Assembly: GCA_002816715.1 (NCBI GenBank)
Contig: MUCJ01000038.1
Span: 1-53,070, forward strand
Source: SAR202 cluster bacterium Casp-Chloro-G3
Lineage (GTDB): Bacteria; Chloroflexota; Dehalococcoidia; Lucifugimonadales; UBA3495
Direction: 5' to 3'
DNA length: 53,070 nt
In this document: positions 1-53,070 of the stretch, one piece after another
Numbering within the stretch: position 1 is the stretch's first letter
Layout of the letters: each line of letters begins with the position of its first letter
Program-made: the position numbers and the translations under genes
The notes under the pieces: generated by a model
Seen by the model: only the letters and a program-made list of their open reading frames with translations
Databases searched by the model: none
What the model was told of the DNA's origin: nothing

Positions 1-2
1 GG

Positions 3-56
3 ACCATGGCCAAGCCCTTCAAATGGACCTACCAGGGGAAGGTGCTGGTCGCATAA
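3..56 (+). pseudogene. C-terminal end of an IS630-family-like transposase (cut by window edge)
   Basis: A reading frame open from the window edge translates to TMAKPFKWTYQGKVLVA followed by TAA at 54-56. The AKPFKWTYxGK ending resembles the C-terminus of IS630/Tc1-mariner-type DDE transposases, as I remember that family. Only about 17 residues are visible, so neither the catalytic DDE triad nor the left end can be judged. The frame overlaps, in opposite orientation, the last codons of the secreted-protein gene that ends at 29. This suggests the IS end lies within or against that gene. No terminal inverted repeat could be fixed downstream of the stop. A chance resemblance is possible because the fragment is short. 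Confidence 0.5.
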
Positions 57-847
57 ACTATGGACGTATTTGAGCCAAGGTGTACTAGGTTGGTGGTGGC
101 ATTTGCGCCATCTACCGTAACCTGAATACTGGAAGTTCGAAACCTCTCTCCCCCTCCATCGCCAAGATCGCCCCACTGAACATCGGAGACCAGGAGGGTC
201 AGCGTGGCCTGCCGGTCCGCCGATTCCGCGTTGAATATATAGGTCTGTGGCACCGTTACCTGCGCCGCCGGCACCGTTGATAGAGTGTACGCCACGTCGG
301 CTCCGTCTCTGATATCGATCTCCGCCGTGGAGCCGTCATTGTAGATCACGACCAGCGCGGCCCCGTCGTCACGGCCGCTGCAATCGGTGTCGAAATCGGA
401 TATGGTCAATACGTTTCCGCCGAGTGAGATCAAATCGGTAACATCCGCCCGATAGGCCACGCCCGCGATTGTCCCTGTCCCCGTGGTGGCGCATCCTACG
501 TCATGTCCGCCGATGGGCGGGGCAAAGCCGATTTCCTCCCCGGTCACCGAGCTGCCGTTGACCGTAATGGTATCGTCACCGAGGGGATTAGTCCCCTCCT
601 TGGTGTTGAATCGGTCTCCCCAATACAGCAGGGCCTGCACCACGCTGGTGCCCGGGACGTTAATATTGATGGCACTGGGCTGGGTGAATAGACCGGTGCC
701 ATCGGCTACGTAGCCACTTCCTTCTTCGATAGTGATGCTTGGAGTTCCTAGGGTCTCGTTTCCGTTGGCCCAGACCAACGCCAGCGAGCCTACCAGAATA
801 GACAAGACCAATAAAGTGGCCAGGCCGGTTAACCGTTTGCTGAACAT
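29..847 (-). CDS. Secreted DUF3344-like beta-rich surface protein, possibly truncated at its C-terminus
   Basis: The 272-residue product has an N-terminal signal peptide (basic MFSKR, hydrophobic stretch about residues 8-27, ending LVWA-NG). The mature part is rich in Thr, Gly, Asp and Val. It carries the ALLYWGDRF, YRADVTDLI and GAALVVIYNDG blocks seen in DUF3344-like extracellular domains. The start is supported by AGGAGGT about eight bases upstream. The protein stops abruptly at TSTFPW, and these last codons overlap the transposase-like frame at 3-56, so the natural C-terminus may have been replaced by mobile-element sequence. It is presumably exported to the cell surface. Ligand and role are unknown, and the family call rests on motif resemblance only. 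Confidence 0.6.
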   Translation of the reverse strand: MFSKRLTGLATLLVLSILVGSLALVWANGNETLGTPSITIEEGSGYVADGTGLFTQPSAININVPGTSVVQALLYWGDRFNTKEGTNPLGDDTITVNGSSVTGEEIGFAPPIGGHDVGCATTGTGTIAGVAYRADVTDLISLGGNVLTISDFDTDCSGRDDGAALVVIYNDGSTAEIDIRDGADVAYTLSTVPAAQVTVPQTYIFNAESADRQATLTLLVSDVQWGDLGDGGGERFRTSSIQVTVDGANATTNLVHLGSNTSIVYATSTFPW

Positions 848-1082
848 ACCTTGTACCTCCTGATTTGAATGAGAATCCGCTTATTTTTCTTATGCCCGGT
901 TCTTAGGCGCAGATTTTAACTAATATAATCTAAACTGGTGGATTACAGTAGAATTTTTTAGTCCCAATCTATGCTCTCAAAGAGCCACTTAGGTGAATAA
1001 ATTAGATAATAATTTAATGAGTTTTCTTTAATAGTCTTGGCGTTGCGGTAGATATGTTGGCTATCTTATCGCCGTCCAGTGC

Positions 1083-1088
1083 TATAAT
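1083..1088 (+). promoter_or_regulatory. Perfect -10 box giving a probably leaderless pcrA transcript
   Basis: TATAAT lies only six bases before the pcrA ATG at 1095, so transcription starting the usual 6-7 bases downstream would begin at or beside the start codon. No Shine-Dalgarno sequence lies upstream. A -35-like TTGGCT sits at 1057-1062 with a long spacer of 20 bases. The rest of the 848-1094 gap is AT-rich and shows no gene. Confidence 0.55.
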
Positions 1089-1094
1089 TGGCTG

Positions 1095-3359
1095 ATGCTT
1101 ACAGGAACAGAACTACTTGAAGGACTGAATCCAGCGCAAAAAGAGGCCGTTGAGACCGTTGATGGCCCGCTGTTAATTGTCGCTGGGCCGGGCAGCGGCA
1201 AGACCCGGGTTATTACCCACCGCATCGCCTATCTGGCGCGAGTCTATGGAGTCAGTCCCCACCAGATTGCCGCCGTCACCTTCACCAACAAGGCGGCCCG
1301 CGAGATGCGCGACCGGTTGCAGCGTCTGGTGGGCGTTGGCGCGGACTCGCTGACCGTGGGCACCTTCCACAGTTTTTGTGCCCGTCTGCTGCGCTATGAT
1401 GGCGACATCATCGGCCTTAGCCCCAACTACTCCATCTACGACTCCGACGACCAGCTAAACATGATCAAGCAGTCCCTGGAGTTGGCCGAGCTTGATCCCA
1501 AGCGTAACCATCCCAGAGCGGTACAGAGCGTAATATCCAAGGCCAAAAGCCTGCTGCTGGACTCGCGGGGGCTGGACCAGACCGCCCAGAACTTCTTTGA
1601 AGAATCCTGCGCCCGGGTCTACCACCACTATGAAGAACTACTGGCCCGCAACAACGCCCTCGATTTTGACGACCTGCTGCTGAAAACAGTCCAGTTGCTC
1701 CGGGCCAGTGATGCCATACGGGAAAAGTACCAGCAGCGGTACCAGTACCTGATGATTGACGAGTTTCAGGACACCAATATCGCCCAGTACCGTTTGGCCC
1801 AGTTGCTCACCGGTGAAGACCACAATGTCTGCGTGGTGGGCGACCCCGACCAGTCGATTTACTCCTGGCGCAACGCCGACATTCGCAATATCCTCAGCTT
1901 CCAGCAAGACTACCCAGAGGCCAAGACTATCGCCCTGGAGCAGAACTACCGCTCTACCGCCAACATCCTGGAGGCGGCCAAGAGTCTGATCTCGTCCAAC
2001 GGGATGAGGCTGGAAAAAGACCTGTTTACCGACAATGCCAAGGGGACGCCTCTGACGATTCATGAGGCTTACGACGAAGGAGAGGAGGCCGGGTTCGTAA
2101 TCACCGAGATTGACCGGCTGGTGCGTCAGGAGAAAGTGAAGCTGGGCGATTGCGCCGTGATGTACCGGGTGAACGCCCAGTCCCGTGCATTGGAAGAAGC
2201 CTGTCTGCATAAGGGGATGAAGTACCGTTTGGTTGGGGGTGTCCGTTTCTACCAGCGTCGTGAGGTCAAAGACCTGATGGCCTACCTGCACCTGCTCAAC
2301 AACCCCCAGGATGAGATCAATCTCAGTCGGGTGATCAACGTGCCACCCCGGGGGATTGGGGCCAAGTCAATGCAGGATATGGTCGCCTATTCCCACAATC
2401 AGGGCATCGCGCTGTACGCCGCCTTGCAGCAGATAGCGGCGGCCAAGGCCGAGGGCAGACTCTCTCCGGTGCGACTGACTCCCCGTGCCGTCACCGCGGT
2501 GGCCAGCTTTATCGCGGTGGCCGACCGATTGATCGACTTGGCCCAGCGGATGAAAGTGGTTGAGTTGATCAACCTGGTGCTGGAAGAGTCCGGCCTGAGG
2601 AGCTACATTCAGAACGGTGACGACTTACCTGACGAGCGGTGGGAGAACATCCTGGAACTGCGGGAAATTGCCCAGGAGTTTAACGCCGAAGAACCGCCCA
2701 ACGGCCTGACCACCTTGCTGGAGCGCATCTCGCTGGTGGCCGATGTGGACAGCTACAACGAATCGGAAGATTCTATGACCTTGATCACCCTGCATCAGGC
2801 CAAGGGTCTGGAGTTTCCGGTGGTGTTCATTGTGGGTCTGGAAGAAGGCTTGCTGCCCCATATCCGGGCTGTGGAAAGCGGAGATGAGATTGAACTGGAA
2901 GAAGAACGCCGGCTGTGCTACGTAGGTATTACTCGCGCCCAGCAGAGGTTATATCTGTTGCGGGCCTTCCGGCGAGGGTTTAGGGGCAGCAACGGTCCAA
3001 CTCTGGCGTCGCGGTTTTTGCGGGAGATACCGTCCAGCCTGGTATCTTCGCCCTCTGCCAAGCCCCGTCAGACCGGGTCGGCTAACACAGGGACATTCAC
3101 CGCCGGGTCATTTACAAAAGCACCCACGGTGGTTAATAGCGATGCTTGGGCCAAGGCGGTTTCCCAGGCTCCACCGTCACCTCATCGTCCCACGCTAAAT
3201 GTGGGCGACATGGTGCGCCATACTGCCTTCGGGGAGGGGGTGGTGATGGATAACACTGCCGTCGATGGGGACTATGAGGTGACCGTCCAGTTTGCTGATG
3301 GCGTGGGCGTCAAGCGGCTGCTGCTCAGCTTTGCTCCGCTGGAGAAGGTAGCAGGCTAG
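1095..3359 (+). CDS. pcrA: ATP-dependent 3'-5' DNA helicase, UvrD/PcrA family (superfamily 1A)
   Basis: The 754-residue protein has the full set of SF1A helicase motifs: Q-motif LNPAQKEAV (11-19), Walker A GPGSGKT (31-37), Walker B region MIDEFQDTN (about 220), motif III VVGDPDQSIYSWRNAD, motif V TLHQAKGLEFPVVF and motif VI CYVGITRAQQRLYLL. The C-terminal tail contains VGDMVRHTAFGEGVV, the Tudor-like segment of PcrA that in other bacteria contacts RNA polymerase. Length is normal to slightly long for PcrA. Family members unwind DNA in nucleotide-excision and transcription-coupled repair and displace RecA. The gene stands alone and converges on the secreted TIG protein at 3371 with only 11 bases between them. 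Confidence 0.95.
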   Translation: MLTGTELLEGLNPAQKEAVETVDGPLLIVAGPGSGKTRVITHRIAYLARVYGVSPHQIAAVTFTNKAAREMRDRLQRLVGVGADSLTVGTFHSFCARLLRYDGDIIGLSPNYSIYDSDDQLNMIKQSLELAELDPKRNHPRAVQSVISKAKSLLLDSRGLDQTAQNFFEESCARVYHHYEELLARNNALDFDDLLLKTVQLLRASDAIREKYQQRYQYLMIDEFQDTNIAQYRLAQLLTGEDHNVCVVGDPDQSIYSWRNADIRNILSFQQDYPEAKTIALEQNYRSTANILEAAKSLISSNGMRLEKDLFTDNAKGTPLTIHEAYDEGEEAGFVITEIDRLVRQEKVKLGDCAVMYRVNAQSRALEEACLHKGMKYRLVGGVRFYQRREVKDLMAYLHLLNNPQDEINLSRVINVPPRGIGAKSMQDMVAYSHNQGIALYAALQQIAAAKAEGRLSPVRLTPRAVTAVASFIAVADRLIDLAQRMKVVELINLVLEESGLRSYIQNGDDLPDERWENILELREIAQEFNAEEPPNGLTTLLERISLVADVDSYNESEDSMTLITLHQAKGLEFPVVFIVGLEEGLLPHIRAVESGDEIELEEERRLCYVGITRAQQRLYLLRAFRRGFRGSNGPTLASRFLREIPSSLVSSPSAKPRQTGSANTGTFTAGSFTKAPTVVNSDAWAKAVSQAPPSPHRPTLNVGDMVRHTAFGEGVVMDNTAVDGDYEVTVQFADGVGVKRLLLSFAPLEKVAG

Positions 3360-3370
3360 CTGCTGCTAGC

Positions 3371-4633
3371 TCACCACGCCACCAGGTTCCACCCCTCAAA
3401 CAAGTCCCGATAAGTGCCGCCAATGACCGTGGTCTGGCCCCTCTTTACCTTGATCCAGTAGGCATTACCCGTTGCCAGTTCGGTCAACGTAATGAAGGAT
3501 GCAAACTCTGGTTTTGGGTCATAGAAGGTCCATTTTTTGTCCACGTTGTGGAAGCGGTATACCCGCAGCAGGTTATCTCCCAGGGGGCTAAGCTCCTGGG
3601 TCAATTGATAAGTTGTCTTGGTGGTGACGGTCTGGGTAGTGCTGGCCGTGGCGGAACTGCCGGTTACCGAAAAATTAACGGTGTATGTCGACGTTCCGGC
3701 CTGGGCCAATATTGGCTGCGTGCCGTTTTCTATCGTTGGGACGACGCTGCTGAGGGTAAACTTCCCCGCGGAGTCGGTGATCAGATTGGCGGGTATTTCA
3801 ACCTGGATGCCGCCAATGGAAAGCGACTTCACCTGAATAAAGGAGTTGAATTCGGTCCCGGTTATTGTAATGACGGTTCCCGGCGGGCCCATTATTGGAC
3901 TGGCCGTTACTAGGGGCTTGGTGACCGAATGAGTGGCGGTAGCGGTGGCAGATGTGCCCGGTATGGCAGTGGACACCTTATTAGCTGTTGATGGGATGGT
4001 AGCGCTTAACGGCACCTCGAAGGTTGTAGTAAATGCGCCCAACGAGTCGGGAAAGATACTAGCTACCTGTTTGGCGTTGCTGGTAGTTATGTTGTAGTTA
4101 ATGGTAACCGGCGGGACCTGATCGGTGCCAATGTTGGTGCTGTTTAACGGGAAGTTTGCGCCGGTTACGGTTATGGTGCTGCCGGCCCGGCTGGATACCG
4201 GCGACAAAGAAATTGTGGGAGCAGTTATGACGAGCGTGGCAGCGGCGGTTTTCCCCCCGCTGTCGGTTGCTGCCATCGAGTAGGAACCTGGCGTCAGCGT
4301 AATTGAGTTGACCGGCACTACCAGGTTGGTTACAAATTTCCCACTGCTGTCGACATTTACCGGCGCTCCAAAGTTAATTTTGCCGGTGTCTACGATAGAT
4401 CCACCCAGGGATATTGTAGATATTGTGGCGGCCCCACCGACGGTGAAGTCCTCACCGGTGACGGCAATGTACTGATTGGGCAACGCCGTGGTTGGGGAGA
4501 TGACCAGGGTGGCGGCGGTCTGGCTGACTAGATTGGCTGATATTAGGGTCGGCATTTTGACGAAAGTGACCGTGGCCACCAGCAACGCCAGCGCCAAAAT
4601 CGAAATTAGTCTGCAGATACTTCTTGATCGCAT
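3371..4633 (-). CDS. Secreted protein with tandem IPT/TIG-like Ig-fold domains
   Basis: The 420-residue product begins with a signal peptide or anchor (MRSRSICR, then a hydrophobic stretch to about residue 35). At least three repeats resemble IPT/TIG folds, each with a motif such as PNQYIAVTGEDF, AGSTITVTGANFP or PGTVITITGTEF, spaced roughly 90 residues apart. The last ~75 residues (LSPLGDNLLRVYRFHN to LFEGWNLVAW) form a separate domain with conserved Trp and Tyr, found in my recollection at the ends of large secreted Chloroflexota proteins. It is likely a cell-surface or adhesion protein. No catalytic residues are visible. It is divergent from the acetyltransferase at 4733. Confidence 0.75.
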   Translation of the reverse strand: MRSRSICRLISILALALLVATVTFVKMPTLISANLVSQTAATLVISPTTALPNQYIAVTGEDFTVGGAATISTISLGGSIVDTGKINFGAPVNVDSSGKFVTNLVVPVNSITLTPGSYSMAATDSGGKTAAATLVITAPTISLSPVSSRAGSTITVTGANFPLNSTNIGTDQVPPVTINYNITTSNAKQVASIFPDSLGAFTTTFEVPLSATIPSTANKVSTAIPGTSATATATHSVTKPLVTASPIMGPPGTVITITGTEFNSFIQVKSLSIGGIQVEIPANLITDSAGKFTLSSVVPTIENGTQPILAQAGTSTYTVNFSVTGSSATASTTQTVTTKTTYQLTQELSPLGDNLLRVYRFHNVDKKWTFYDPKPEFASFITLTELATGNAYWIKVKRGQTTVIGGTYRDLFEGWNLVAW

Positions 4634-4732
4634 GCCTGCTTATAGGGTACCTTGCTGGCATGGGGAGCTAGGCAGAGTGTAGTCCCCTATGGCAACCGTG
4701 GGATATACGTGAATTTGGGAAGGTGGCAAGGG

Positions 4733-5167
4733 TTGGACGAGATAACAGTTAAATTTGTCGAGACCGAATCAGAACTGGAGGGCGCGGTCAATGTTCGGAT
4801 GCGCGTCTTTGTGGTTGAGCAGCAGATTCCCCCCGAAGAGGAAATGGACGATGCCGATGCCACCGCTACTCATGCCGTTGCGCTACATGGGGGACAGATA
4901 ATCGGCACCGGGCGTCTGCTCTACCGGGACGATGGCGGTGTGCAGATCGGACGAATGGCCGTTGACCGCCAATTCCGGCGGCAGGGGGTCGGCGGAAGGA
5001 TTCTAGCCTTCTTGGAGGAGGAAGCCCGTACTCAGGGTGCCAGTAGTTGCCTGCTCCACGCCCAGGAGTACGTCAAAGCCTTCTACGCTGGCTCTGGCTA
5101 TGTGGAGCACGGCGAGCTGTTCCTGGAGGCAGACATTCCCCACATAGAAATGCGCAAGGAGCTTTAG
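4733..5167 (+). CDS. GNAT-family N-acetyltransferase (YjcF/ElaA-like)
   Basis: I take the TTG at 4733 as start because GGGAAGGTGG ends eight bases upstream; an upstream frame extension to 4652 lacks family similarity. The resulting 144-residue protein has the compact YjcF-like GNAT layout: an N-terminal VRMRVFVVEQQIP block, the acetyl-CoA-binding motif A with RQFRRQGVGGRIL (consensus Q/RxxGxG/A), and a C-terminal HAQEYVKAFYAGSGYVEHGELF block. GNATs transfer an acetyl group from acetyl-CoA to an amine; the substrate cannot be read from the sequence. The gene is a single unit, convergent with the NIPSNAP gene. Confidence 0.85.
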   Translation: MDEITVKFVETESELEGAVNVRMRVFVVEQQIPPEEEMDDADATATHAVALHGGQIIGTGRLLYRDDGGVQIGRMAVDRQFRRQGVGGRILAFLEEEARTQGASSCLLHAQEYVKAFYAGSGYVEHGELFLEADIPHIEMRKEL

Positions 5168-5190
5168 ATGGCGTTCTACAGGATGTAGCC

Positions 5191-5502
5191 TTAAGCCACT
5201 CCTGCCGTAGCTGGCACCGCCTCAATCACCCTTACTTCCATCTTGGCGATGTGGCTGGTGGGGCGGTCGCCCAGCGCGATGCGCTCCGGCGAAGCGAAGA
5301 ATGCAGCTTCTTTGACCGGAATATCCTCGGCGCTGTTGAACTGGCGCACCCAGATGAACTCGGTGCGGTCGGCGTTGACCCAGGAGTTCTGCACCGGTAT
5401 GCCCAGCCGGTCGTGCAGCGGACGGATATGCTCGTTGAACAGTTTTTGCCATGAGTCCATCATGCCCCGGTTGATGGTGTAGATGCGCATTTGGTAGACC
5501 AT
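5191..5502 (-). CDS. NIPSNAP-family small protein
   Basis: The 103-residue protein starts MVYQMRIYTINRGMMDSWQKLFNEHIRPLH and contains FIWVRQFNSAEDI, the ferredoxin-like alpha+beta barrel pattern of NIPSNAP/dimeric alpha-beta barrel proteins. AGGAGA lies about six bases upstream of the ATG. Bacterial single-domain NIPSNAP proteins are often found near catabolic enzymes, but their biochemical role is not settled. The next gene upstream, beyond a 290-bp repeat-rich gap, is an Ldh_2 dehydrogenase on the same strand. Cotranscription looks unlikely because of that gap. Confidence 0.8.
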   Translation of the reverse strand: MVYQMRIYTINRGMMDSWQKLFNEHIRPLHDRLGIPVQNSWVNADRTEFIWVRQFNSAEDIPVKEAAFFASPERIALGDRPTSHIAKMEVRVIEAVPATAGVA

Positions 5503-5614
5503 TATGTTTCTCCTGTGCTGTTATTAGGTAGTGTTTGAAAAGTCCCTCCCCTGGCCAAGGGGAGGCTAGGTGGGGTCTTTTCACCCCCTTTTATCTCCCT
5601 TTCAATCAAGGCGT

Positions 5615-5756
5615 ATTACACAACAGTTTTAGTGAACGGCATCCTCTCCCCATGTGGGAGAGGACAAAGGTGAGGGGTATCACCCTCATCCCAACCTTCT
5701 CCCATCAAGGGAGAAGGAGCCGCTGTTAGACCCCGCTAAAAATTGTCGTGCACTAA
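5615..5756. repeat. Miniature inverted-repeat element, family 1 (copy with intact right tip)
   Basis: The right tip CTAAAAATTGTCGTGCACTA (5736-5755) is nearly the reverse complement of the left tip of the copy at 47812 (TAGTGCACGACACTTTTAG). The left tip here is degenerate (ACACAACAGTTTTAG). The core has two back-to-back palindromic arms: CCTCTCCCC/GTGGGAGAGG and CTTCTCCC/GGGAGAAGG. No coding potential. A different GC-rich palindromic repeat (CCCTCCCCTGGCCAAGGGGAGG) lies just to its left near 5540-5570. Confidence 0.7.
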
Positions 5757-5795
5757 ACTCAGCAAGAGGGAGACTATTGCTCTTTAAACTATCCC

Positions 5796-6872
5796 TCAGA
5801 ATCGGCACTCAACGGAAAGCTCTCCGCAGGTGTCTTGAATCCACTGTACCACTTCAGGATGCAGCGGTATGCCCTCTTCACGTCGGATCACTTCCATCTC
5901 GGCTTCCGGCTGTCCGGCCACCAGCACCCGGTCGTGGCCCGGCGCGGGCCTGGTGCTCTTCATCATGTGCAGCCACTCGTCCATATTTGTCTTGAAATGC
6001 TCCGGGTCGTCAAAGCCGGCGATGCTGTAGGCGGCGACGTAGTGCCCAAAGTTGGGCCGTCCCGGCACCGCGCCGTAGCCAAATCCGGTTAGCACTCCGG
6101 CCAGGATATCTACCACGCAGGATAGGCCATATCCCTTGTGAGAACCCAGTTCGCGGGTCGCTCCCATCGGCAGCATATGGTAGATTTCCGGCACCTCCAT
6201 TTCTTCCATGATGGGAGTGCCGTCCGCAGTGGCCAGCCAGCCTGGCTCCAGCTTGGCTCCCAAACGGCGGGCAATCTCTATCTTGTTCTGTGCCACCGAG
6301 CTGGTGGCGGCGTCGAATACAAAGGGATGGTCGTTCTTGGCCGGGACGGCCACCGCAATGGGGTTGGTGCCCAGTCGGGGTTCAGCGCCGAAGGTGGGCA
6401 GGGTGCGCGGTGGGCAACTGGTCATGCAAACGCCGATCATGTCGTGCTGCAGGGCCATCATGGCGTGGTAAGACGCCATACCCAGGTGGCGGGCGTTGCC
6501 CAGGGTCACCATGCCGACGCCGACTTCCTTGGCCTTGCGAATGGCGATTTCCATGGCCTTGGGCGCGGTGATAACGCCCAACCCTCGGTCGGAGTCGATG
6601 CTGGCGGTGGCGGGAGTCTCCCGCACAATCTTCATGTTGGGACGGGGATTGATCTGACCGCTGGTGTAGCCATTGACATAACTACGTAGCATATTGGATA
6701 CACCGTGGCTGTCCACTCCCCGCAGGTCGGCCAATACCAGAACGTCGGCACCGACCTGGGCATCTTCCGGGGGGACTCCCAGCTTCTCGAAGATGGCGGC
6801 GGCGGTGGCCCTCAGGTCATCTCCCGAAACGTTGATTGCTTCTTCTTGACTGACTCGGAACTGCGGTAACAA
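5796..6872 (-). CDS. Ldh_2 family NAD(P)-dependent 2-hydroxyacid dehydrogenase (malate/L-lactate/ureidoglycolate type)
   Basis: The 358-residue protein is full length for the family. It carries LADLRGVDSHGVSNMLRSYV near residues 47-67, with the conserved SHG histidine, then NARHLGMASYHAMMAL (second conserved His), FGTNP-like RLGTNPIAVAVP, and a C-terminal GSHKGYGLSCVVDILAGVLTG block. Family members oxidise 2-hydroxy acids such as malate, L-lactate, sulfolactate or ureidoglycolate using NAD(P). The substrate cannot be told apart here. The gene is monocistronic and divergent from the pilin-like gene at 7154 across a 281-bp gap. Confidence 0.88.
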   Translation of the reverse strand: MLPQFRVSQEEAINVSGDDLRATAAAIFEKLGVPPEDAQVGADVLVLADLRGVDSHGVSNMLRSYVNGYTSGQINPRPNMKIVRETPATASIDSDRGLGVITAPKAMEIAIRKAKEVGVGMVTLGNARHLGMASYHAMMALQHDMIGVCMTSCPPRTLPTFGAEPRLGTNPIAVAVPAKNDHPFVFDAATSSVAQNKIEIARRLGAKLEPGWLATADGTPIMEEMEVPEIYHMLPMGATRELGSHKGYGLSCVVDILAGVLTGFGYGAVPGRPNFGHYVAAYSIAGFDDPEHFKTNMDEWLHMMKSTRPAPGHDRVLVAGQPEAEMEVIRREEGIPLHPEVVQWIQDTCGELSVECRF

Positions 6873-7085
6873 TTTGGACCTCCGTTATTTGCCTGGGCTG
6901 GGCAGGTTTCAGCGCAGTATAACACCGCGAATTGCCGGTAGCTACTGAGGCTGAATCCTAGCCTGCTGAGGAGTAGTTACACCGAACCCATACTATTGGC
7001 TAACGACTTTCAAATCCTCACATTTTGAACTTAATCTGGTTACTGGCTAAATTAGAAGGGGTAGATATAACTTTGTCCGGTCTTG

Positions 7086-7153
7086 ATGCCGGGTCTTGTT
7101 GAATGCCAGGTCTTGTTGAATGCCAGGTCTTTTTAAATGCCAGGTCTTTTTAA
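7086..7153 (+). repeat. Four 17-bp tandem repeats abutting a start codon
   Basis: ATGCCRGGTCTTKTTRA is repeated at 7086, 7103, 7120 and 7137 with an exact 17-bp period. The ATG of the next gene at 7154 falls exactly where the fifth repeat would begin. The last two units are identical (ATGCCAGGTCTTTTTAA). No Shine-Dalgarno sequence is present between the array and the ATG. Confidence 0.9.
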
Positions 7154-8209
7154 ATGAGTGAAGCTGTCCCCGGGACAATTGTACTAACTATTTTTATGCT
7201 GCTGACCGGATTCAGCTTCTTCTTCCTGATCAACGTCTGGGTGGAGCAGGATGCTCTTCAGAATGAGGCGGCGGCGTTTCAAGAAGCTAGGCTGGAATCT
7301 GGGTTATCGGTTCGGTCTATTACGGCTACTTCCTCCGATTGCAGTAGTTTCACCGGGCCTTATGTCGCCCTGGTGGCAAATACTGGGGATTCATTGATCT
7401 CCGACTTCACGAAAATGGATGCTTTGATCGACTACAGTGATTCCGGCAGCACCCTGGTGGTGAAGCGGTTGACGTATCCCACCGATTGGTCGGTGGCTAG
7501 CATCAGCCCGGACAACTTGGACCCCAACTCGTGGAACCCCAACGAGACCGCGACGGTCAGCTTGACTGGATCTCCGGCGCTGGGCTTGCAAACGCGGGGC
7601 CGGGTGGTGTTGACGACACCGCAGGGGGTGTCTGATTCGGCCTACTTCACCTGCGTTCCTACCCAATATTACCTGAACAACAATCCTACTCCGCCGACCG
7701 GTGATACCAACGCCCAGGCGATCTTGCCGATGAATCCCGGTGCTCCCACGACTACCCTGTTCAACTACGATCAAGACCGTGATGGCGCGGCGGGACTGCT
7801 GATTCTCTCCGGTGGAGTGGGCGCCGATGAGAGTGACTCTACTGAACATCAGGTGTGGCGCAGCGGTGCGCTGCTGGACGACCTGCATCTAAGCTCGGTG
7901 GGCATCGATTTCTGGTCAGGGGTGGAGAACTTCACATTGGCTACCACCGGCAGCGCGACTTTCTACTTGCGCGACTTTAACGGTTCTAGCCACACTGAGA
8001 TCGGCAATGATTCTGTGTTTGATGCCAACTGGCAGGGTGGCAGCGGCACCTTTGTTCAGCGTACCGCGTCGATTCCATCCCTCGACTATACTGTTCCAGA
8101 AGGCAACGAGTTGGAGGTCAAGCTGATTGTGGACTCGTCGGCGGTCAACAATATGTGGTTCGCCTACGACGCCCTGATTTATCAAGCGACGGTGCAGGTC
8201 ACGCCGTAG
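7154..8209 (+). CDS. Membrane-anchored pilin/archaellin-like secreted protein of unknown function
   Basis: The 351-residue product has a very short N-terminus (MSEAVPG) followed by one hydrophobic helix (about residues 8-28, TIVLTIFMLLTGFSFFFLI) that runs into an amphipathic segment, as in type IV pilin or archaellin-like proteins. The next region, YVALVANTGDSLISDFTKMDALIDYSD, resembles the beta-sandwich opening of archaeal FlaF/FlaG-type proteins. Two cysteines (DCSSF and YFTCVP) could form a disulfide. The C-terminal half is a Thr/Ser/Asp-rich beta domain. I see no assembly ATPase or peptidase gene nearby, so membership of a filament system is inference. Translation start is directly at the end of a 17-bp tandem array. 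Confidence 0.6.
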   Translation: MSEAVPGTIVLTIFMLLTGFSFFFLINVWVEQDALQNEAAAFQEARLESGLSVRSITATSSDCSSFTGPYVALVANTGDSLISDFTKMDALIDYSDSGSTLVVKRLTYPTDWSVASISPDNLDPNSWNPNETATVSLTGSPALGLQTRGRVVLTTPQGVSDSAYFTCVPTQYYLNNNPTPPTGDTNAQAILPMNPGAPTTTLFNYDQDRDGAAGLLILSGGVGADESDSTEHQVWRSGALLDDLHLSSVGIDFWSGVENFTLATTGSATFYLRDFNGSSHTEIGNDSVFDANWQGGSGTFVQRTASIPSLDYTVPEGNELEVKLIVDSSAVNNMWFAYDALIYQATVQVTP

Positions 8210-8240
8210 CTGGTCATGCATCTGCTAATCGTTCTAGGTG

Positions 8241-8447
8241 TGCATGAGCCATCCCGAATTCTCCGGCCAGATTGTGGATTGTGGATGATCCTAACAAGTC
8301 GCAGGAGATAACTCCCTCTCCCTCAATGGGAGAGGGTTGGGGTGAGGGTGATTCCCCCTCCCTCTAACTCCCTCCCACTAGGGGAGGGAGGACAGCCTAT
8401 CGATGCAGAGGGCATTCCTTCTTGCCTAAATTCGTGATGACTCATGT
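8241..8447. repeat. Miniature inverted-repeat element, family 2, copy A (upstream of M42 peptidase)
   Basis: The left end TGCATGAGCCATCCCGAATT (8241-8260) is the imperfect inverted match of the right end AAATTCGTGATGACTCATGTA (8428-8448). The interior carries two GC-rich palindromes (CCCTCTCC/GGAGAGGG near 8312-8337 and CCCTCCC/GGGAGGG near 8370-8392). The subterminal stretch GCAGAGGGCATTCCTTCTTG is shared with copy B at 9616-9919. No coding potential. Confidence 0.7.
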
Positions 8448-8465
8448 ATGTTTGTCTGGTCTTGT

Positions 8466-8471
8466 TATAAT
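8466..8471 (+). promoter_or_regulatory. Perfect -10 box for the M42 peptidase gene
   Basis: TATAAT lies 24 bases before the ATG at 8496 and just outside the right tip of the miniature element. No convincing -35 hexamer stands 16-18 bases upstream, where the element tip CTCATGTA ends. An element insertion may therefore have replaced the original upstream promoter half. Confidence 0.45.
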
Positions 8472-8495
8472 TCGACCAGATTATTGCAGGACTGA

Positions 8496-9602
8496 ATGAT
8501 TATGGATGTGAATAAAGGGCAAGCCCTGGATTACCTGTCGCGGTTGGGCAGCCAACCAGCCACCTCCTTCTATGAGTCTGGAGTGGTGGCGACCATCAAG
8601 GCTATCCTCGCCGAATCTGGCGTTGACTACCGCGTTGATGACTACGGCAACATTATCGCCAAACTGTCCGGGCAGGCTGGCTCATCAGATACAATCCCGC
8701 CCATCGCCTTCGTCGCCCATATGGACCATCCTGGGTTCGAGGCAGTGGCCGTAGACGGCGACTATCTAGTGGGCAAGGCGGCTGGCGGGATACCGGCGGG
8801 CAGCTTTGCGGCTGGTGTGCCGCTGCAAGTTATTTTGGAAGACGGTCAGCGTCTGAAGGCGGTTACCGCTGGGCGATACGGCCACGAAGCCGACCGGCAG
8901 GTGCTGATACAGCTAGCTGAACCCCAGACAGTCTCCTTGCCGTGCTCGGTGGTGTTTGACCTGATGGACTTTCAACTGGATGGCGAATACATTCGTATGC
9001 GCGCTCTGGACGACCTGGCCGGTTGTGGCAGTATCCTGGCCGCCCTGTCGGTTTTGTCGCGACAGCCCGCGCCTGGTGACGTTTATGGTGTGTTCACCCG
9101 CGCTGAAGAGGTGGGTCTGGTGGGCGCTAGAGTCATGGGCGAAGCCCGAACTCTGCCGGAGAACACCCTGGTGGTGTCTTTGGAGTCCAGTCGCACCTTG
9201 CCTGGGGCGGAAATTGGCAACGGGCCGGTGATTCGCGTGGGCGATGCCGGGTTCACCTTCAACGCCGACGCTGAGTCGGCGTTAATCAAGGCTAGAGAAA
9301 CGCTGCAAGCCCGACCGGAGGGATTTAAGGTGCAGCGGCAGTTAATGAGCGGCGGCACCTGCGAGGCCAGCGCCTTCGCTCTGTACGGCTACCGCACGAC
9401 GGGAATCGCCTTTCCCCTGGGCAATTACCACAACGGCGCGCCCGAAGACAAAATCGCGGCTGAGTACATTCATCAGGATGACTTTTTTGGGGGCATTGAG
9501 TTAATCGCGGAGGCTGCGCTTAGTGTCTCTGAACGGGGAGATACCGCCTTCCGGCGTCGTCTGGGTGACCTGTCCGAAGAGTTGCGGAGCAGGTTGGTTT
9601 AG
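8496..9602 (+). CDS. M42-family metallopeptidase (glutamyl aminopeptidase/FrvX-like)
   Basis: The 368-residue protein carries the di-metal ligand pattern of clan MH/M42 peptidases: AHMDHPG (first His, about residue 76), RALDDLAG (bridging Asp), TRAEEVGLVGA (catalytic and ligand Glu pair), LESSR (third ligand, Glu rather than the more usual Asp) and a late NYHNG histidine. The family forms large oligomers that remove N-terminal residues from short peptides in the cytoplasm; related members act on amidated substrates. A glutamate in the fourth ligand position is worth noting but also occurs in M20/M28 relatives. The gene is isolated, with a related miniature element on each side. Confidence 0.85.
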   Translation: MIMDVNKGQALDYLSRLGSQPATSFYESGVVATIKAILAESGVDYRVDDYGNIIAKLSGQAGSSDTIPPIAFVAHMDHPGFEAVAVDGDYLVGKAAGGIPAGSFAAGVPLQVILEDGQRLKAVTAGRYGHEADRQVLIQLAEPQTVSLPCSVVFDLMDFQLDGEYIRMRALDDLAGCGSILAALSVLSRQPAPGDVYGVFTRAEEVGLVGARVMGEARTLPENTLVVSLESSRTLPGAEIGNGPVIRVGDAGFTFNADAESALIKARETLQARPEGFKVQRQLMSGGTCEASAFALYGYRTTGIAFPLGNYHNGAPEDKIAAEYIHQDDFFGGIELIAEAALSVSERGDTAFRRRLGDLSEELRSRLV

Positions 9603-9615
9603 AGGGTGTCCATAA

Positions 9616-9919
9616 CATGAGTCATCCCGAAATTTCTGGTTAGACGGTAGGCCAGTGGGTCAACCGGCTAAGGCGAGATGCCAGACACCTGATCATGAGC
9701 GGCTATCTTACTCGTCGTTCCGGCGGAAGCCGGAACCCAGGCACCCAACCTCTGCATAAATGTCACCCCATTGGGGGTGGGTTTTTCGATTAGTGAGGTC
9801 TTCTCCCTTCTCGCCAGTAGAAAGACACAGGACTGACGTTCTGGATTCCGGCTTTCGCCGGAACGACGGAGGTAATGCAGAGGGCGTTCCTTCTTGCCTA
9901 AATTCGGGATGTCTCAGGT
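9616..9919. repeat. Miniature inverted-repeat element, family 2, copy B, containing a REPIN-like doublet
   Basis: This fills most of the 337-base gap between the M42 gene and sucD. The left end ACATGAGTCATCCCGAAATTT (about 9616-9636) inversely matches the right end AAATTCGGGATGTCTCAGGT (about 9900-9919). Inside, TCGTTCCGGCGGAAGCCGGA (starting 9715) and its inverted partner GGATTCCGGCTTTCGCCGGA (starting 9843) form two facing REP-like palindromes about 100 bases apart. No gene is visible. Confidence 0.7.
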
Positions 9920-9939
9920 AAAGAGGGAGTGCAAAAGCG

Positions 9940-10824
9940 TCACCCCATCGCCTGTAGCATTTGCTGAGCCGTAACGCCAATGTCGGCGGGCGTGGGGATG
10001 ATTGTCGCTCCGGCTTCCCGCAACGCCTTTACCTTGGACGCGGCGGTGGCGCTCTCTCCGGTGATGATGGCCCCGGCATGTCCCATGCGCTTGCCGGGAG
10101 GCGCGGTGGCCCCCACAATCAGCGCACACACCGGCTTGTTCATCTTCTCCCCAATGAACGCGGCGGCTTCCTGTTCCATATTTCCGCCAATCTCGCCAAT
10201 AAAGACCACCATGTCGGTGTCGGGGTCGTCGTTGTAGAGGCCCAGAATTTCGACAAAGCTGGTGCCGATGATGGGGTCGCCGCCAATACCCACGCAACTG
10301 GACTGGCCGATGCCCAGGGCGGTTAGCTGTCCTACGGCCTCATAGGTCAGGGTTCCACTGCGGGACACTACGCCCACCCGTCCGGGCATATGAATCGCTC
10401 CGGGCATGATGCCCACTTTGCACTGCGCTCCCGGGTTGATCATTCCCGGACAGTTGGGGCCAATCAGCCGCACCGGTTTGTTTTCAATATAGCGGGCCAC
10501 CTTGACCATGTCCTGCACCGGCACGCCCTCAGTGATGCAGGCGATCAGCGGCACGCCGGCGTCAACCGACTCGGCGATGGCGTCGGCGGCAAAGGGGGGC
10601 GGCACAAAGATCAGCGACACGTTGGCCCCGGCCCGCGCCACGGCTTCTGCCACCGAGTCGTAGACTGGCACCTCGTCGTCAAAAAGCTGCCCGCCCTTGC
10701 CTGGGGTGACCCCCGCCACCACCTTGGTGCCGTAGGCCATGCAGGCCCGAGCGTGGAAGCTGCCTTCTTTGCCGGTGATGCCCTGCACCATAATGCGGGA
10801 GTCTTGATTCAATAGTATGCCCAT
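9940..10824 (-). CDS. sucD: Succinate-CoA ligase (ADP/GDP-forming) alpha subunit
   Basis: The 294-residue protein opens with [40 protein letters not shown], the CoA-binding Rossmann domain of SucD. It contains [13 protein letters not shown] and [11 protein letters not shown] in the ligase domain. The active-site histidine that is phosphorylated lies in KRMGHAGAI (about His249). With SucC it converts succinyl-CoA, phosphate and NDP to succinate, CoA and NTP in the TCA cycle. It is downstream of sucC on the same strand. The 128-base space between them holds a palindromic repeat, unusual for a sucCD pair, which could act as an mRNA-processing or attenuation point. Confidence 0.96.
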
Positions 10825-10847
10825 GCTGGCGACGCTCCTAATTTATC

Positions 10848-10936
10848 TTCGCTGACGGCATCCTCTCCCCTTGTGGCAGAGGACTGAGGTGAGGGGTACC
10901 ACCCTCATTCCAACCTTCCCCATTGATCGGGGAAGG
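10848..10936. repeat. Palindromic repeat (family 1 core) inside the sucC-sucD spacer
   Basis: The core GACGGCATCCTCTCCCC, the arm GAGGTGAGGGG and the second arm CCTTCCCC/GGGGAAGG match the family 1 element without its tips. In the minus-strand sucCD transcript it would fold into two adjacent hairpins between the cistrons. Confidence 0.7.
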
Positions 10937-10952
10937 AGCTACTAACCATGTT

Positions 10953-12107
10953 CTAAATGGCCTGTTTGATGGCCTGGGCCGCCTCGGTCAGCGTGTCGGC
11001 GAAGGTTACGTTCAAACCCGACTCACTCAGGATGGACTTGCCTTCCTCCAAATTGGTGCCGAGCATCCGCACCACCAGGGGCAGGTTGGAGTTCCTACGC
11101 TGGTAGGCTATCACCACTCCCCGGGCGGCAACGTCGCAACGCAGAATGCCGCCAAAGACGTTGACCAACACCCGTTTGACCTTGGGGTCGGACAAGATGA
11201 TTTCCACCGCCTGGGCGACTTTTTCGTCGGTGGCGCCGCCGCCCACGTCCAGGAAGTTGGCGGGAGCGGCTCCAGCGGCGTTGGTCACGTCCAGGGTGGC
11301 CATAGCCAGTCCTGCGCCGTTGACCAGACACCCGACATCGCCTTCCAGATTCACGTAGGCAATATCCAGGTCGGCGGCTTCAGCTTCTAGCTGGTCTTCC
11401 TGGCTTCGGTCGCGCAGTTCATGCAGGTCAGCGTGGCGGAACAATGAGTCGTCTTCCAGGTCCATCTTGGCGTCCAAGGCGATTACCTGGCCGTCTCCGG
11501 TGATGATCAGTGGGTTGATCTCCACCAGGGAGCAGTCGTTCTCGACGAATATTTGGTACAGCGAGGTCATGACTTGGGCCGCCGACCGGGCCGCCGCTGG
11601 TTCAATGCCCAACTTCTGCACCAGCCGCCGGGTCTGGAAGGGCATCAGACCCAGAATTGGCTCAATGGGTTCGGTGTGAATGTCCTCGGGTCTGGTGCTG
11701 GAGACTTCTTCAATGTCCATCCCGCCCGCCGCGCTGATGATCATCACCGGCCCTCGGAATCCCCGGTCAATGGTGATGGCGATGTACAGTTCCCGTTTGA
11801 TGTCGGCCAATTCCTCCACCAGGAGCGAATTGACCGGCACTCCGCTGGCGCCGGTCTGGTTGGTGACCAGGTTTTTACCCAGCATCGCTTGAGCCACTTG
11901 CAGGGCCTCGTCTGGTGATTGGACGACTTTCACCCCGCCCACTTTGCCGCGTCCGCCAGCGTGCACCTGGGCCTTCAGCACCGCTTTGCCGCCCATGGCC
12001 TGGGTGGCAGCCTGAGCTTCCTGGGGGCTGCTGGCCACATGGCCCAAGGGGATTTTAATGCCGTAGCGAGAGAGTATCGCTTTGGCCTGATATTCGTGAA
12101 GCTTCAT
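10953..12107 (-). CDS. sucC: Succinate-CoA ligase (ADP/GDP-forming) beta subunit
   Basis: The 384-residue protein is full length. It starts [20 protein letters not shown], typical of the SucC ATP-grasp domain, followed by [17 protein letters not shown] (nucleotide-binding loop), [22 protein letters not shown] (metal-binding Glu/Asp region) and the C-terminal [19 protein letters not shown] and [15 protein letters not shown] blocks. It supplies the nucleotide-binding half of succinyl-CoA synthetase. It is the first gene of a two-gene sucCD unit; the upstream 213-base gap to hflC ends in a hairpin that separates the units. Confidence 0.96.
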
Positions 12108-12246
12108 TTGGGCTCCTAGCTCTGACTGGTAGCTTCTCCCGACAAGGGAAAGCAGTCATGCAACCTGGATAAATACGCTAACCTAAAGCATCGTAAATGC
12201 TACTTTGAACCGGCCAATCCGTCAATGCGCTTGTCTTGCAATTGAA

Positions 12247-12276
12247 AGCCCGACTCCACTGGATTGGAGTCGGGCT
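12247..12276 (-). terminator. Hairpin terminator after hflKC
   Basis: AGCCCGACTCCA (12247-12258) pairs perfectly with TGGAGTCGGGCT (12265-12276) across a six-base loop, giving a 12-bp GC-rich stem downstream of the minus-strand hflC stop. The minus-strand tail is only weakly T-rich. Confidence 0.7.
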
Positions 12277-12320
12277 GTAGGTACACCTATACCGCAACAG
12301 TTACGGTTGTGCTTGATACT

Positions 12321-13310
12321 CTAAGGCGCCTCGGTAGAGGGTTCAGCGGGACTGGCTGGCTGAACAGCGTCGTCTGGAACCCCAGGGCCGCCCAGGAAGT
12401 CGAACAGCGGCGTGTCACCGGAGAGGATTAGCGTGTCCTGCCGGCCCAGCACCGTCTGGTAAGCTTCCAAGCTGCGCTGGAATGCGAAGAACTCCGGGTC
12501 CTGGTTCAAGGCGTCGGCCAGGATTTTGATGGACTCGGCTTCACCCTCACCACGTATCTGGTTGGACTGCCGATCGGCCTGGGCCAGGATGATCTCCCGG
12601 TCACGGTTGGCGACGGCGCGGATCTTCAGGTCTTCCTCATCACCCTCAGCCCGGAACCGGGTGGCGATACGGTTCCGCTCGGCCCTCATTCGGTCGTAAA
12701 TACTGGCAGTTACTGAATCTGGGAAGTCGGCCCGCTTCATTCGCACATCGATTATTTCGATGCCAAAGTTTTGCTGGGCAACCCGCCGTCTTACGCCTTC
12801 CAACACCTCAGCCAGGATCTCATTACGAGTGGTTCTCCCTTCAAATAAGGGGAGACCCTCATCGTCTTCAATGGGATTGCCCAGGTCATCCAGTATGGGT
12901 TCCGCACCGATAATTTCAAACCGGTTGCGCAAGGCGACCCGGTCACGTAGCGTTGAGGTGACAATATCTCCCAAACGACTGCGGGCGTTGGTCTCGGTCA
13001 GCAGGGTCTTGCGGAATTGCACCGGGTCAACTATCCGGTACCGCGCGTAGGAGTCAATGACCAGGTTCTGCTTTTCCCGGTCCGGCATGGCAACCGGGGT
13101 TGCGTCGATACGCAGTATTCGCTTGTCCAGGGTGATGGCCAGGTCAACAAATGGCGCTTTGAAGTTGAGGCCCGGTTCAGTTGTGACATTCTTTACTTCA
13201 CCAAAACGGGTAATAATTACCTGCTCGGTCTCGTCGACGATGTAGGTGGCCTGACGTAATACAATCAGCCCAATTATCGCCAACACTAACAATACGACTA
13301 AAGCTTTCAT
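12321..13310 (-). CDS. hflC: HflC, SPFH/band 7 regulator of FtsH protease
   Basis: The 329-residue protein has one N-terminal membrane segment (MKALVVLLVLAIIGLIVL), then YIVDETEQVIITRFGEV, the SPFH/band 7 opening, and a long charged helix with FRAEGDEEDLKIRAVANRDREII and GEGEAESIKILADAL. A Pro/Ala-rich tail follows. HflC and HflK form a large membrane cage that surrounds FtsH and limits its access to membrane substrates. It follows hflK by 48 bases in the same orientation. An insert DDLGNPIEDDEGLPLF in the SPFH domain is acidic and looks like a surface loop. Confidence 0.92.
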   Translation of the reverse strand: MKALVVLLVLAIIGLIVLRQATYIVDETEQVIITRFGEVKNVTTEPGLNFKAPFVDLAITLDKRILRIDATPVAMPDREKQNLVIDSYARYRIVDPVQFRKTLLTETNARSRLGDIVTSTLRDRVALRNRFEIIGAEPILDDLGNPIEDDEGLPLFEGRTTRNEILAEVLEGVRRRVAQQNFGIEIIDVRMKRADFPDSVTASIYDRMRAERNRIATRFRAEGDEEDLKIRAVANRDREIILAQADRQSNQIRGEGEAESIKILADALNQDPEFFAFQRSLEAYQTVLGRQDTLILSGDTPLFDFLGGPGVPDDAVQPASPAEPSTEAP

Positions 13311-13358
13311 TCAAAACTCTCTAAAAAAAACCTTTAAAAAATCTTCCGGGTTTCGGTG

Positions 13359-14438
13359 CTAAGGATTGGGACCCAGGGGCACCGGTGTCAGCTGGCCGTC
13401 GCCGCCCAAAATGAGCACCGTCTGGGCATCGGGCGCCACAACAATTTTAGTGATTCCGGGCAGAATCTCTTCCATTGCCTCCAGGTAGAGCCTTTGCCGG
13501 GTCACTTCTTTGGAGTTCTGGTATTCGTTTAGCACTGAAGTAAACCGGTCAGCTTCACCCTGGGCCTGGGCGATACGCGACTGGCGGAAGGCTTCAGCGC
13601 CTTCTTTGATTCTTTCCGAGTCACCCTCCGCGCGGGGGATGATGTCTGCTTCAAAGGCACGGGCCTGGTTGATTCGGGTGTCTCTTTCCTGGCGAGCGCG
13701 AAGCACATCGTCGAAGGCGTCCCGCACTTCTTCCGGCGCTTTCACGTCCTGAAGCTGGATTGTCTCAATATTGAGGCCGCTGTTATAGGCGTCCATGATT
13801 TCCTGGAGTCTCTCTCTGGTCTGAGTTTCCACTTCTTCCCGGTTACGGACCAGAATGTCATCAATGGAGCGTTGTCCAACCACCAGACGCAACGAGGCTT
13901 CAGCGGCGTCCTTGAGAGTTCGTCCGTCGGGTCTGCCGGCGGGGATGGCTCTATCAGCATCCCCGGGATCGTCTACCCGGAAGAGAAAATCGTTCAGGTC
14001 TTTGATGGTGTATTGGACCACCACCTGCACATCGACAATGTTCAGGTCACCGGAAATCATCAACGCTTCATCGGGGAAGGGGACTGCTCCTCCGCCAATG
14101 CTGCCACGGAACCCCAACTCCATACGACGGGTTTCAGTAATCAGCACCACATCTTTCTGGCCAATGGGTCCGGGCCACCACCATTTCAAGCCTTCCTGGT
14201 CTACCGGGGCACCCTGTACCGCGCCAAAGAGCCTCAGGGAGGCGGCTTGACCGGGACCAACGGTGTAGATTCCGGTTGCCAGCCAGATCACGGCGATAAT
14301 GCCAATGGCTCCAAATACCAGCAGGCCAATGCCGCCGCCGCCGAAGCGTGCGGTAATCTTGGCCATTGCTCCGCGAAGTTGGTTCAGTATCTGGTCAAAG
14401 TCCATCTCAGGTTGGCGGGGTCCACCGGGTGGGTACAT
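13359..14438 (-). CDS. hflK: HflK, SPFH/band 7 regulator of FtsH protease
   Basis: The 359-residue protein has a short Gly/Pro-rich N-terminus (MYPPGGPRQPEMDFDQIL), one membrane helix (about residues 38-58, IGLLVFGAIGIIAVIWLATGI) and TVGPGQAASLRLFGAVQG, the HflK band 7 start. The coiled-coil part ends with EADRFTSVLNEYQNSKEVTRQRLYLEAMEEILPGITKIVV, a HflK signature. AAAGG lies upstream of the ATG. hflK is first in the hflK-hflC unit. Its partner protease gene ftsH lies nearby at 15113-17107 in the same orientation but in a separate unit. Confidence 0.93.
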   Translation of the reverse strand: MYPPGGPRQPEMDFDQILNQLRGAMAKITARFGGGGIGLLVFGAIGIIAVIWLATGIYTVGPGQAASLRLFGAVQGAPVDQEGLKWWWPGPIGQKDVVLITETRRMELGFRGSIGGGAVPFPDEALMISGDLNIVDVQVVVQYTIKDLNDFLFRVDDPGDADRAIPAGRPDGRTLKDAAEASLRLVVGQRSIDDILVRNREEVETQTRERLQEIMDAYNSGLNIETIQLQDVKAPEEVRDAFDDVLRARQERDTRINQARAFEADIIPRAEGDSERIKEGAEAFRQSRIAQAQGEADRFTSVLNEYQNSKEVTRQRLYLEAMEEILPGITKIVVAPDAQTVLILGGDGQLTPVPLGPNP

Positions 14439-14622
14439 ATTTTTTTCCTTTATATCCCTTGATTTTGTTTAGGGTTGTGATCTGGTTGGGATAATCTGGT
14501 TAGAATTGCCTTTTGATTCTACCACTATCCTGGTGTTTGCGTACCGTGCCCGCGAGTCAATCCCAGAGTTTTTCGATTCTCACTATTTTCACTATGGAAC
14601 TGTTGGACATTGATTTAGATAT

Positions 14623-14640
14623 GCCCCGACCAGTCGGGGC
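14623..14640. promoter_or_regulatory. GC-rich perfect palindrome between divergent hflK and the 104-aa gene
   Basis: GCCCCGAC-CA-GTCGGGGC is an 8-bp perfect dyad in the divergent intergenic region, 24 bases before the -35 box of the rightward promoter. It may be an operator or a short hairpin; the sequence alone cannot separate these. Confidence 0.4.
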
Positions 14641-14663
14641 GTGTTGAGGCCAATAATTGCAGA

Positions 14664-14693
14664 TTGTCCCGCTGGCGCTGGCGTAGGTATAAT
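14664..14693 (+). promoter_or_regulatory. Sigma-70-type promoter for the 104-aa protein gene
   Basis: TTGTCC (14664-14669) and TATAAT (14688-14693) are separated by 18 bases, giving a predicted transcript start near 14700 and a 5' leader of about 36 bases that contains the ribosome site GAGAGGA (14722-14728). Confidence 0.65.
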
Positions 14694-14735
14694 GTTGGCT
14701 TAGTTCTTGGTTTAGCGTCGCGAGAGGAATGTTTA

Positions 14736-15050
14736 ATGCCAGAATTTGGTCTTACGATAAAGTCTGGAGAAGAAATGACCCGGATTCAAGTTACTTGTCC
14801 CCATCAGAGTGGCTTGATCTACGTGGTTCCGGCCGAGCGAAGCTGGGTGTGTTCCAGTGGGCAGGTGCCGTCTCACGCGCTGGCCGGGTTCTTTGGCGAA
14901 TTGACGCAACTGAAAGACCCCAAGGTGGTGGAGTTGATGCAGTCCTGGGGGATTTACTACCGGCAGTTGCCTTTGGAAAGTGAGCAGGCGGAAGGTGAGC
15001 AAATGGAAAGTGAGCAGACAGAAGCCGAGGAAGGTTTCCCGAGACCGTAG
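14736..15050 (+). CDS. Small soluble protein of unknown function (104 aa)
   Basis: I place the start at ATG 14736, where GAGAGGA lies seven bases upstream; the longer open frame begins inside the promoter. The protein MPEFGLTIKSGEEMTRIQVT has no signal peptide or membrane segment. Two cysteines (TCPHQSG and WVCSSGQ) might bind metal but do not form a standard zinc ribbon. The last 25 residues are a Glu/Gln-rich low-complexity tail (repeats of ESEQ/EGEQ). I do not recognise the family. It lies between hflK and ftsH, is transcribed away from hflK, and ends at a strong shared terminator. A link with FtsH is guilt by position only. Confidence 0.6.
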   Translation: MPEFGLTIKSGEEMTRIQVTCPHQSGLIYVVPAERSWVCSSGQVPSHALAGFFGELTQLKDPKVVELMQSWGIYYRQLPLESEQAEGEQMESEQTEAEEGFPRP

Positions 15051-15068
15051 TTGAAAACACCATCCAAG

Positions 15069-15112
15069 AAATAAAGTCCCCCTCAAAAGCTTATTTGAGG
15101 GGGACTTTATTT
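15069..15112. terminator. Strong bidirectional terminator between the 104-aa gene and ftsH
   Basis: A near-perfect 19-bp stem (AAATAAAGTCCCCCTCAAA with TTTGAGGGGGACTTTATTT) with a short AGCTTA-type loop directly follows the minus-strand ftsH stop and sits 18 bases after the rightward gene. The A/T-rich outer stem gives U-runs on both strands. Confidence 0.9.
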
Positions 15113-17107
15113 CTAGTCGTTGGCCTCGCCGGGGGCCGGGTCCGGCGGGCTGTAGTTTTGGCTGGACAGGGACGGCGCGGGATTAGGAACAATTGGCGGC
15201 TGAGCAGGTCTGGGCGCGTAGGGAGTGGGAGCCTCCGGCGGCTTGACCGGCGTGCCGGGATCGTCCTCAGGACCGTTTGCTCTCAGGTCAAACAGACGGG
15301 TTAGTTCGTCGCCTGATACCGCTTCATGTTCAATCAGGTACTCGGCTATTTGCACCAACTTGGGCTTGCCGTCGGTGAGAATTTGCTGGGCCTGCTGATA
15401 GGCGTGGTTGATCAACTCTTTAACTTCCTGGTCAATCTCCTCGGCTATCCGGTCTCCGTAGTCCCGCTCCTCGCTGAGTTCCCGGCCCAGAAACACCATC
15501 TCCTCGCGTTTGCCGAAGGTGCGCGGCCCCAAGGACTTGCTCATACCGTAGCGTTTGACCATGCCCAGGGCGATCTTGGTGGCCCGTTCAATGTCGTTAC
15601 TGGCGCCGGTGGTCACTTCGTCGAAGATTTGTTCTTCGGCCACCCGACCGCCCATCGTCACCGCCAACATGTCCTCAAACTGGTTTTTGGTCCACAGGTA
15701 ACGGTCTTCTTCCGGCAGCAGGGTGGTGTGTCCGCCCATTTGTCCGCGAGAGATGATAGAAATCTTATGTACCTTGTCTGCGTGGGGCAAGGACCATGCG
15801 ACCAGTGCGTGCCCGGCTTCATGATAGGCCGTCATTTCCTTTTCCCGGGGGTTGATCACTCTGCTCTTGCGTTGCGGCCCGGCAATAACCCGCTCTACCG
15901 CCTCCTCAAATTCGGGCATGTTGATGCTCTTCAGGTTTTTGCGGGCAGCCAGCAGTGCGGCCTCGTTGATCAGATTAGACAGGTCAGCGCCGCTGAATCC
16001 AGGAGTCTCCTTGGCCAGGGTGCCCAGGTTCACCGAAGTGGCGATGGGTTTGCCAGCGGAGTGGACTTTCAGGATGGCCTGTCGCCCGACGACGTCGGGC
16101 AGGTCCAGGGTTACCCGGCGGTCGAAGCGGCCCGGACGCAGCAATGCCGGGTCGAGGATGTCGGGACGGTTGGTGGCGGCGAGGACGATGATATTGGTGT
16201 TGGTCTCGAAGCCGTCCATCTCTACTAGAAGTTGGTTCAGGGTTTGTTCCCGCTCGTCGTGACCGCCGCCCAGTCCGGCACCGCGATGTCGGCCCACTGC
16301 GTCAATCTCATCAACGAACACGATACAAGGGACGTTGCGCTTGGCCTGGTCGAACAAGTCGCGCACTCGGGCCGCGCCGACGCCCACAAACATCTCGACA
16401 AATTCGCTGCCGCTGATGTGGAAGAAGGGTACGCCAGCTTCCCCGGCCACCGCCCTGGCCAGCAGGGTCTTACCGGTGCCGGGAGATCCAACCAGCAGCA
16501 CTCCCTTGGGAATGCGCGCGCCCAGAGCTAGGAACCGCTCCGGGTATTTGAGGAACTCCACCACTTCTTCCAACTCAATCTTGGCTTCATCTACGCCAGC
16601 AACGTCGTTGAAAGTAACCGTAGGCCGGTTAAAGGGCATCATCTTGGCCTTGCTGCGGCCAAAGCTCATGGTCTGGTTGTTGCTGCCCTGGGCCTGGCGC
16701 ATCATAAACAGGATCAGGCCGCCAAAGAAGATCAGCGGTAGGAAATTGAGCAGTATTCCGAAGAGGCTGCCCAACCCACCCGATCCTTTGAAGTATACCT
16801 GGACTCCCTGGGAGCCGATCTCTACTCCGTTGTCTGCCAGCACACTTACTAGGTCGGTCTGCTCGCCCATTTGGCTGGTGGACTGGCGGACGGGAATTCC
16901 CTCACTCACCCTGGGGTAGATGGTGAGCTTCTGGCCTTCGACCACAATTCTACTAATCTGGCGGTTTTTCGCCATTTCAATGACTTCTGTGAAATCCAAT
17001 TCGTTGCTGGCACCAAAAGTAGGGATCATGGTGTAGAAGATGACAATCACCCCAATGATAATCAGCAGGTAAACCAAGCTATTTCGTAGCCAGCGATTGT
17101 TTGCCAT
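15113..17107 (-). CDS. ftsH: ATP-dependent zinc metalloprotease FtsH
   Basis: The 664-residue protein has two N-terminal membrane helices (about 10-30 and 112-136) around a small extracytoplasmic domain. An AAA+ module follows with Walker A GSPGTGKT (207-214), Walker [12 protein letters not shown] and the second region of homology [20 protein letters not shown]. The M41 protease domain has the zinc motif HEAGH (about 430). The C-terminal 60 residues are a Pro-rich tail. It degrades misfolded membrane proteins and short-lived regulators, normally held in complex with HflK/HflC, whose genes are just downstream. Length and motifs are typical. Confidence 0.97.
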
Positions 17108-17220
17108 ATGTGCCTCTGCGCTGCCCTACCGGCGAACCGATACGATGCTCATTTTATATATTAAATGAGCGTAGGAGAAAAAGCAAAATGACCGTGTCCC
17201 AGGGTATTGGTTCAGTTTGG

Positions 17221-17252
17221 TTCTCGTCATTCCGGCGCAAGCCGGAATCCAT
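17221..17252. repeat. Single REP-like palindrome
   Basis: TTCTCGTCATTCCGGCGCAAGCCGGAATCC is one arm of the same REP-like type found as a facing pair at 9712-9869. It lies in the 257-base gap upstream of ftsH, which holds no gene. Confidence 0.7.
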
Positions 17253-17364
17253 CCGAGCATATCAACCGTCTGTGGGATAAACGGAGTCCCATTACTGATC
17301 CAGCAAACTTCATCACTACCGTGCCTCAGTCCTAGCTCAGTCCTAGCCCAATCCTAGCTCAGGC

Positions 17365-18876
17365 TCAGGGAACCAATTTAATCTGGCCCAGGTCTATTCT
17401 CTCATCCCCAATGAGTATCACCCGTACCGCTTGGGTCGCGTAGCCTTCTGCGGTCCAGGCCACCTGGTAGGCTCCCGGTGCCAACTCCAGGCTAAATGAC
17501 CCGTCGCGGCTGGGATGAGCAATGAAGGGCTTCCCCACCGGGACTGGAAGCAGGCGCAACAGCTTATCATCGCCGGGCTTTTGGCTGCCTCTGCCGTCCC
17601 GATTGCTGGTGGTGAAGTAGATGTAGCCGTCTGGGGAGACTGCCACTGCCCGCAAACGACCGAAATCCTGGTTGAACATGATCCGGCTGGATTCCACAGT
17701 AGGTATATCCGGAGCGCCTGAACCCGGTGCGGCCAGGGTGATTCGGTGCATTTGCGACGCTTTAAGGGCGGCGAAGATCAGGTTTCCATCCCAGGCTGGA
17801 TGCAGCTGGTCTCCGGTATAGAAGGCTGCCCCGGCGATGGCGATGGTGGGCGTGAAGGACATGATTGAAGGTACAAACTGGTCGCTCCTGCCTTTGCCGC
17901 TAACTTCGGGCCAGCCGTAATTATTTCCTGGCGCCAGCACGTTGACCTCGTCGTTCTTCTCAGGGCCGTGTTCGGTGATGAACAGGGCTCCGGTGTCCGG
18001 GTGCCAGTCCATTCCCTGGGGATTGCGGTGTCCGTAGGTATAGACGTAGGAGCCGGGGAAGGGATTATCGGCGGGCACTGAGCCGTCGGCTTCCGTTCTC
18101 AGCACCTTACCGGCCAGCGAGTTCAAGTCCTGGGCCTGGTCCCCATCCTGGGCGTCGCCAGTGGTCACATACAGTTTGCCGTCGGGGCCGAACCCAATGC
18201 TACAGCCGTCGTGGTTGCGCGACCCCGGAATATCGTCCACGATCACTTGGTGGTCGGTGCCTTGGCCGTTGGTATCGGTCAAGCGGGCTACCCGGTTGCG
18301 CATTTCGCCCCTGGCGTTTTGATAGGTGTAGCAGACAAAGATGTGGCCGTTTTCGGCAAAGTTGGGGTGCAGGGCAATCCCCATCAGGCCCGATTCTGAT
18401 ATGCTGATTACCTGGTCCAGTACCGCAAAAGGCTTCTTCTGCAGTGCTCCGTCCTGTACTACCCGGATTCGGCCGGGTCGTTCCGTGATCAAAATACGAC
18501 CGTCCGGAGCAAAGTCCAGCGCCCAGGGCACTTCCAGGTCTTCAGCCACCGTTTTCACCGTCACTTGCTCAGATATTTCAGTGGCTATAATGCTGATGCT
18601 CTCGAAATTGGCTGGTCTGCTTAGAATCGCAGTGCCAGTCAAGCTGGCTTTCGCCGGGGTTGGTGAATTCCCCGGCGACCTGGTACTGGTGCCGGTTCCG
18701 GAGCTAGGCCCAGAGATGGAACTGCCTGGCGTGATCGTGGTGGTATTAAGTGGATCAGACTGAGTGCCCGTGGGCGCTGCCGGGTCGGGAGCGGCGGTAC
18801 CACAGGCCAGCGATAAGGCGATGACCAACAGCAACGTCGGCCAGAGGATTTTCCCGTGGTAGTGTTTAGCTAACAT
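17365..18876 (-). CDS. PQQ-type sugar dehydrogenase lipoprotein (glucose/sorbosone dehydrogenase family)
   Basis: The 503-residue precursor carries a lipobox ending LSLAC (Cys about 25), a Ser/Thr/Pro-rich linker to about residue 100, and then a six-bladed propeller of the soluble aldose sugar dehydrogenase family. Diagnostic blocks are VPWALDFAPDGRILITERPGRIRV, NHDGCSIGFGPDGKLYVTTGD, YGHRNPQGMDWHP and EHGPEKNDEVN, which match the PQQ- and Ca-binding surfaces. About 60 C-terminal residues (SFSLELAPGAYQVAWTAEGY) form a carboxypeptidase-regulatory-like beta domain. It probably oxidises aldoses outside the membrane. PQQ synthesis genes are not in this window, so whether it is active cannot be judged. 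Confidence 0.87.
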   Translation of the reverse strand: MLAKHYHGKILWPTLLLVIALSLACGTAAPDPAAPTGTQSDPLNTTTITPGSSISGPSSGTGTSTRSPGNSPTPAKASLTGTAILSRPANFESISIIATEISEQVTVKTVAEDLEVPWALDFAPDGRILITERPGRIRVVQDGALQKKPFAVLDQVISISESGLMGIALHPNFAENGHIFVCYTYQNARGEMRNRVARLTDTNGQGTDHQVIVDDIPGSRNHDGCSIGFGPDGKLYVTTGDAQDGDQAQDLNSLAGKVLRTEADGSVPADNPFPGSYVYTYGHRNPQGMDWHPDTGALFITEHGPEKNDEVNVLAPGNNYGWPEVSGKGRSDQFVPSIMSFTPTIAIAGAAFYTGDQLHPAWDGNLIFAALKASQMHRITLAAPGSGAPDIPTVESSRIMFNQDFGRLRAVAVSPDGYIYFTTSNRDGRGSQKPGDDKLLRLLPVPVGKPFIAHPSRDGSFSLELAPGAYQVAWTAEGYATQAVRVILIGDERIDLGQIKLVP

Positions 18877-19045
18877 AATTGACCTGCCGGAATCTGATTG
18901 ATCTGATTGATCGGAATCTGCTGGCGGTGATGCTCATCAAATTACTATGTCGTATACTGGCCGGGTAAATTATTTTGGTGAATCATCCCCTGCCAGATTG
19001 ACACTATACAGTATCTCAATCCGGGAGGGTCTTCTGGAGGGTATT

Positions 19046-20056
19046 ATGGTCAGTGGCAAAAAGCCACGAGTCTACGTTGTCGGCACCGGCGGCAGCATCT
19101 CGTTCATTGGTGATTATCGCACCGATTACGTCAACTACAGCTACAACAACAAGCATCTCACAATTCAGGAAATGCTGGAAAGAGTGCCTGAGGTCAACGA
19201 CTTTGCCGACGTTGTCTCCGAGCAGTTGATTAATGTGGGCAGCACCGACGTAAATCCGACTCACTGGCTTCAGTTGTCCCAGCGCATCAACCAGATATTC
19301 AGGGACGACCCGGAGGCCGCTGGCGTGGCGGTTACCCACGGCACCGCCACCCTGGAAGAGACCGCCTATTTCCTGAATCTAACCATCAAAAACTCCAAAC
19401 CAGTGGTGGTCACCGGGGCTATGCGTCCGCCCACCGGGCTGGGCACTGACGCCGACGTGAACCTGATTGACTGCCTTCGGGTGGCTGCTGCCCCCGATGC
19501 GGCGGGTCGGGGTGTGCTCACCGTCTTGAACAACGAGATTCAGGCGGCCCGGGACGTGACCAAGACCAACAGCTATCGGTTGGAGACTTTTCGCTCTAAT
19601 GAACTGGGCCTGTTGGGCTACGCCGACGCCGACGAGCAGGTGGTGTTCTATCGGACGCCCACCCGAGCCCATACCCTGGATGCTGAGTTCGATGTCGATT
19701 CAATAACTGAACTGCCCCGGGTTGACATCGCCTACGCCTATGCCGGAGCCGATGATCTGGTGGTCAATGCGCTGGCCGATGCCGGAGTGCCGGGGATTGT
19801 GGCCGCCGGACTGGGCAGCGGGGGATCGTCGCCCCAGTACATGAAGGGTCTGAAGGCCGCCATGCAACGGGGCGTGAAGGTGGTGGTTGCCACTCACACC
19901 GGCAACGGTCGGGTTATACTCTCGCGCCGCTTCAAGGAAGAGGGTTACATTGTCGCCGACAATCTCTCGCCCAAAAAGGCCCGCATCCTGCTGATGCTGG
20001 CGCTGACCGTAACCGATGACCCCGGCGAGATTCAGCGGATGATGCTGACTTACTGA
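19046..20056 (+). CDS. L-asparaginase (asparaginase/glutaminase family)
   Basis: I choose ATG 19046, preceded by GGAGG five bases upstream; the 33 extra residues of the longer frame do not resemble the family. The 336-residue protein has the first-threonine block RVYVVGTGGSISF and the second block THGTATLEETAYFLNLTI with the TxGT-like nucleophile pair, then VVVTGAMRPPTGLGTDADVNL and VVVATHTGNGRV. It hydrolyses asparagine to aspartate and ammonia. No signal peptide is seen, so it is probably cytoplasmic. The first motif reads GTGGS rather than TGGT/TIAG, so Thr/Ser use at that position should be checked. A TTGACA box lies at 18998-19003 but without a convincing -10. Confidence 0.88.
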   Translation: MVSGKKPRVYVVGTGGSISFIGDYRTDYVNYSYNNKHLTIQEMLERVPEVNDFADVVSEQLINVGSTDVNPTHWLQLSQRINQIFRDDPEAAGVAVTHGTATLEETAYFLNLTIKNSKPVVVTGAMRPPTGLGTDADVNLIDCLRVAAAPDAAGRGVLTVLNNEIQAARDVTKTNSYRLETFRSNELGLLGYADADEQVVFYRTPTRAHTLDAEFDVDSITELPRVDIAYAYAGADDLVVNALADAGVPGIVAAGLGSGGSSPQYMKGLKAAMQRGVKVVVATHTGNGRVILSRRFKEEGYIVADNLSPKKARILLMLALTVTDDPGEIQRMMLTY

Positions 20057-20062
20057 TTGGTT

Positions 20063-20170
20063 GCGACATCAGCCCCTTCTCCCTCGATGGGAGAAGGCTG
20101 GGATGAGGGTGATACCCCTCACCTCAATCCTCTCCCACATGGGGAGAGGATGCTGTTCACTAAAACTGTC
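20063..20170. repeat. Family 1 miniature element (inverted copy)
   Basis: Read on the minus strand this copy gives GACAGTTTTAGTGAACAGCATCCTCTCCCC and the two palindromic arms of family 1. It starts just after the asparaginase stop and extends into the leader of the sulfite-oxidase-family gene. It keeps the left inner tip (GACAGTTTTAG) but not the full outer tip. Confidence 0.75.
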
Positions 20171-20245
20171 CCGTTTAAGCCCATTTTGGTAGAGGACAAA
20201 GAGAATCAATGTAAGCTTGGCAAGACCCAATCTCTGGAGGATAAC

Positions 20246-21358
20246 ATGACGCAAAGGGATGCGGAGCGGCGTTTCCGGACCGTAGGTGACGGAACTGGGC
20301 TGACCCAGCAAGACCTCTTTTCTCGGGAAGAAGTGCAGTTGGCCTTGCGCAATCGAGGCATGCCTCTAGAAGGGTTGCGCTACCCGATCACTCCCACCGG
20401 CATGCACTATCTGCTGATCCACTTTGATATTCCCTTTGTTGAGGCCGATACCTGGCAGCTTCAGGTCGGCGGGTTGGTGGCCCAGTCGCTGAACCTGACC
20501 CTGGACGATTTGAAGCAAAGGCCCGCCCGCACCCTGGCGGTCACTATGGAGTGCGCCGGTAATGGTCGGGCCTTGCTCAGTCCCCGCTCAATCAGCCAGC
20601 CCTGGATGTTGGATGCCATCGGCACCGCTGAGTGGACCGGCACCCCGCTGAAGGGAGTCCTGGCTGAAGCCGGGCTGTCTCCGCAGGCCACCGAGATTCT
20701 GTTCACGGGCCTCGACCAGGGAGTACAGGGTGAGGAAGTCCAGTATTACCAGCGCAGCCTGACCACCAATGAGGCGACTGCCGACGACGTGCTGCTGGTC
20801 TATGAGATGAACGGCCAGCCCTTGCAGCCTCAGCATGGCTTTCCGCTGCGCCTGATCGTGCCCGGCTGGTACGGCATGACCCACGTCAAATGGTTAGACC
20901 GTATTGAGGCTATTGACCAACATTTCGACGGCTACCAGATGGAGAAGACCTACCGCTACTGTGAAGGCGCCGACGACCCCGGCGAGCCGGTGGACCGGAT
21001 ACGAGTCAGGTCGTTAATGGTGCCGCCGGGCATTCCCGATTTTATGACTCGTTGTCGGCTGGTGCAGGCGGGGCCGGTATCGATCACCGGTCGGGCTTGG
21101 GCCGGAGGCTTGGGCATTACCCGCGTTGCAGTGAGCGGTGACGGCGGCCAGACCTGGGAAGATGCGGCCTTGGGAACGGTGGTAGGTCAGTATGCCTGGC
21201 GGGAATGGTCGTACACTTGGAACGCCCGGCCAGGCAGGTACGACCTGTGCGTGCGGGCCACCGACAGCCAGGGCAATGTCCAGCCGGTGGAGCAGCCCTG
21301 GAACCACCAGGGAATGGGCAACAACATGGTGCATCGGGTTGAGGTGGTCGTAGAGTGA
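20246..21358 (+). CDS. Molybdopterin-dependent oxidoreductase, sulfite oxidase family
   Basis: The ATG at 20246 has GGAGG five bases upstream; the longer frame runs through a repeat and is rejected. The 370-residue protein contains the molybdopterin domain with the cofactor cysteine in TMECAGNGR (Cys103), followed by EWTGTPLKGVL, GFPLRLIVPGWYGMTHVKWL and a C-terminal Mo-co dimerisation domain (ITGRAWAGGLGITRVAVSGDGGQTWEDA). There is no heme domain and no Tat signal, so it resembles cytoplasmic SorA-like or plant-type members. Sulfite oxidation to sulfate is the likely reaction, but other substrates are known. Its partner electron carrier is not adjacent. Confidence 0.88.
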   Translation: MTQRDAERRFRTVGDGTGLTQQDLFSREEVQLALRNRGMPLEGLRYPITPTGMHYLLIHFDIPFVEADTWQLQVGGLVAQSLNLTLDDLKQRPARTLAVTMECAGNGRALLSPRSISQPWMLDAIGTAEWTGTPLKGVLAEAGLSPQATEILFTGLDQGVQGEEVQYYQRSLTTNEATADDVLLVYEMNGQPLQPQHGFPLRLIVPGWYGMTHVKWLDRIEAIDQHFDGYQMEKTYRYCEGADDPGEPVDRIRVRSLMVPPGIPDFMTRCRLVQAGPVSITGRAWAGGLGITRVAVSGDGGQTWEDAALGTVVGQYAWREWSYTWNARPGRYDLCVRATDSQGNVQPVEQPWNHQGMGNNMVHRVEVVVE

Positions 21359-21399
21359 TTTCCCAGAGTCTATCCCAAAAATCTGATTCTGCAAGGCAT

Positions 21400-21463
21400 T
21401 ATGGTTCGACCAGCTCGCCATGAGCGGGTCGAACCGCTCGTCCTGAGCTTGTCGAAGGACACA
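21400..21463. repeat. Dispersed inverted-repeat sequence, family 3
   Basis: Two facing halves, GGTTCGACCAGCTCGCCATG and CCGCTCGTCCTGAGCTTGTC, form an imperfect palindrome. Related copies lie near 23229, 25840, 26739, 29207, 48699 and 51310. Confidence 0.8.
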
Positions 21464-21516
21464 AATAAAGCAAGTTTTAATTTTGGGACTGGTTCTTGCA
21501 TTAAAGTGATGTTGGC

Positions 21517-21864
21517 ATGCCACAAGTTAACGAGTTCGTCTCCGGTGTTCTCGAGGTTCTCGCCCCGCTGGGAGATGTTAGAACTAGATCGATGTTCGGT
21601 GGGTACGGGATATTTCTCGACGGTTCAATGTTTGCGCTGATAACCCGGGACAATCGACTTTTCCTGAAAGCGGATGATATCAACCGACCGCAATTTGAGC
21701 AGCTTGATCTAGAACCTTTCGGCAATATGCCCTACTATGCTCCGCCACTGGACTCTCAAAAAGGGTGGCCGCAGATGGAGCCGTGGGCGCGTGGAGCGGT
21801 GGCAGCCTCAGAACGGGCCAAGTCGAGCAAGGGTTCTAGAGCAAATCGGAAGAACACCAGATAA
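21517..21864 (+). CDS. TfoX N-terminal domain protein
   Basis: The 115-residue protein has the TfoX/Sxy N-terminal pattern: VLEVLAPLGDVRTRSMFGGYGIFLDGSMFALI, RDNRLFLKAD and PYYAPP, followed by a Lys/Arg/Ser-rich tail (AKSSKGSRANRKNTR) likely to touch nucleic acid or be disordered. Full TfoX regulates competence in gammaproteobacteria, but single-domain homologues elsewhere have no established role. The gene converges on the CoA transferase at 21933 and has no operon partner. Confidence 0.85.
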   Translation: MPQVNEFVSGVLEVLAPLGDVRTRSMFGGYGIFLDGSMFALITRDNRLFLKADDINRPQFEQLDLEPFGNMPYYAPPLDSQKGWPQMEPWARGAVAASERAKSSKGSRANRKNTR

Positions 21865-21932
21865 CTCCATCAGGTGGATGTTTTCCAGGGGAAGGGTATC
21901 ACCCCGGAACTATGCTGACTTTGGGATGCCGG

Positions 21933-23147
21933 TTAGCCGGGAACTTCGTCGTAGTGGTCGGCGGTGCTGATCACGTTGTTCTCGTAGAGCGCCGCGATCT
22001 CTTCCTCCGAGAGACCCAGCAGGCCGCCCAGTACCTCTTGGTTGTGCTCGCCCACCCGGGGAGTTGAGCCAACCACGGCGGGGGTGCGGCTGAAGTGCCA
22101 GAAATCGCCCGACACGGCGATGCTGCCCGCCAGGAAGTCGGGGACTTCCACCATGGCCCGCCGTTCCCAGGGATGGGGGTCTTGCGCCGCTTGGGCAATG
22201 GTGTTCACCGGCGCGGCCACCACGTCGTGGTGGGTGAAGTGGGCAATCGCTTCCTTCATCGTCAGGTTGGCCAGTAACGCGCGCATGGCGTCCGTGACTA
22301 TTGTTGCATTGTTGGCTCGCTCGTGGCGGGTGGTAAACCGGGAGTCTTCCAGCCAATCCGGCTTGCCCAGAGCGTTACAGACCCGGTGCCAGTGGTGCTG
22401 GTCTCCCGCTGAAATAAGCACCCAGCCGTCCTTGCAGGGGTAGGTGCCGCTGGGCGGCGCGGTGGACTCGCCACGATGCGGCTCGATGCCCGCGCCGTGA
22501 TAGGCGGTTATGGGGATCTCGGTGTAGCTGTAGCCGGTGTCGGCCAGGCACACGTCCAGAGTCTGACCCTCGCCGGAGCGCTCCCGCTCGTGGATGGCGG
22601 CCAGGGTGCCGATGGCGGCGTGCAGGGCGGTGGTGCGGTCGATGATGGGAACGCCAGCCCGGATGGGCGGCATGCCCTCTTCGCCGGTGACCATCGCGAT
22701 GCCCGACATGGTCTGTCCGATGGGGTCATACCCGATCTGGTCTTTGTAGGGGCCGAACTGTCCATAGGCCGACACGTTGACCATGATGATGCGGGGGTTT
22801 AGTTCCTTGAGCACGTCGTAACCGAAGCCCATGGTCTCAATAGTGCCGGGCCGGAAGTTCTGCAATAACACGTCGGAAATCTTCACCAGCTTGCGCAAGA
22901 CTTCCTTGCCCTCCTCTTTGCGCAGGTCAATACTCAAGCTCTTTTTGCCGCTGTTGTACTGTACCCAGTAGGCGCTTTGCTTGCGCACCCAGGGGGCATG
23001 GTAGCGGGTCTCTTCGCCGCCCAAGCGCTCAATCTTGATCACTTCGGCGCCCATTCGGGCCAATACCTGGGCACACCTTGGGCCAGCCTGATGCCGTCCA
23101 AGGTCAAGAACTCTAATTCCCTTCAGCGGGCCATTATCTTCAGGCAT
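21933..23147 (-). CDS. Family III CoA transferase (CaiB/BaiF type)
   Basis: The start at 23147 (MPEDNGPLKGIRVLDLGRHQ) is supported by GGGGAG upstream; a longer open frame reaches 23282 through repeat sequence and is rejected. The 404-residue protein carries GPRCAQVLARMGAEVIKIERLGG, YNSGKKSLSIDLRKEEG, DVLLQNFRPGTIETMGFGYDVL, and the catalytic aspartate region GQTLDVCLADTGYSY. Family III enzymes move CoA between acyl-CoA and free acids such as oxalate/formate, carnitine or benzylsuccinate. The acid cannot be inferred because no catabolic partner is adjacent. Confidence 0.92.
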   Translation of the reverse strand: MPEDNGPLKGIRVLDLGRHQAGPRCAQVLARMGAEVIKIERLGGEETRYHAPWVRKQSAYWVQYNSGKKSLSIDLRKEEGKEVLRKLVKISDVLLQNFRPGTIETMGFGYDVLKELNPRIIMVNVSAYGQFGPYKDQIGYDPIGQTMSGIAMVTGEEGMPPIRAGVPIIDRTTALHAAIGTLAAIHERERSGEGQTLDVCLADTGYSYTEIPITAYHGAGIEPHRGESTAPPSGTYPCKDGWVLISAGDQHHWHRVCNALGKPDWLEDSRFTTRHERANNATIVTDAMRALLANLTMKEAIAHFTHHDVVAAPVNTIAQAAQDPHPWERRAMVEVPDFLAGSIAVSGDFWHFSRTPAVVGSTPRVGEHNQEVLGGLLGLSEEEIAALYENNVISTADHYDEVPG

Positions 23148-23505
23148 ACTAAAAATCTCCCCTCGCCGAGTATTGGCAAATTTTACGACGACGCCCATTA
23201 AAGAGCAAGTTGGGCATTCTATAGGGCTACCTGACCGCTCGTCCTGAGCCTGTAGAAGAATAGCGGCCCGAATTGCACCCATGGTTCTACCGGCTCACCC
23301 CTAACTGGCATCGGTTGTTTCTGCAAATGGGGAAAGACACTGTAGTTGAATCCTATCTGGTAGAATCCGCTGACTAGCATGTCATATACTACATGCGATA
23401 CACGCCCCAATACATGCCCAGAATACAGTCCAAGCGAATTCAATGCCAACTCTGGAATCGTTGTGGAATAGTCCTGACATTGACGAGTAGGTATGTGGAG
23501 TCTTT
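23148..23505. other. Intergenic gap holding a family 3 repeat
   Basis: This 358-base gap separates divergent genes. It contains a decayed family 3 repeat at about 23229-23300 (CCGCTCGTCCTGAGCCTGTA and GGTTCTACCGGCTCACCC). The remainder looks like upstream sequence for the nuclease gene, with GGAG near 23496. I see no gene. Confidence 0.6.
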
Positions 23506-24492
23506 ATGCCTTCAATAATGGATCAGCCTCCCGGATATGTAACTGATGAATTGCGCGAACTGCGGGCGGCGTTGGCGGCGAACGTCCCGGCCAAGATTCT
23601 GGACCACAATTTGTTGATCGCCACCTGGAACATTCGGGCTTTTGGCGATCTGACCGAAAAATGGGCCTCCGAAGCCAGAGATAACCCCAAGCGTGACCTG
23701 CACGCTCTGGTCTGCATCGCCGAAATCATTTCTCGCTTTGACGTGATCGCCATCCAGGAGGTGAAGTCCAGCATCAAGGCGCTGCGTCACATGCTCAAGT
23801 ATCTGGGGCCAAACTGGGGCCTGATTCTGACCGATGTGACCAAGGGCAGCCCCGGCAACGACGAGCGGCTGGCCTTTCTGTACGATACCCGCAAAGTGCA
23901 ATTGTCCGGTCTGGCCTGTGAACTGGTGGTGCCCAAAGAGCAGCTTGACCGGGGAGTGATCGCTGCTGATGCGCTGGATCGCCAGTTTGCCCGCACTCCT
24001 TACGCCGTCAGCTTCAAGTCAGGGGGCAAGACTTTCGTCCTGGTTACCCTGCACGTGCTCTATGGGTCCTCGGCGCAACACCGGGTCCCTGAACTGAAGG
24101 CCCTGGCCGATTGGCTGGGGGAATGGGCCAGAAACATCAACGCCTGGCAGCATAACTTTATTGCCCTGGGCGACTTCAACATTGATCGGCATGGCGATGA
24201 CCTCTATGATGCTTTTACCTCCAGCGGGCTGTACATCCCAGAGGACATGAACCAGGCTCCTCGCAGTATCTTCGCCAAGCCCGGTGCCCATGAGACGAGC
24301 AAGTTCTATGATCAGATAGCCTGGTTCAACGGAGACAACGGCCTGCCCGCTCTGTCGATGCAATATGCTCGGGGCGGCAGTTTCGACTTTGTGCCCACTG
24401 CGCTGAAGTCTCTCAATCTGACTAAGAACCAATTATCCTGGCGAATCTCCGATCATTTCCCCCTCTGGACCGAATTTATCCTGCGGGATTAG
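23506..24492 (+). CDS. Endonuclease/exonuclease/phosphatase (EEP, DNase I-like) family protein
   Basis: The 328-residue protein has the EEP fold motifs: LLIATWNIRAFGD (metal Asn), FDVIAIQEVKSS (catalytic Glu), FVLVTLHVLYG, NFIALGDFNIDRHGDD (Asp/Asn metal and transition-state ligands) and ISDHFPLWTEFIL (catalytic Asp-His). No signal peptide is evident, so it is probably cytoplasmic. Members cleave phosphodiester bonds in nucleic acids or phosphoinositides; a DNA or RNA substrate is most likely. The DUF2851 gene follows in the same direction after 38 bases, so the two may be cotranscribed. Confidence 0.85.
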   Translation: MPSIMDQPPGYVTDELRELRAALAANVPAKILDHNLLIATWNIRAFGDLTEKWASEARDNPKRDLHALVCIAEIISRFDVIAIQEVKSSIKALRHMLKYLGPNWGLILTDVTKGSPGNDERLAFLYDTRKVQLSGLACELVVPKEQLDRGVIAADALDRQFARTPYAVSFKSGGKTFVLVTLHVLYGSSAQHRVPELKALADWLGEWARNINAWQHNFIALGDFNIDRHGDDLYDAFTSSGLYIPEDMNQAPRSIFAKPGAHETSKFYDQIAWFNGDNGLPALSMQYARGGSFDFVPTALKSLNLTKNQLSWRISDHFPLWTEFILRD

Positions 24493-24530
24493 CGGAATTA
24501 GGCTAATGGAATTAGATTGGCGGGATTTAG

Positions 24531-25817
24531 ATGATAAGAATATCTGAGGAATCCGCCGGTTATTCAACCGGAAGGGATCAGCCGCCAATACCAGAGAGCG
24601 TGCTAGCCAAGCTCTGGCAAAAGCGCGCCGCTCGTCAGGAGTGGTTTCGCACCAGCAAGGGGCGTCGGGTGCGGGTGCTCTATCCCGGCAGGCCGGGTAA
24701 GACTGCCGGGCCCGACTTCCGCAACGCTCTGCTGGAGTTTGAAGACGTGGGTCTGGTGCAGGGTGATGTGGAGATTCACCGGCGTCAGCAGGACTGGTAT
24801 TCCCACGGCCACGGCGATGACCCCAACTATAACGGTGTTGTTCTGCACGCCGCTCTCGACCTGGCTCCGTCTCCCACCAACCTGCGCAGTGGCGGCGAGG
24901 CCCCGGTGGTTTCCCTGCGGCCATTGCTGGCAGACGAAGATGTTCCTGCCCCTAGTTCCTCCGCCCGGAACTCTGCCGCATCGATTTGGAATGTTCTGGA
25001 ACCGCTGGGATATCCCCGCCCGCAGTCAGCCGCTGAGATGGCAGTTTTGCTGGAACGCGCCGGAGATGCCCGGTTTGAGGCCAAGAGTCGGCGGTTTCAG
25101 AAATTCCTCAGTGAGCAAGACCCGGAGCAGACTCTTTATGAAGGTCTGCTTGAATCGTTAGGCTACCGGCAGAACCAGCAGCCTTTTCTGCAATTGGCGG
25201 GCGGTGCACCCTATCCGGTGTTGTGCCGGGCAGCCAGGGAAGTCGCCAAAGAGCATCGGCCAAAGGCCGTTGAATCGTGGCTGTTGCAGTTATCTGGTCT
25301 GCTGTCGCTGGAGGAAGCCGCCGAGTTTACTTTGCCGGGTAGGGCTTTCGGCAGGCCCATGTCCGGGCGGGAGTGGCACTGCTTTCGGGTGCGTCCCGCC
25401 AACCATCCCCGACGCCGAATTGGCGGGGCAGCCAGGCTGGTTGTTAAGTTCCTGGATGGCGGCCTGTTGTCCAGTCTGGCCCAGTGCGCCGACGCAAACA
25501 ACGTCAAGAAGCTGACCGATACCCTGACCATAATCGATGGTGGGACTACCTACATTGGCGCGTCGCGGGCGAAAGAGATGGCGGTGAACGTGGTTCTGCC
25601 TTTTTTGCATGGGCTGACCGATATGTCGGGTAAGTCCGACAAAGGCAAAGAATACCTGGAGCTGTACCGCAAATTTGGCAAGTTGCCAGACAATGAAATC
25701 ACCCGAGAGATGGCCGATCTGCTAATTGACCCAACCTGGGGCAAAAAAGTCACCACCGCCCGGCGACAGCAGGGCCTGATCCACTTGCAACGGCTGTTGT
25801 CGGGGGCGGCCAGTTAG
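24531..25817 (+). CDS. DUF2851-family protein
   Basis: The 428-residue protein shows the DUF2851 signature near its N-terminus: LAKLWQKRAARQEWFRTSKGRRVRVLYPG, then GPDFRNALLEFEDVGLVQGDVEIH and WYSHGHGDDPNYNGVVLHAALD. The GDVEIH-x6-WYxHGH pattern resembles a metal-dependent, nuclease-like active site, though no activity is established that I know of. The C-terminal third is helical and ends in the cysteine-free segment of basic residues TTARRQQGLIHL. It is 38 bases downstream of the EEP nuclease, suggesting a shared unit. Function unknown. Confidence 0.85.
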   Translation: MIRISEESAGYSTGRDQPPIPESVLAKLWQKRAARQEWFRTSKGRRVRVLYPGRPGKTAGPDFRNALLEFEDVGLVQGDVEIHRRQQDWYSHGHGDDPNYNGVVLHAALDLAPSPTNLRSGGEAPVVSLRPLLADEDVPAPSSSARNSAASIWNVLEPLGYPRPQSAAEMAVLLERAGDARFEAKSRRFQKFLSEQDPEQTLYEGLLESLGYRQNQQPFLQLAGGAPYPVLCRAAREVAKEHRPKAVESWLLQLSGLLSLEEAAEFTLPGRAFGRPMSGREWHCFRVRPANHPRRRIGGAARLVVKFLDGGLLSSLAQCADANNVKKLTDTLTIIDGGTTYIGASRAKEMAVNVVLPFLHGLTDMSGKSDKGKEYLELYRKFGKLPDNEITREMADLLIDPTWGKKVTTARRQQGLIHLQRLLSGAAS

Positions 25818-25971
25818 CGACTATTTCAAAACGTGGTTCGACAGGCTCACCACGAGCGGTGCAGACTTTCTATCCGCTCATCCTGAGCCTGCCGAAGTGG
25901 CTCAGGACAAGCTTGTCGAAGGATTAGTTTCTTCCATTACCAGAGTTTAGACCAGAGTCTTGAATAGTTGC
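25817..25971. repeat. Inverted-repeat element (family 4 tips) carrying a family 3 repeat
   Basis: The tips GCGACTATTTCAAAAC (25817-25832) and GTCTTGAATAGTTGC (25957-25971) are imperfect inverted copies and resemble the tips of elements at 44434 and 46345. The interior holds family 3 arms (GGTTCGACAGGCTCACCACG and CCGCTCATCCTGAGCCTGCC, plus a third copy ending GCTTGTCGAAGGA). It fills the whole space between DUF2851 and the first cupin. Confidence 0.6.
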
Positions 25972-26310
25972 CTAGTCCTTCAGAGGCACCGCCAGCGAAA
26001 CCCGTCTGCCTTCGCCCAGATTCTTGAACATGTGGCCGTGGCCGGTTACGTCTTCAGCCACCAGCACATCGCCCGGCTGGAACTGTCTTTTCTCGCCGCT
26101 GGCCACTTCAATCTCCGCGCCGCCTTCCATAAACAGCACGTACTGATGACGCGGCGCAGTGTGGTAGCCTTCCGACCAGCCGGGAACGCGTAATCCCAGG
26201 CTGATTTCGTCGTTGCCGACATTATTCACTACTGCGGAGAACTGATCGGCGGTCAGGTCTTCCAAATGGGACTCGCCGTCATCGCCCGCATACACTCGGA
26301 CTATCTGCAT
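25972..26310 (-). CDS. Small cupin-domain protein (paralogue A)
   Basis: The 112-residue single-domain cupin contains YHTAPRHQYVLFMEGGAEIEV (motif 1, histidines in HTAPRHQ), then FQPGDVLVAEDVTGHGHMF (motif 2, PGDVxxxED-TGHGH) and ends RVSLAVPLKD. It starts MQIVRVYAGDDGESHLEDL, nearly the same as paralogue B, which lies 21 bases upstream in the same direction. The His/Glu set is suited to binding one metal. Such small cupins often act as isomerases, dioxygenases or sugar-acid binding proteins, but the substrate is unknown. Confidence 0.8.
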   Translation of the reverse strand: MQIVRVYAGDDGESHLEDLTADQFSAVVNNVGNDEISLGLRVPGWSEGYHTAPRHQYVLFMEGGAEIEVASGEKRQFQPGDVLVAEDVTGHGHMFKNLGEGRRVSLAVPLKD

Positions 26311-26331
26311 AAGTTCCTCTTTTTACTAACC

Positions 26332-26673
26332 TTATCCCTTTAGCGGCACTGCCAGGGAGACCCGAAAGTCATTGCCAATGCTGCGGGCGATGTGGCCGTG
26401 ACCGGTAACATCTTCCGCAATCAGAACATCGCCGGGATTCAACCGCTTGACCGTTCCGTCGGCGACTTCGAACTCAGCGATGCCCGACAGGTTGACCACG
26501 TATTGCAGCCGGGGCGCGTTGTGGTAGTCGGAGTCCGGCCCGGCGGGACGGCTGTTGAGCTTGATATCGCCGCTGCCCACGTTGTTGACGATCTCAGCGA
26601 ATTGTTCAGCGGTCAGGTCTTCAAAGTGGGATTCACCGTCTGGTCCGGCGTAGACTCGTACTATCTGTACCAT
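26332..26673 (-). CDS. Small cupin-domain protein (paralogue B)
   Basis: The 113-residue protein is a close paralogue of A: MVQIVRVYAGPDGESHFEDL, YHNAPRLQYVVNLSGIAEFEV and LNPGDVLIAEDVTGHGHIAR align without gaps over the full length. Compared with A, the motif 1 region keeps YHxAPR and QYV but changes the third His to Leu. The gene is first in a two-gene A-B unit with a 21-base spacer. GGAGGAAA precedes its start. Function unknown; tandem duplication with divergence suggests different ligands or a heteromeric assembly. Confidence 0.8.
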   Translation of the reverse strand: MVQIVRVYAGPDGESHFEDLTAEQFAEIVNNVGSGDIKLNSRPAGPDSDYHNAPRLQYVVNLSGIAEFEVADGTVKRLNPGDVLIAEDVTGHGHIARSIGNDFRVSLAVPLKG

Positions 26674-26738
26674 GGGATTTCCTCCTTAAAAACGCTTTTT
26701 ATTTGAACCAGTCCAAGATCCGAGTCTGATTGGGTTAT

Positions 26739-26805
26739 GTCCTTCGACAGGCTCAGGGCGAGCGGGTCTAATCCGCTCATGGTGAGCTTGTCGAACCATA
26801 AACTC
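26739..26805. repeat. Dispersed inverted repeat, family 3, between cupins B and C
   Basis: TCCTTCGACAGGCTCAGGGC and CCGCTCATGGTGAGCTTGTC face each other. Together with the copy at 25840-25925 it brackets the A-B cupin pair. Confidence 0.75.
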
Positions 26806-26813
26806 TTGGATTA

Positions 26814-27149
26814 TCAGGCCAAGGGTATGACCACGTGAATGCTGGGTTCGTTGCCAATGACACGCGTGGTGTGGCCTTGTCCGGTGGTGTCCTCCACCAG
26901 ACGGGCGTCTCCCGGGTGGTAGATCACCTTGGTGCCGTCGCCCAGCCCAACCTCGACCTCCCCGGTCAGGGAAATGATGTACTGGGCGCGGGGCGCCGGG
27001 TGCCAGTCAATGAAGTGTCCTGCCGGCCACTCGCGGAATGCGATGTGGCTGGTGTCCTGAGCCGCCGCCAAAAGCGGATGGGAAGCCAGGTCAAGCTCTT
27101 CCAAGTGCGACTGTCCGTCGTCGCCGGTATACAGCCGATAAATTCCCAT
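26814..27149 (-). CDS. Small cupin-domain protein (paralogue C, divergent)
   Basis: The 111-residue protein shares the layout of A and B: MGIYRLYTGDDGQSHLEEL, WHPAPRAQYIISLTGEVEV, YHPGDARLVEDTTGQGHTTR and a VVIPLA end, but is clearly more distant. TGHGH becomes TGQGH, so one possible metal ligand is replaced by Gln. It is separated from A-B by a family 3 repeat. The three genes probably arose by successive duplication. A cytoplasmic metal-binding enzyme or sensor is likely; no ligand can be named. Confidence 0.78.
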   Translation of the reverse strand: MGIYRLYTGDDGQSHLEELDLASHPLLAAAQDTSHIAFREWPAGHFIDWHPAPRAQYIISLTGEVEVGLGDGTKVIYHPGDARLVEDTTGQGHTTRVIGNEPSIHVVIPLA

Positions 27150-27310
27150 GATCGTCCTTCCTTTGTTGAACGTAACTCGCCAATGCGGTTGGGCTCAGCA
27201 CGCTGACCAATTTTGGACATATCTTAATAGCTACGGGTTCATTAGGCAACAGATAGGACGGGGTAACATTTCCATCCTGGCGGATCAATAATTTTCAGGC
27301 AGGGACAGAC

Positions 27311-28150
27311 CTATTGTCTGCGCCGATGCATAAACACCGGCGCGTAGAGCCAGCCTTCCAGCATCACCACCGGGTCAAAACTGTTAGATTGCGCTGGTTC
27401 GGGACATCGAAAAAGGGCTGCGTCTCTGACCCACAGCGTAGCCACCACCGCCGCCACGATGGCGTCCAGGCAGTCGTGGTTTTGCAGAGCCCGCTCCTGG
27501 AACCGGGCAAGCCCTTGAATATTCACCGACGAACTATCGGCCAGTTTCTCCAGTATTTGTTGCCGGAGTTGCCAGGGCCGTTTTCCGTTCTTGTATCCTT
27601 TATAGGGCAGCCCAAAGGCCCTCAATGCGGCCCCGGGCATCGCTTCCAGCAGGACGGTTCCATTTCTGTCGGCATCGCCCAATGGCGGCACCTTGCAGCC
27701 TGCCGCCCGGAGTTGGTGCAGCATCTGCATCCCCCGAAAGGTCATCGGCACCATGTTGGGGTTGGCTTTGTGCAGGCAGGAGTAGCACTCGGGAAAGTAA
27801 GTGTCGGCCAGTCGCTTGGGTTCACCTTGTTCGGCGACAAACCGGTCGCGTAAAGCGATGAACTGCTCCTGTTCGATGCTGTCGGCGGCGGCCCACAAGT
27901 CCGGCATGGTTCGCGCGTCGGGCCTCCAAAACTCAGCGAAGGACTGAGGCACTGAGAAGGGGAAATCCAGCGCGGCGACGGTGGGGCTAGCGGCGTCTGC
28001 CAGCAGTCTGGTCAGCTCGGCCCTGGATTTTGGCTGACACTCGGTAAGCCTAAGCGTTTTTCCTTCGGCGATACCTTGGGTGATCCAGGTGTTCTGGTCC
28101 GACTTGGCCCCGCTGAAATCCACGCCGATGATATTCGTGCTGATCGTCAT
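27311..28150 (-). CDS. DUF429-family protein (predicted RNase H-like fold)
   Basis: The 279-residue protein starts MTISTNIIGVDFSGAKSDQNTWIT, where IGVDFSGAK resembles the first acidic beta-hairpin of DUF429/RNase H-like nucleases. VAALDFPFSVP carries a second conserved Asp and NHDCLDAIVAAVVA a late Asp-containing helix. These three acidic positions are consistent with a metal-dependent nuclease, but the activity is only predicted for the family. It stands alone, divergent from the PEP-mutase-like gene at 28293. Confidence 0.8.
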   Translation of the reverse strand: MTISTNIIGVDFSGAKSDQNTWITQGIAEGKTLRLTECQPKSRAELTRLLADAASPTVAALDFPFSVPQSFAEFWRPDARTMPDLWAAADSIEQEQFIALRDRFVAEQGEPKRLADTYFPECYSCLHKANPNMVPMTFRGMQMLHQLRAAGCKVPPLGDADRNGTVLLEAMPGAALRAFGLPYKGYKNGKRPWQLRQQILEKLADSSSVNIQGLARFQERALQNHDCLDAIVAAVVATLWVRDAALFRCPEPAQSNSFDPVVMLEGWLYAPVFMHRRRQ

Positions 28151-28292
28151 GCCTTCCGGCGTATCTGGTAAATTCTTGCAAGTGGTGACTGCCGGTAGTA
28201 TAGTGCAGCCGGTATCAGACCCTCAATCCTTTACGTACCTGCTCGGCAGGTCGTTCTTAATTGGGTAATTCTTAAATATTGAGAGGAGCATT

Positions 28293-29156
28293 ATGAATCT
28301 CACCGAACGACGTGAGCGATTTCGCACAATTTTGAATGGCAATCGGTGTGTCCATCCTGGGTCGGTGTTTGACCCGCTTTCGGCCCGGGCCGCCGAAGAT
28401 GTGGGCTTTGAGGTTGCCATGTTTGCCGGGTCCATTGCATCCGGCACCGTGTTGGGTGCGCCCGACCTGATTGTCCTGACCTTGTCTGAGTTTGCTCAAC
28501 AGATTCACCGCATCTGCCGGGCCAGCAGCATCAGCCTGATGGTGGACGCCGACCACGGCTATGGCAACGCGCTGAACGTGAAGCGTACCGTCGAAGAATT
28601 GGAGACCGCTGGCGTTTCCTGCTTGACCATTGAGGATACCCTGCTGCCGCTGAGTTTTGGCGCGGGCGGCGAAGGCCAACTCATCTCGGTGGAAGAGGGC
28701 ATCGGCAAGATGAAGGCCGCGCTTTCTGGGCGACAAGACCCCAGCCTGGTGGTGGCCGGACGCACCAGCGCCCTGCGCAACGGCGGCGTGGCCGAGGCAA
28801 TCAAGCGGGTCAGTGCTTACAAGACCGCCGGTGTTGACGCGGTATTCCTGGCTGGAGCGCAGACCAAGGCCGAAGTCGAAGCGGTTCATGCTGCGGTGGA
28901 CATTCCGCTGTTGTTGGGCGGCGCGGGCGGCGAGTTAGCCGACCTGGACTTTTTGAGCGCCACCGGAGTCAAAGTCGCTTTGCAGGGGCACCTGCCCTTC
29001 CAGGCGGCGGTCAAGGCGGCCTACGACACGTTGAAGGCCCTGCGCGATGGCGTCAAACCTGACGACCTGAAGGACAAGCTGGCCTCGCCGGAACTGATGG
29101 GCCAGTTGACCCGTCGGGACGATTACAATCGGTGGGTCAAGGAGTTCCTGGGGTAG
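28293..29156 (+). CDS. Isocitrate lyase/PEP mutase superfamily enzyme (oxaloacetate decarboxylase-like)
   Basis: The 287-residue TIM-barrel protein has GSVFDPLSARAAEDVGFEVAMFAGSIAS, the metal-binding MVDADHGYGNALNV (DxDxGYGN), CLTIEDTLLP and VVAGRTSAL. It lacks the KKCGH catalytic loop of true isocitrate and methylisocitrate lyases. The DPLSARxAE and GSxxS blocks are those of the PA4872-type oxaloacetate decarboxylase branch. The probable reaction is decarboxylation of oxaloacetate or cleavage of a related 2-oxo acid. GAGAGGAGC precedes the ATG. No cotranscribed neighbour is present. Confidence 0.88.
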   Translation: MNLTERRERFRTILNGNRCVHPGSVFDPLSARAAEDVGFEVAMFAGSIASGTVLGAPDLIVLTLSEFAQQIHRICRASSISLMVDADHGYGNALNVKRTVEELETAGVSCLTIEDTLLPLSFGAGGEGQLISVEEGIGKMKAALSGRQDPSLVVAGRTSALRNGGVAEAIKRVSAYKTAGVDAVFLAGAQTKAEVEAVHAAVDIPLLLGGAGGELADLDFLSATGVKVALQGHLPFQAAVKAAYDTLKALRDGVKPDDLKDKLASPELMGQLTRRDDYNRWVKEFLG

Positions 29157-29206
29157 CATCTAACAAAGGTTTGAAACAGGGATAGAAAATCTTGTCGATT
29201 GGGATA

Positions 29207-29285
29207 TGGCCCGCTCGTGGTGAGCCAGTCGAACCATGAGCGGGTGGATTCCATTTTTGTCCTTCGACAAGCTCAGGACGAGCGG
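29207..29285. repeat. Dispersed inverted repeat, family 3
   Basis: Arms CCCGCTCGTGGTGAGCCAGT, CGAACCATGAGCGG and CCTTCGACAAGCTCAGGACG lie in the convergent gap between the PEP-mutase-like gene and tgt. Confidence 0.8.
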
Positions 29286-29312
29286 AATTTTCGCCGCTCC
29301 CAAAATACCCCT

Positions 29313-30503
<1,191 letters not shown>

Positions 30504-30533
30504 CTACTGTCGCGTGCTATCATGTAAAGGATG

Positions 30534-30549
30534 CCCCGTCATGATGGGG
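30534..30549. promoter_or_regulatory. Near-perfect palindrome between divergent tgt and the 62-aa gene
   Basis: CCCCGTCATGATGGGG is a 16-base dyad with one G/T-type mismatch pair in the middle arms. It is placed about 45 bases before tgt and 95 before the 62-aa gene, suiting an operator, but no regulator is known. Confidence 0.35.
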
Positions 30550-30644
30550 ACGCCAGAACATTCTGGCCACGGCTCATGGTATCTCTAGGCAAGCTGGATT
30601 GCAACGACCTGAAAACTCTCCCTAGAAACTGCTAAAAGACAGCT

Positions 30645-30833
30645 ATGTACGACGCTCTAACTTACTTTCTGAACACTTTCAGTGTTGGCTATCCAATACT
30701 GTGGGCGTTGTTGGTGATGGCGGCTATCGGCGGCACCGGACTGGGACTGTACGCCTTCTGGGAAGTGGCGCTGAAAGCTGGGTCTGCGGTTATTGGTCGA
30801 GGTAGCAATGCCCGCCGGGACTCCCACACCTAG
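30645..30833 (+). CDS. Small membrane protein (62 aa) preceding a TauE/SafE permease
   Basis: The product MYDALTYFLNTFSVGYPIL continues into one hydrophobic helix (WALLVMAAIGGTGLGLYAFW, about residues 20-39) and a basic tail (IGRGSNARRDSHT). Its TAG at 30831-30833 lies two bases before the permease ATG at 30836, so the two are very probably translationally coupled. I recognise no family. It may be an accessory subunit of the transporter. Confidence 0.6.
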   Translation: MYDALTYFLNTFSVGYPILWALLVMAAIGGTGLGLYAFWEVALKAGSAVIGRGSNARRDSHT

Positions 30834-30835
30834 AT

Positions 30836-31894
30836 ATGTTCTTCCCCAACGCCGAAGTCATGGTAAATCCCCTCCTGTTGATTCTGCTGGGCGTCATCGT
30901 GGGCACACTGGGCGGTTTTTTTGGCGTCGGCGGTGGCTTTTTGATAACTGCCGGGTTGCTGGTCTTTGGAGTGCCAACCATATTTGCGGTGGGCACTGGT
31001 ATGGCCCTGATTCTAGGGTCTTCAATTATCAACCTGCTGAAACACCGTCACCTGGGCAATGTGGACTATCGTCTGGCGGGATTAACGATCTTGGGGACGG
31101 TTCCCGCCCTGTTTCTGGCGAAGGCCCTCAACTCAAAACTGGAGGCAACCGGCGCTATCGGGCCGGTAATTGGCTATCTTTATGTCGCGCTCCTGGTGTT
31201 TCTGGGCCTTTTCATAATTTACGATTACTGGAAGACCCGGCGTTGGTCTGACCAATCCGGTGAAGCAGTCAGCACCGGTGCTCTGGCCCAAAGACTCTAT
31301 GCCTGGCGAATACCCCCCCACTCGATCAGCTTCCCTGGCTTGGGCCGGGTTTCCATGTATGCCAGTCTGCCCGCCTCACAGATCGAGAGCATCCATGTGC
31401 TGATTCCCATCACCATTGGATTCGCCGTCGGTTTTCTGTCCGGGCTATTGGGCGCAGGAGGCGGATTTATCATGCTGCCCGTGATGATTTTCGTCATCGG
31501 TATACCGACCACGGTGGCGGTTGGCACCGGCCTGCTGCAAATCATAGTTACTGGAGTGGTGGGCACCGCGCTATATTCGTTGTCCAACAATGTTGACCTG
31601 TTAATGGCCGTAATCATGCTGGCCGCCGCTTCCGCCGGTTCCCAACTGGGAGCCGCTGCTACTGCGTCGGTGGGCGCTGGCCGAATACGATTCCTCTTCG
31701 GCGTTACCGTACTCAGCGGAGGTGTATCCGTGGCGTTGAAGCAAGTCGCTGGCAGTCTGCCGAACCTGGAGTACCTGAACACCCTGGCGTCGGTGGTTCT
31801 GCTGGGGGTGTCGGGGGCGATGGCGATCTTTATCGGGGTGCTGCTGCTGCGGGCCAAGTTGCGCGCCAGAGCTTCTAGCGAAAGCAATGGGTAG
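30836..31894 (+). CDS. TauE/SafE-family anion permease (sulfite/sulfonate export type)
   Basis: The 352-residue membrane protein has about eight to nine hydrophobic segments. It has the two inverted family repeats, GVIVGTLGGFFGVGGGFLITAGLLVFGVPT near the N-terminus and AVGFLSGLLGAGGGFIMLPVMIFVIGIPT in the middle, each with the characteristic GxGGGFxxxP-like motif. Family members export sulfite, sulfoacetate or other organic anions. A long cytoplasmic loop (about 130-170) follows the fourth segment. An internal ATG at 30860 (MVNPLLLILLG) is an alternative start. A sulfite-oxidase-family enzyme occurs 10 kb away, but the two are not linked by an operon. Confidence 0.85.
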   Translation: MFFPNAEVMVNPLLLILLGVIVGTLGGFFGVGGGFLITAGLLVFGVPTIFAVGTGMALILGSSIINLLKHRHLGNVDYRLAGLTILGTVPALFLAKALNSKLEATGAIGPVIGYLYVALLVFLGLFIIYDYWKTRRWSDQSGEAVSTGALAQRLYAWRIPPHSISFPGLGRVSMYASLPASQIESIHVLIPITIGFAVGFLSGLLGAGGGFIMLPVMIFVIGIPTTVAVGTGLLQIIVTGVVGTALYSLSNNVDLLMAVIMLAAASAGSQLGAAATASVGAGRIRFLFGVTVLSGGVSVALKQVAGSLPNLEYLNTLASVVLLGVSGAMAIFIGVLLLRAKLRARASSESNG

Positions 31895-31937
31895 GGGTGT
31901 AGACGACGTGTTTTTCGGGAGTGTTTCAGTTGTTAGC

Positions 31938-32012
31938 TTCCTCTCCCCTGGTGGGAAAGGATTGAGGTGAGGGGTTTCACCCTCATCCCAGCCTTCTCCC
32001 CTCAAAGGTATA
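31938..32012. repeat. Family 1 palindromic core, degenerate
   Basis: CCTCTCCCCTGGTGGGAAAGGATTGAGGTGAGGGG followed by CCTCATCCCAGCCTTCTCCC matches the family 1 core, with the second arm (GGGAGAAGG) decayed. It lies between convergent TauE/SafE and aroB. Confidence 0.7.
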
Positions 32013-32032
32013 AGGGCTTACTGATATCGGCC

Positions 32033-33133
32033 CTAATCAATCAACTCAGCCAGTGTCGCCTCTACCAGTTCCCAGGGGACATCCTGCCGCACCACCGCCT
32101 GCCCCACGTCTTCCAGCATGACCCAGCGGTTGGTGCCAGACTGCACCTTCTTGTCCAGGGACATGGCCTGACGAATCTGCTCCACTGAAACGCCGGAGGC
32201 TTTGGTTGGCAGATTAAACCGCTGGAGTATTGCCCGCTGTCGATCCACCAGTTCCTGGGGGATCATGCCCATTTGCTGGGCCATCCGAGCCGCTCCCATC
32301 ATGCCAATGGACACACCTTCGCCGTGCATGAACCGCCCGTAATCGGTGGAGGACTCTAAAGCGTGACCAATGGTGTGGCCGTAGTTGAGCAGAATCCGGA
32401 TGCCCAGGGTCTCGCGCTCGTCCTGGCTGACCACCCCGGCTTTGATCGCCATGCTGCGCCGGATGACCTCGGTGGATATTTCTGGTTCTACCGCCATCAG
32501 GGCTTCGGCGTGTTCCTCAAACAGGTCCAACAGGTCGGCGTCCAGAATCAGGCCGTGCTTGATCGCCTCAGCCCAGCCTTCGGAAAGTTCGCGCTTGCCC
32601 AGGGTGGACAACGCCTTCACGTCGGCCAGCACCGCCTGGGGCTGGTAGAATGCCCCCACCAGGTTCTTGGCCTGGGGCAGGTTCACCGCCACCTTGCCGC
32701 CGATGGATGCGTCGACCATGGCCGCCATGCTAGTGGGCACCTGGATGAAAGGCACTCCCCGCAGGAAGGTAGACGCGACAAACCCGGCCAGGTCGCCGAC
32801 CACGCCGCCGCCCACGGCGATGATACCCTGGCCGCGCTCGGCTTTCAGCCCCACCAGCCATTCGTAGATGTGCTGGGCTAGCTGGAAGCTCTTGCTGGGC
32901 TCGCCGGGCGGGATGATGAAGCAGTGGGCCGCGATGCCGCTACGCTGCAATGACAACTGGGCGGCCCGACCGTAAGGGCGCATGACGTTTTCGTCGGTGA
33001 TGATGTAGGCGGGGCTCTTCACGCCCAGTTCCACCAGCTTTTCGCCCAATTGGTCAATGACACCCCAGCCAGCGACCACCGGGTAGCTGCCGCCGGAATG
33101 ATGAACGGTTGCGGCCAGGTCAGCGTCGGCCAT
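32033..33133 (-). CDS. aroB: 3-dehydroquinate synthase
   Basis: The 366-residue enzyme has the AroB NAD-binding GGGVVGDLAGFVASTFLRGVPFIQVPTS block, DASIGGKVAVNLPQAKNLVGAFYQP (substrate site) and the zinc ligands in EAIKHGLI (Glu), NYGHTIGHALE (His) and HGEGVSIGM (His). It converts DAHP to 3-dehydroquinate, step two of the shikimate pathway. aroK lies 43 bases upstream in the same orientation, so the two are probably cotranscribed with the VOC gene in front. Confidence 0.97.
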   Translation of the reverse strand: MADADLAATVHHSGGSYPVVAGWGVIDQLGEKLVELGVKSPAYIITDENVMRPYGRAAQLSLQRSGIAAHCFIIPPGEPSKSFQLAQHIYEWLVGLKAERGQGIIAVGGGVVGDLAGFVASTFLRGVPFIQVPTSMAAMVDASIGGKVAVNLPQAKNLVGAFYQPQAVLADVKALSTLGKRELSEGWAEAIKHGLILDADLLDLFEEHAEALMAVEPEISTEVIRRSMAIKAGVVSQDERETLGIRILLNYGHTIGHALESSTDYGRFMHGEGVSIGMMGAARMAQQMGMIPQELVDRQRAILQRFNLPTKASGVSVEQIRQAMSLDKKVQSGTNRWVMLEDVGQAVVRQDVPWELVEATLAELID

Positions 33134-33176
33134 TGGTTATCCTCCTGGGAATTCTTTAAACTGGGAATCCTCTGAA

Positions 33177-33740
33177 TCAGAAACCTTTGAATCGGCACAA
33201 TTCCAGTATACGCTCCGCCACCTGCTGCGGAGTTATAGAGTCGGTTTCCAAGGTATGATGCGCCTGAGCGTAGGCATTGGCGCGCTGGGCCAGCAGACTC
33301 TCAATGCGCTCCAAGGGATTTTCTCCTGGTTTGTCCCCGGCCAGTAACGGGCGTACTGGGCCAGTGCCGCCGTCTGCTTCCTCCACCCGCGAACAAATGG
33401 TCTCCGGAGTGGCGCTGAGGCAGACGACCAGCCCGCTGGCCAGCATCAATTCACGGTTGGCGGCATCGACGAAGGCCCCGCCGCCAGCGGAGATTATCCG
33501 CTGACTTTCGGCGCACAGGTCGGCGATAACCAAACGCTCCAAATCTCGAAACGCCGTCTCGCCGTCATCGTCAAAGATGCATTGAATGGACTTGCCCGTA
33601 CGCCGGACAATCTCATCATCGGCGTCAACCAGCGGCCAGCCGGTCTTTTCGGATAGAATCCGGCCCACGTGACTCTTGCCGGTGGCCATGAATCCCACCA
33701 GAATTATGTTCTTGGGTTTCGGCAATATGGGTCTCGGCAA
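33177..33740 (-). CDS. aroK: Shikimate kinase
   Basis: The 187-residue kinase has Walker A GFMATGKS (16-23), VDADDEIVRRTGKSI (shikimate-binding Asp), FRDLERLVI, SAGGGAFVD (GGG substrate loop) and RPLLAGDKPGENPLERI (lid). It phosphorylates shikimate. The start follows the VOC gene stop by two bases, so translation is likely coupled. A slightly longer lid linker (EEADGGTGPVRPLL) is within family range. Confidence 0.95.
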   Translation of the reverse strand: MPRPILPKPKNIILVGFMATGKSHVGRILSEKTGWPLVDADDEIVRRTGKSIQCIFDDDGETAFRDLERLVIADLCAESQRIISAGGGAFVDAANRELMLASGLVVCLSATPETICSRVEEADGGTGPVRPLLAGDKPGENPLERIESLLAQRANAYAQAHHTLETDSITPQQVAERILELCRFKGF

Positions 33741-33742
33741 TA

Positions 33743-34573
33743 TTAGTCTTTGGGCAGTTGGGTCAGGTGCATGCGACTGCCCATGGTGGTGGCGGCATCG
33801 AAGTAGAGCAGGGTCTGGCTCACCCGGTTGGTAATGGGTTCATCCCCGGCGAACTGGAACCCCCGGTTTTTGCAGTCGTCGACGCAGGCCCCGATGTTGC
33901 CCACGGTGTAGCCCACATGGTCCATGATGTAACGCTGGCCGCCCAGCTCGCTCTGATCCGACGCCTCAATTAACTCAACCTGTACCTGCCCAAAGTTGAC
34001 GTAGGCGTTGCGCGCGCCCCGGCGGGAAGCGCCGATGCCGCCAACCGCTGTGCCGTCAAAGCTGTTCTCGAACCAGGCGACAGCTTCCTCAACGTCGGCG
34101 CACAGATAACCGGCGTGCAGTATCTGGTCAACTTGGCAACCCTGGCCTACGCCGATGGCGCTGGGCTGGGCCGGTTGTTGAGTCAGGTGCATCAGGAAGC
34201 CGTTGGTGGTGGCCGGGTCGAAGTAGAGCACCTGCTGGCCGATAACGTTGGTGTTGGCCTGGGGTGTGGCAAACTTGAAGCCCTTTGCTTCCAATTCGGT
34301 CTTGGACTTGGCGACGTCGGCCACCACATAGGCGACGTGATGCATCACCAGGGCGTTGTCGGGGATGTTGGTCTTGTCGTTGGGTTCAATCAACTCCACC
34401 TCAATCTGCCCAAAGTGAATAAAGGCGTTGCGTCCTCCGCTGGGCACGGCCACTCCGCCCGGGTTGAGGTTGCTGCCTCCGGCGTTGTCACCGCCAAAGG
34501 TCTGCTTGAACCAATCTATGGCAGCGTCCAGGTCGGCGACCAGGTATCCAATATGCTGAATCTTTTCAAACAT
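33743..34573 (-). CDS. Double VOC (glyoxalase/bleomycin-resistance fold) protein
   Basis: The 276-residue protein is two VOC modules in tandem. The first starts KIQHIGYLVADLDAAIDWFKQTFGG, the second QILHAGYLCADVEEAVAWFENSFDG. Each has an FGQIEVELIE or FGQVQVELIE metal-ligand strand and a late LMHLTQ or RMHLTQL end. The ligand pattern His-Glu repeats in both halves. It resembles methylmalonyl-CoA epimerase or 4-hydroxyphenylpyruvate dioxygenase-like layout but lacks the typical dioxygenase C-terminus. It is the first gene of a unit with aroK and aroB; a link to aromatic metabolism is possible but unproven. Confidence 0.85.
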   Translation of the reverse strand: MFEKIQHIGYLVADLDAAIDWFKQTFGGDNAGGSNLNPGGVAVPSGGRNAFIHFGQIEVELIEPNDKTNIPDNALVMHHVAYVVADVAKSKTELEAKGFKFATPQANTNVIGQQVLYFDPATTNGFLMHLTQQPAQPSAIGVGQGCQVDQILHAGYLCADVEEAVAWFENSFDGTAVGGIGASRRGARNAYVNFGQVQVELIEASDQSELGGQRYIMDHVGYTVGNIGACVDDCKNRGFQFAGDEPITNRVSQTLLYFDAATTMGSRMHLTQLPKD

Positions 34574-34685
34574 GATTACTCCTTGCTAAGTATCCTGGAG
34601 TCGGGAATACTCCAGTGGGTATAGGGCGGCAATTTAGCTGCGATTTATCAAGTAAATTCTGGGGACGGGGGTATTATGCCATAGC

Positions 34686-35357
34686 TTACCGCTCTGGAAA
34701 AGCTTCCTTACCGATCAGCGGCACGAACCGGCAAGGGCCGAGCCAGCGCACCGATATTCCTTCTTCAGTGCGGAGCACCCGCATCAACTCCTGGTTCTCC
34801 CGTGTGCCCACCGGAATCACCAACCGTCCGCCAACTGCCAATTGGGAGACCAGGGAGTCGGGTATTTGGGGCGAGGCCGCGGTCACAATGATCGCGTCGA
34901 AAGGCCCATGTTGGGGAGCGCCCAGAGTAGGCCCGGCCAGTTCGACCGTCACATTGTTGTACCCCAGTGCTTTCAGCAACGCCTTGGCCTTATCTTTTAA
35001 CGCGGGTACCCGCTCCACGGTGATTAAATGACCGCGAGGCACCAGCAGAGACAATACCGCTGCCTGATACCCGCTGCCGGTGCCCACCTCCAGGACTCGC
35101 TCATTCCCTTGCAGTTCCAGTGCCTGGGTCATTATCGCGACAATGAAGGGTTGGGAGATGGTCTGGTCTGCGCCAATGGGCAGAGGTTTGTCTTGATAGG
35201 CCAGATGGCTGACTTCGGGCGGCACAAAACGCTCGCGGGGCACGCTCTCCAGAGCAGCCATAACTGCTTTTGAGCGTATTTCCTTGCTCAACTTACGAAA
35301 AAGTTCCCGCCTAGCCTTAAGCATAACTCCATAACCGTCCGATGTCCGTACTCCCAA
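34686..35357 (-). CDS. pcm: Protein-L-isoaspartate O-methyltransferase
   Basis: The 223-residue protein contains VPRERFVPPEVSHLAYQDKPLPIGADQTISQPFIVAIM, the PCMT substrate block, and the SAM site VLEVGTGSGYQAAVLSLL, then DAIIVTAASPQIPDSLVSQLAVGGRLVIPVG. It methylates isoaspartyl residues in damaged proteins, starting their repair. The start is uncertain: TTG at 35357 or ATG at 35324 (MLKARRELF). The latter has GGAG only two bases upstream. It is monocistronic, divergent from the alcohol dehydrogenase. Confidence 0.94.
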   Translation of the reverse strand: MGVRTSDGYGVMLKARRELFRKLSKEIRSKAVMAALESVPRERFVPPEVSHLAYQDKPLPIGADQTISQPFIVAIMTQALELQGNERVLEVGTGSGYQAAVLSLLVPRGHLITVERVPALKDKAKALLKALGYNNVTVELAGPTLGAPQHGPFDAIIVTAASPQIPDSLVSQLAVGGRLVIPVGTRENQELMRVLRTEEGISVRWLGPCRFVPLIGKEAFPER

Positions 35358-35478
35358 TATATCATCGGGTTAAACCAGCAACAACCGGGGGAGGGACTCA
35401 GCCCCTCATCCCAGCTACCCAGGCTTGGTGCTTTCGTGCTAGGATAGGCCATCAAAATTTATCCTTGAGAGGTTCGCT

Positions 35479-36585
35479 ATGAAGGGACGAATTGTGGTAG
35501 TCAAAGAGTACGGCAAGCCTTTTGATATTGAGGAATACGACGTTCCGGAACCAGAGCGGGGAGCGGTCTTGCTCCGAATGACTCAGGCTGGGGTCTGCGG
35601 GTCGGACTTGCACACCTGGCGTGGCGACCAGACGCAGGAGTTCATGCCGCTGCCTCCCACCGGTCGGGCGATGGGCCATGAAGGCACCGGTGTGGTGGAG
35701 GTTTTGGGCGATGGCGTAACCACCGACACCCTGGGAACCCCGATCAAAGAAGGCGACCGGGTGATGTATTCGGCGGTCTTTCCCTGCCATCGCTGCCACC
35801 TGTGCCTGCGCGGTGATACTAACTGGTGCGCCAATCGGGAGTATCCCACCGCTGGAGTCTGGCCCTATTTTACCGGTACCTACGCTGACTTTCTGTACCT
35901 GCCGCCGCGCCATGCCTTTTTCCGTGTCCCCGATGAACTGCCCGATGAAATTCTGGGGCCGGTGAACTGCGCGTTGGGTACGGTCACCACCGGGTTGCAA
36001 CGGGCCGGACTGGGTGAGGGCGAGTATGTGGTGATTCAGGGCGCCGGCGGGCTGGGCTTGAACGCCGTGGCGATGGCCAAGGATATGGGCGCTCACCGGG
36101 TGATTGTCCTGGACCGTTTGGAGAACCGTTTGCAGCTAGCCGAAGAATTCGGCGCGGATTATACGATCAACATTGAAGAGTTCAACACTCCCGAGACCCG
36201 GATTCGGCGCGTCTGGGAATTGACCAACGGTCGGGGGGCCGACGTGGTGATGGAACTGGTGGGCCGGGCCGAATTAATGGCGGAAGGCATCGACATGCTC
36301 AGCAACGGCGGAACCTTCGTGGAGATTGGCGATATTGTCCGGGGCCGCGAAGTTTCCATTGATCCATCGAAGCTGCTGTCCGGCAAGAGCATCCTGGGTT
36401 CTCGCATGTACCGGGCATCGCTGCTGCCCACGCTGCTGGACTACCTGGTCAGGAACCAGCACAAGGTACCCTTCCACAAGATTGTTTCCCACAAATATCC
36501 GCTGGCCGAGGTCAACGAAGCCTTCGCCAAGTCGGAGTGGAGCCAGAGTCAGACCGAGGTTACCCGCGCCATGCTGGTGCCGTAG
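35479..36585 (+). CDS. Zinc-dependent medium-chain alcohol/polyol dehydrogenase
   Basis: The 368-residue protein has the catalytic zinc block VCGSDLHTW and GHEGTGVVEV, the structural zinc cysteines CHRCHLCLRGDTNWC, and the NAD-binding GAGGLGLNAVAMAK in the Rossmann domain. GADVVMELVG and NGGTFVEIGD follow. GAGAGG lies seven bases upstream of the ATG. It oxidises a primary or secondary alcohol or polyol with NAD(P); the substrate is not clear. The 3' end of this gene is partly repeated at 37564, beyond the low-GC gene next to it. Confidence 0.9.
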   Translation: MKGRIVVVKEYGKPFDIEEYDVPEPERGAVLLRMTQAGVCGSDLHTWRGDQTQEFMPLPPTGRAMGHEGTGVVEVLGDGVTTDTLGTPIKEGDRVMYSAVFPCHRCHLCLRGDTNWCANREYPTAGVWPYFTGTYADFLYLPPRHAFFRVPDELPDEILGPVNCALGTVTTGLQRAGLGEGEYVVIQGAGGLGLNAVAMAKDMGAHRVIVLDRLENRLQLAEEFGADYTINIEEFNTPETRIRRVWELTNGRGADVVMELVGRAELMAEGIDMLSNGGTFVEIGDIVRGREVSIDPSKLLSGKSILGSRMYRASLLPTLLDYLVRNQHKVPFHKIVSHKYPLAEVNEAFAKSEWSQSQTEVTRAMLVP

Positions 36586-36645
36586 GCTGCGCCCGGTCTT
36601 GGTAGCTTCATCTCTCCTTGTGGGAGAGAATTGAGGTGACCGGTT
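36571..36645 (+). repeat. Direct repeat copy 1 (3' end of dehydrogenase gene plus family 1 core)
   Basis: From ATGCTGGTGCCGTAGGCTGC to the GTGGGAGAG palindrome arm, this stretch recurs at 37564-37637 with about 85-90% identity. It includes the last codons and stop (AMLVP) of the dehydrogenase. Confidence 0.85.
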
Positions 36646-36657
36646 TGCCCCAAGGGC

Positions 36658-36738
36658 TCATGACGAAATAACTGATGCAATATTTAGCTGTAACCCTATT
36701 TGGAAAGTCTCACACGTGAACCATTTATTTCGTCATGA
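36658..36738. repeat. 14-bp perfect inverted repeat upstream of the low-GC gene
   Basis: TCATGACGAAATAA (36658-36671) and TTATTTCGTCATGA (36725-36738) are perfect inverse copies 53 bases apart. With a one-base gap the match extends into GGGC/GCCC. The 81-base unit is AT-rich and has no gene. It may be a tiny mobile element or a paired operator. Confidence 0.75.
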
Positions 36739-36823
36739 TGCCCAAGATTGATGGGGAATCAAATACTTGCCACTGTACAAATGCTATCATTGGAGCATCT
36801 TTCATCGAAGGTGCCTTACCTTA

Positions 36824-37477
36824 ATGGAAATTGTAGAGTCACGGCAATGTAGAAACTGCGGCTATCTAGCCCAAAGATTCGTTAGGGGAGATACATTTGA
36901 AGCGATCTTTCTTGAGGTCGAGGGATCTTCAAGAGAATCGGGAAATCTGCGGAAGATTGATCCCATTCCCTATTTACCCGACCACCCTACGTGTTTTGTC
37001 CGTGCCTTTCGACTGGATATTGAAGTGGATATAGCTCCCAAAGATATCAAAGCCATCAAACAAGCATTGGGTAATGAACAAGAAGATGAGGAACCAACTG
37101 CAAGGGAAATCAATCATCACATATTTACTAAGTCCCGTAGATGTCCAAGTTGGGTTGAATGGATTCCGGGATATAGTCCAAAAGAACACCGAGAAATGAT
37201 GGATCGGCAAAGGCTCTTAGAATTTCAAGCCAAAAGGGAAGATGATTGGCAAAAGTTCCAAAAGCAAATGGTTGCCGACGACAAGAAATGGCGTGAAGTG
37301 CAAGAAATCCAGGCAGAGACCCGTCATAAAAAAGAACTTCAGACTATCAAGGATATTAACCGGACCCAGATGTTGGTTATGGGGGGTTTGGTAACTCTTG
37401 TCTTCGTTCTCGTGACGTTGTTAGGTGGGGCGATCGAAGCCAATTGGTTTCCCAAGTGGTTTGGGATATTCAAGTAG
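36824..37477 (+). CDS. Low-GC unknown protein with zinc-knuckle pair, coiled coil and C-terminal membrane helix
   Basis: From ATG 36824 (GAAGGTG lies ten bases upstream) the protein has 217 residues. The N-terminus has CRNCGYLA, a possible half zinc ribbon. A long charged helical segment (about 125-185, EFQAKREDDWQKFQKQ) looks like a coiled coil. One membrane helix (MLVMGGLVTLVFVLVTLLGG) lies near the C-terminus. The codons are visibly more A/T-rich than the neighbours, and the gene sits between two copies of the dehydrogenase 3' end. This suggests acquisition by transfer. The tail-anchored layout places the N-terminal domain in the cytoplasm. Function not recognised. Confidence 0.65.
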   Translation: MEIVESRQCRNCGYLAQRFVRGDTFEAIFLEVEGSSRESGNLRKIDPIPYLPDHPTCFVRAFRLDIEVDIAPKDIKAIKQALGNEQEDEEPTAREINHHIFTKSRRCPSWVEWIPGYSPKEHREMMDRQRLLEFQAKREDDWQKFQKQMVADDKKWREVQEIQAETRHKKELQTIKDINRTQMLVMGGLVTLVFVLVTLLGGAIEANWFPKWFGIFK

Positions 37478-37563
37478 GCGACGCAGTCAACATCCGGTAT
37501 TCCAAATGCGCAGCCTACAGGCAGTTAGCTAGATAATTATACTGTGGGCATTTTCCCTACGCT

Positions 37564-37637
37564 ATGCTGGTGCCGTAGGCTGCTACCGGTCTTGGTAGCT
37601 TCCTCTCCCCTTGTGGGAGAGGACTGAGGTGAGGGGG
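37564..37637 (+). repeat. Direct repeat copy 2 (duplicated 3' end of dehydrogenase)
   Basis: ATGCTGGTGCCGTAGGCTGC and CCGGTCTTGGTAGCTTC repeat the sequence at 36571. The preceding TTCCCTACGCT weakly matches TTACCCGCGCC of copy 1. It carries a better-preserved family 1 arm (CCTCTCCCCTTGTGGGAGAGG). Confidence 0.85.
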
Positions 37638-37640
37638 GTA

Positions 37641-38303
37641 CTACCCTGCTATCAGTTGCCCCAGCAGCACCTCCAACGGCATCTCGGCCAGGGAAGCCAG
37701 GCGCAGGTCGGCGTGGTCCAGGGGCAGGTCATTGGTCATGGGGTTGGGCACTGCCAGGCAAAACAGACCGGCGCTTTTCGCCGCCGTCACGCCGTGAGCC
37801 GAGTCCTCAATGGCCAGGGCGCGTTCCGGCTGAGTACCCAGGTGGGACACCGACGCCAGGTACAACTCCGGGTCGGGTTTGACTTGAATGACATCATCCG
37901 AACCCTTGATCGAGTCGAACAAATTCAGGATGTCCAGGCGGGATAGATGGCCTTCCACCCATTCTCTAGAGGAACTGGACGCCACTCCTAAACTCAGGCC
38001 CAACCGCTTGGCCTCTTGAATATACTCCAGAACGCCCGGCAGCACCGGACTGGCGCGGATTATTTCGATATAGCGTTGTCGCCGTTCTTTGTGCAGCGAT
38101 TCGCGTTCGATGCTGACGCCCGCCAGTTCTTCCAGGTGCTGATGCCAGTCGAACCTTCCCGACCGACCGCCAATGTGCTGAGTCCATACCGATAATTCCA
38201 GAACCACGCCGTGGGACTGAAACACTTCATGCCAGGTCTGATAGTCGGGGGTCTCGGTGTCCAGAATCACACCGTCGAAGTCGAATACTAGCGCGTTGAT
38301 CAT
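37641..38303 (-). CDS. HAD-superfamily hydrolase, beta-phosphoglucomutase/phosphatase type
   Basis: The 220-residue protein has HAD motif I FDFDGVILDTE (Asp8, Asp10), motif II VASSSSREWV, motif III KPDPELYL and motif IV ALAIEDSAHGV, with a helical C1 cap between I and II. This is the sugar-phosphatase or beta-phosphoglucomutase branch. The substrate is not definable. The protein is followed by no obvious partner; it is convergent with the low-GC gene. Confidence 0.9.
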   Translation of the reverse strand: MINALVFDFDGVILDTETPDYQTWHEVFQSHGVVLELSVWTQHIGGRSGRFDWHQHLEELAGVSIERESLHKERRQRYIEIIRASPVLPGVLEYIQEAKRLGLSLGVASSSSREWVEGHLSRLDILNLFDSIKGSDDVIQVKPDPELYLASVSHLGTQPERALAIEDSAHGVTAAKSAGLFCLAVPNPMTNDLPLDHADLRLASLAEMPLEVLLGQLIAG

Positions 38304-38347
38304 GGGTCAGTTGGCCTCTACTTGCGGTGCGGAGTAGCCATGTAAAA

Positions 38348-38374
38348 AGCCGCGAATACTCAATTCTCGCGGCT
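38348..38374 (-). terminator. Intrinsic terminator of the 98-aa gene
   Basis: AGCCGCGA (38348-38355) pairs with TCGCGGCT (38367-38374); on the minus strand the stem is followed by a run of T (plus-strand AAAAA at 38344-38348), directly downstream of the gene ending at 38410. Confidence 0.85.
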
Positions 38375-38409
38375 CACAGTAAATGACCATATTAGCAGTC
38401 TAACCGATT

Positions 38410-38706
38410 CTAGTCGGACGAAGGCAACTTGCGCGGCTGTTGCATCTCCATTGGCTCACCGTTGTAGCGCAGGTCGCAGTTGCCTCCCTTGGTAATCAGC
38501 AGCGACACCCCTCCTTCGGTGGAGGTGTACCTCTTGCCCAAGGCAACTTCCTGAGCATCTGGGCCCGGTGTCGCCCCGGCAAAAGCAGCCTCCGACCCTT
38601 TGGGTTGAAGCTCCACTTCGCCGTCGGTAAGAGTCCCGTTACCGCCCTTGGTAACCACCATTTCGGCGCCGCCGGGACTCACGTATCTTTGTCCTGTTTT
38701 GACCAT
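38410..38706 (-). CDS. Small protein with two internal repeats, unknown function (98 aa)
   Basis: The protein consists of two similar halves. The first reads GQRYVSPGGAEMVVTKGGNGTL and the second GKRYTSTEGGVSLLITKGGNCDL, spaced about 46 residues apart, joined by a Pro/Gly/Ala linker. Each half shares G(Q/K)RY and TKGGN. There is no signal peptide or membrane segment. The pattern suggests a short beta-hairpin domain duplicated within one gene. It has its own intrinsic terminator, supporting expression. I do not recognise the family. Confidence 0.7.
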   Translation of the reverse strand: MVKTGQRYVSPGGAEMVVTKGGNGTLTDGEVELQPKGSEAAFAGATPGPDAQEVALGKRYTSTEGGVSLLITKGGNCDLRYNGEPMEMQQPRKLPSSD

Positions 38707-38823
38707 GATTCAATTACCTTGTTTACTAATTGACGCTGATGAATTGACACCGGGAGTATCTCACCGCGATCAACTGATTATAGTGGCGGTGTATTCCAGC
38801 GTCAACGCGATGCGTGTCCTAAA

Positions 38824-38864
38824 AAAAGCCGCTCGTGGTGAGACATTCTCACCACGAGCGGCTT
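38824..38864 (-). terminator. Very strong intrinsic terminator of the first peptide-binding protein gene
   Basis: A perfect 19-bp stem (arms 38824-38842 and 38846-38864) with a CAT loop is followed on the minus strand by a T-run, just below the stop at 38894. The arms contain CCGCTCGTGGTGAG and its inverse, the same words as family 3 repeats. Confidence 0.9.
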
Positions 38865-38893
38865 TGAGATAACCTATTTGCGGGTGATTCTGT

Positions 38894-40651
38894 TTATTCG
38901 CTGAACCACATGGTGCTGACCCGAACCACGGGGTTCAACCGAGGTTCCCAGTTGAGCTTGGGATTAACTGCGTAGAATACCGGCAGGTCGAACAAGGTGA
39001 GCATCACCACTTCTTCATGGAAAATATCACCCAGTTCTTCCATCAGCCTCTTCCGCTCTTCTCCAGAGGCGGCAAGGGCAGGATCAATCTTTTCCTGGGC
39101 TCCTCCAGGGCGGAGGTCACAGAACCCAGACCGGAGACTGGAACAGTTCATGTAGTAGTTGACTTGACGGCCAAAGTCCAGCGTCTCGTTGGACGGCTGG
39201 TTGCCAATGAGATTAATGTAAGTACAGTCGGGGCCATCCGAGTCCAAAGCTGCCTGGAAGTCTGCATTGGTGGGGGTCTCCGTGGCTGGATCCCGTCCAG
39301 AGGCCTCCAGGATGCCCTGCACCGTCTTGCCAATGCCGCACTGAGTCATGGCGCTGCGAATGGACGACTCCACCACTTGGAATTCCACGTCCATCCCTAC
39401 TTCGGACAAATAACCAACTATGGCCTCGGAAATCTCTACCTGCTTGGCGACGCGGGCCGCTCGAGTGTTGATGGTTATGGTATTACTCGAATCGTAGCCG
39501 GCTTCCTGAAGGAGTTGCCTGGAAAGGTCAGGGTCATATTCGTAAGGAGCGGTGTTGGCCGCAGTGGCGCCAGTGATGCCGGGCCAAATAATGTTGCCCC
39601 GGCAGGTTGTATACCCACCGTATAGGATGTCGGCCAACTCCGGGCAGTTAACAGCGTGCACAATGGCCTGACGAACCTTCTTCTTCTTCAGTTCCGGGTG
39701 CCAGATGCCATTCATGGTCATGGCGTAGGTCTCGGCCGAGGTGCCAGCCCTCAGCATGTCGGCCGGGAGTGTCCCAACGGCGTCAACGCTAACATCCCAA
39801 CCGATGTCGGCTTCACCGGACTCAATCATAGCTCCAATCACCAAGGGTTCTGAGCGCCAGACCCAGGTGGCGTTCTTGATCGGAGCCTTTTGAAACTCAA
39901 AGTGGTCGCCCACCGGCACATAGTCTTCGTAAGCTTCATGGGTAATGGAGACTCCAGGAGACCAATCCACCTGTTTATAAGGGCCGAACCCAATGCTTTG
40001 ACGGGTCCGATCCTCTTCAGAGGTAGCGGCATACCACTCAGGGGCCTCAAAATCCACGAAGAAGGCGGTGCTGGGCAAGATTGGGCAGGCACTGGCACAG
40101 TTGATGTCTACGGTATAGTCATCTACCACTTCCGCGGTAAAGGGACTGGTGTAGTTTACGCTGTTATTGGTCGAGGCCGGGTTACCCCCTGAGATTAGGC
40201 TTGGGAGTGCCGCCTGGGCATTGAAAGCCTCGCCGTTGTGAAACTTGACCCCCTGACGCAGAGTGAACCGCCAAGTGTCGGTGTCCAACTGCTCCCAGCC
40301 TGTAGTGGCGCTGGTGGGAACAATCCGCAGGTCGTCGCCCGATTGCCAAGTCAGTGGGTCTTGCACATTGGCCTTGGTCACCGACTCGACGACGGAAGCG
40401 CCGAGAGTGTCCAGGGAGTTCAACTGAATTGGCTCTTCAGGCATCACCAGGGTGATGCTGTCCCGAGCGGAGGTAATTCCGCCCGGTGCGGGAACCGCAG
40501 TTGGGCCACCCGCGGTGGTGGCAGTTGGGTCAGCCGCCGTGGTATTCGCCGGTGCGGAAGTAGGAGATGCCGCTGACCCACAGGCGACTAAAAGGACCAG
40601 CGCCATCAGGATCAAACTAACTGGGACAAATTTCCGTGCCTGGTATCTCAA
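38894..40651 (-). CDS. Family 5 extracellular solute-binding lipoprotein (oligopeptide/nickel type), copy 1
   Basis: The 585-residue precursor has a lipobox ending LLVAC (Cys24), a Thr/Ala/Pro linker, then the SBP_bac_5 domain: WRFTLRQGVKFHNGE, SIGFGPYKQVDW, KKKKVRQAIVHAVNC and a C-terminal YAVNPKLNWEPRLNPVV end. It binds a peptide or similar ligand outside the membrane for an ABC importer. A second paralogue follows upstream at 40874 in the same direction. No permease or ATPase genes are adjacent. It has its own strong terminator. Confidence 0.9.
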   Translation of the reverse strand: MRYQARKFVPVSLILMALVLLVACGSAASPTSAPANTTAADPTATTAGGPTAVPAPGGITSARDSITLVMPEEPIQLNSLDTLGASVVESVTKANVQDPLTWQSGDDLRIVPTSATTGWEQLDTDTWRFTLRQGVKFHNGEAFNAQAALPSLISGGNPASTNNSVNYTSPFTAEVVDDYTVDINCASACPILPSTAFFVDFEAPEWYAATSEEDRTRQSIGFGPYKQVDWSPGVSITHEAYEDYVPVGDHFEFQKAPIKNATWVWRSEPLVIGAMIESGEADIGWDVSVDAVGTLPADMLRAGTSAETYAMTMNGIWHPELKKKKVRQAIVHAVNCPELADILYGGYTTCRGNIIWPGITGATAANTAPYEYDPDLSRQLLQEAGYDSSNTITINTRAARVAKQVEISEAIVGYLSEVGMDVEFQVVESSIRSAMTQCGIGKTVQGILEASGRDPATETPTNADFQAALDSDGPDCTYINLIGNQPSNETLDFGRQVNYYMNCSSLRSGFCDLRPGGAQEKIDPALAASGEERKRLMEELGDIFHEEVVMLTLFDLPVFYAVNPKLNWEPRLNPVVRVSTMWFSE

Positions 40652-40813
40652 AGCATATCTCCTTTTGATTTTGAATATCTGAAGAAAGCTTGAGACAGAT
40701 TACAGCTATATCAATAAAATTGCAACTGTAATACATTAATGATAATCAGCAGAGTTGTCGCAATAAACTTATAATGCCAACTTATATGATTTTATTACGA
40801 AAAACGTAAAAAA

Positions 40814-40840
40814 GAGAGGCCCCGCTTAGCGGGGCCTCTC
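40814..40840 (-). terminator. Intrinsic terminator of the second peptide-binding protein gene
   Basis: GAGAGGCCCCGC and GCGGGGCCTCTC form a perfect 12-bp stem with a TTA loop; on the minus strand a T-rich tail follows (plus-strand AAAAAAG to the left). Confidence 0.92.
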
Positions 40841-40873
40841 GGAATTTCTCCCTAAGAAAGGGAAAGGAGTTAT

Positions 40874-42652
40874 CTACTCGCTGAACCACATGGTGCTGGC
40901 CCGGACGCGCCCGTCGAAGCGGGTAGTCCAGTTCAACTTGGGGTCTACTGCGTAGATTACCGGAAGGTCAAAACCAGGAATGAACAGAACTTCATCATGG
41001 AAGCGGTCGGCCAGGGCTTCCAGTTTGTCCTGACGGTCCTGACCGGATGCGGCCAAAGCCACGGCGATCTGGTCCTGGATTCCGCCTTCGCTGGGGTCAC
41101 AGACCAGAGACCGGGGGTAAACACAACTCATGTAGAAGTTGGCCTGCCGCCCAAAGTCCAGGGTCTCATTGGAGGGCTCGTTCTCAACCAGGTCGCCGTA
41201 GTGACAACTGGCTCCCTTTACTATAGCCGCGGCGTAGTCCGCTTTACTGGGAAGGTCTACATCCGGGTTACGGCCGGAGGCTGCAACTACTTCTGCTGCC
41301 GCCTTGCCAATGCCGCAGCCGGTGCGGTCCCGGCGTATGGACGACTCAACGATATTGATCTCGGCGGTAATGCCGACATCACTCAGGTATCCCTGGATTG
41401 CCTCGTATACCTCTACTTGCTTGGGTATGCGAGTGCCCCGACCCATGATTTCTATAGAATTGGCCGGGTCGTAGTTAGCCTCGACCAAGAGCTCTCGGGC
41501 CAACTGTGGGTTGTACTCGTAAGGCGCCGTGTTGTATTCGCTGGCGCCAATGACTCCCGGCCAGATAATATTGCCCCGGCAGGAGGTCAGTCCGCTGTAG
41601 AGCACATCGACCATTTCCTGACAGTTGATGGCGTGAACAATGGCCTGGCGCACCTTTAGTTTCTTCAGTTCCGGGTGCCACAGCGTATTGGTAGTCAGCG
41701 CGAAGGTCTCCGCCGAACTGCCCGCTTTGACCATGTTGGCAGGCAGGGCTTTGGCGGCGTCAACGCCTACGTCCCAAGCAATGTCAGCCTCGCCCTGCTG
41801 GATCATGGCTTGCATTACAGTGGGCTCGCCGCGCCAGAGCCAGCGCAGGTTCTGGATCAGGGGCTTCTGGAACTCGTAGTGGTCTCCGGCGGTTACATAG
41901 CCGTCGTAGATCTCTTCAGTAATTTCTACTCCAGGCTTCCATTCCACCAGTTGATAAGGCCCAAATCCGACGGCCTGTCGTGCCCGGCCCTCATCATCGG
42001 GATTGTCAGCCAGATACTGAGGAGCTTCAAAAGCGACAAAGAAAGAGGTGTTCGGGAAAATTGGACAGGCAATGTCGCAGTTGATGTCCAGGGTGTATTC
42101 ATCAACGACCTCGGCGGTGTAGCCGCCGGTGTATGGGAAGCTGGAATTGTCGTTAGCCCCAATTCCCATGTAGGCCAGGCTGGGCAGCGCCGCCTCAGCG
42201 TTCCAGTCCTCACCATTGTGGAACTTGACGCCCTGGCGCAGGTTGAACCGCCAGGTATCCGAGTCTACCTGTTCCCAGCCGGTGGTGGCGCCGGTGGGAA
42301 CGACTCGCTGGTCGTCTCCCGACTGCCAGGTCAGGGTTTCTACCAGGTTATCCTTTACGATAGGAGTGTTCAGCGCAGCGCCTACACTGCGGAAGGAATT
42401 CAATTGTACCGGTTCTTCACCCACTACCAGGGTTACAGTGTCTCGAGCCGAGACAATACCCGAGGGCAAAGGAGTTACGGTGGGGGCTATCGTCGGCATA
42501 GCCGTCGGGCCAGTCACGGCGGTAGGGTCAACCGGCGTGGTATTGGCTGGCGCGGTAGTCGGGGCTGCGGCCGATCCGCAGGCAACGGCCAAAACCGCTA
42601 CCAGGGCAACCACACCCCAAACCCAGTTTCTTAAGGGGAACGGGAAACGCAT
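40874..42652 (-). CDS. Family 5 extracellular solute-binding lipoprotein, copy 2
   Basis: The 592-residue precursor has a lipobox ending LAVAC (Cys25) and a longer Thr/Pro linker. Its binding domain aligns with copy 1 over the whole length: WRFNLRQGVKFHNGED, AVGFGPYQLVEW, KKLKVRQAIVHAINC, VASSGRNPD-like region and the shared end STMWFSE. Cysteines around the INCDIACP segment are conserved in both and may form a disulfide. The pair are recent tandem duplicates that have diverged in ligand-facing segments. Each has its own terminator and likely its own promoter, so differential expression is possible. Confidence 0.9.
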   Translation of the reverse strand: MRFPFPLRNWVWGVVALVAVLAVACGSAAAPTTAPANTTPVDPTAVTGPTAMPTIAPTVTPLPSGIVSARDTVTLVVGEEPVQLNSFRSVGAALNTPIVKDNLVETLTWQSGDDQRVVPTGATTGWEQVDSDTWRFNLRQGVKFHNGEDWNAEAALPSLAYMGIGANDNSSFPYTGGYTAEVVDEYTLDINCDIACPIFPNTSFFVAFEAPQYLADNPDDEGRARQAVGFGPYQLVEWKPGVEITEEIYDGYVTAGDHYEFQKPLIQNLRWLWRGEPTVMQAMIQQGEADIAWDVGVDAAKALPANMVKAGSSAETFALTTNTLWHPELKKLKVRQAIVHAINCQEMVDVLYSGLTSCRGNIIWPGVIGASEYNTAPYEYNPQLARELLVEANYDPANSIEIMGRGTRIPKQVEVYEAIQGYLSDVGITAEINIVESSIRRDRTGCGIGKAAAEVVAASGRNPDVDLPSKADYAAAIVKGASCHYGDLVENEPSNETLDFGRQANFYMSCVYPRSLVCDPSEGGIQDQIAVALAASGQDRQDKLEALADRFHDEVLFIPGFDLPVIYAVDPKLNWTTRFDGRVRASTMWFSE

Positions 42653-42832
42653 ATGTCCTCCATAGTGAGATATTATTAGCCTATTTGAGTAAAGCTATGT
42701 TATAGAATACATCTTTGCAATGACGGATTCAAGGCCCGGGGAGTGCATTTATGGCTAATAATGAGTCTGGGTGTACAGATTCAGTGCATTTGTAGAAAGG
42801 GCAGCCAGGAATTTAGCTACTCCAGGATTCTG

Positions 42833-43252
42833 CTACTCTTTGAAGCGGACCATGAAGCTGGCCTCACCCACTGGAGCGCCGTCCACCAGGATGACTGCCA
42901 CGTGCCGTCCCACCCGTTGCACCGGTATACGAAAGGTTTTGATCCAACGCTGGAACATTATCCCTTCTTCCCAGGTGATGTTCTGGGCTGGCGGAGTGTT
43001 TAAGGGGATGCCCGGCGCGCGGATTGCTACTTGAAGACTGTAGTTGCCCGGAGTAGCGCCGGCAATGCAGAAAGCCAGGTTCACGTCCAACTCGCCCAGC
43101 AGCGGCATATCCCCGCTGGGAGCCTCGGTCGGCATGGGGACTTCATACAGGTCAATGATGCCTTTGAAGGTCAGTTCATCTCCGGGGCCTTCTTCGGTAT
43201 CGCGACAGAATATGGCGTATTTGAGGTAGTGTCCGGGTCTATTGGTAGTCAA
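42833..43252 (-). CDS. DUF6941-like small protein
   Basis: The 139-residue protein opens MTTNRPGHYLKYAIFCRDTEEGPGDELTFKGIIDLYEV and has an LAFCIAGATPGNYSLQVAIRAP middle and a VEASFMVRFKE-like end. The YAIFCxD and LxGIxD pattern resembles DUF6941, a beta-sandwich family of unknown role. It is monocistronic; no signal peptide is seen. The assignment rests on motif memory and is moderate. Confidence 0.6.
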   Translation of the reverse strand: MTTNRPGHYLKYAIFCRDTEEGPGDELTFKGIIDLYEVPMPTEAPSGDMPLLGELDVNLAFCIAGATPGNYSLQVAIRAPGIPLNTPPAQNITWEEGIMFQRWIKTFRIPVQRVGRHVAVILVDGAPVGEASFMVRFKE

Positions 43253-43355
43253 TTAGACGATCACTAATGCAGCAACTTGCGGTAACTTGTAGGCAGTTTA
43301 GCACAATTTTAACATGATTCTAGCACGGGGGACGAATAGCCGGAATCCCGGAATC

Positions 43356-43397
43356 AACGAAAGCAACAACGAAAGCAACAACGAAAGCAACAACGAA
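43356..43397. repeat. 12-bp tandem repeat (three and a half units)
   Basis: AACGAAAGCAAC occurs at 43356, 43368 and 43380 exactly, followed by a half unit AACGAA. It lies 75 bases before the thioredoxin-like gene in the divergent gap with the DUF6941-like gene. Confidence 0.9.
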
Positions 43398-43472
43398 TTT
43401 CACCCATTGCCAATTTTATCCAACACTGGGAAACTAGGGACGTTTTATTTGCAGAAAGTGAGGTGAGCAAGA

Positions 43473-44099
43473 ATGGCGCTGACCAAGGAGCAGTTTTCCC
43501 AGGGCCGATCACCCCAAGAATATATTGACCAGATGAAGGTCAATAAGCAACCCTTCACTGAAATTTATCAAGCCGTGGCAATACCCAACGAGGTACAGGC
43601 TTACTTTGACAATTTGAGTGAGCCGGTCAATCTGGCCGTGTTCCACGCTGAGTGGTGCGGAGATGCGGTTAGCACCACTCCGGTAATATTAAGATTGGCG
43701 GAGAGCAGTAAAAACATCAACGTGGAGGTGTTCAACCGCGACGAAGCGGTTGACCTCACCAATACCTTTCTGCCGGAGCACCGGGCCAACACAGTGCCGG
43801 TTTTCGTGGTTTTAGACCAGGAAATGCATGAGATAGCCCGGTTTATCGAGACCGCCAAGGGGCTGGTGCCACGTCTGGACGCGATGAATGAGATGATCGC
43901 CAGCCAGGTGCCCGGCGAAGGGGAGAACGCCCGAAACGTGGCCCGAGGCCAGCGTACCGCACATCGCGTGTCCCACGCCAGGGAATGGGGCGAGGTTATC
44001 CTCCATGAATTTCAGCAAGTGGTCAGCGACGGATTGGCTCTGCCTGCGAATCAGCGGCCCGCGGAGGCTGGCACCGAATGGCCAGCGCCAGAGCATTAG
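43473..44099 (+). CDS. Thioredoxin-fold protein with one conserved cysteine
   Basis: The 208-residue protein has a thioredoxin-like core: VNLAVFHAEWCGDAVSTTPVILRLAE, with the WCxx position reading WCGD, so the second redox cysteine is missing. NTVPVFVVLDQEMHEIARF gives the cis-Pro loop (TVPV). The C-terminal 60 residues are charged and helical. It resembles Thioredoxin_9-type proteins that work with one cysteine. GAGGTG precedes the ATG. The product is probably cytoplasmic. A peroxiredoxin-like or monothiol reductase role is possible but not shown. Confidence 0.8.
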   Translation: MALTKEQFSQGRSPQEYIDQMKVNKQPFTEIYQAVAIPNEVQAYFDNLSEPVNLAVFHAEWCGDAVSTTPVILRLAESSKNINVEVFNRDEAVDLTNTFLPEHRANTVPVFVVLDQEMHEIARFIETAKGLVPRLDAMNEMIASQVPGEGENARNVARGQRTAHRVSHAREWGEVILHEFQQVVSDGLALPANQRPAEAGTEWPAPEH

Positions 44100-44154
44100 C
44101 ATAATACCTATGCCCACATCTACCAGATACTAAATAATTTGAGGTCTAGTCGTC

Positions 44155-44421
44155 ATGGCAGCTATGCCCGAAGGCATTATTACGATGCAGGATATGGAGG
44201 TCATTTTCTCAGTAACCGATTCTCTCGGCATACACCGGGAGTCGGTGAGCGTGGAATTGACCAAGGAAGACCCCGGCGCCATAGCCAAGTCGTCCCGGGG
44301 CAAAATTGAAATAACCGTGCCGGAAAGCGGCACGGTCGAAGAATTCAGCCTACTAATCCGCCATGATCTGGAGGCGATGGGCTACACCGAAGTGGATGTT
44401 GAGGACGACGACGAGGATTAG
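44155..44421 (+). CDS. Small acidic protein of unknown function (88 aa)
   Basis: The product MAAMPEGIITMQDMEVIFSV has alternating beta-type segments, a TEEF-like VEEFSLLIRHDLEAMGY helix and a C-terminal acid run DVEDDDED. It begins 55 bases after the thioredoxin-like gene in the same direction, so the two may be cotranscribed. No signal peptide, membrane helix or cysteine is present. Family not recognised. Confidence 0.6.
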   Translation: MAAMPEGIITMQDMEVIFSVTDSLGIHRESVSVELTKEDPGAIAKSSRGKIEITVPESGTVEEFSLLIRHDLEAMGYTEVDVEDDDED

Positions 44422-44433
44422 CGCAATTGTTGG

Positions 44434-44536
44434 CGACTATCCCAAAACTCACCGCAGAGGCGCAGAGGACGCTGAGAGCGGAACAAAAGTGACCAGACCA
44501 ATCTCGGCGAACTTTGCGTCTCTGCGGTTTTGAGAT
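44434..44536. repeat. Inverted-repeat element, family 4, copy 1
   Basis: The left part ACTATCCCAAAACTCACCGC and the right part CTCTGCGGTTTTGAGATAG face each other with about 30-base imperfect arms. The copy at 46345-46442 is in opposite orientation. Confidence 0.8.
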
Positions 44537-44542
44537 AGATTC

Positions 44543-45067
44543 TTAATACCCCGGCTCGCGCCACTCGAAGGCCAGGGTCGCGTAGCGCACAAAAACCGCG
44601 CCACCGGGTGCGCCCAGTGGGCCGTTAACCCCCAAAACGGCAATGGTGTGCTGGTCACCGGCTTTGGGCTCAGCGTCAATCACGACACGTTGGGGAACGT
44701 TGAATCCTTGCACCGTGCCCCGGTCCCGGTTGCATTCACCGTCAATCCATATCTCGCCGTAGTCATCCACACAGGTCTCAAACAGGACTCGCATTCCGGC
44801 CAGATCGCGTCCGGCCACCTTATCCGGCACGGTGACATTGATGCGATACCAGGCAAAGGCGACTCCCCGGGAATGCCACTTGGTCAGGTCGTTACAGATT
44901 TCCCAGCCTGAGTCATCGTAGTCCACCAAGCGGGCTGGACTGCCCTCCATTTCGGATACCACTCCCTCGTTTGGTTCGCCGGGCACGAAGCCACCAGCAA
45001 AACGCCACACTCCGTTAACCGCCTTCAAATCGTTTGGGTCTTGTAGGTTCAATGTCGCTCTTGGCAT
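44543..45067 (-). CDS. Galactose-binding-like beta-sandwich protein
   Basis: The 174-residue protein includes DDSGWEICNDLTKWHSRGVAFAWYRINVTVPD, ETCVDDYGEIWIDGE and GFNVPQRVVID, a jelly-roll pattern close to the sugar-binding domain of glycoside hydrolase family 2 and related galactose-binding modules. No hydrolase domain is attached and no signal peptide is present. It may bind a carbohydrate or act as a stand-alone enzyme subunit. The start has AGGAGGA upstream. Isolated gene. Confidence 0.65.
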   Translation of the reverse strand: MPRATLNLQDPNDLKAVNGVWRFAGGFVPGEPNEGVVSEMEGSPARLVDYDDSGWEICNDLTKWHSRGVAFAWYRINVTVPDKVAGRDLAGMRVLFETCVDDYGEIWIDGECNRDRGTVQGFNVPQRVVIDAEPKAGDQHTIAVLGVNGPLGAPGGAVFVRYATLAFEWREPGY

Positions 45068-45338
45068 TGCTCAATCCTCCTTTCTGATACACCCCGGTGT
45101 GGGTCTTTTGGCCGTACTCACCTGCGCCGGGGTACTTCGTTCACCCGCATAACCGCCAAATCTTTACTTTCCCGTTACTTGGCAATACTCAGATAGGCTG
45201 GGGCACCGTGTAATTTAACATATAAGTCACTTAGACTCATATTGAATTGACCCAGAATCAACCCACTCCCCGTTATTTGCCGGCACGGAGCCTCCATTAA
45301 TACGGAGACTACCCTGATAATGTGGAGACGCACTAATT

Positions 45339-45602
45339 ATGAAAGCATTTATATTGGCTAACATATCCGACGTTATTTCTACCATCTTTGGTCTAAACCT
45401 TGGTGGGATAGAGGCCAACCCGATAATAAACTTCCTCATGGAGGCCACCAGCGTCCCGGAAGCATTGCTGGTCAAACTGGCGGTCGCTGCCGGAGTCGGG
45501 TTACTGATTAGCCGCTGGAAACCCCGAGTGCTCAGCGCGCTCACTCTGGTATTTTCTTTGATTGCCATCAGCAATTCTCTGGTCGGTCTCGGTTATCTAT
45601 AG
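45339..45602 (+). CDS. Small integral membrane protein, DUF5658-like
   Basis: The 87-residue protein has three hydrophobic segments. The first carries NISDVISTIFGLNLGGIEANPIINFLM, where D-x5-FGL and G-x-EANP resemble DUF5658 proteins. Basic residues (SRWKPRVL) sit between segments two and three. GTGGAG lies about ten bases before the ATG. No function is known; it is likely a plasma-membrane protein. Confidence 0.7.
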   Translation: MKAFILANISDVISTIFGLNLGGIEANPIINFLMEATSVPEALLVKLAVAAGVGLLISRWKPRVLSALTLVFSLIAISNSLVGLGYL

Positions 45603-45644
45603 GCAGCGCCTAGGCAGTGCCTATCAAGAGCCTAGCCAATAACT

Positions 45645-46298
45645 CTAGCTGTCGATACCCACTATTCTGATGCCGGCGTGAATCTTATATATCCGGTTGA
45701 TGCTGACCAGCAACGGCGTGATCTGCTCAACGTACTTGGAGTTGATCAGCCCGCCACCGTCTACTGCCCGTAAGTCGGGAATCTTTCGGGTCAAGTCCAT
45801 CACCAGGTCTTTGGCCTCTCGGTGGTTCGAGCACACCACCACGTCGCCCTGCATCACGACATCAGGGTGGGTGAGTTCTTCGGCGCTGACGTTCTGAAAC
45901 GCCGATACCACCAACGAGTCGGGAGCCAGCTCCTGGGCTTCTTGGGCCGCCGACCCCGCCTCTACTGCCACCGCAATGGCCCCCAGGCCTCGCTCAAACC
46001 GCATGGGCGCGATTACGTTCACCACCACCTTGCCGGTTAGATTTTCCCGCACCTGCTCCAGCAAGGGCCGCTGGCCTTCATAGGGCACAGTCAGGAAAAT
46101 GACATCGGCGCTGGCGGCGGCGGCGGAATTCTCCGCTCCGGTGATGCGTGCCGACGGGGCCAGTTGGGACAATTCTTCGGCAACTCCCTGGGCGCGAACA
46201 GCGTCTCGCGAACCGATCACGACTTCCTCACCAGCCAGGGCCAGCCGCAGGGCCAAGCCCCTACCTTCCGGCCCGGTGCCACCCAGGAATGCCAGCAT
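45645..46298 (-). CDS. npdG: NADPH:F420 oxidoreductase (F420-dependent NADP reductase)
   Basis: The ATG at 46298 has GGAGG just upstream and gives 217 residues beginning MLAFLGGTGPEGRGLALRLALAGEEVVIGSRD, the NADP-binding start of NpdG/Fno proteins. FLTVPYEGQRPLLEQV, NVIAPMRFERG and SAFQNVSAEEL are also typical. It moves hydride between coenzyme F420 and NADP. This implies that the organism makes F420, as actinobacteria and some Chloroflexota do. It is monocistronic and faces a repeat element upstream. Confidence 0.88.
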   Translation of the reverse strand: MLAFLGGTGPEGRGLALRLALAGEEVVIGSRDAVRAQGVAEELSQLAPSARITGAENSAAAASADVIFLTVPYEGQRPLLEQVRENLTGKVVVNVIAPMRFERGLGAIAVAVEAGSAAQEAQELAPDSLVVSAFQNVSAEELTHPDVVMQGDVVVCSNHREAKDLVMDLTRKIPDLRAVDGGGLINSKYVEQITPLLVSINRIYKIHAGIRIVGIDS

Positions 46299-46344
46299 AG
46301 TACCTCCAACATTAGACAACAGTAGATTCAGAACGACTCCGAGA

Positions 46345-46442
46345 GACTATCTCAAAACCGCTGAGACGCAATGCCCGCAGGGATTGGTCCGATTACTTTT
46401 TCCGCTCTCTGCGTCCTATGTGCTTCTGCGGCGAGTATTCAG
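46345..46442. repeat. Inverted-repeat element, family 4, copy 2
   Basis: ACTATCTCAAAACCGCTGAG at the left and a decayed right end (CTGCGGCGAGTATTCAGATAG) match the reverse complement of the element at 44434-44536. It lies directly upstream of npdG. Confidence 0.75.
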
Positions 46443-46532
46443 ATAGTTACTAAATATACCACTAACCGCTAGATTAGGAATCTCAGGGTCTTGATGTGCT
46501 AGAATACCGCCATCTTGACTGCTGGGGGTTCT

Positions 46533-46892
46533 ATGTCGTTCAAACTTAATCACCTACATTTGAAGACTCCCGACCCTAAGGAGACCGCCGACTGGTACGT
46601 TACCAATCTGGGGGCCAAGATTGTCTCCGAGACGGCCAACGGCGGCTTCCGTTTGGACTTGCATGGCCTGCCGCTGAACGTGACCGCGCTCATCGACAGT
46701 CAGACCCACGACCAGGTCTACGGGATAGAGCACATTGCCATTGACACCGACGATATTGACGGCACTGTGGAACAGCTAAAGGCCAGCGGCGCCAAAATAT
46801 TGGAGGAGACTCAGGTGGGCAGTGGCCGCCGAGTCTGTTTCTTTGAAGGCCCCCAGGGAGTCTGCCTGGAAGTTCTGGAGATGCAGGGATAA
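46533..46892 (+). CDS. Single VOC-domain protein (glyoxalase-like)
   Basis: From ATG 46533 the protein has 119 residues: MSFKLNHLHLKTPDPKETADWYVTNLGAKIV, YGIEHIAIDTDDIDGTVEQLKASG and RRVCFFEGPQGVCLEVLEMQ. The two HLxxHL/HIAID and late LEVLE strands provide the His/Glu metal ligands of the VOC fold. Substrate unknown. The stop overlaps the PIG-L gene start region by two bases of spacing (46893-46894), so the two form a likely unit. Confidence 0.82.
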   Translation: MSFKLNHLHLKTPDPKETADWYVTNLGAKIVSETANGGFRLDLHGLPLNVTALIDSQTHDQVYGIEHIAIDTDDIDGTVEQLKASGAKILEETQVGSGRRVCFFEGPQGVCLEVLEMQG

Positions 46893-46894
46893 AT

Positions 46895-47758
46895 ATGTCT
46901 GGTTTTCGTCTATTGGCCTGCTTCGCCCATCCTGATGATGAGGCCTTTCCGGTGGGTGGTGTGCTGGCCGCCAACGCATCTAGAGGGGTGTCGGTGCGCC
47001 TGGTCACGGCCACCCTGGGTGAAGAAGGAGAGATACGCCAGGAAGGTTCGGCGACGCGGGAGACCATTGGTCAAGTCCGCCGCCAAGAGTTGTTCTGCTC
47101 TGCCCGTACCCTGGGGCTGGCCGAGCCGGTAGTGCTGAACTATCGGGACTCGGGCATGGTTGGAACACCGCCCAACCAGCATCCACAGGCTTTCGTCAAT
47201 GCCGACGCCCAGATAGTGGTGGAGCAATTGGTGCGCCAGATCCGCGGCTTTCGTCCTCAGGTGGTATTGACCTTCGGGCTAGACGGACTGTACGGCCACC
47301 CGGACCACATCGCCATCTGCAAGCACACCACCGAAGCGTTTCATCAGGCCGCCGATCCGTCTGCCTTTCCCAATCACCTATCCAATGGGCTAGAACCCCA
47401 CCAGCCCCTTCGCCTTTTCTACAGCGCGCGTCCCCATGGGTACCGCACCGAGATGGCCTTAAAGCTAAGAGCGGCCGGGGTGGACTTTCCCATGCCGTCG
47501 CCGGAGAGGGTCAACGACGGAGTTCCCGCCGAAGAGATTCATCTGGAATTGGATGTCTCAGAACAGTTGGAGGCCAAGATGGCCTGCATCCAGTGTCACT
47601 TTACCCAATTATCGCCTGATTGGCCCTATGACAAAATCCCCCGCGAAGTGGCCGCCGACATATTGGGCCGGGAGCACTTCATACGGGGTTGGCCTGAGGT
47701 GCAGCCCCGGGAGCTGGTGCACTTTGACTTTTTTGAGGGGATTTCGCCAGAGGACTAG
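46895..47758 (+). CDS. PIG-L family zinc deacetylase
   Basis: The 287-residue protein has the PIG-L zinc motif AHPDDE (His12, Asp15) and the third ligand in YGHPDHIAIC, with RLVTATLGEEGE and VVLTFGLDGLYGHPDH. Family members deacetylate N-acetylglucosaminyl compounds in mycothiol, bacillithiol, GPI or glycoside pathways. The substrate is not clear; the organism context of F420 could fit a mycothiol-like thiol, but no MshA or MshC is seen. It starts two bases after the VOC stop. Confidence 0.9.
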   Translation: MSGFRLLACFAHPDDEAFPVGGVLAANASRGVSVRLVTATLGEEGEIRQEGSATRETIGQVRRQELFCSARTLGLAEPVVLNYRDSGMVGTPPNQHPQAFVNADAQIVVEQLVRQIRGFRPQVVLTFGLDGLYGHPDHIAICKHTTEAFHQAADPSAFPNHLSNGLEPHQPLRLFYSARPHGYRTEMALKLRAAGVDFPMPSPERVNDGVPAEEIHLELDVSEQLEAKMACIQCHFTQLSPDWPYDKIPREVAADILGREHFIRGWPEVQPRELVHFDFFEGISPED

Positions 47759-47811
47759 AAACAAGTAACTGGTATAGGGTGGCTAAAAAGCCTCTCCCCG
47801 TCACAATGGCC

Positions 47812-47951
47812 TAGTGCACGACACTTTTAGGGAACGGCATCCTCTCCCCCTGTGGGAGAGGAATGAGGTGAGGGGTTTTACCCTCATCCCAGCCTTGTCC
47901 CATCAAGGGAGAAGGAGTTGTTGCCATTCTTGGACGAAGACCGTCGTGCGA
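47812..47951. repeat. Miniature inverted-repeat element, family 1 (copy with intact left tip)
   Basis: The left tip TAGTGCACGACACTTTTAG (47812-47830) and a decayed right tip (GACCGTCGTGCGA, near 47939-47951) enclose the two-palindrome family 1 core. It fills most of the 299-base gap before the carbonic anhydrase-like gene. Confidence 0.75.
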
Positions 47952-48057
47952 GAAGCCTTACCTGAGGGGAGGAATTTTTAAAACTACGTTCTAAGAAAAA
48001 TCCGAGGCCGTCGCGCCTCCAGGCAAGATTAGCAGCTAACATTCAAAGGAGAAAATC

Positions 48058-48588
48058 GTGATCCGCAGCTATCAGGGTAAGACCCCCCAAATTCATCCCA
48101 CCGCATGGGTCAGTGAGGCGGCGTACGTCATTGGCGACGTGGAAATAGGCGAGTATTCCAGCGTTTGGCCGGGCAGTGTGATTCGGGCCGACACTATCAA
48201 AATCACTCTGGGCAAATACGTGGATATTCAGGACAATTGCGTGCTCCACGCCGACAACGATGCCTACTATGGAGACTTCGTAACCCTGGGACATGGCGTC
48301 ATTTGCCACGCCCTGCATATCAGCGACCACTGTCTGATCGGCAACGGGGCGACCCTTAATGATGGTGTGACACTGGGCAAAAACTCGATTGTCGCCAGCG
48401 GCGCGGTGGTGCTGGAACGCAAGGAATTCCCGGCCAATTCCTTTGTGGTGGGTGTACCGGCGTCAGCCAGGGAGGAACCGACTAATGAGCGGCATCACGC
48501 GATGATTCAGCGCACCGCCGAGAGTTACGCCCGCAAGGCCCAGCTTTTCAAGGCAGAAGGTCTGGGCGGCACCGAGGTGGATGGGTGA
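48058..48588 (+). CDS. Gamma-class carbonic anhydrase-like left-handed beta-helix protein
   Basis: The 176-residue protein has the hexapeptide-repeat helix IHPTAWVSEAAYVIGDVEIGEYSSVWPGSVIRAD, with zinc histidines in NCVLHADND, TLGHGVICHAL. IGNGATLNDGVTLGKNSIVASGAVV follows, then a C-terminal helix (ERHHAMIQRTAESYARKAQ). The GTG start is preceded by AAAGGAG six bases upstream. Family members hydrate CO2 or act as acyl-binding scaffolds; catalytic competence is not certain from sequence. Solitary gene. Confidence 0.88.
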   Translation: MIRSYQGKTPQIHPTAWVSEAAYVIGDVEIGEYSSVWPGSVIRADTIKITLGKYVDIQDNCVLHADNDAYYGDFVTLGHGVICHALHISDHCLIGNGATLNDGVTLGKNSIVASGAVVLERKEFPANSFVVGVPASAREEPTNERHHAMIQRTAESYARKAQLFKAEGLGGTEVDG

Positions 48589-48901
48589 GGAGTTCTCAAG
48601 TCTACTTTCGTCGCTCCGGCCTCGATTCTATCGGGGCCGGAGTCCGGAAAATTACTCCCGTTGTCAGACCAACTCTGAATGGAGACTGCGCAGATTCATG
48701 GTTCGACCAGTTCACCAACAGCGGTTTAAATTCGCTCAGCCTGAGCTTGTCTAATGCGGCCGGTTCAAACACTGATCTTCTTAACAGAGTTGGTCTTAGA
48801 CACTCTGACTTTAAAAACGGATATACAAAGTAGACATAAGTAGACACAGCCATGACATTGGTGAGCTTACTTGGTGCTCTGGTAGTTGGGTAGTTGGGTA
48901 G
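48589..48901. other. Repeat-bearing intergenic gap (no gene)
   Basis: This 313-base gap holds a decayed family 3 repeat (about 48699-48750) bracketed by a perfect 12-bp inverted pair: AGACCAACTCTG at 48666-48677 and CAGAGTTGGTCT at 48785-48796. A GC-rich dyad CTCCGGCC/GGCCGGAG lies near 48614-48645. An 8-bp triplet repeat begins at 48882. Confidence 0.6.
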
Positions 48902-48905
48902 TTGG
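48882..48905. repeat. Three tandem GTAGTTGG units at the start of the YeaQ-like gene
   Basis: GTAGTTGG repeats exactly three times (48882, 48890, 48898). It spans the point where an upstream ATG frame ends at TAG and the YeaQ-like frame begins. Confidence 0.9.
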
Positions 48906-49120
48906 CCGGGTGGCTGAGCGGGTTACTGATGCGCGGCCAAGGATTCGGCTGCATTGGTAATATCCTTATTGGAGCGGTTGGCGGGCTTATCGGGGGATTT
49001 CTCTTCCGCCTGGCGGGAGTTTCTGAACTGGCGGGACTTTTGGGGTCCTTGGTCACGGCGCTGGTGGGAGCGTTGGTGTTGCTATTGGTGGCGGGGTTGA
49101 TCCGCAAGGCCGTAAAGTAG
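48902..49120 (+). CDS. GlsB/YeaQ/YmgE-like small membrane protein (start possibly displaced)
   Basis: The 72-residue frame from TTG 48902 reads (M)AGWLSGLLMRGQGFGCIGNILIG and has two to three hydrophobic segments, matching the Gly-rich YeaQ/transglycosylase-associated pattern AGWL-x-G...GF-x-GNI. Family members usually have about ten more residues with a first membrane stretch. Such a stretch, MTLVSLLGALVVG, is encoded from ATG 48852 but in another frame that ends at TAG inside the GTAGTTGG repeats. The gene may be frameshifted, or it may start at TTG. Its role is usually linked to stress, without known chemistry. Confidence 0.65.
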   Translation: MAGWLSGLLMRGQGFGCIGNILIGAVGGLIGGFLFRLAGVSELAGLLGSLVTALVGALVLLLVAGLIRKAVK

Positions 49121-49232
49121 ATCACCGGGTTTATCACCGGGTTCTTCAATGTAGGTGGTTGCCGAGTCTGGGTAGATTCGGTGGGATTGACCAAGATGGG
49201 AATGCCGCAACAGCTTTCTAAGGAGCATGCAA

Positions 49233-49257
49233 AGAGGCCCAGATTATCTGAGCCTCT
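49233..49257 (-). terminator. Hairpin terminator at the end of the sulfur-carrier/thrC unit
   Basis: AGAGGC...GCCTCT with an inner CAGA/TCTG stem and TTA loop gives about 11 pairs and one mismatch. It lies 41 bases after the stop of the CysO-like gene on the minus strand. The T-tail is short. Confidence 0.6.
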
Positions 49258-49297
49258 AAATTCTGCGAAAAAGCCGGGGTAGGATTGCCGGGTCTAT

Positions 49298-49585
49298 CTA
49301 ATATAGCCCCAACCCGCCAGCCACCGCCGGGACAATGCTGATCTCGTCGCCCGACTTGGTGGAGGTGGACAGGCCATCCATAAAGCGGACGTCTTCGCCG
49401 TTAACGTAAATGTTGACGAAATAGCGCAATTCGCCGTTCTCGTCAATCAATCGCTCTTTGACGCCAGGATAGCTGGACTCCAGATTATCAATCATGTCTA
49501 CCAGGTTGGACTCGACCATTTCAACTTTGTCCAGCCCTCCGGTCATGCGCCGCAATGGTGTAGGAATACGAACTAAGACACCCAT
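49298..49585 (-). CDS. Ubiquitin-like sulfur-carrier protein, MoaD/ThiS family (CysO-like)
   Basis: The 95-residue protein VRIPTPLRRMTGG, LVDMIDNLESSYPGVKERL and RYFVNIYVNGEDVRFMDGLST strongly resemble mycobacterial CysO. It ends VPAVAGGLGLY. In active carriers the thiocarboxylate forms on a terminal GG; here GG is at 90-91 and four residues follow. If it is a carrier, a peptidase must trim the LGLY tail. It is the last gene of a minus-strand unit: threonine synthase, NIL protein, then this gene. AGGAGGAG precedes the ATG. A role in sulfur delivery to cysteine, homocysteine or methionine is inferred. Confidence 0.88.
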   Translation of the reverse strand: MGVLVRIPTPLRRMTGGLDKVEMVESNLVDMIDNLESSYPGVKERLIDENGELRYFVNIYVNGEDVRFMDGLSTSTKSGDEISIVPAVAGGLGLY

Positions 49586-49630
49586 CTGGGGAACTCCTCC
49601 TCTAGCTAAAACAATAGGCCAGACGCTGGT

Positions 49631-49873
49631 CTAGCCTGCGATTACATCTCCGCCCACCGGGTCCACGCGCACACCGGTGGAACTGACCCATTGTAGACCG
49701 CGCTCAATCTCTTCTTTTTCGCCGTCCAGTTCCAGCACCACCCAACCAAGCTTTTCCCGCACGTCGGCGCGGCGTATGTTGGTCACGATGTGAAAGTCCT
49801 GACCCAAGCGGTAAATGATCGGTTCCTTGACCATTTCAGACTCAAAGGTGAACTTGACCCGCTGTCGGTCCAT
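49631..49873 (-). CDS. Stand-alone NIL-domain protein
   Basis: The 80-residue protein reads MDRQRVKFTFESEMVKEPII, then YRLGQDFHIVTNIRRADVRE and GWVVLELDGEKEEIERGLQWV, the NIL (ferredoxin-like beta-alpha-beta) pattern. NIL domains occur at the C-terminus of MetN methionine ATPases and in proteins tied to homocysteine synthesis. It starts six bases after the threonine synthase stop and precedes the sulfur-carrier gene by 45 bases. The arrangement supports a link with methionine or homocysteine metabolism, probably by binding a small ligand. Confidence 0.9.
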   Translation of the reverse strand: MDRQRVKFTFESEMVKEPIIYRLGQDFHIVTNIRRADVREKLGWVVLELDGEKEEIERGLQWVSSTGVRVDPVGGDVIAG

Positions 49874-49879
49874 GCTCCA

Positions 49880-51169
49880 CTACCTTCTGATCGCAGTGCG
49901 TTCGCTGAGGGCCTCTTCAAAGGAACTGAGGGTGGGCTTAACCATCAGGGGGTTGACCACACCTTCCACGGCTTCCTGGGTCTTCAGCCCGTTGCCGGTA
50001 ATATAGGCCACTGTCAATTCGTCGGGTTTGATTGCCCCCGACTCAGCCAGTTGTTTCAAGGCAGAAATGACCACGCCGCCAGCGGTCTCGGTGAAAACTC
50101 CTTCAGTTTCGGCCAGCAGTTTAATGCCATCAACCACGTCTGATTCGGGCACGGTGTTGCCGCTGCCGCCGGATTTGTTGATCACGCGCAAGGCATAGAT
50201 GCCGTCGGCGGGATTGCCGATGGCCAGCGATTTGGCAATGCTGTTGGGACGCACCGGCTTGACTTGGGTCTGGCCTTCTTTCCATGCGGTGACAATGGGG
50301 CTGCACCCCTCGGCCTGAGCCATGTGCATCCTGGTGGTGACCGCCGGGTGGTGCACCGTATTCTGGTCGGGGCCAAAGGACATGGCGGCAACGCCGTCCA
50401 GCAACCCCAGGCAAGCCAACTCGTTAAAGCCCTTCCAGATTTTGGTGAACATGGCACCGGACGCTGAAGGAACCACCACATGTTCCGGTAATCGCCAGCC
50501 CAACTGTTCGGCAACTTCGTAGCCCAGGGTCTTGCTGCCCTCGGCGTAATAAGCGCGCATGTTGATGTTCACAAAGGCCCAGGGGTAGTTGTCACCCACC
50601 TCGCTGCACAGGCGGTTTACCTCATCGTAGGTGCCGTCTACCGCCACCATGGTGGGGCCATAGATTGCGGCGCCAATGACCTTGCCACGCTCCAGGTCGG
50701 AGGGGATGAAGACTACCGAGCGGATGCCCGCCCGGGCCGCGTGTGCGGCGACGCTACAGGCCAGGTTGCCCGTGGAGGCGCAAGCCAGAGTCTCAAACCC
50801 AAACTCCACCGCCTTGGTGGCCGCCACGGAGACGACCCGGTCTTTGAACGAGAAGGAGGGGTTGACGCTGTCGTTTTTGATGTACAGGTTGTTCAGGCCC
50901 AGCCGCTTGCCCAGGTTGGGGGCTTTGAGCAGCGGGGTATAGCCAGCCATGATGTCCACCGGATTCTCGCCGCTGGCTGGCAACAGGTCTTGATAGCGCC
51001 AGATGCTTAGCGGCCCCTTGGAAATTCGATCAGCGCTGATGACCTCGGAAATGGTGTCGTAATCGTACTCCACCTCCAACGGCCCAAAGCAGAAGTCGCA
51101 AACGTTGAGCGCTTCCGCCGGATACTCCCGGCTGCACTCCCGACATTTCAATCCGCTGACAAATGGCAC
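49880..51169 (-). CDS. thrC: Threonine synthase with N-terminal zinc ribbon
   Basis: The 429-residue protein has an N-terminal zinc ribbon (C9-x2-C12, C24-x2-C27), YTPLLKAPNLGKRLGLNNLYIKND and the PLP lysine in NPSFSFKDR (Lys109). CASTGNLACSVAAHAARAG forms the phosphate-binding loop and NYPWAFVNINMRAYYAEGSKTLGYEVAEQLGW is typical. It converts O-phosphohomoserine to threonine. The start is GTG at 51169 with GGAGG about eleven bases upstream. It heads a unit with the NIL protein and the CysO-like protein. Because the O-phosphohomoserine pool also feeds methionine synthesis, the operon could link both branches. Another beta-replacing activity, such as CysM-type sulfur transfer, cannot be excluded from sequence. 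Confidence 0.9.
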   Translation of the reverse strand: MPFVSGLKCRECSREYPAEALNVCDFCFGPLEVEYDYDTISEVISADRISKGPLSIWRYQDLLPASGENPVDIMAGYTPLLKAPNLGKRLGLNNLYIKNDSVNPSFSFKDRVVSVAATKAVEFGFETLACASTGNLACSVAAHAARAGIRSVVFIPSDLERGKVIGAAIYGPTMVAVDGTYDEVNRLCSEVGDNYPWAFVNINMRAYYAEGSKTLGYEVAEQLGWRLPEHVVVPSASGAMFTKIWKGFNELACLGLLDGVAAMSFGPDQNTVHHPAVTTRMHMAQAEGCSPIVTAWKEGQTQVKPVRPNSIAKSLAIGNPADGIYALRVINKSGGSGNTVPESDVVDGIKLLAETEGVFTETAGGVVISALKQLAESGAIKPDELTVAYITGNGLKTQEAVEGVVNPLMVKPTLSSFEEALSERTAIRR

Positions 51170-51528
51170 GGTTCTAGTTACCTCCGAAAATTAGGGACGC
51201 ATATACATAGAGGAGCCACCAATTTGGCTAGTGACAAGCACATTCGATGTTAACAAAGGCCCTATTTGTTGTCAAGAAATTGTGAGTGGCGGGACAATTG
51301 CCAAGTCGTGGAGAGTCCGCTCATGGTGACCCTTCGGCAATCTCAGGACAGGCTTGACGAACCATGCGTGGGCTACAGGGTTTGCTGTCCTGTCCTTCGA
51401 GAGCCGCAGGACGAGCGGTTAAGTGGCTCGGCCAAACTTTGTTACCAATGCATCACCCATCTGCCGCTAGCTTTGAACCAATGATATAATATCTTCGCTA
51501 TGCTTTTTTACAACTGCCACCATTTCTG
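51170..51528. other. Intergenic gap with family 3 repeats and an extended -10 promoter
   Basis: The 359-base divergent gap contains family 3 repeat arms at about 51310-51421 (CCGCTCATGGTGACCCTTCG and TCCTTCGAGAGCCGCAGGAC, GAGCGG). The thrC GGAGG site lies at its left end. TGATATAAT at 51482-51490 is an extended -10 element for the antiporter. No gene is visible. Confidence 0.65.
51482..51490 (+). promoter_or_regulatory. Extended -10 promoter for the antiporter gene
   Basis: TGATATAAT is a consensus extended -10 with the TGn motif, 38 bases before the ATG at 51529. No -35 hexamer is recognised, which extended -10 promoters do not need. The resulting leader is about 32 bases. Confidence 0.6.
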
Positions 51529-52935
51529 ATGCTTGAAAATATATACGGTCTGCCTGTCCTCCTTTCCGTTCTTCAATCCGGGGAAAGCGGGGTTACCGAA
51601 ATAATCATCGATCTCCTGATCCAGTTGGCGGTCATCCTCTTTGCGGCTAAAATTGCTGGCGAGTTAGCGTCACGCTATCTGAAACTGCCGCCGGTGTTGG
51701 CCGAGTTGGGTGTCGGGGTGCTGATCGGCCCCTTTGCTTTGGGCGCAATCAACATTCCGGGATTTGGGCCGCTGTTTCCCATTCCGCTGGTTGATGGCGT
51801 GGCCGCGACCATTCCGGTCAGCAATGAACTGTTCTCGTTGGCCCAAATCGGTTCCATCTTCTTGCTGTTTGCCATTGGCCTGGAAACTAATTTACGCCAG
51901 TTCCTCCGCTATGCCGGGCCAGCCACCGCTGTGGCGTTGGGCGGCGTGATTGTCCCCTTCGCGTTGGGTGCGGGCGCGACGGTACTGTTCGGTTTTGACG
52001 ACGGAGGGGGATTCACTTCACCCAAAGCGTTGTTCATGGGCGCAATAATGACCGCTACCTCGGTGGGTATTACTGCCCGGGTGCTGGCCGACCTGAACCG
52101 CCTGGACTCCCCCGAAGGGGTGACCGTTCTGGCGGCGGCGGTGGTTGACGACGTGTTGGGAATTTTGGTGCTTACCGTGGTGGTGGGCATCAGCGTAGCA
52201 GGCACCTTCTCCCTGGCCAGTGTCGGGTGGATCACCTTCAAGGCCGTCGGTTTCTGGTTGGGGCTGACCGCGGTTGGGATACTGGCCGCGCCCTACCTGG
52301 AAAAATTGGTCAACCTTTTCCGCGCTCCTGGGGCTGGTCTGGTTATGATGTCGGCGTTGGCGTTACTGGCGGCGGGCATGGCCGAGATATTTGGCCTGGC
52401 CTTTATCATTGGAGCTTTCTCCATTGGTCTGGCCCTCTCCACCACCAACCTGGGACGCCGGGTAGAGGAACAACTGATTCCGGTTAACGAAATTCTGGTT
52501 CCGGTCTTCTTTGTGGTGATGGGCATGCTGGTGGACGTTAGCTCAATGGCCAACGGTCTAGCCTTCGGGTTAATCATCTCGGTCCTGGCCGTTCTGTCCA
52601 AGGTACTGGGGTCTGGGGTGCCCGCGCTGTTCACCGGTTTCAACCTGCGGGGGAGCGCCCGGGTGGGTGTGGGCATGATGCCCCGAGGCGAGGTGGCGCT
52701 GATTATCGCTGGTATCGGTCTATCTCAGGGCATCATCGCGCAGAGCCTGTTCGGTGTGAGCATCATGATGACCGTAATTACAACTCTGGTGGCCCCGATA
52801 GTTCTGATACCGCTGTTCCGAGCGGAAGGCAGCGGTCTGCGTCGCCACGAGCCTACCGGAGTTGAATCTCCGTCTCCTAGGCCCCGTTCGATTACCGCTG
52901 AGGACACCGCCAATGACGATTGGGATTCGGCATGA
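51529..52935 (+). CDS. Cation:proton antiporter, CPA2 (KefB/NapA-like) family
   Basis: The 468-residue integral membrane protein has about 12-13 hydrophobic segments. LPPVLAELGVGVLIGPFALG, SIFLLFAIGLETNLRQFLRYAGPA and TATSVGITARVLADL match the CPA2 Na(+)/H(+) exchanger domain, and AVVDDVLGILVL holds the paired aspartates of the ion-binding site. LVPVFFVVMGMLVDVSSM follows. The last ~50 residues are hydrophilic (TAEDTANDDWDSA) and lack the TrkA/RCK domains of KefB. It probably exchanges Na(+) or K(+) for protons across the plasma membrane. Solitary gene. Confidence 0.9.
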   Translation: MLENIYGLPVLLSVLQSGESGVTEIIIDLLIQLAVILFAAKIAGELASRYLKLPPVLAELGVGVLIGPFALGAINIPGFGPLFPIPLVDGVAATIPVSNELFSLAQIGSIFLLFAIGLETNLRQFLRYAGPATAVALGGVIVPFALGAGATVLFGFDDGGGFTSPKALFMGAIMTATSVGITARVLADLNRLDSPEGVTVLAAAVVDDVLGILVLTVVVGISVAGTFSLASVGWITFKAVGFWLGLTAVGILAAPYLEKLVNLFRAPGAGLVMMSALALLAAGMAEIFGLAFIIGAFSIGLALSTTNLGRRVEEQLIPVNEILVPVFFVVMGMLVDVSSMANGLAFGLIISVLAVLSKVLGSGVPALFTGFNLRGSARVGVGMMPRGEVALIIAGIGLSQGIIAQSLFGVSIMMTVITTLVAPIVLIPLFRAEGSGLRRHEPTGVESPSPRPRSITAEDTANDDWDSA

Positions 52936-53070
52936 CATGATAAGAAGAGAGTCCAACGTATTGACAAAGTAATAAGCAATTCTTAGAACTCGTCGCCAAA
53001 TAACACCGCACTTGGATTGCCGGTGAATGATTCTTGGCCAATACCTGATCCTGACAGGTAGACACATTGG
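52936..53070. other. Window end, no feature recognised
   Basis: The 135 bases after the antiporter stop show no confident gene, repeat or hairpin. A frame on the minus strand is only a shadow. Confidence 0.5.

Follow-up and report, generated by a model that had tools for sequence, protein, structure and literature searches.

In the HcyS-HcyD-HcyF system of Wolinella the PLP partner is a MetY-type fold-I enzyme that uses O-acetylhomoserine, and carriers of the QbsE and HcyS types require removal of a tail. The homocysteine synthase of Streptomyces albulus reportedly uses the thiocarboxylate of a carrier. This system, MetM/MetO, comprises a SAM riboswitch, a carrier and activity converting O-phosphohomoserine to homocysteine, as far as the work is represented in PMC12172450 (Hasebe et al. 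2024, Appl Environ Microbiol 90:e01247-24). A cyanobacterial MetM homologue has threonine synthase and deaminase activity and is without the riboswitch (PMC12172450).

Our study examined a window of 53,070 nt (contig MUCJ01000038.1) from the SAR202 cluster bacterium Casp-Chloro-G3, the assembly of which comprises 1.36 Mb in 60 contigs and is 67 % complete. One tight unit on the minus strand encodes a MetM-type PLP enzyme (49880-51169, 429 aa, GTG start), then a stand-alone NIL-domain protein (49631-49873, 80 aa) and then a sulfur carrier of the CysO/MetO type (49298-49585, 95 aa), the genes being spaced 6 and 45 nt apart. The three ORFs lie where the preliminary description had placed them, and each was supported by a Pfam score above its cut-off (PALP, 218 bits; NIL, PF09383, 56.3 bits against a gathering cut-off of 24; ThiS, 53.5 bits). 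The unit is likely, in our view, to encode a homocysteine synthase of the MetM/MetO type to which a NIL subunit has been added. At the sequence level this reading draws on the identity of the parts, the conservation of their linkage, the relationship of the PLP enzyme to a riboswitch-controlled MetM-type enzyme and the lack of canonical enzymes; the chemistry of carrier thiocarboxylation and sulfur transfer is taken from the literature on Streptomyces. As in S. albulus, a ThrC-related PLP enzyme adjoins a sulfur carrier. Unlike in Streptomyces, the host belongs to the Chloroflexota, a NIL gene lies between enzyme and carrier, no SAM riboswitch was found at the unit, and the carriers of many species here bear a variable tail after the Gly-Gly.

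Orthology to MetM was judged through the enzyme of Nonomuraea gerenzanensis, as a proxy for that of S. albulus. This enzyme was the single markedly closer match when plasmid records were searched (it lies on a chromosome filed among them), and it is 49-50 % identical to the window enzyme. Just upstream of it lies a SAM riboswitch (RF00162, 68.7 bits, threshold 44.4) and just downstream a carrier that is 53 % identical to that of the window. In a tree in which long branches were flagged by the program, the window enzyme, 17 orthologues and the Nonomuraea enzyme formed a clade with 100/100 support on a long stem, and the ThrC proteins of the window genome, Thermus, Bacillus and Arabidopsis fell outside it. 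The alignment revealed that all four ThrC active-site motifs are changed in the window and Nonomuraea enzymes, with NPTGSFKDRGM reading NP(S/T)xSFKDRVV, STGNT reading STGNL, NPHRLEGQKT reading RPYYAEGSKT and GNAGNI reading xASGxx, whereas the window genome's own ThrC retains all four. Clade and motifs are thus held in common with a riboswitch-controlled pair of the MetM/MetO layout.

The pair of PLP enzyme and carrier was present in all 38 loci from the family and order, and 32 of these also held NIL. Because a matching unit recurs in relatives, the arrangement is not one of chance. Conservation of the trio was surveyed further in named genomes of Dehalococcoidia, the SAR202 cluster and other Chloroflexota, where NIL was used to fetch 80 loci (the best 80 of 485 relatives, all of them Chloroflexota), and 77 of them contained all three genes; the exceptions were a contig that ends before the PLP gene (L150) and two loci in which no carrier was found (L158 and L174). 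Gene order varies, with MetM-carrier-NIL seen in L186 and L187. Across 400 genomes of the phylum, MetM occurred in 86 of the 93 genomes with NIL compared to 159 of 400 overall, as raw counts that ignore kinship, and 49 NIL-MetM pairs lay within 3 kb. NIL is not obligatory, since 73 of these genomes carry MetM without a NIL of this type.

Other routes to homocysteine were sought in 40 genomes. HcyBio/DUF39 (PF01837) was found in none of them, with a profile that matched three known control genomes, and the DUF39 pathway was rejected as the source of homocysteine on this basis. No real match to MetB/MetY (PF01053) was obtained in 23 of the 40, 13 of which are at least 90 % complete; the presence of a real PF01053 enzyme in the other 17 counts against our reading of the unit as a homocysteine synthase. 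MetX was judged by raw scores, as no control genome reached the curated cut-off, which was therefore uninformative, and none of the 40 genomes scored above about 154 bits. Eight genomes that are at least 90 % complete (G003, G021, G025, G029, G030, G033, G034 and G035) lacked HcyBio and scored no higher than 35 bits for PF01053 and 30 bits for MetX; all of them encode a homocysteine methyltransferase domain and the PLP enzyme paired with its carrier, six also having NIL. This is the pattern expected if the unit makes homocysteine. In the window genome neither MetX, MetB/MetY and DUF39 genes nor a methionine synthase were found, absences that carry little weight because the assembly is 67 % complete.

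The missing canonical homocysteine genes liken the lineage to the MetM/MetO system. Together with the clade and the Nonomuraea layout, they make a sulfur-carrier route to homocysteine, in which the PLP enzyme carries out the acceptor step on O-phosphohomoserine, the best reading of the unit, as the preliminary description had proposed; a complete canonical methionine pathway would have spoken against its proposal, and no canonical homocysteine route was found. It is very likely that SAR202, related Dehalococcoidia and further Chloroflexota, mostly uncultured, make homocysteine from O-phosphohomoserine with protein-bound sulfur by means of this unit. Their genomes should therefore not be called methionine auxotrophs, nor the genes named threonine synthase.

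In the pathway that we propose, the JAMM peptidase encoded elsewhere in the genome, or another peptidase, would trim the residues LGLY from the carrier and expose its Gly-Gly, and the single MoeB, also encoded elsewhere, would adenylate the carrier on the way to the thiocarboxylate. The PLP enzyme would remove phosphate from O-phosphohomoserine while the thiocarboxylate supplies sulfur at C-gamma, giving homocysteine; alternatively, a carrier-homocysteine adduct would form and be released, presumably by the JAMM enzyme. Methionine synthase would convert homocysteine to methionine, which NIL may bind and so damp the synthase, a step that we propose with less than even confidence. Residues after the carrier Gly-Gly and homocysteine as the product are also features of the Wolinella HcyS pathway, although the PLP enzyme here is a fold-II relative of ThrC. 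The trio had been thought to be without a known description. For the enzyme-carrier pair this is not so, as a system of this kind has been described before (MetM/MetO; Hasebe et al. 2024, as represented in PMC12172450); what is new is the widely conserved NIL component. No description of NIL in a MetM/MetO-type system was found in the literature covered, which took in Hasebe et al. 2024 by way of PMC12172450, and the original article may mention it.

The AlphaFold (AF2) model of the window NIL had a pLDDT of 91.6, and Foldseek returned MetN C2/NIL domains as its best matches (TM about 0.8, E about 1e-6). Asparagine N32 aligns with the methionine-binding N295 of E. coli MetN, mutation of which abolishes L-Met binding (PMC12357092), and is conserved at 90 % or more in 64 NIL orthologues. 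However, N32 is probably part of the name-giving NIL signature, and its match is therefore only suggestive of methionine sensing. Identity to MetN is about 20 %, and unlike MetN the window NIL stands alone beside a biosynthetic enzyme rather than being fused to an ABC ATPase. From the modelled fold and the aligned asparagine, we tentatively suggest that NIL may be the methionine feedback sensor of a three-part homocysteine synthase, in which a stand-alone MetN-type NIL would bind methionine and turn off the reaction of MetM with the carrier, so that feedback at the protein level would replace the actinobacterial SAM riboswitch; we place this reading somewhat below an even chance. It assigns the stand-alone NIL a specific function that can be tested.

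A docking or sulfur-handing role for NIL between carrier and enzyme, in place of methionine sensing, is a doubtful but serious alternative. It would suit the coupling of NIL to sulfur carriers even where no MetM is adjacent (L192), and the DUF39 route to homocysteine involves NIL-ferredoxin proteins (PMC5764234). However, the window NIL has no cysteine and no iron-sulfur motif and therefore cannot carry a persulfide, and its predicted fold and ligand asparagine match MetN C2; a purely docking role is conceivable.

Control of the unit by a SAM riboswitch was rejected, as Rfam gave no riboswitch match upstream of it, whether in the window or in the 32 relative loci searched. A riboswitch was not treated as defining for MetM/MetO because the cyanobacterial homologue is without one too, according to the account in PMC12172450. 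A candidate promoter on the minus strand (TTGACA-17-TAACAT with TG before the second hexamer, 51247-51275) lies about 80 nt upstream of the GTG and is a consensus match little above shuffles. A near-perfect inverted repeat, read from the minus strand about 40 nt beyond the stop codon of the carrier (49233-49257), may act as a terminator hairpin, its T run being weak, and was not listed by the consensus scan. A second terminator-like hairpin (49616-49637, minus), in the NIL-carrier gap, could lower expression of the carrier, such matches being no more frequent than expected from shuffles.

The closest PDB relatives of the window carrier were 4n6e_B (80.1 bits) and CysO of M. tuberculosis (3dwg chain C, 79 bits). 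The preliminary description had observed that the unit holds no metallopeptidase or adenylating enzyme, which is true of the unit, and both genes were located elsewhere in the genome. A JAMM protein with an intact HxHx7SxxD motif is encoded on contig 16, and the single ThiF/MoeB gene lies on contig 58, adjoining a cysteine synthase gene; among solved structures, the product of the latter comes closest to CysM of M. tuberculosis. A CysO-like carrier, MoeB, JAMM and a CysM-type enzyme in one genome recall the CysO-CysM-Mec+ system, although here the neighbour of the carrier is MetM-type rather than CysM and the unit has no JAMM. The two other carriers of this genome adjoin what we take, by sequence reading, to be MoaE (contig 32) and ThiG (contig 51), and because of these neighbours they were assigned to molybdopterin and thiamine.

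This inventory raises the alternative that the carrier is CysO, with the CysM-type enzyme beside MoeB as its main client and cysteine as the product, the PLP enzyme of the unit being a second client or side branch. The kinship of the carrier to CysO and of the enzyme beside MoeB to CysM would agree with this, as would locus L189, in which MetM, NIL, carrier, MoeB and CysM are united on one strand. We nevertheless regard it as improbable, since within the taxonomic order of the window genome the carrier always adjoins a MetM-type enzyme and not CysM, and relatives with near-complete genomes have additional carriers on which CysM could draw. The MetM-type enzyme and CysM may share one carrier, which would be compatible with the homocysteine synthase that we favour. 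MoeB directly follows the carrier in two relatives (L143 and L156). A separate sulfur-carrier cassette was seen in another relative, where JAMM, MoeB and two carriers, one of them a second CysO-like carrier, are packed on a contig of 3.3 kb (L071; G004 contig 61).

The C-terminus of the window carrier, IVPAVAGGLGLY, ends VPAVAGG-LGLY, so that four residues follow the Gly-Gly, their codons and the stop occupying 49298-49312 on the minus strand. The preliminary description had made this capped tail a defining feature, a view that comparison with relatives does not bear out. The Gly-Gly is invariant in the carriers of the 38 family and order loci, 13 of which end there, while 25 have 1-11 further residues without a shared sequence. 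The closest relative, with a PLP enzyme 91 % identical to that of the window, has a carrier that stops at the bare GG, and the preliminary description had itself named a lack of the tail among close kin as evidence against its proposal. Among 78 carriers of named genomes, from the loci fetched by NIL (best 80 of 485 relatives), 26 end in GG and 36 have a single extra residue. Tails vary even inside a genus, with 11 residues in G007 against none in G020, and none in G001 against LT in G016. LGLY is truly encoded, yet it is peculiar to the window genome, and we describe it as a lineage-specific extension. The frequency of bare GG ends and the variation within a genus indicate that the cap is not special, and the variable sequence and length led us to reject a conserved cap. 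An origin of tails in recent stop-codon loss is without general support, as 17 of 78 first tail codons were one step from a stop versus 29.5 % expected, which is no enrichment.

It has to be considered whether the tail is a functional safety cap, a regulated switch that holds the carrier in an inactive state pending cleavage by a dedicated peptidase. Tails on 25 of 38 orthologues, a JAMM gene in 38 of 40 genomes and the tail removal required by QbsE- and HcyS-type carriers would favour such a switch. We think that there is little chance of this, given the 13 orthologues with a bare GG, the differences in tail length and sequence within one genus, and JAMM genes that accompany tailed and tail-less carriers alike; no link between the tail and presence of the JAMM gene was seen in the 40 genomes. 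JAMM, which co-occurs with either form of carrier, might trim the tail, release a carrier-amino acid adduct, or do both. A short tail is probably tolerated on the carrier and trimmed, of which LGLY would be one case.

The PLP enzyme has a CxxC...CxxC zinc-ribbon motif at its N-terminus, is scored at 270 bits, above the cut-off, by the NCBIfam threonine synthase model TIGR00260, and found its best PDB matches among threonine synthases. It had been taken for a threonine synthase in the preliminary description. However, a separate, more canonical ThrC is encoded on contig 50 of the same genome, 32 % identical to the window enzyme, and directly upstream of it lies what appears, from reading its sequence, to be homoserine dehydrogenase. 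A reading in which the window enzyme truly is a threonine synthase, possibly with a moonlighting role, and carrier and NIL are unrelated neighbours could draw on the model and PDB matches and on the two activities of the cyanobacterial MetM homologue (PMC12172450). We judge this very unlikely in view of the more canonical ThrC, the position of the enzyme within the MetM-type clade, its changed active-site motifs and the carrier adjacency kept in 38 of 38 loci. That the carrier is a SAMP1-type ubiquitin-like protein modifier, as the NCBIfam SAMP1 score of 63.7 bits against a cut-off of 60 might suggest, is scarcely credible, because its PDB similarity is 80 bits to CysO versus 32 bits to SAMP1 and it always adjoins a PLP enzyme.

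A third threonine-synthase-like enzyme, from another clade with a PSAGN motif, is encoded on contig 29 of the window genome (L078:475-1689, plus) and is conserved in relatives. In the window itself, a PIG-L deacetylase (46895-47758, plus) resembles MshB of mycothiol synthesis at 168 bits, below the curated cut-off of 224.

NIL also occurs in other settings, and no match to it was found in the plasmid-record search. At locus L192 (4935-10082, plus), NIL, carrier, homocysteine S-methyltransferase, MoeB, an Rrf2-type regulator, JAMM and cysteine synthase lie on one strand with no MetM nearby, a second arrangement in which NIL is associated with methionine and with sulfur carriers. In Dehalococcoidia, NIL genes that stand alone were also seen at a distance from MetM and carriers (L193:5038-5295, plus; L195:4948-5181, minus), with neighbours that by eye we take to be CutA- and methylmalonyl-CoA mutase/epimerase-like. 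In the listed genomes of two genera of a Chloroflexota family (f54, loci L178-L182, for example L179:4991-6259, minus), a Gfo/Idh/MocA-type oxidoreductase carries NIL as a C-terminal fusion, and most genomes with this fusion carry MetM elsewhere.
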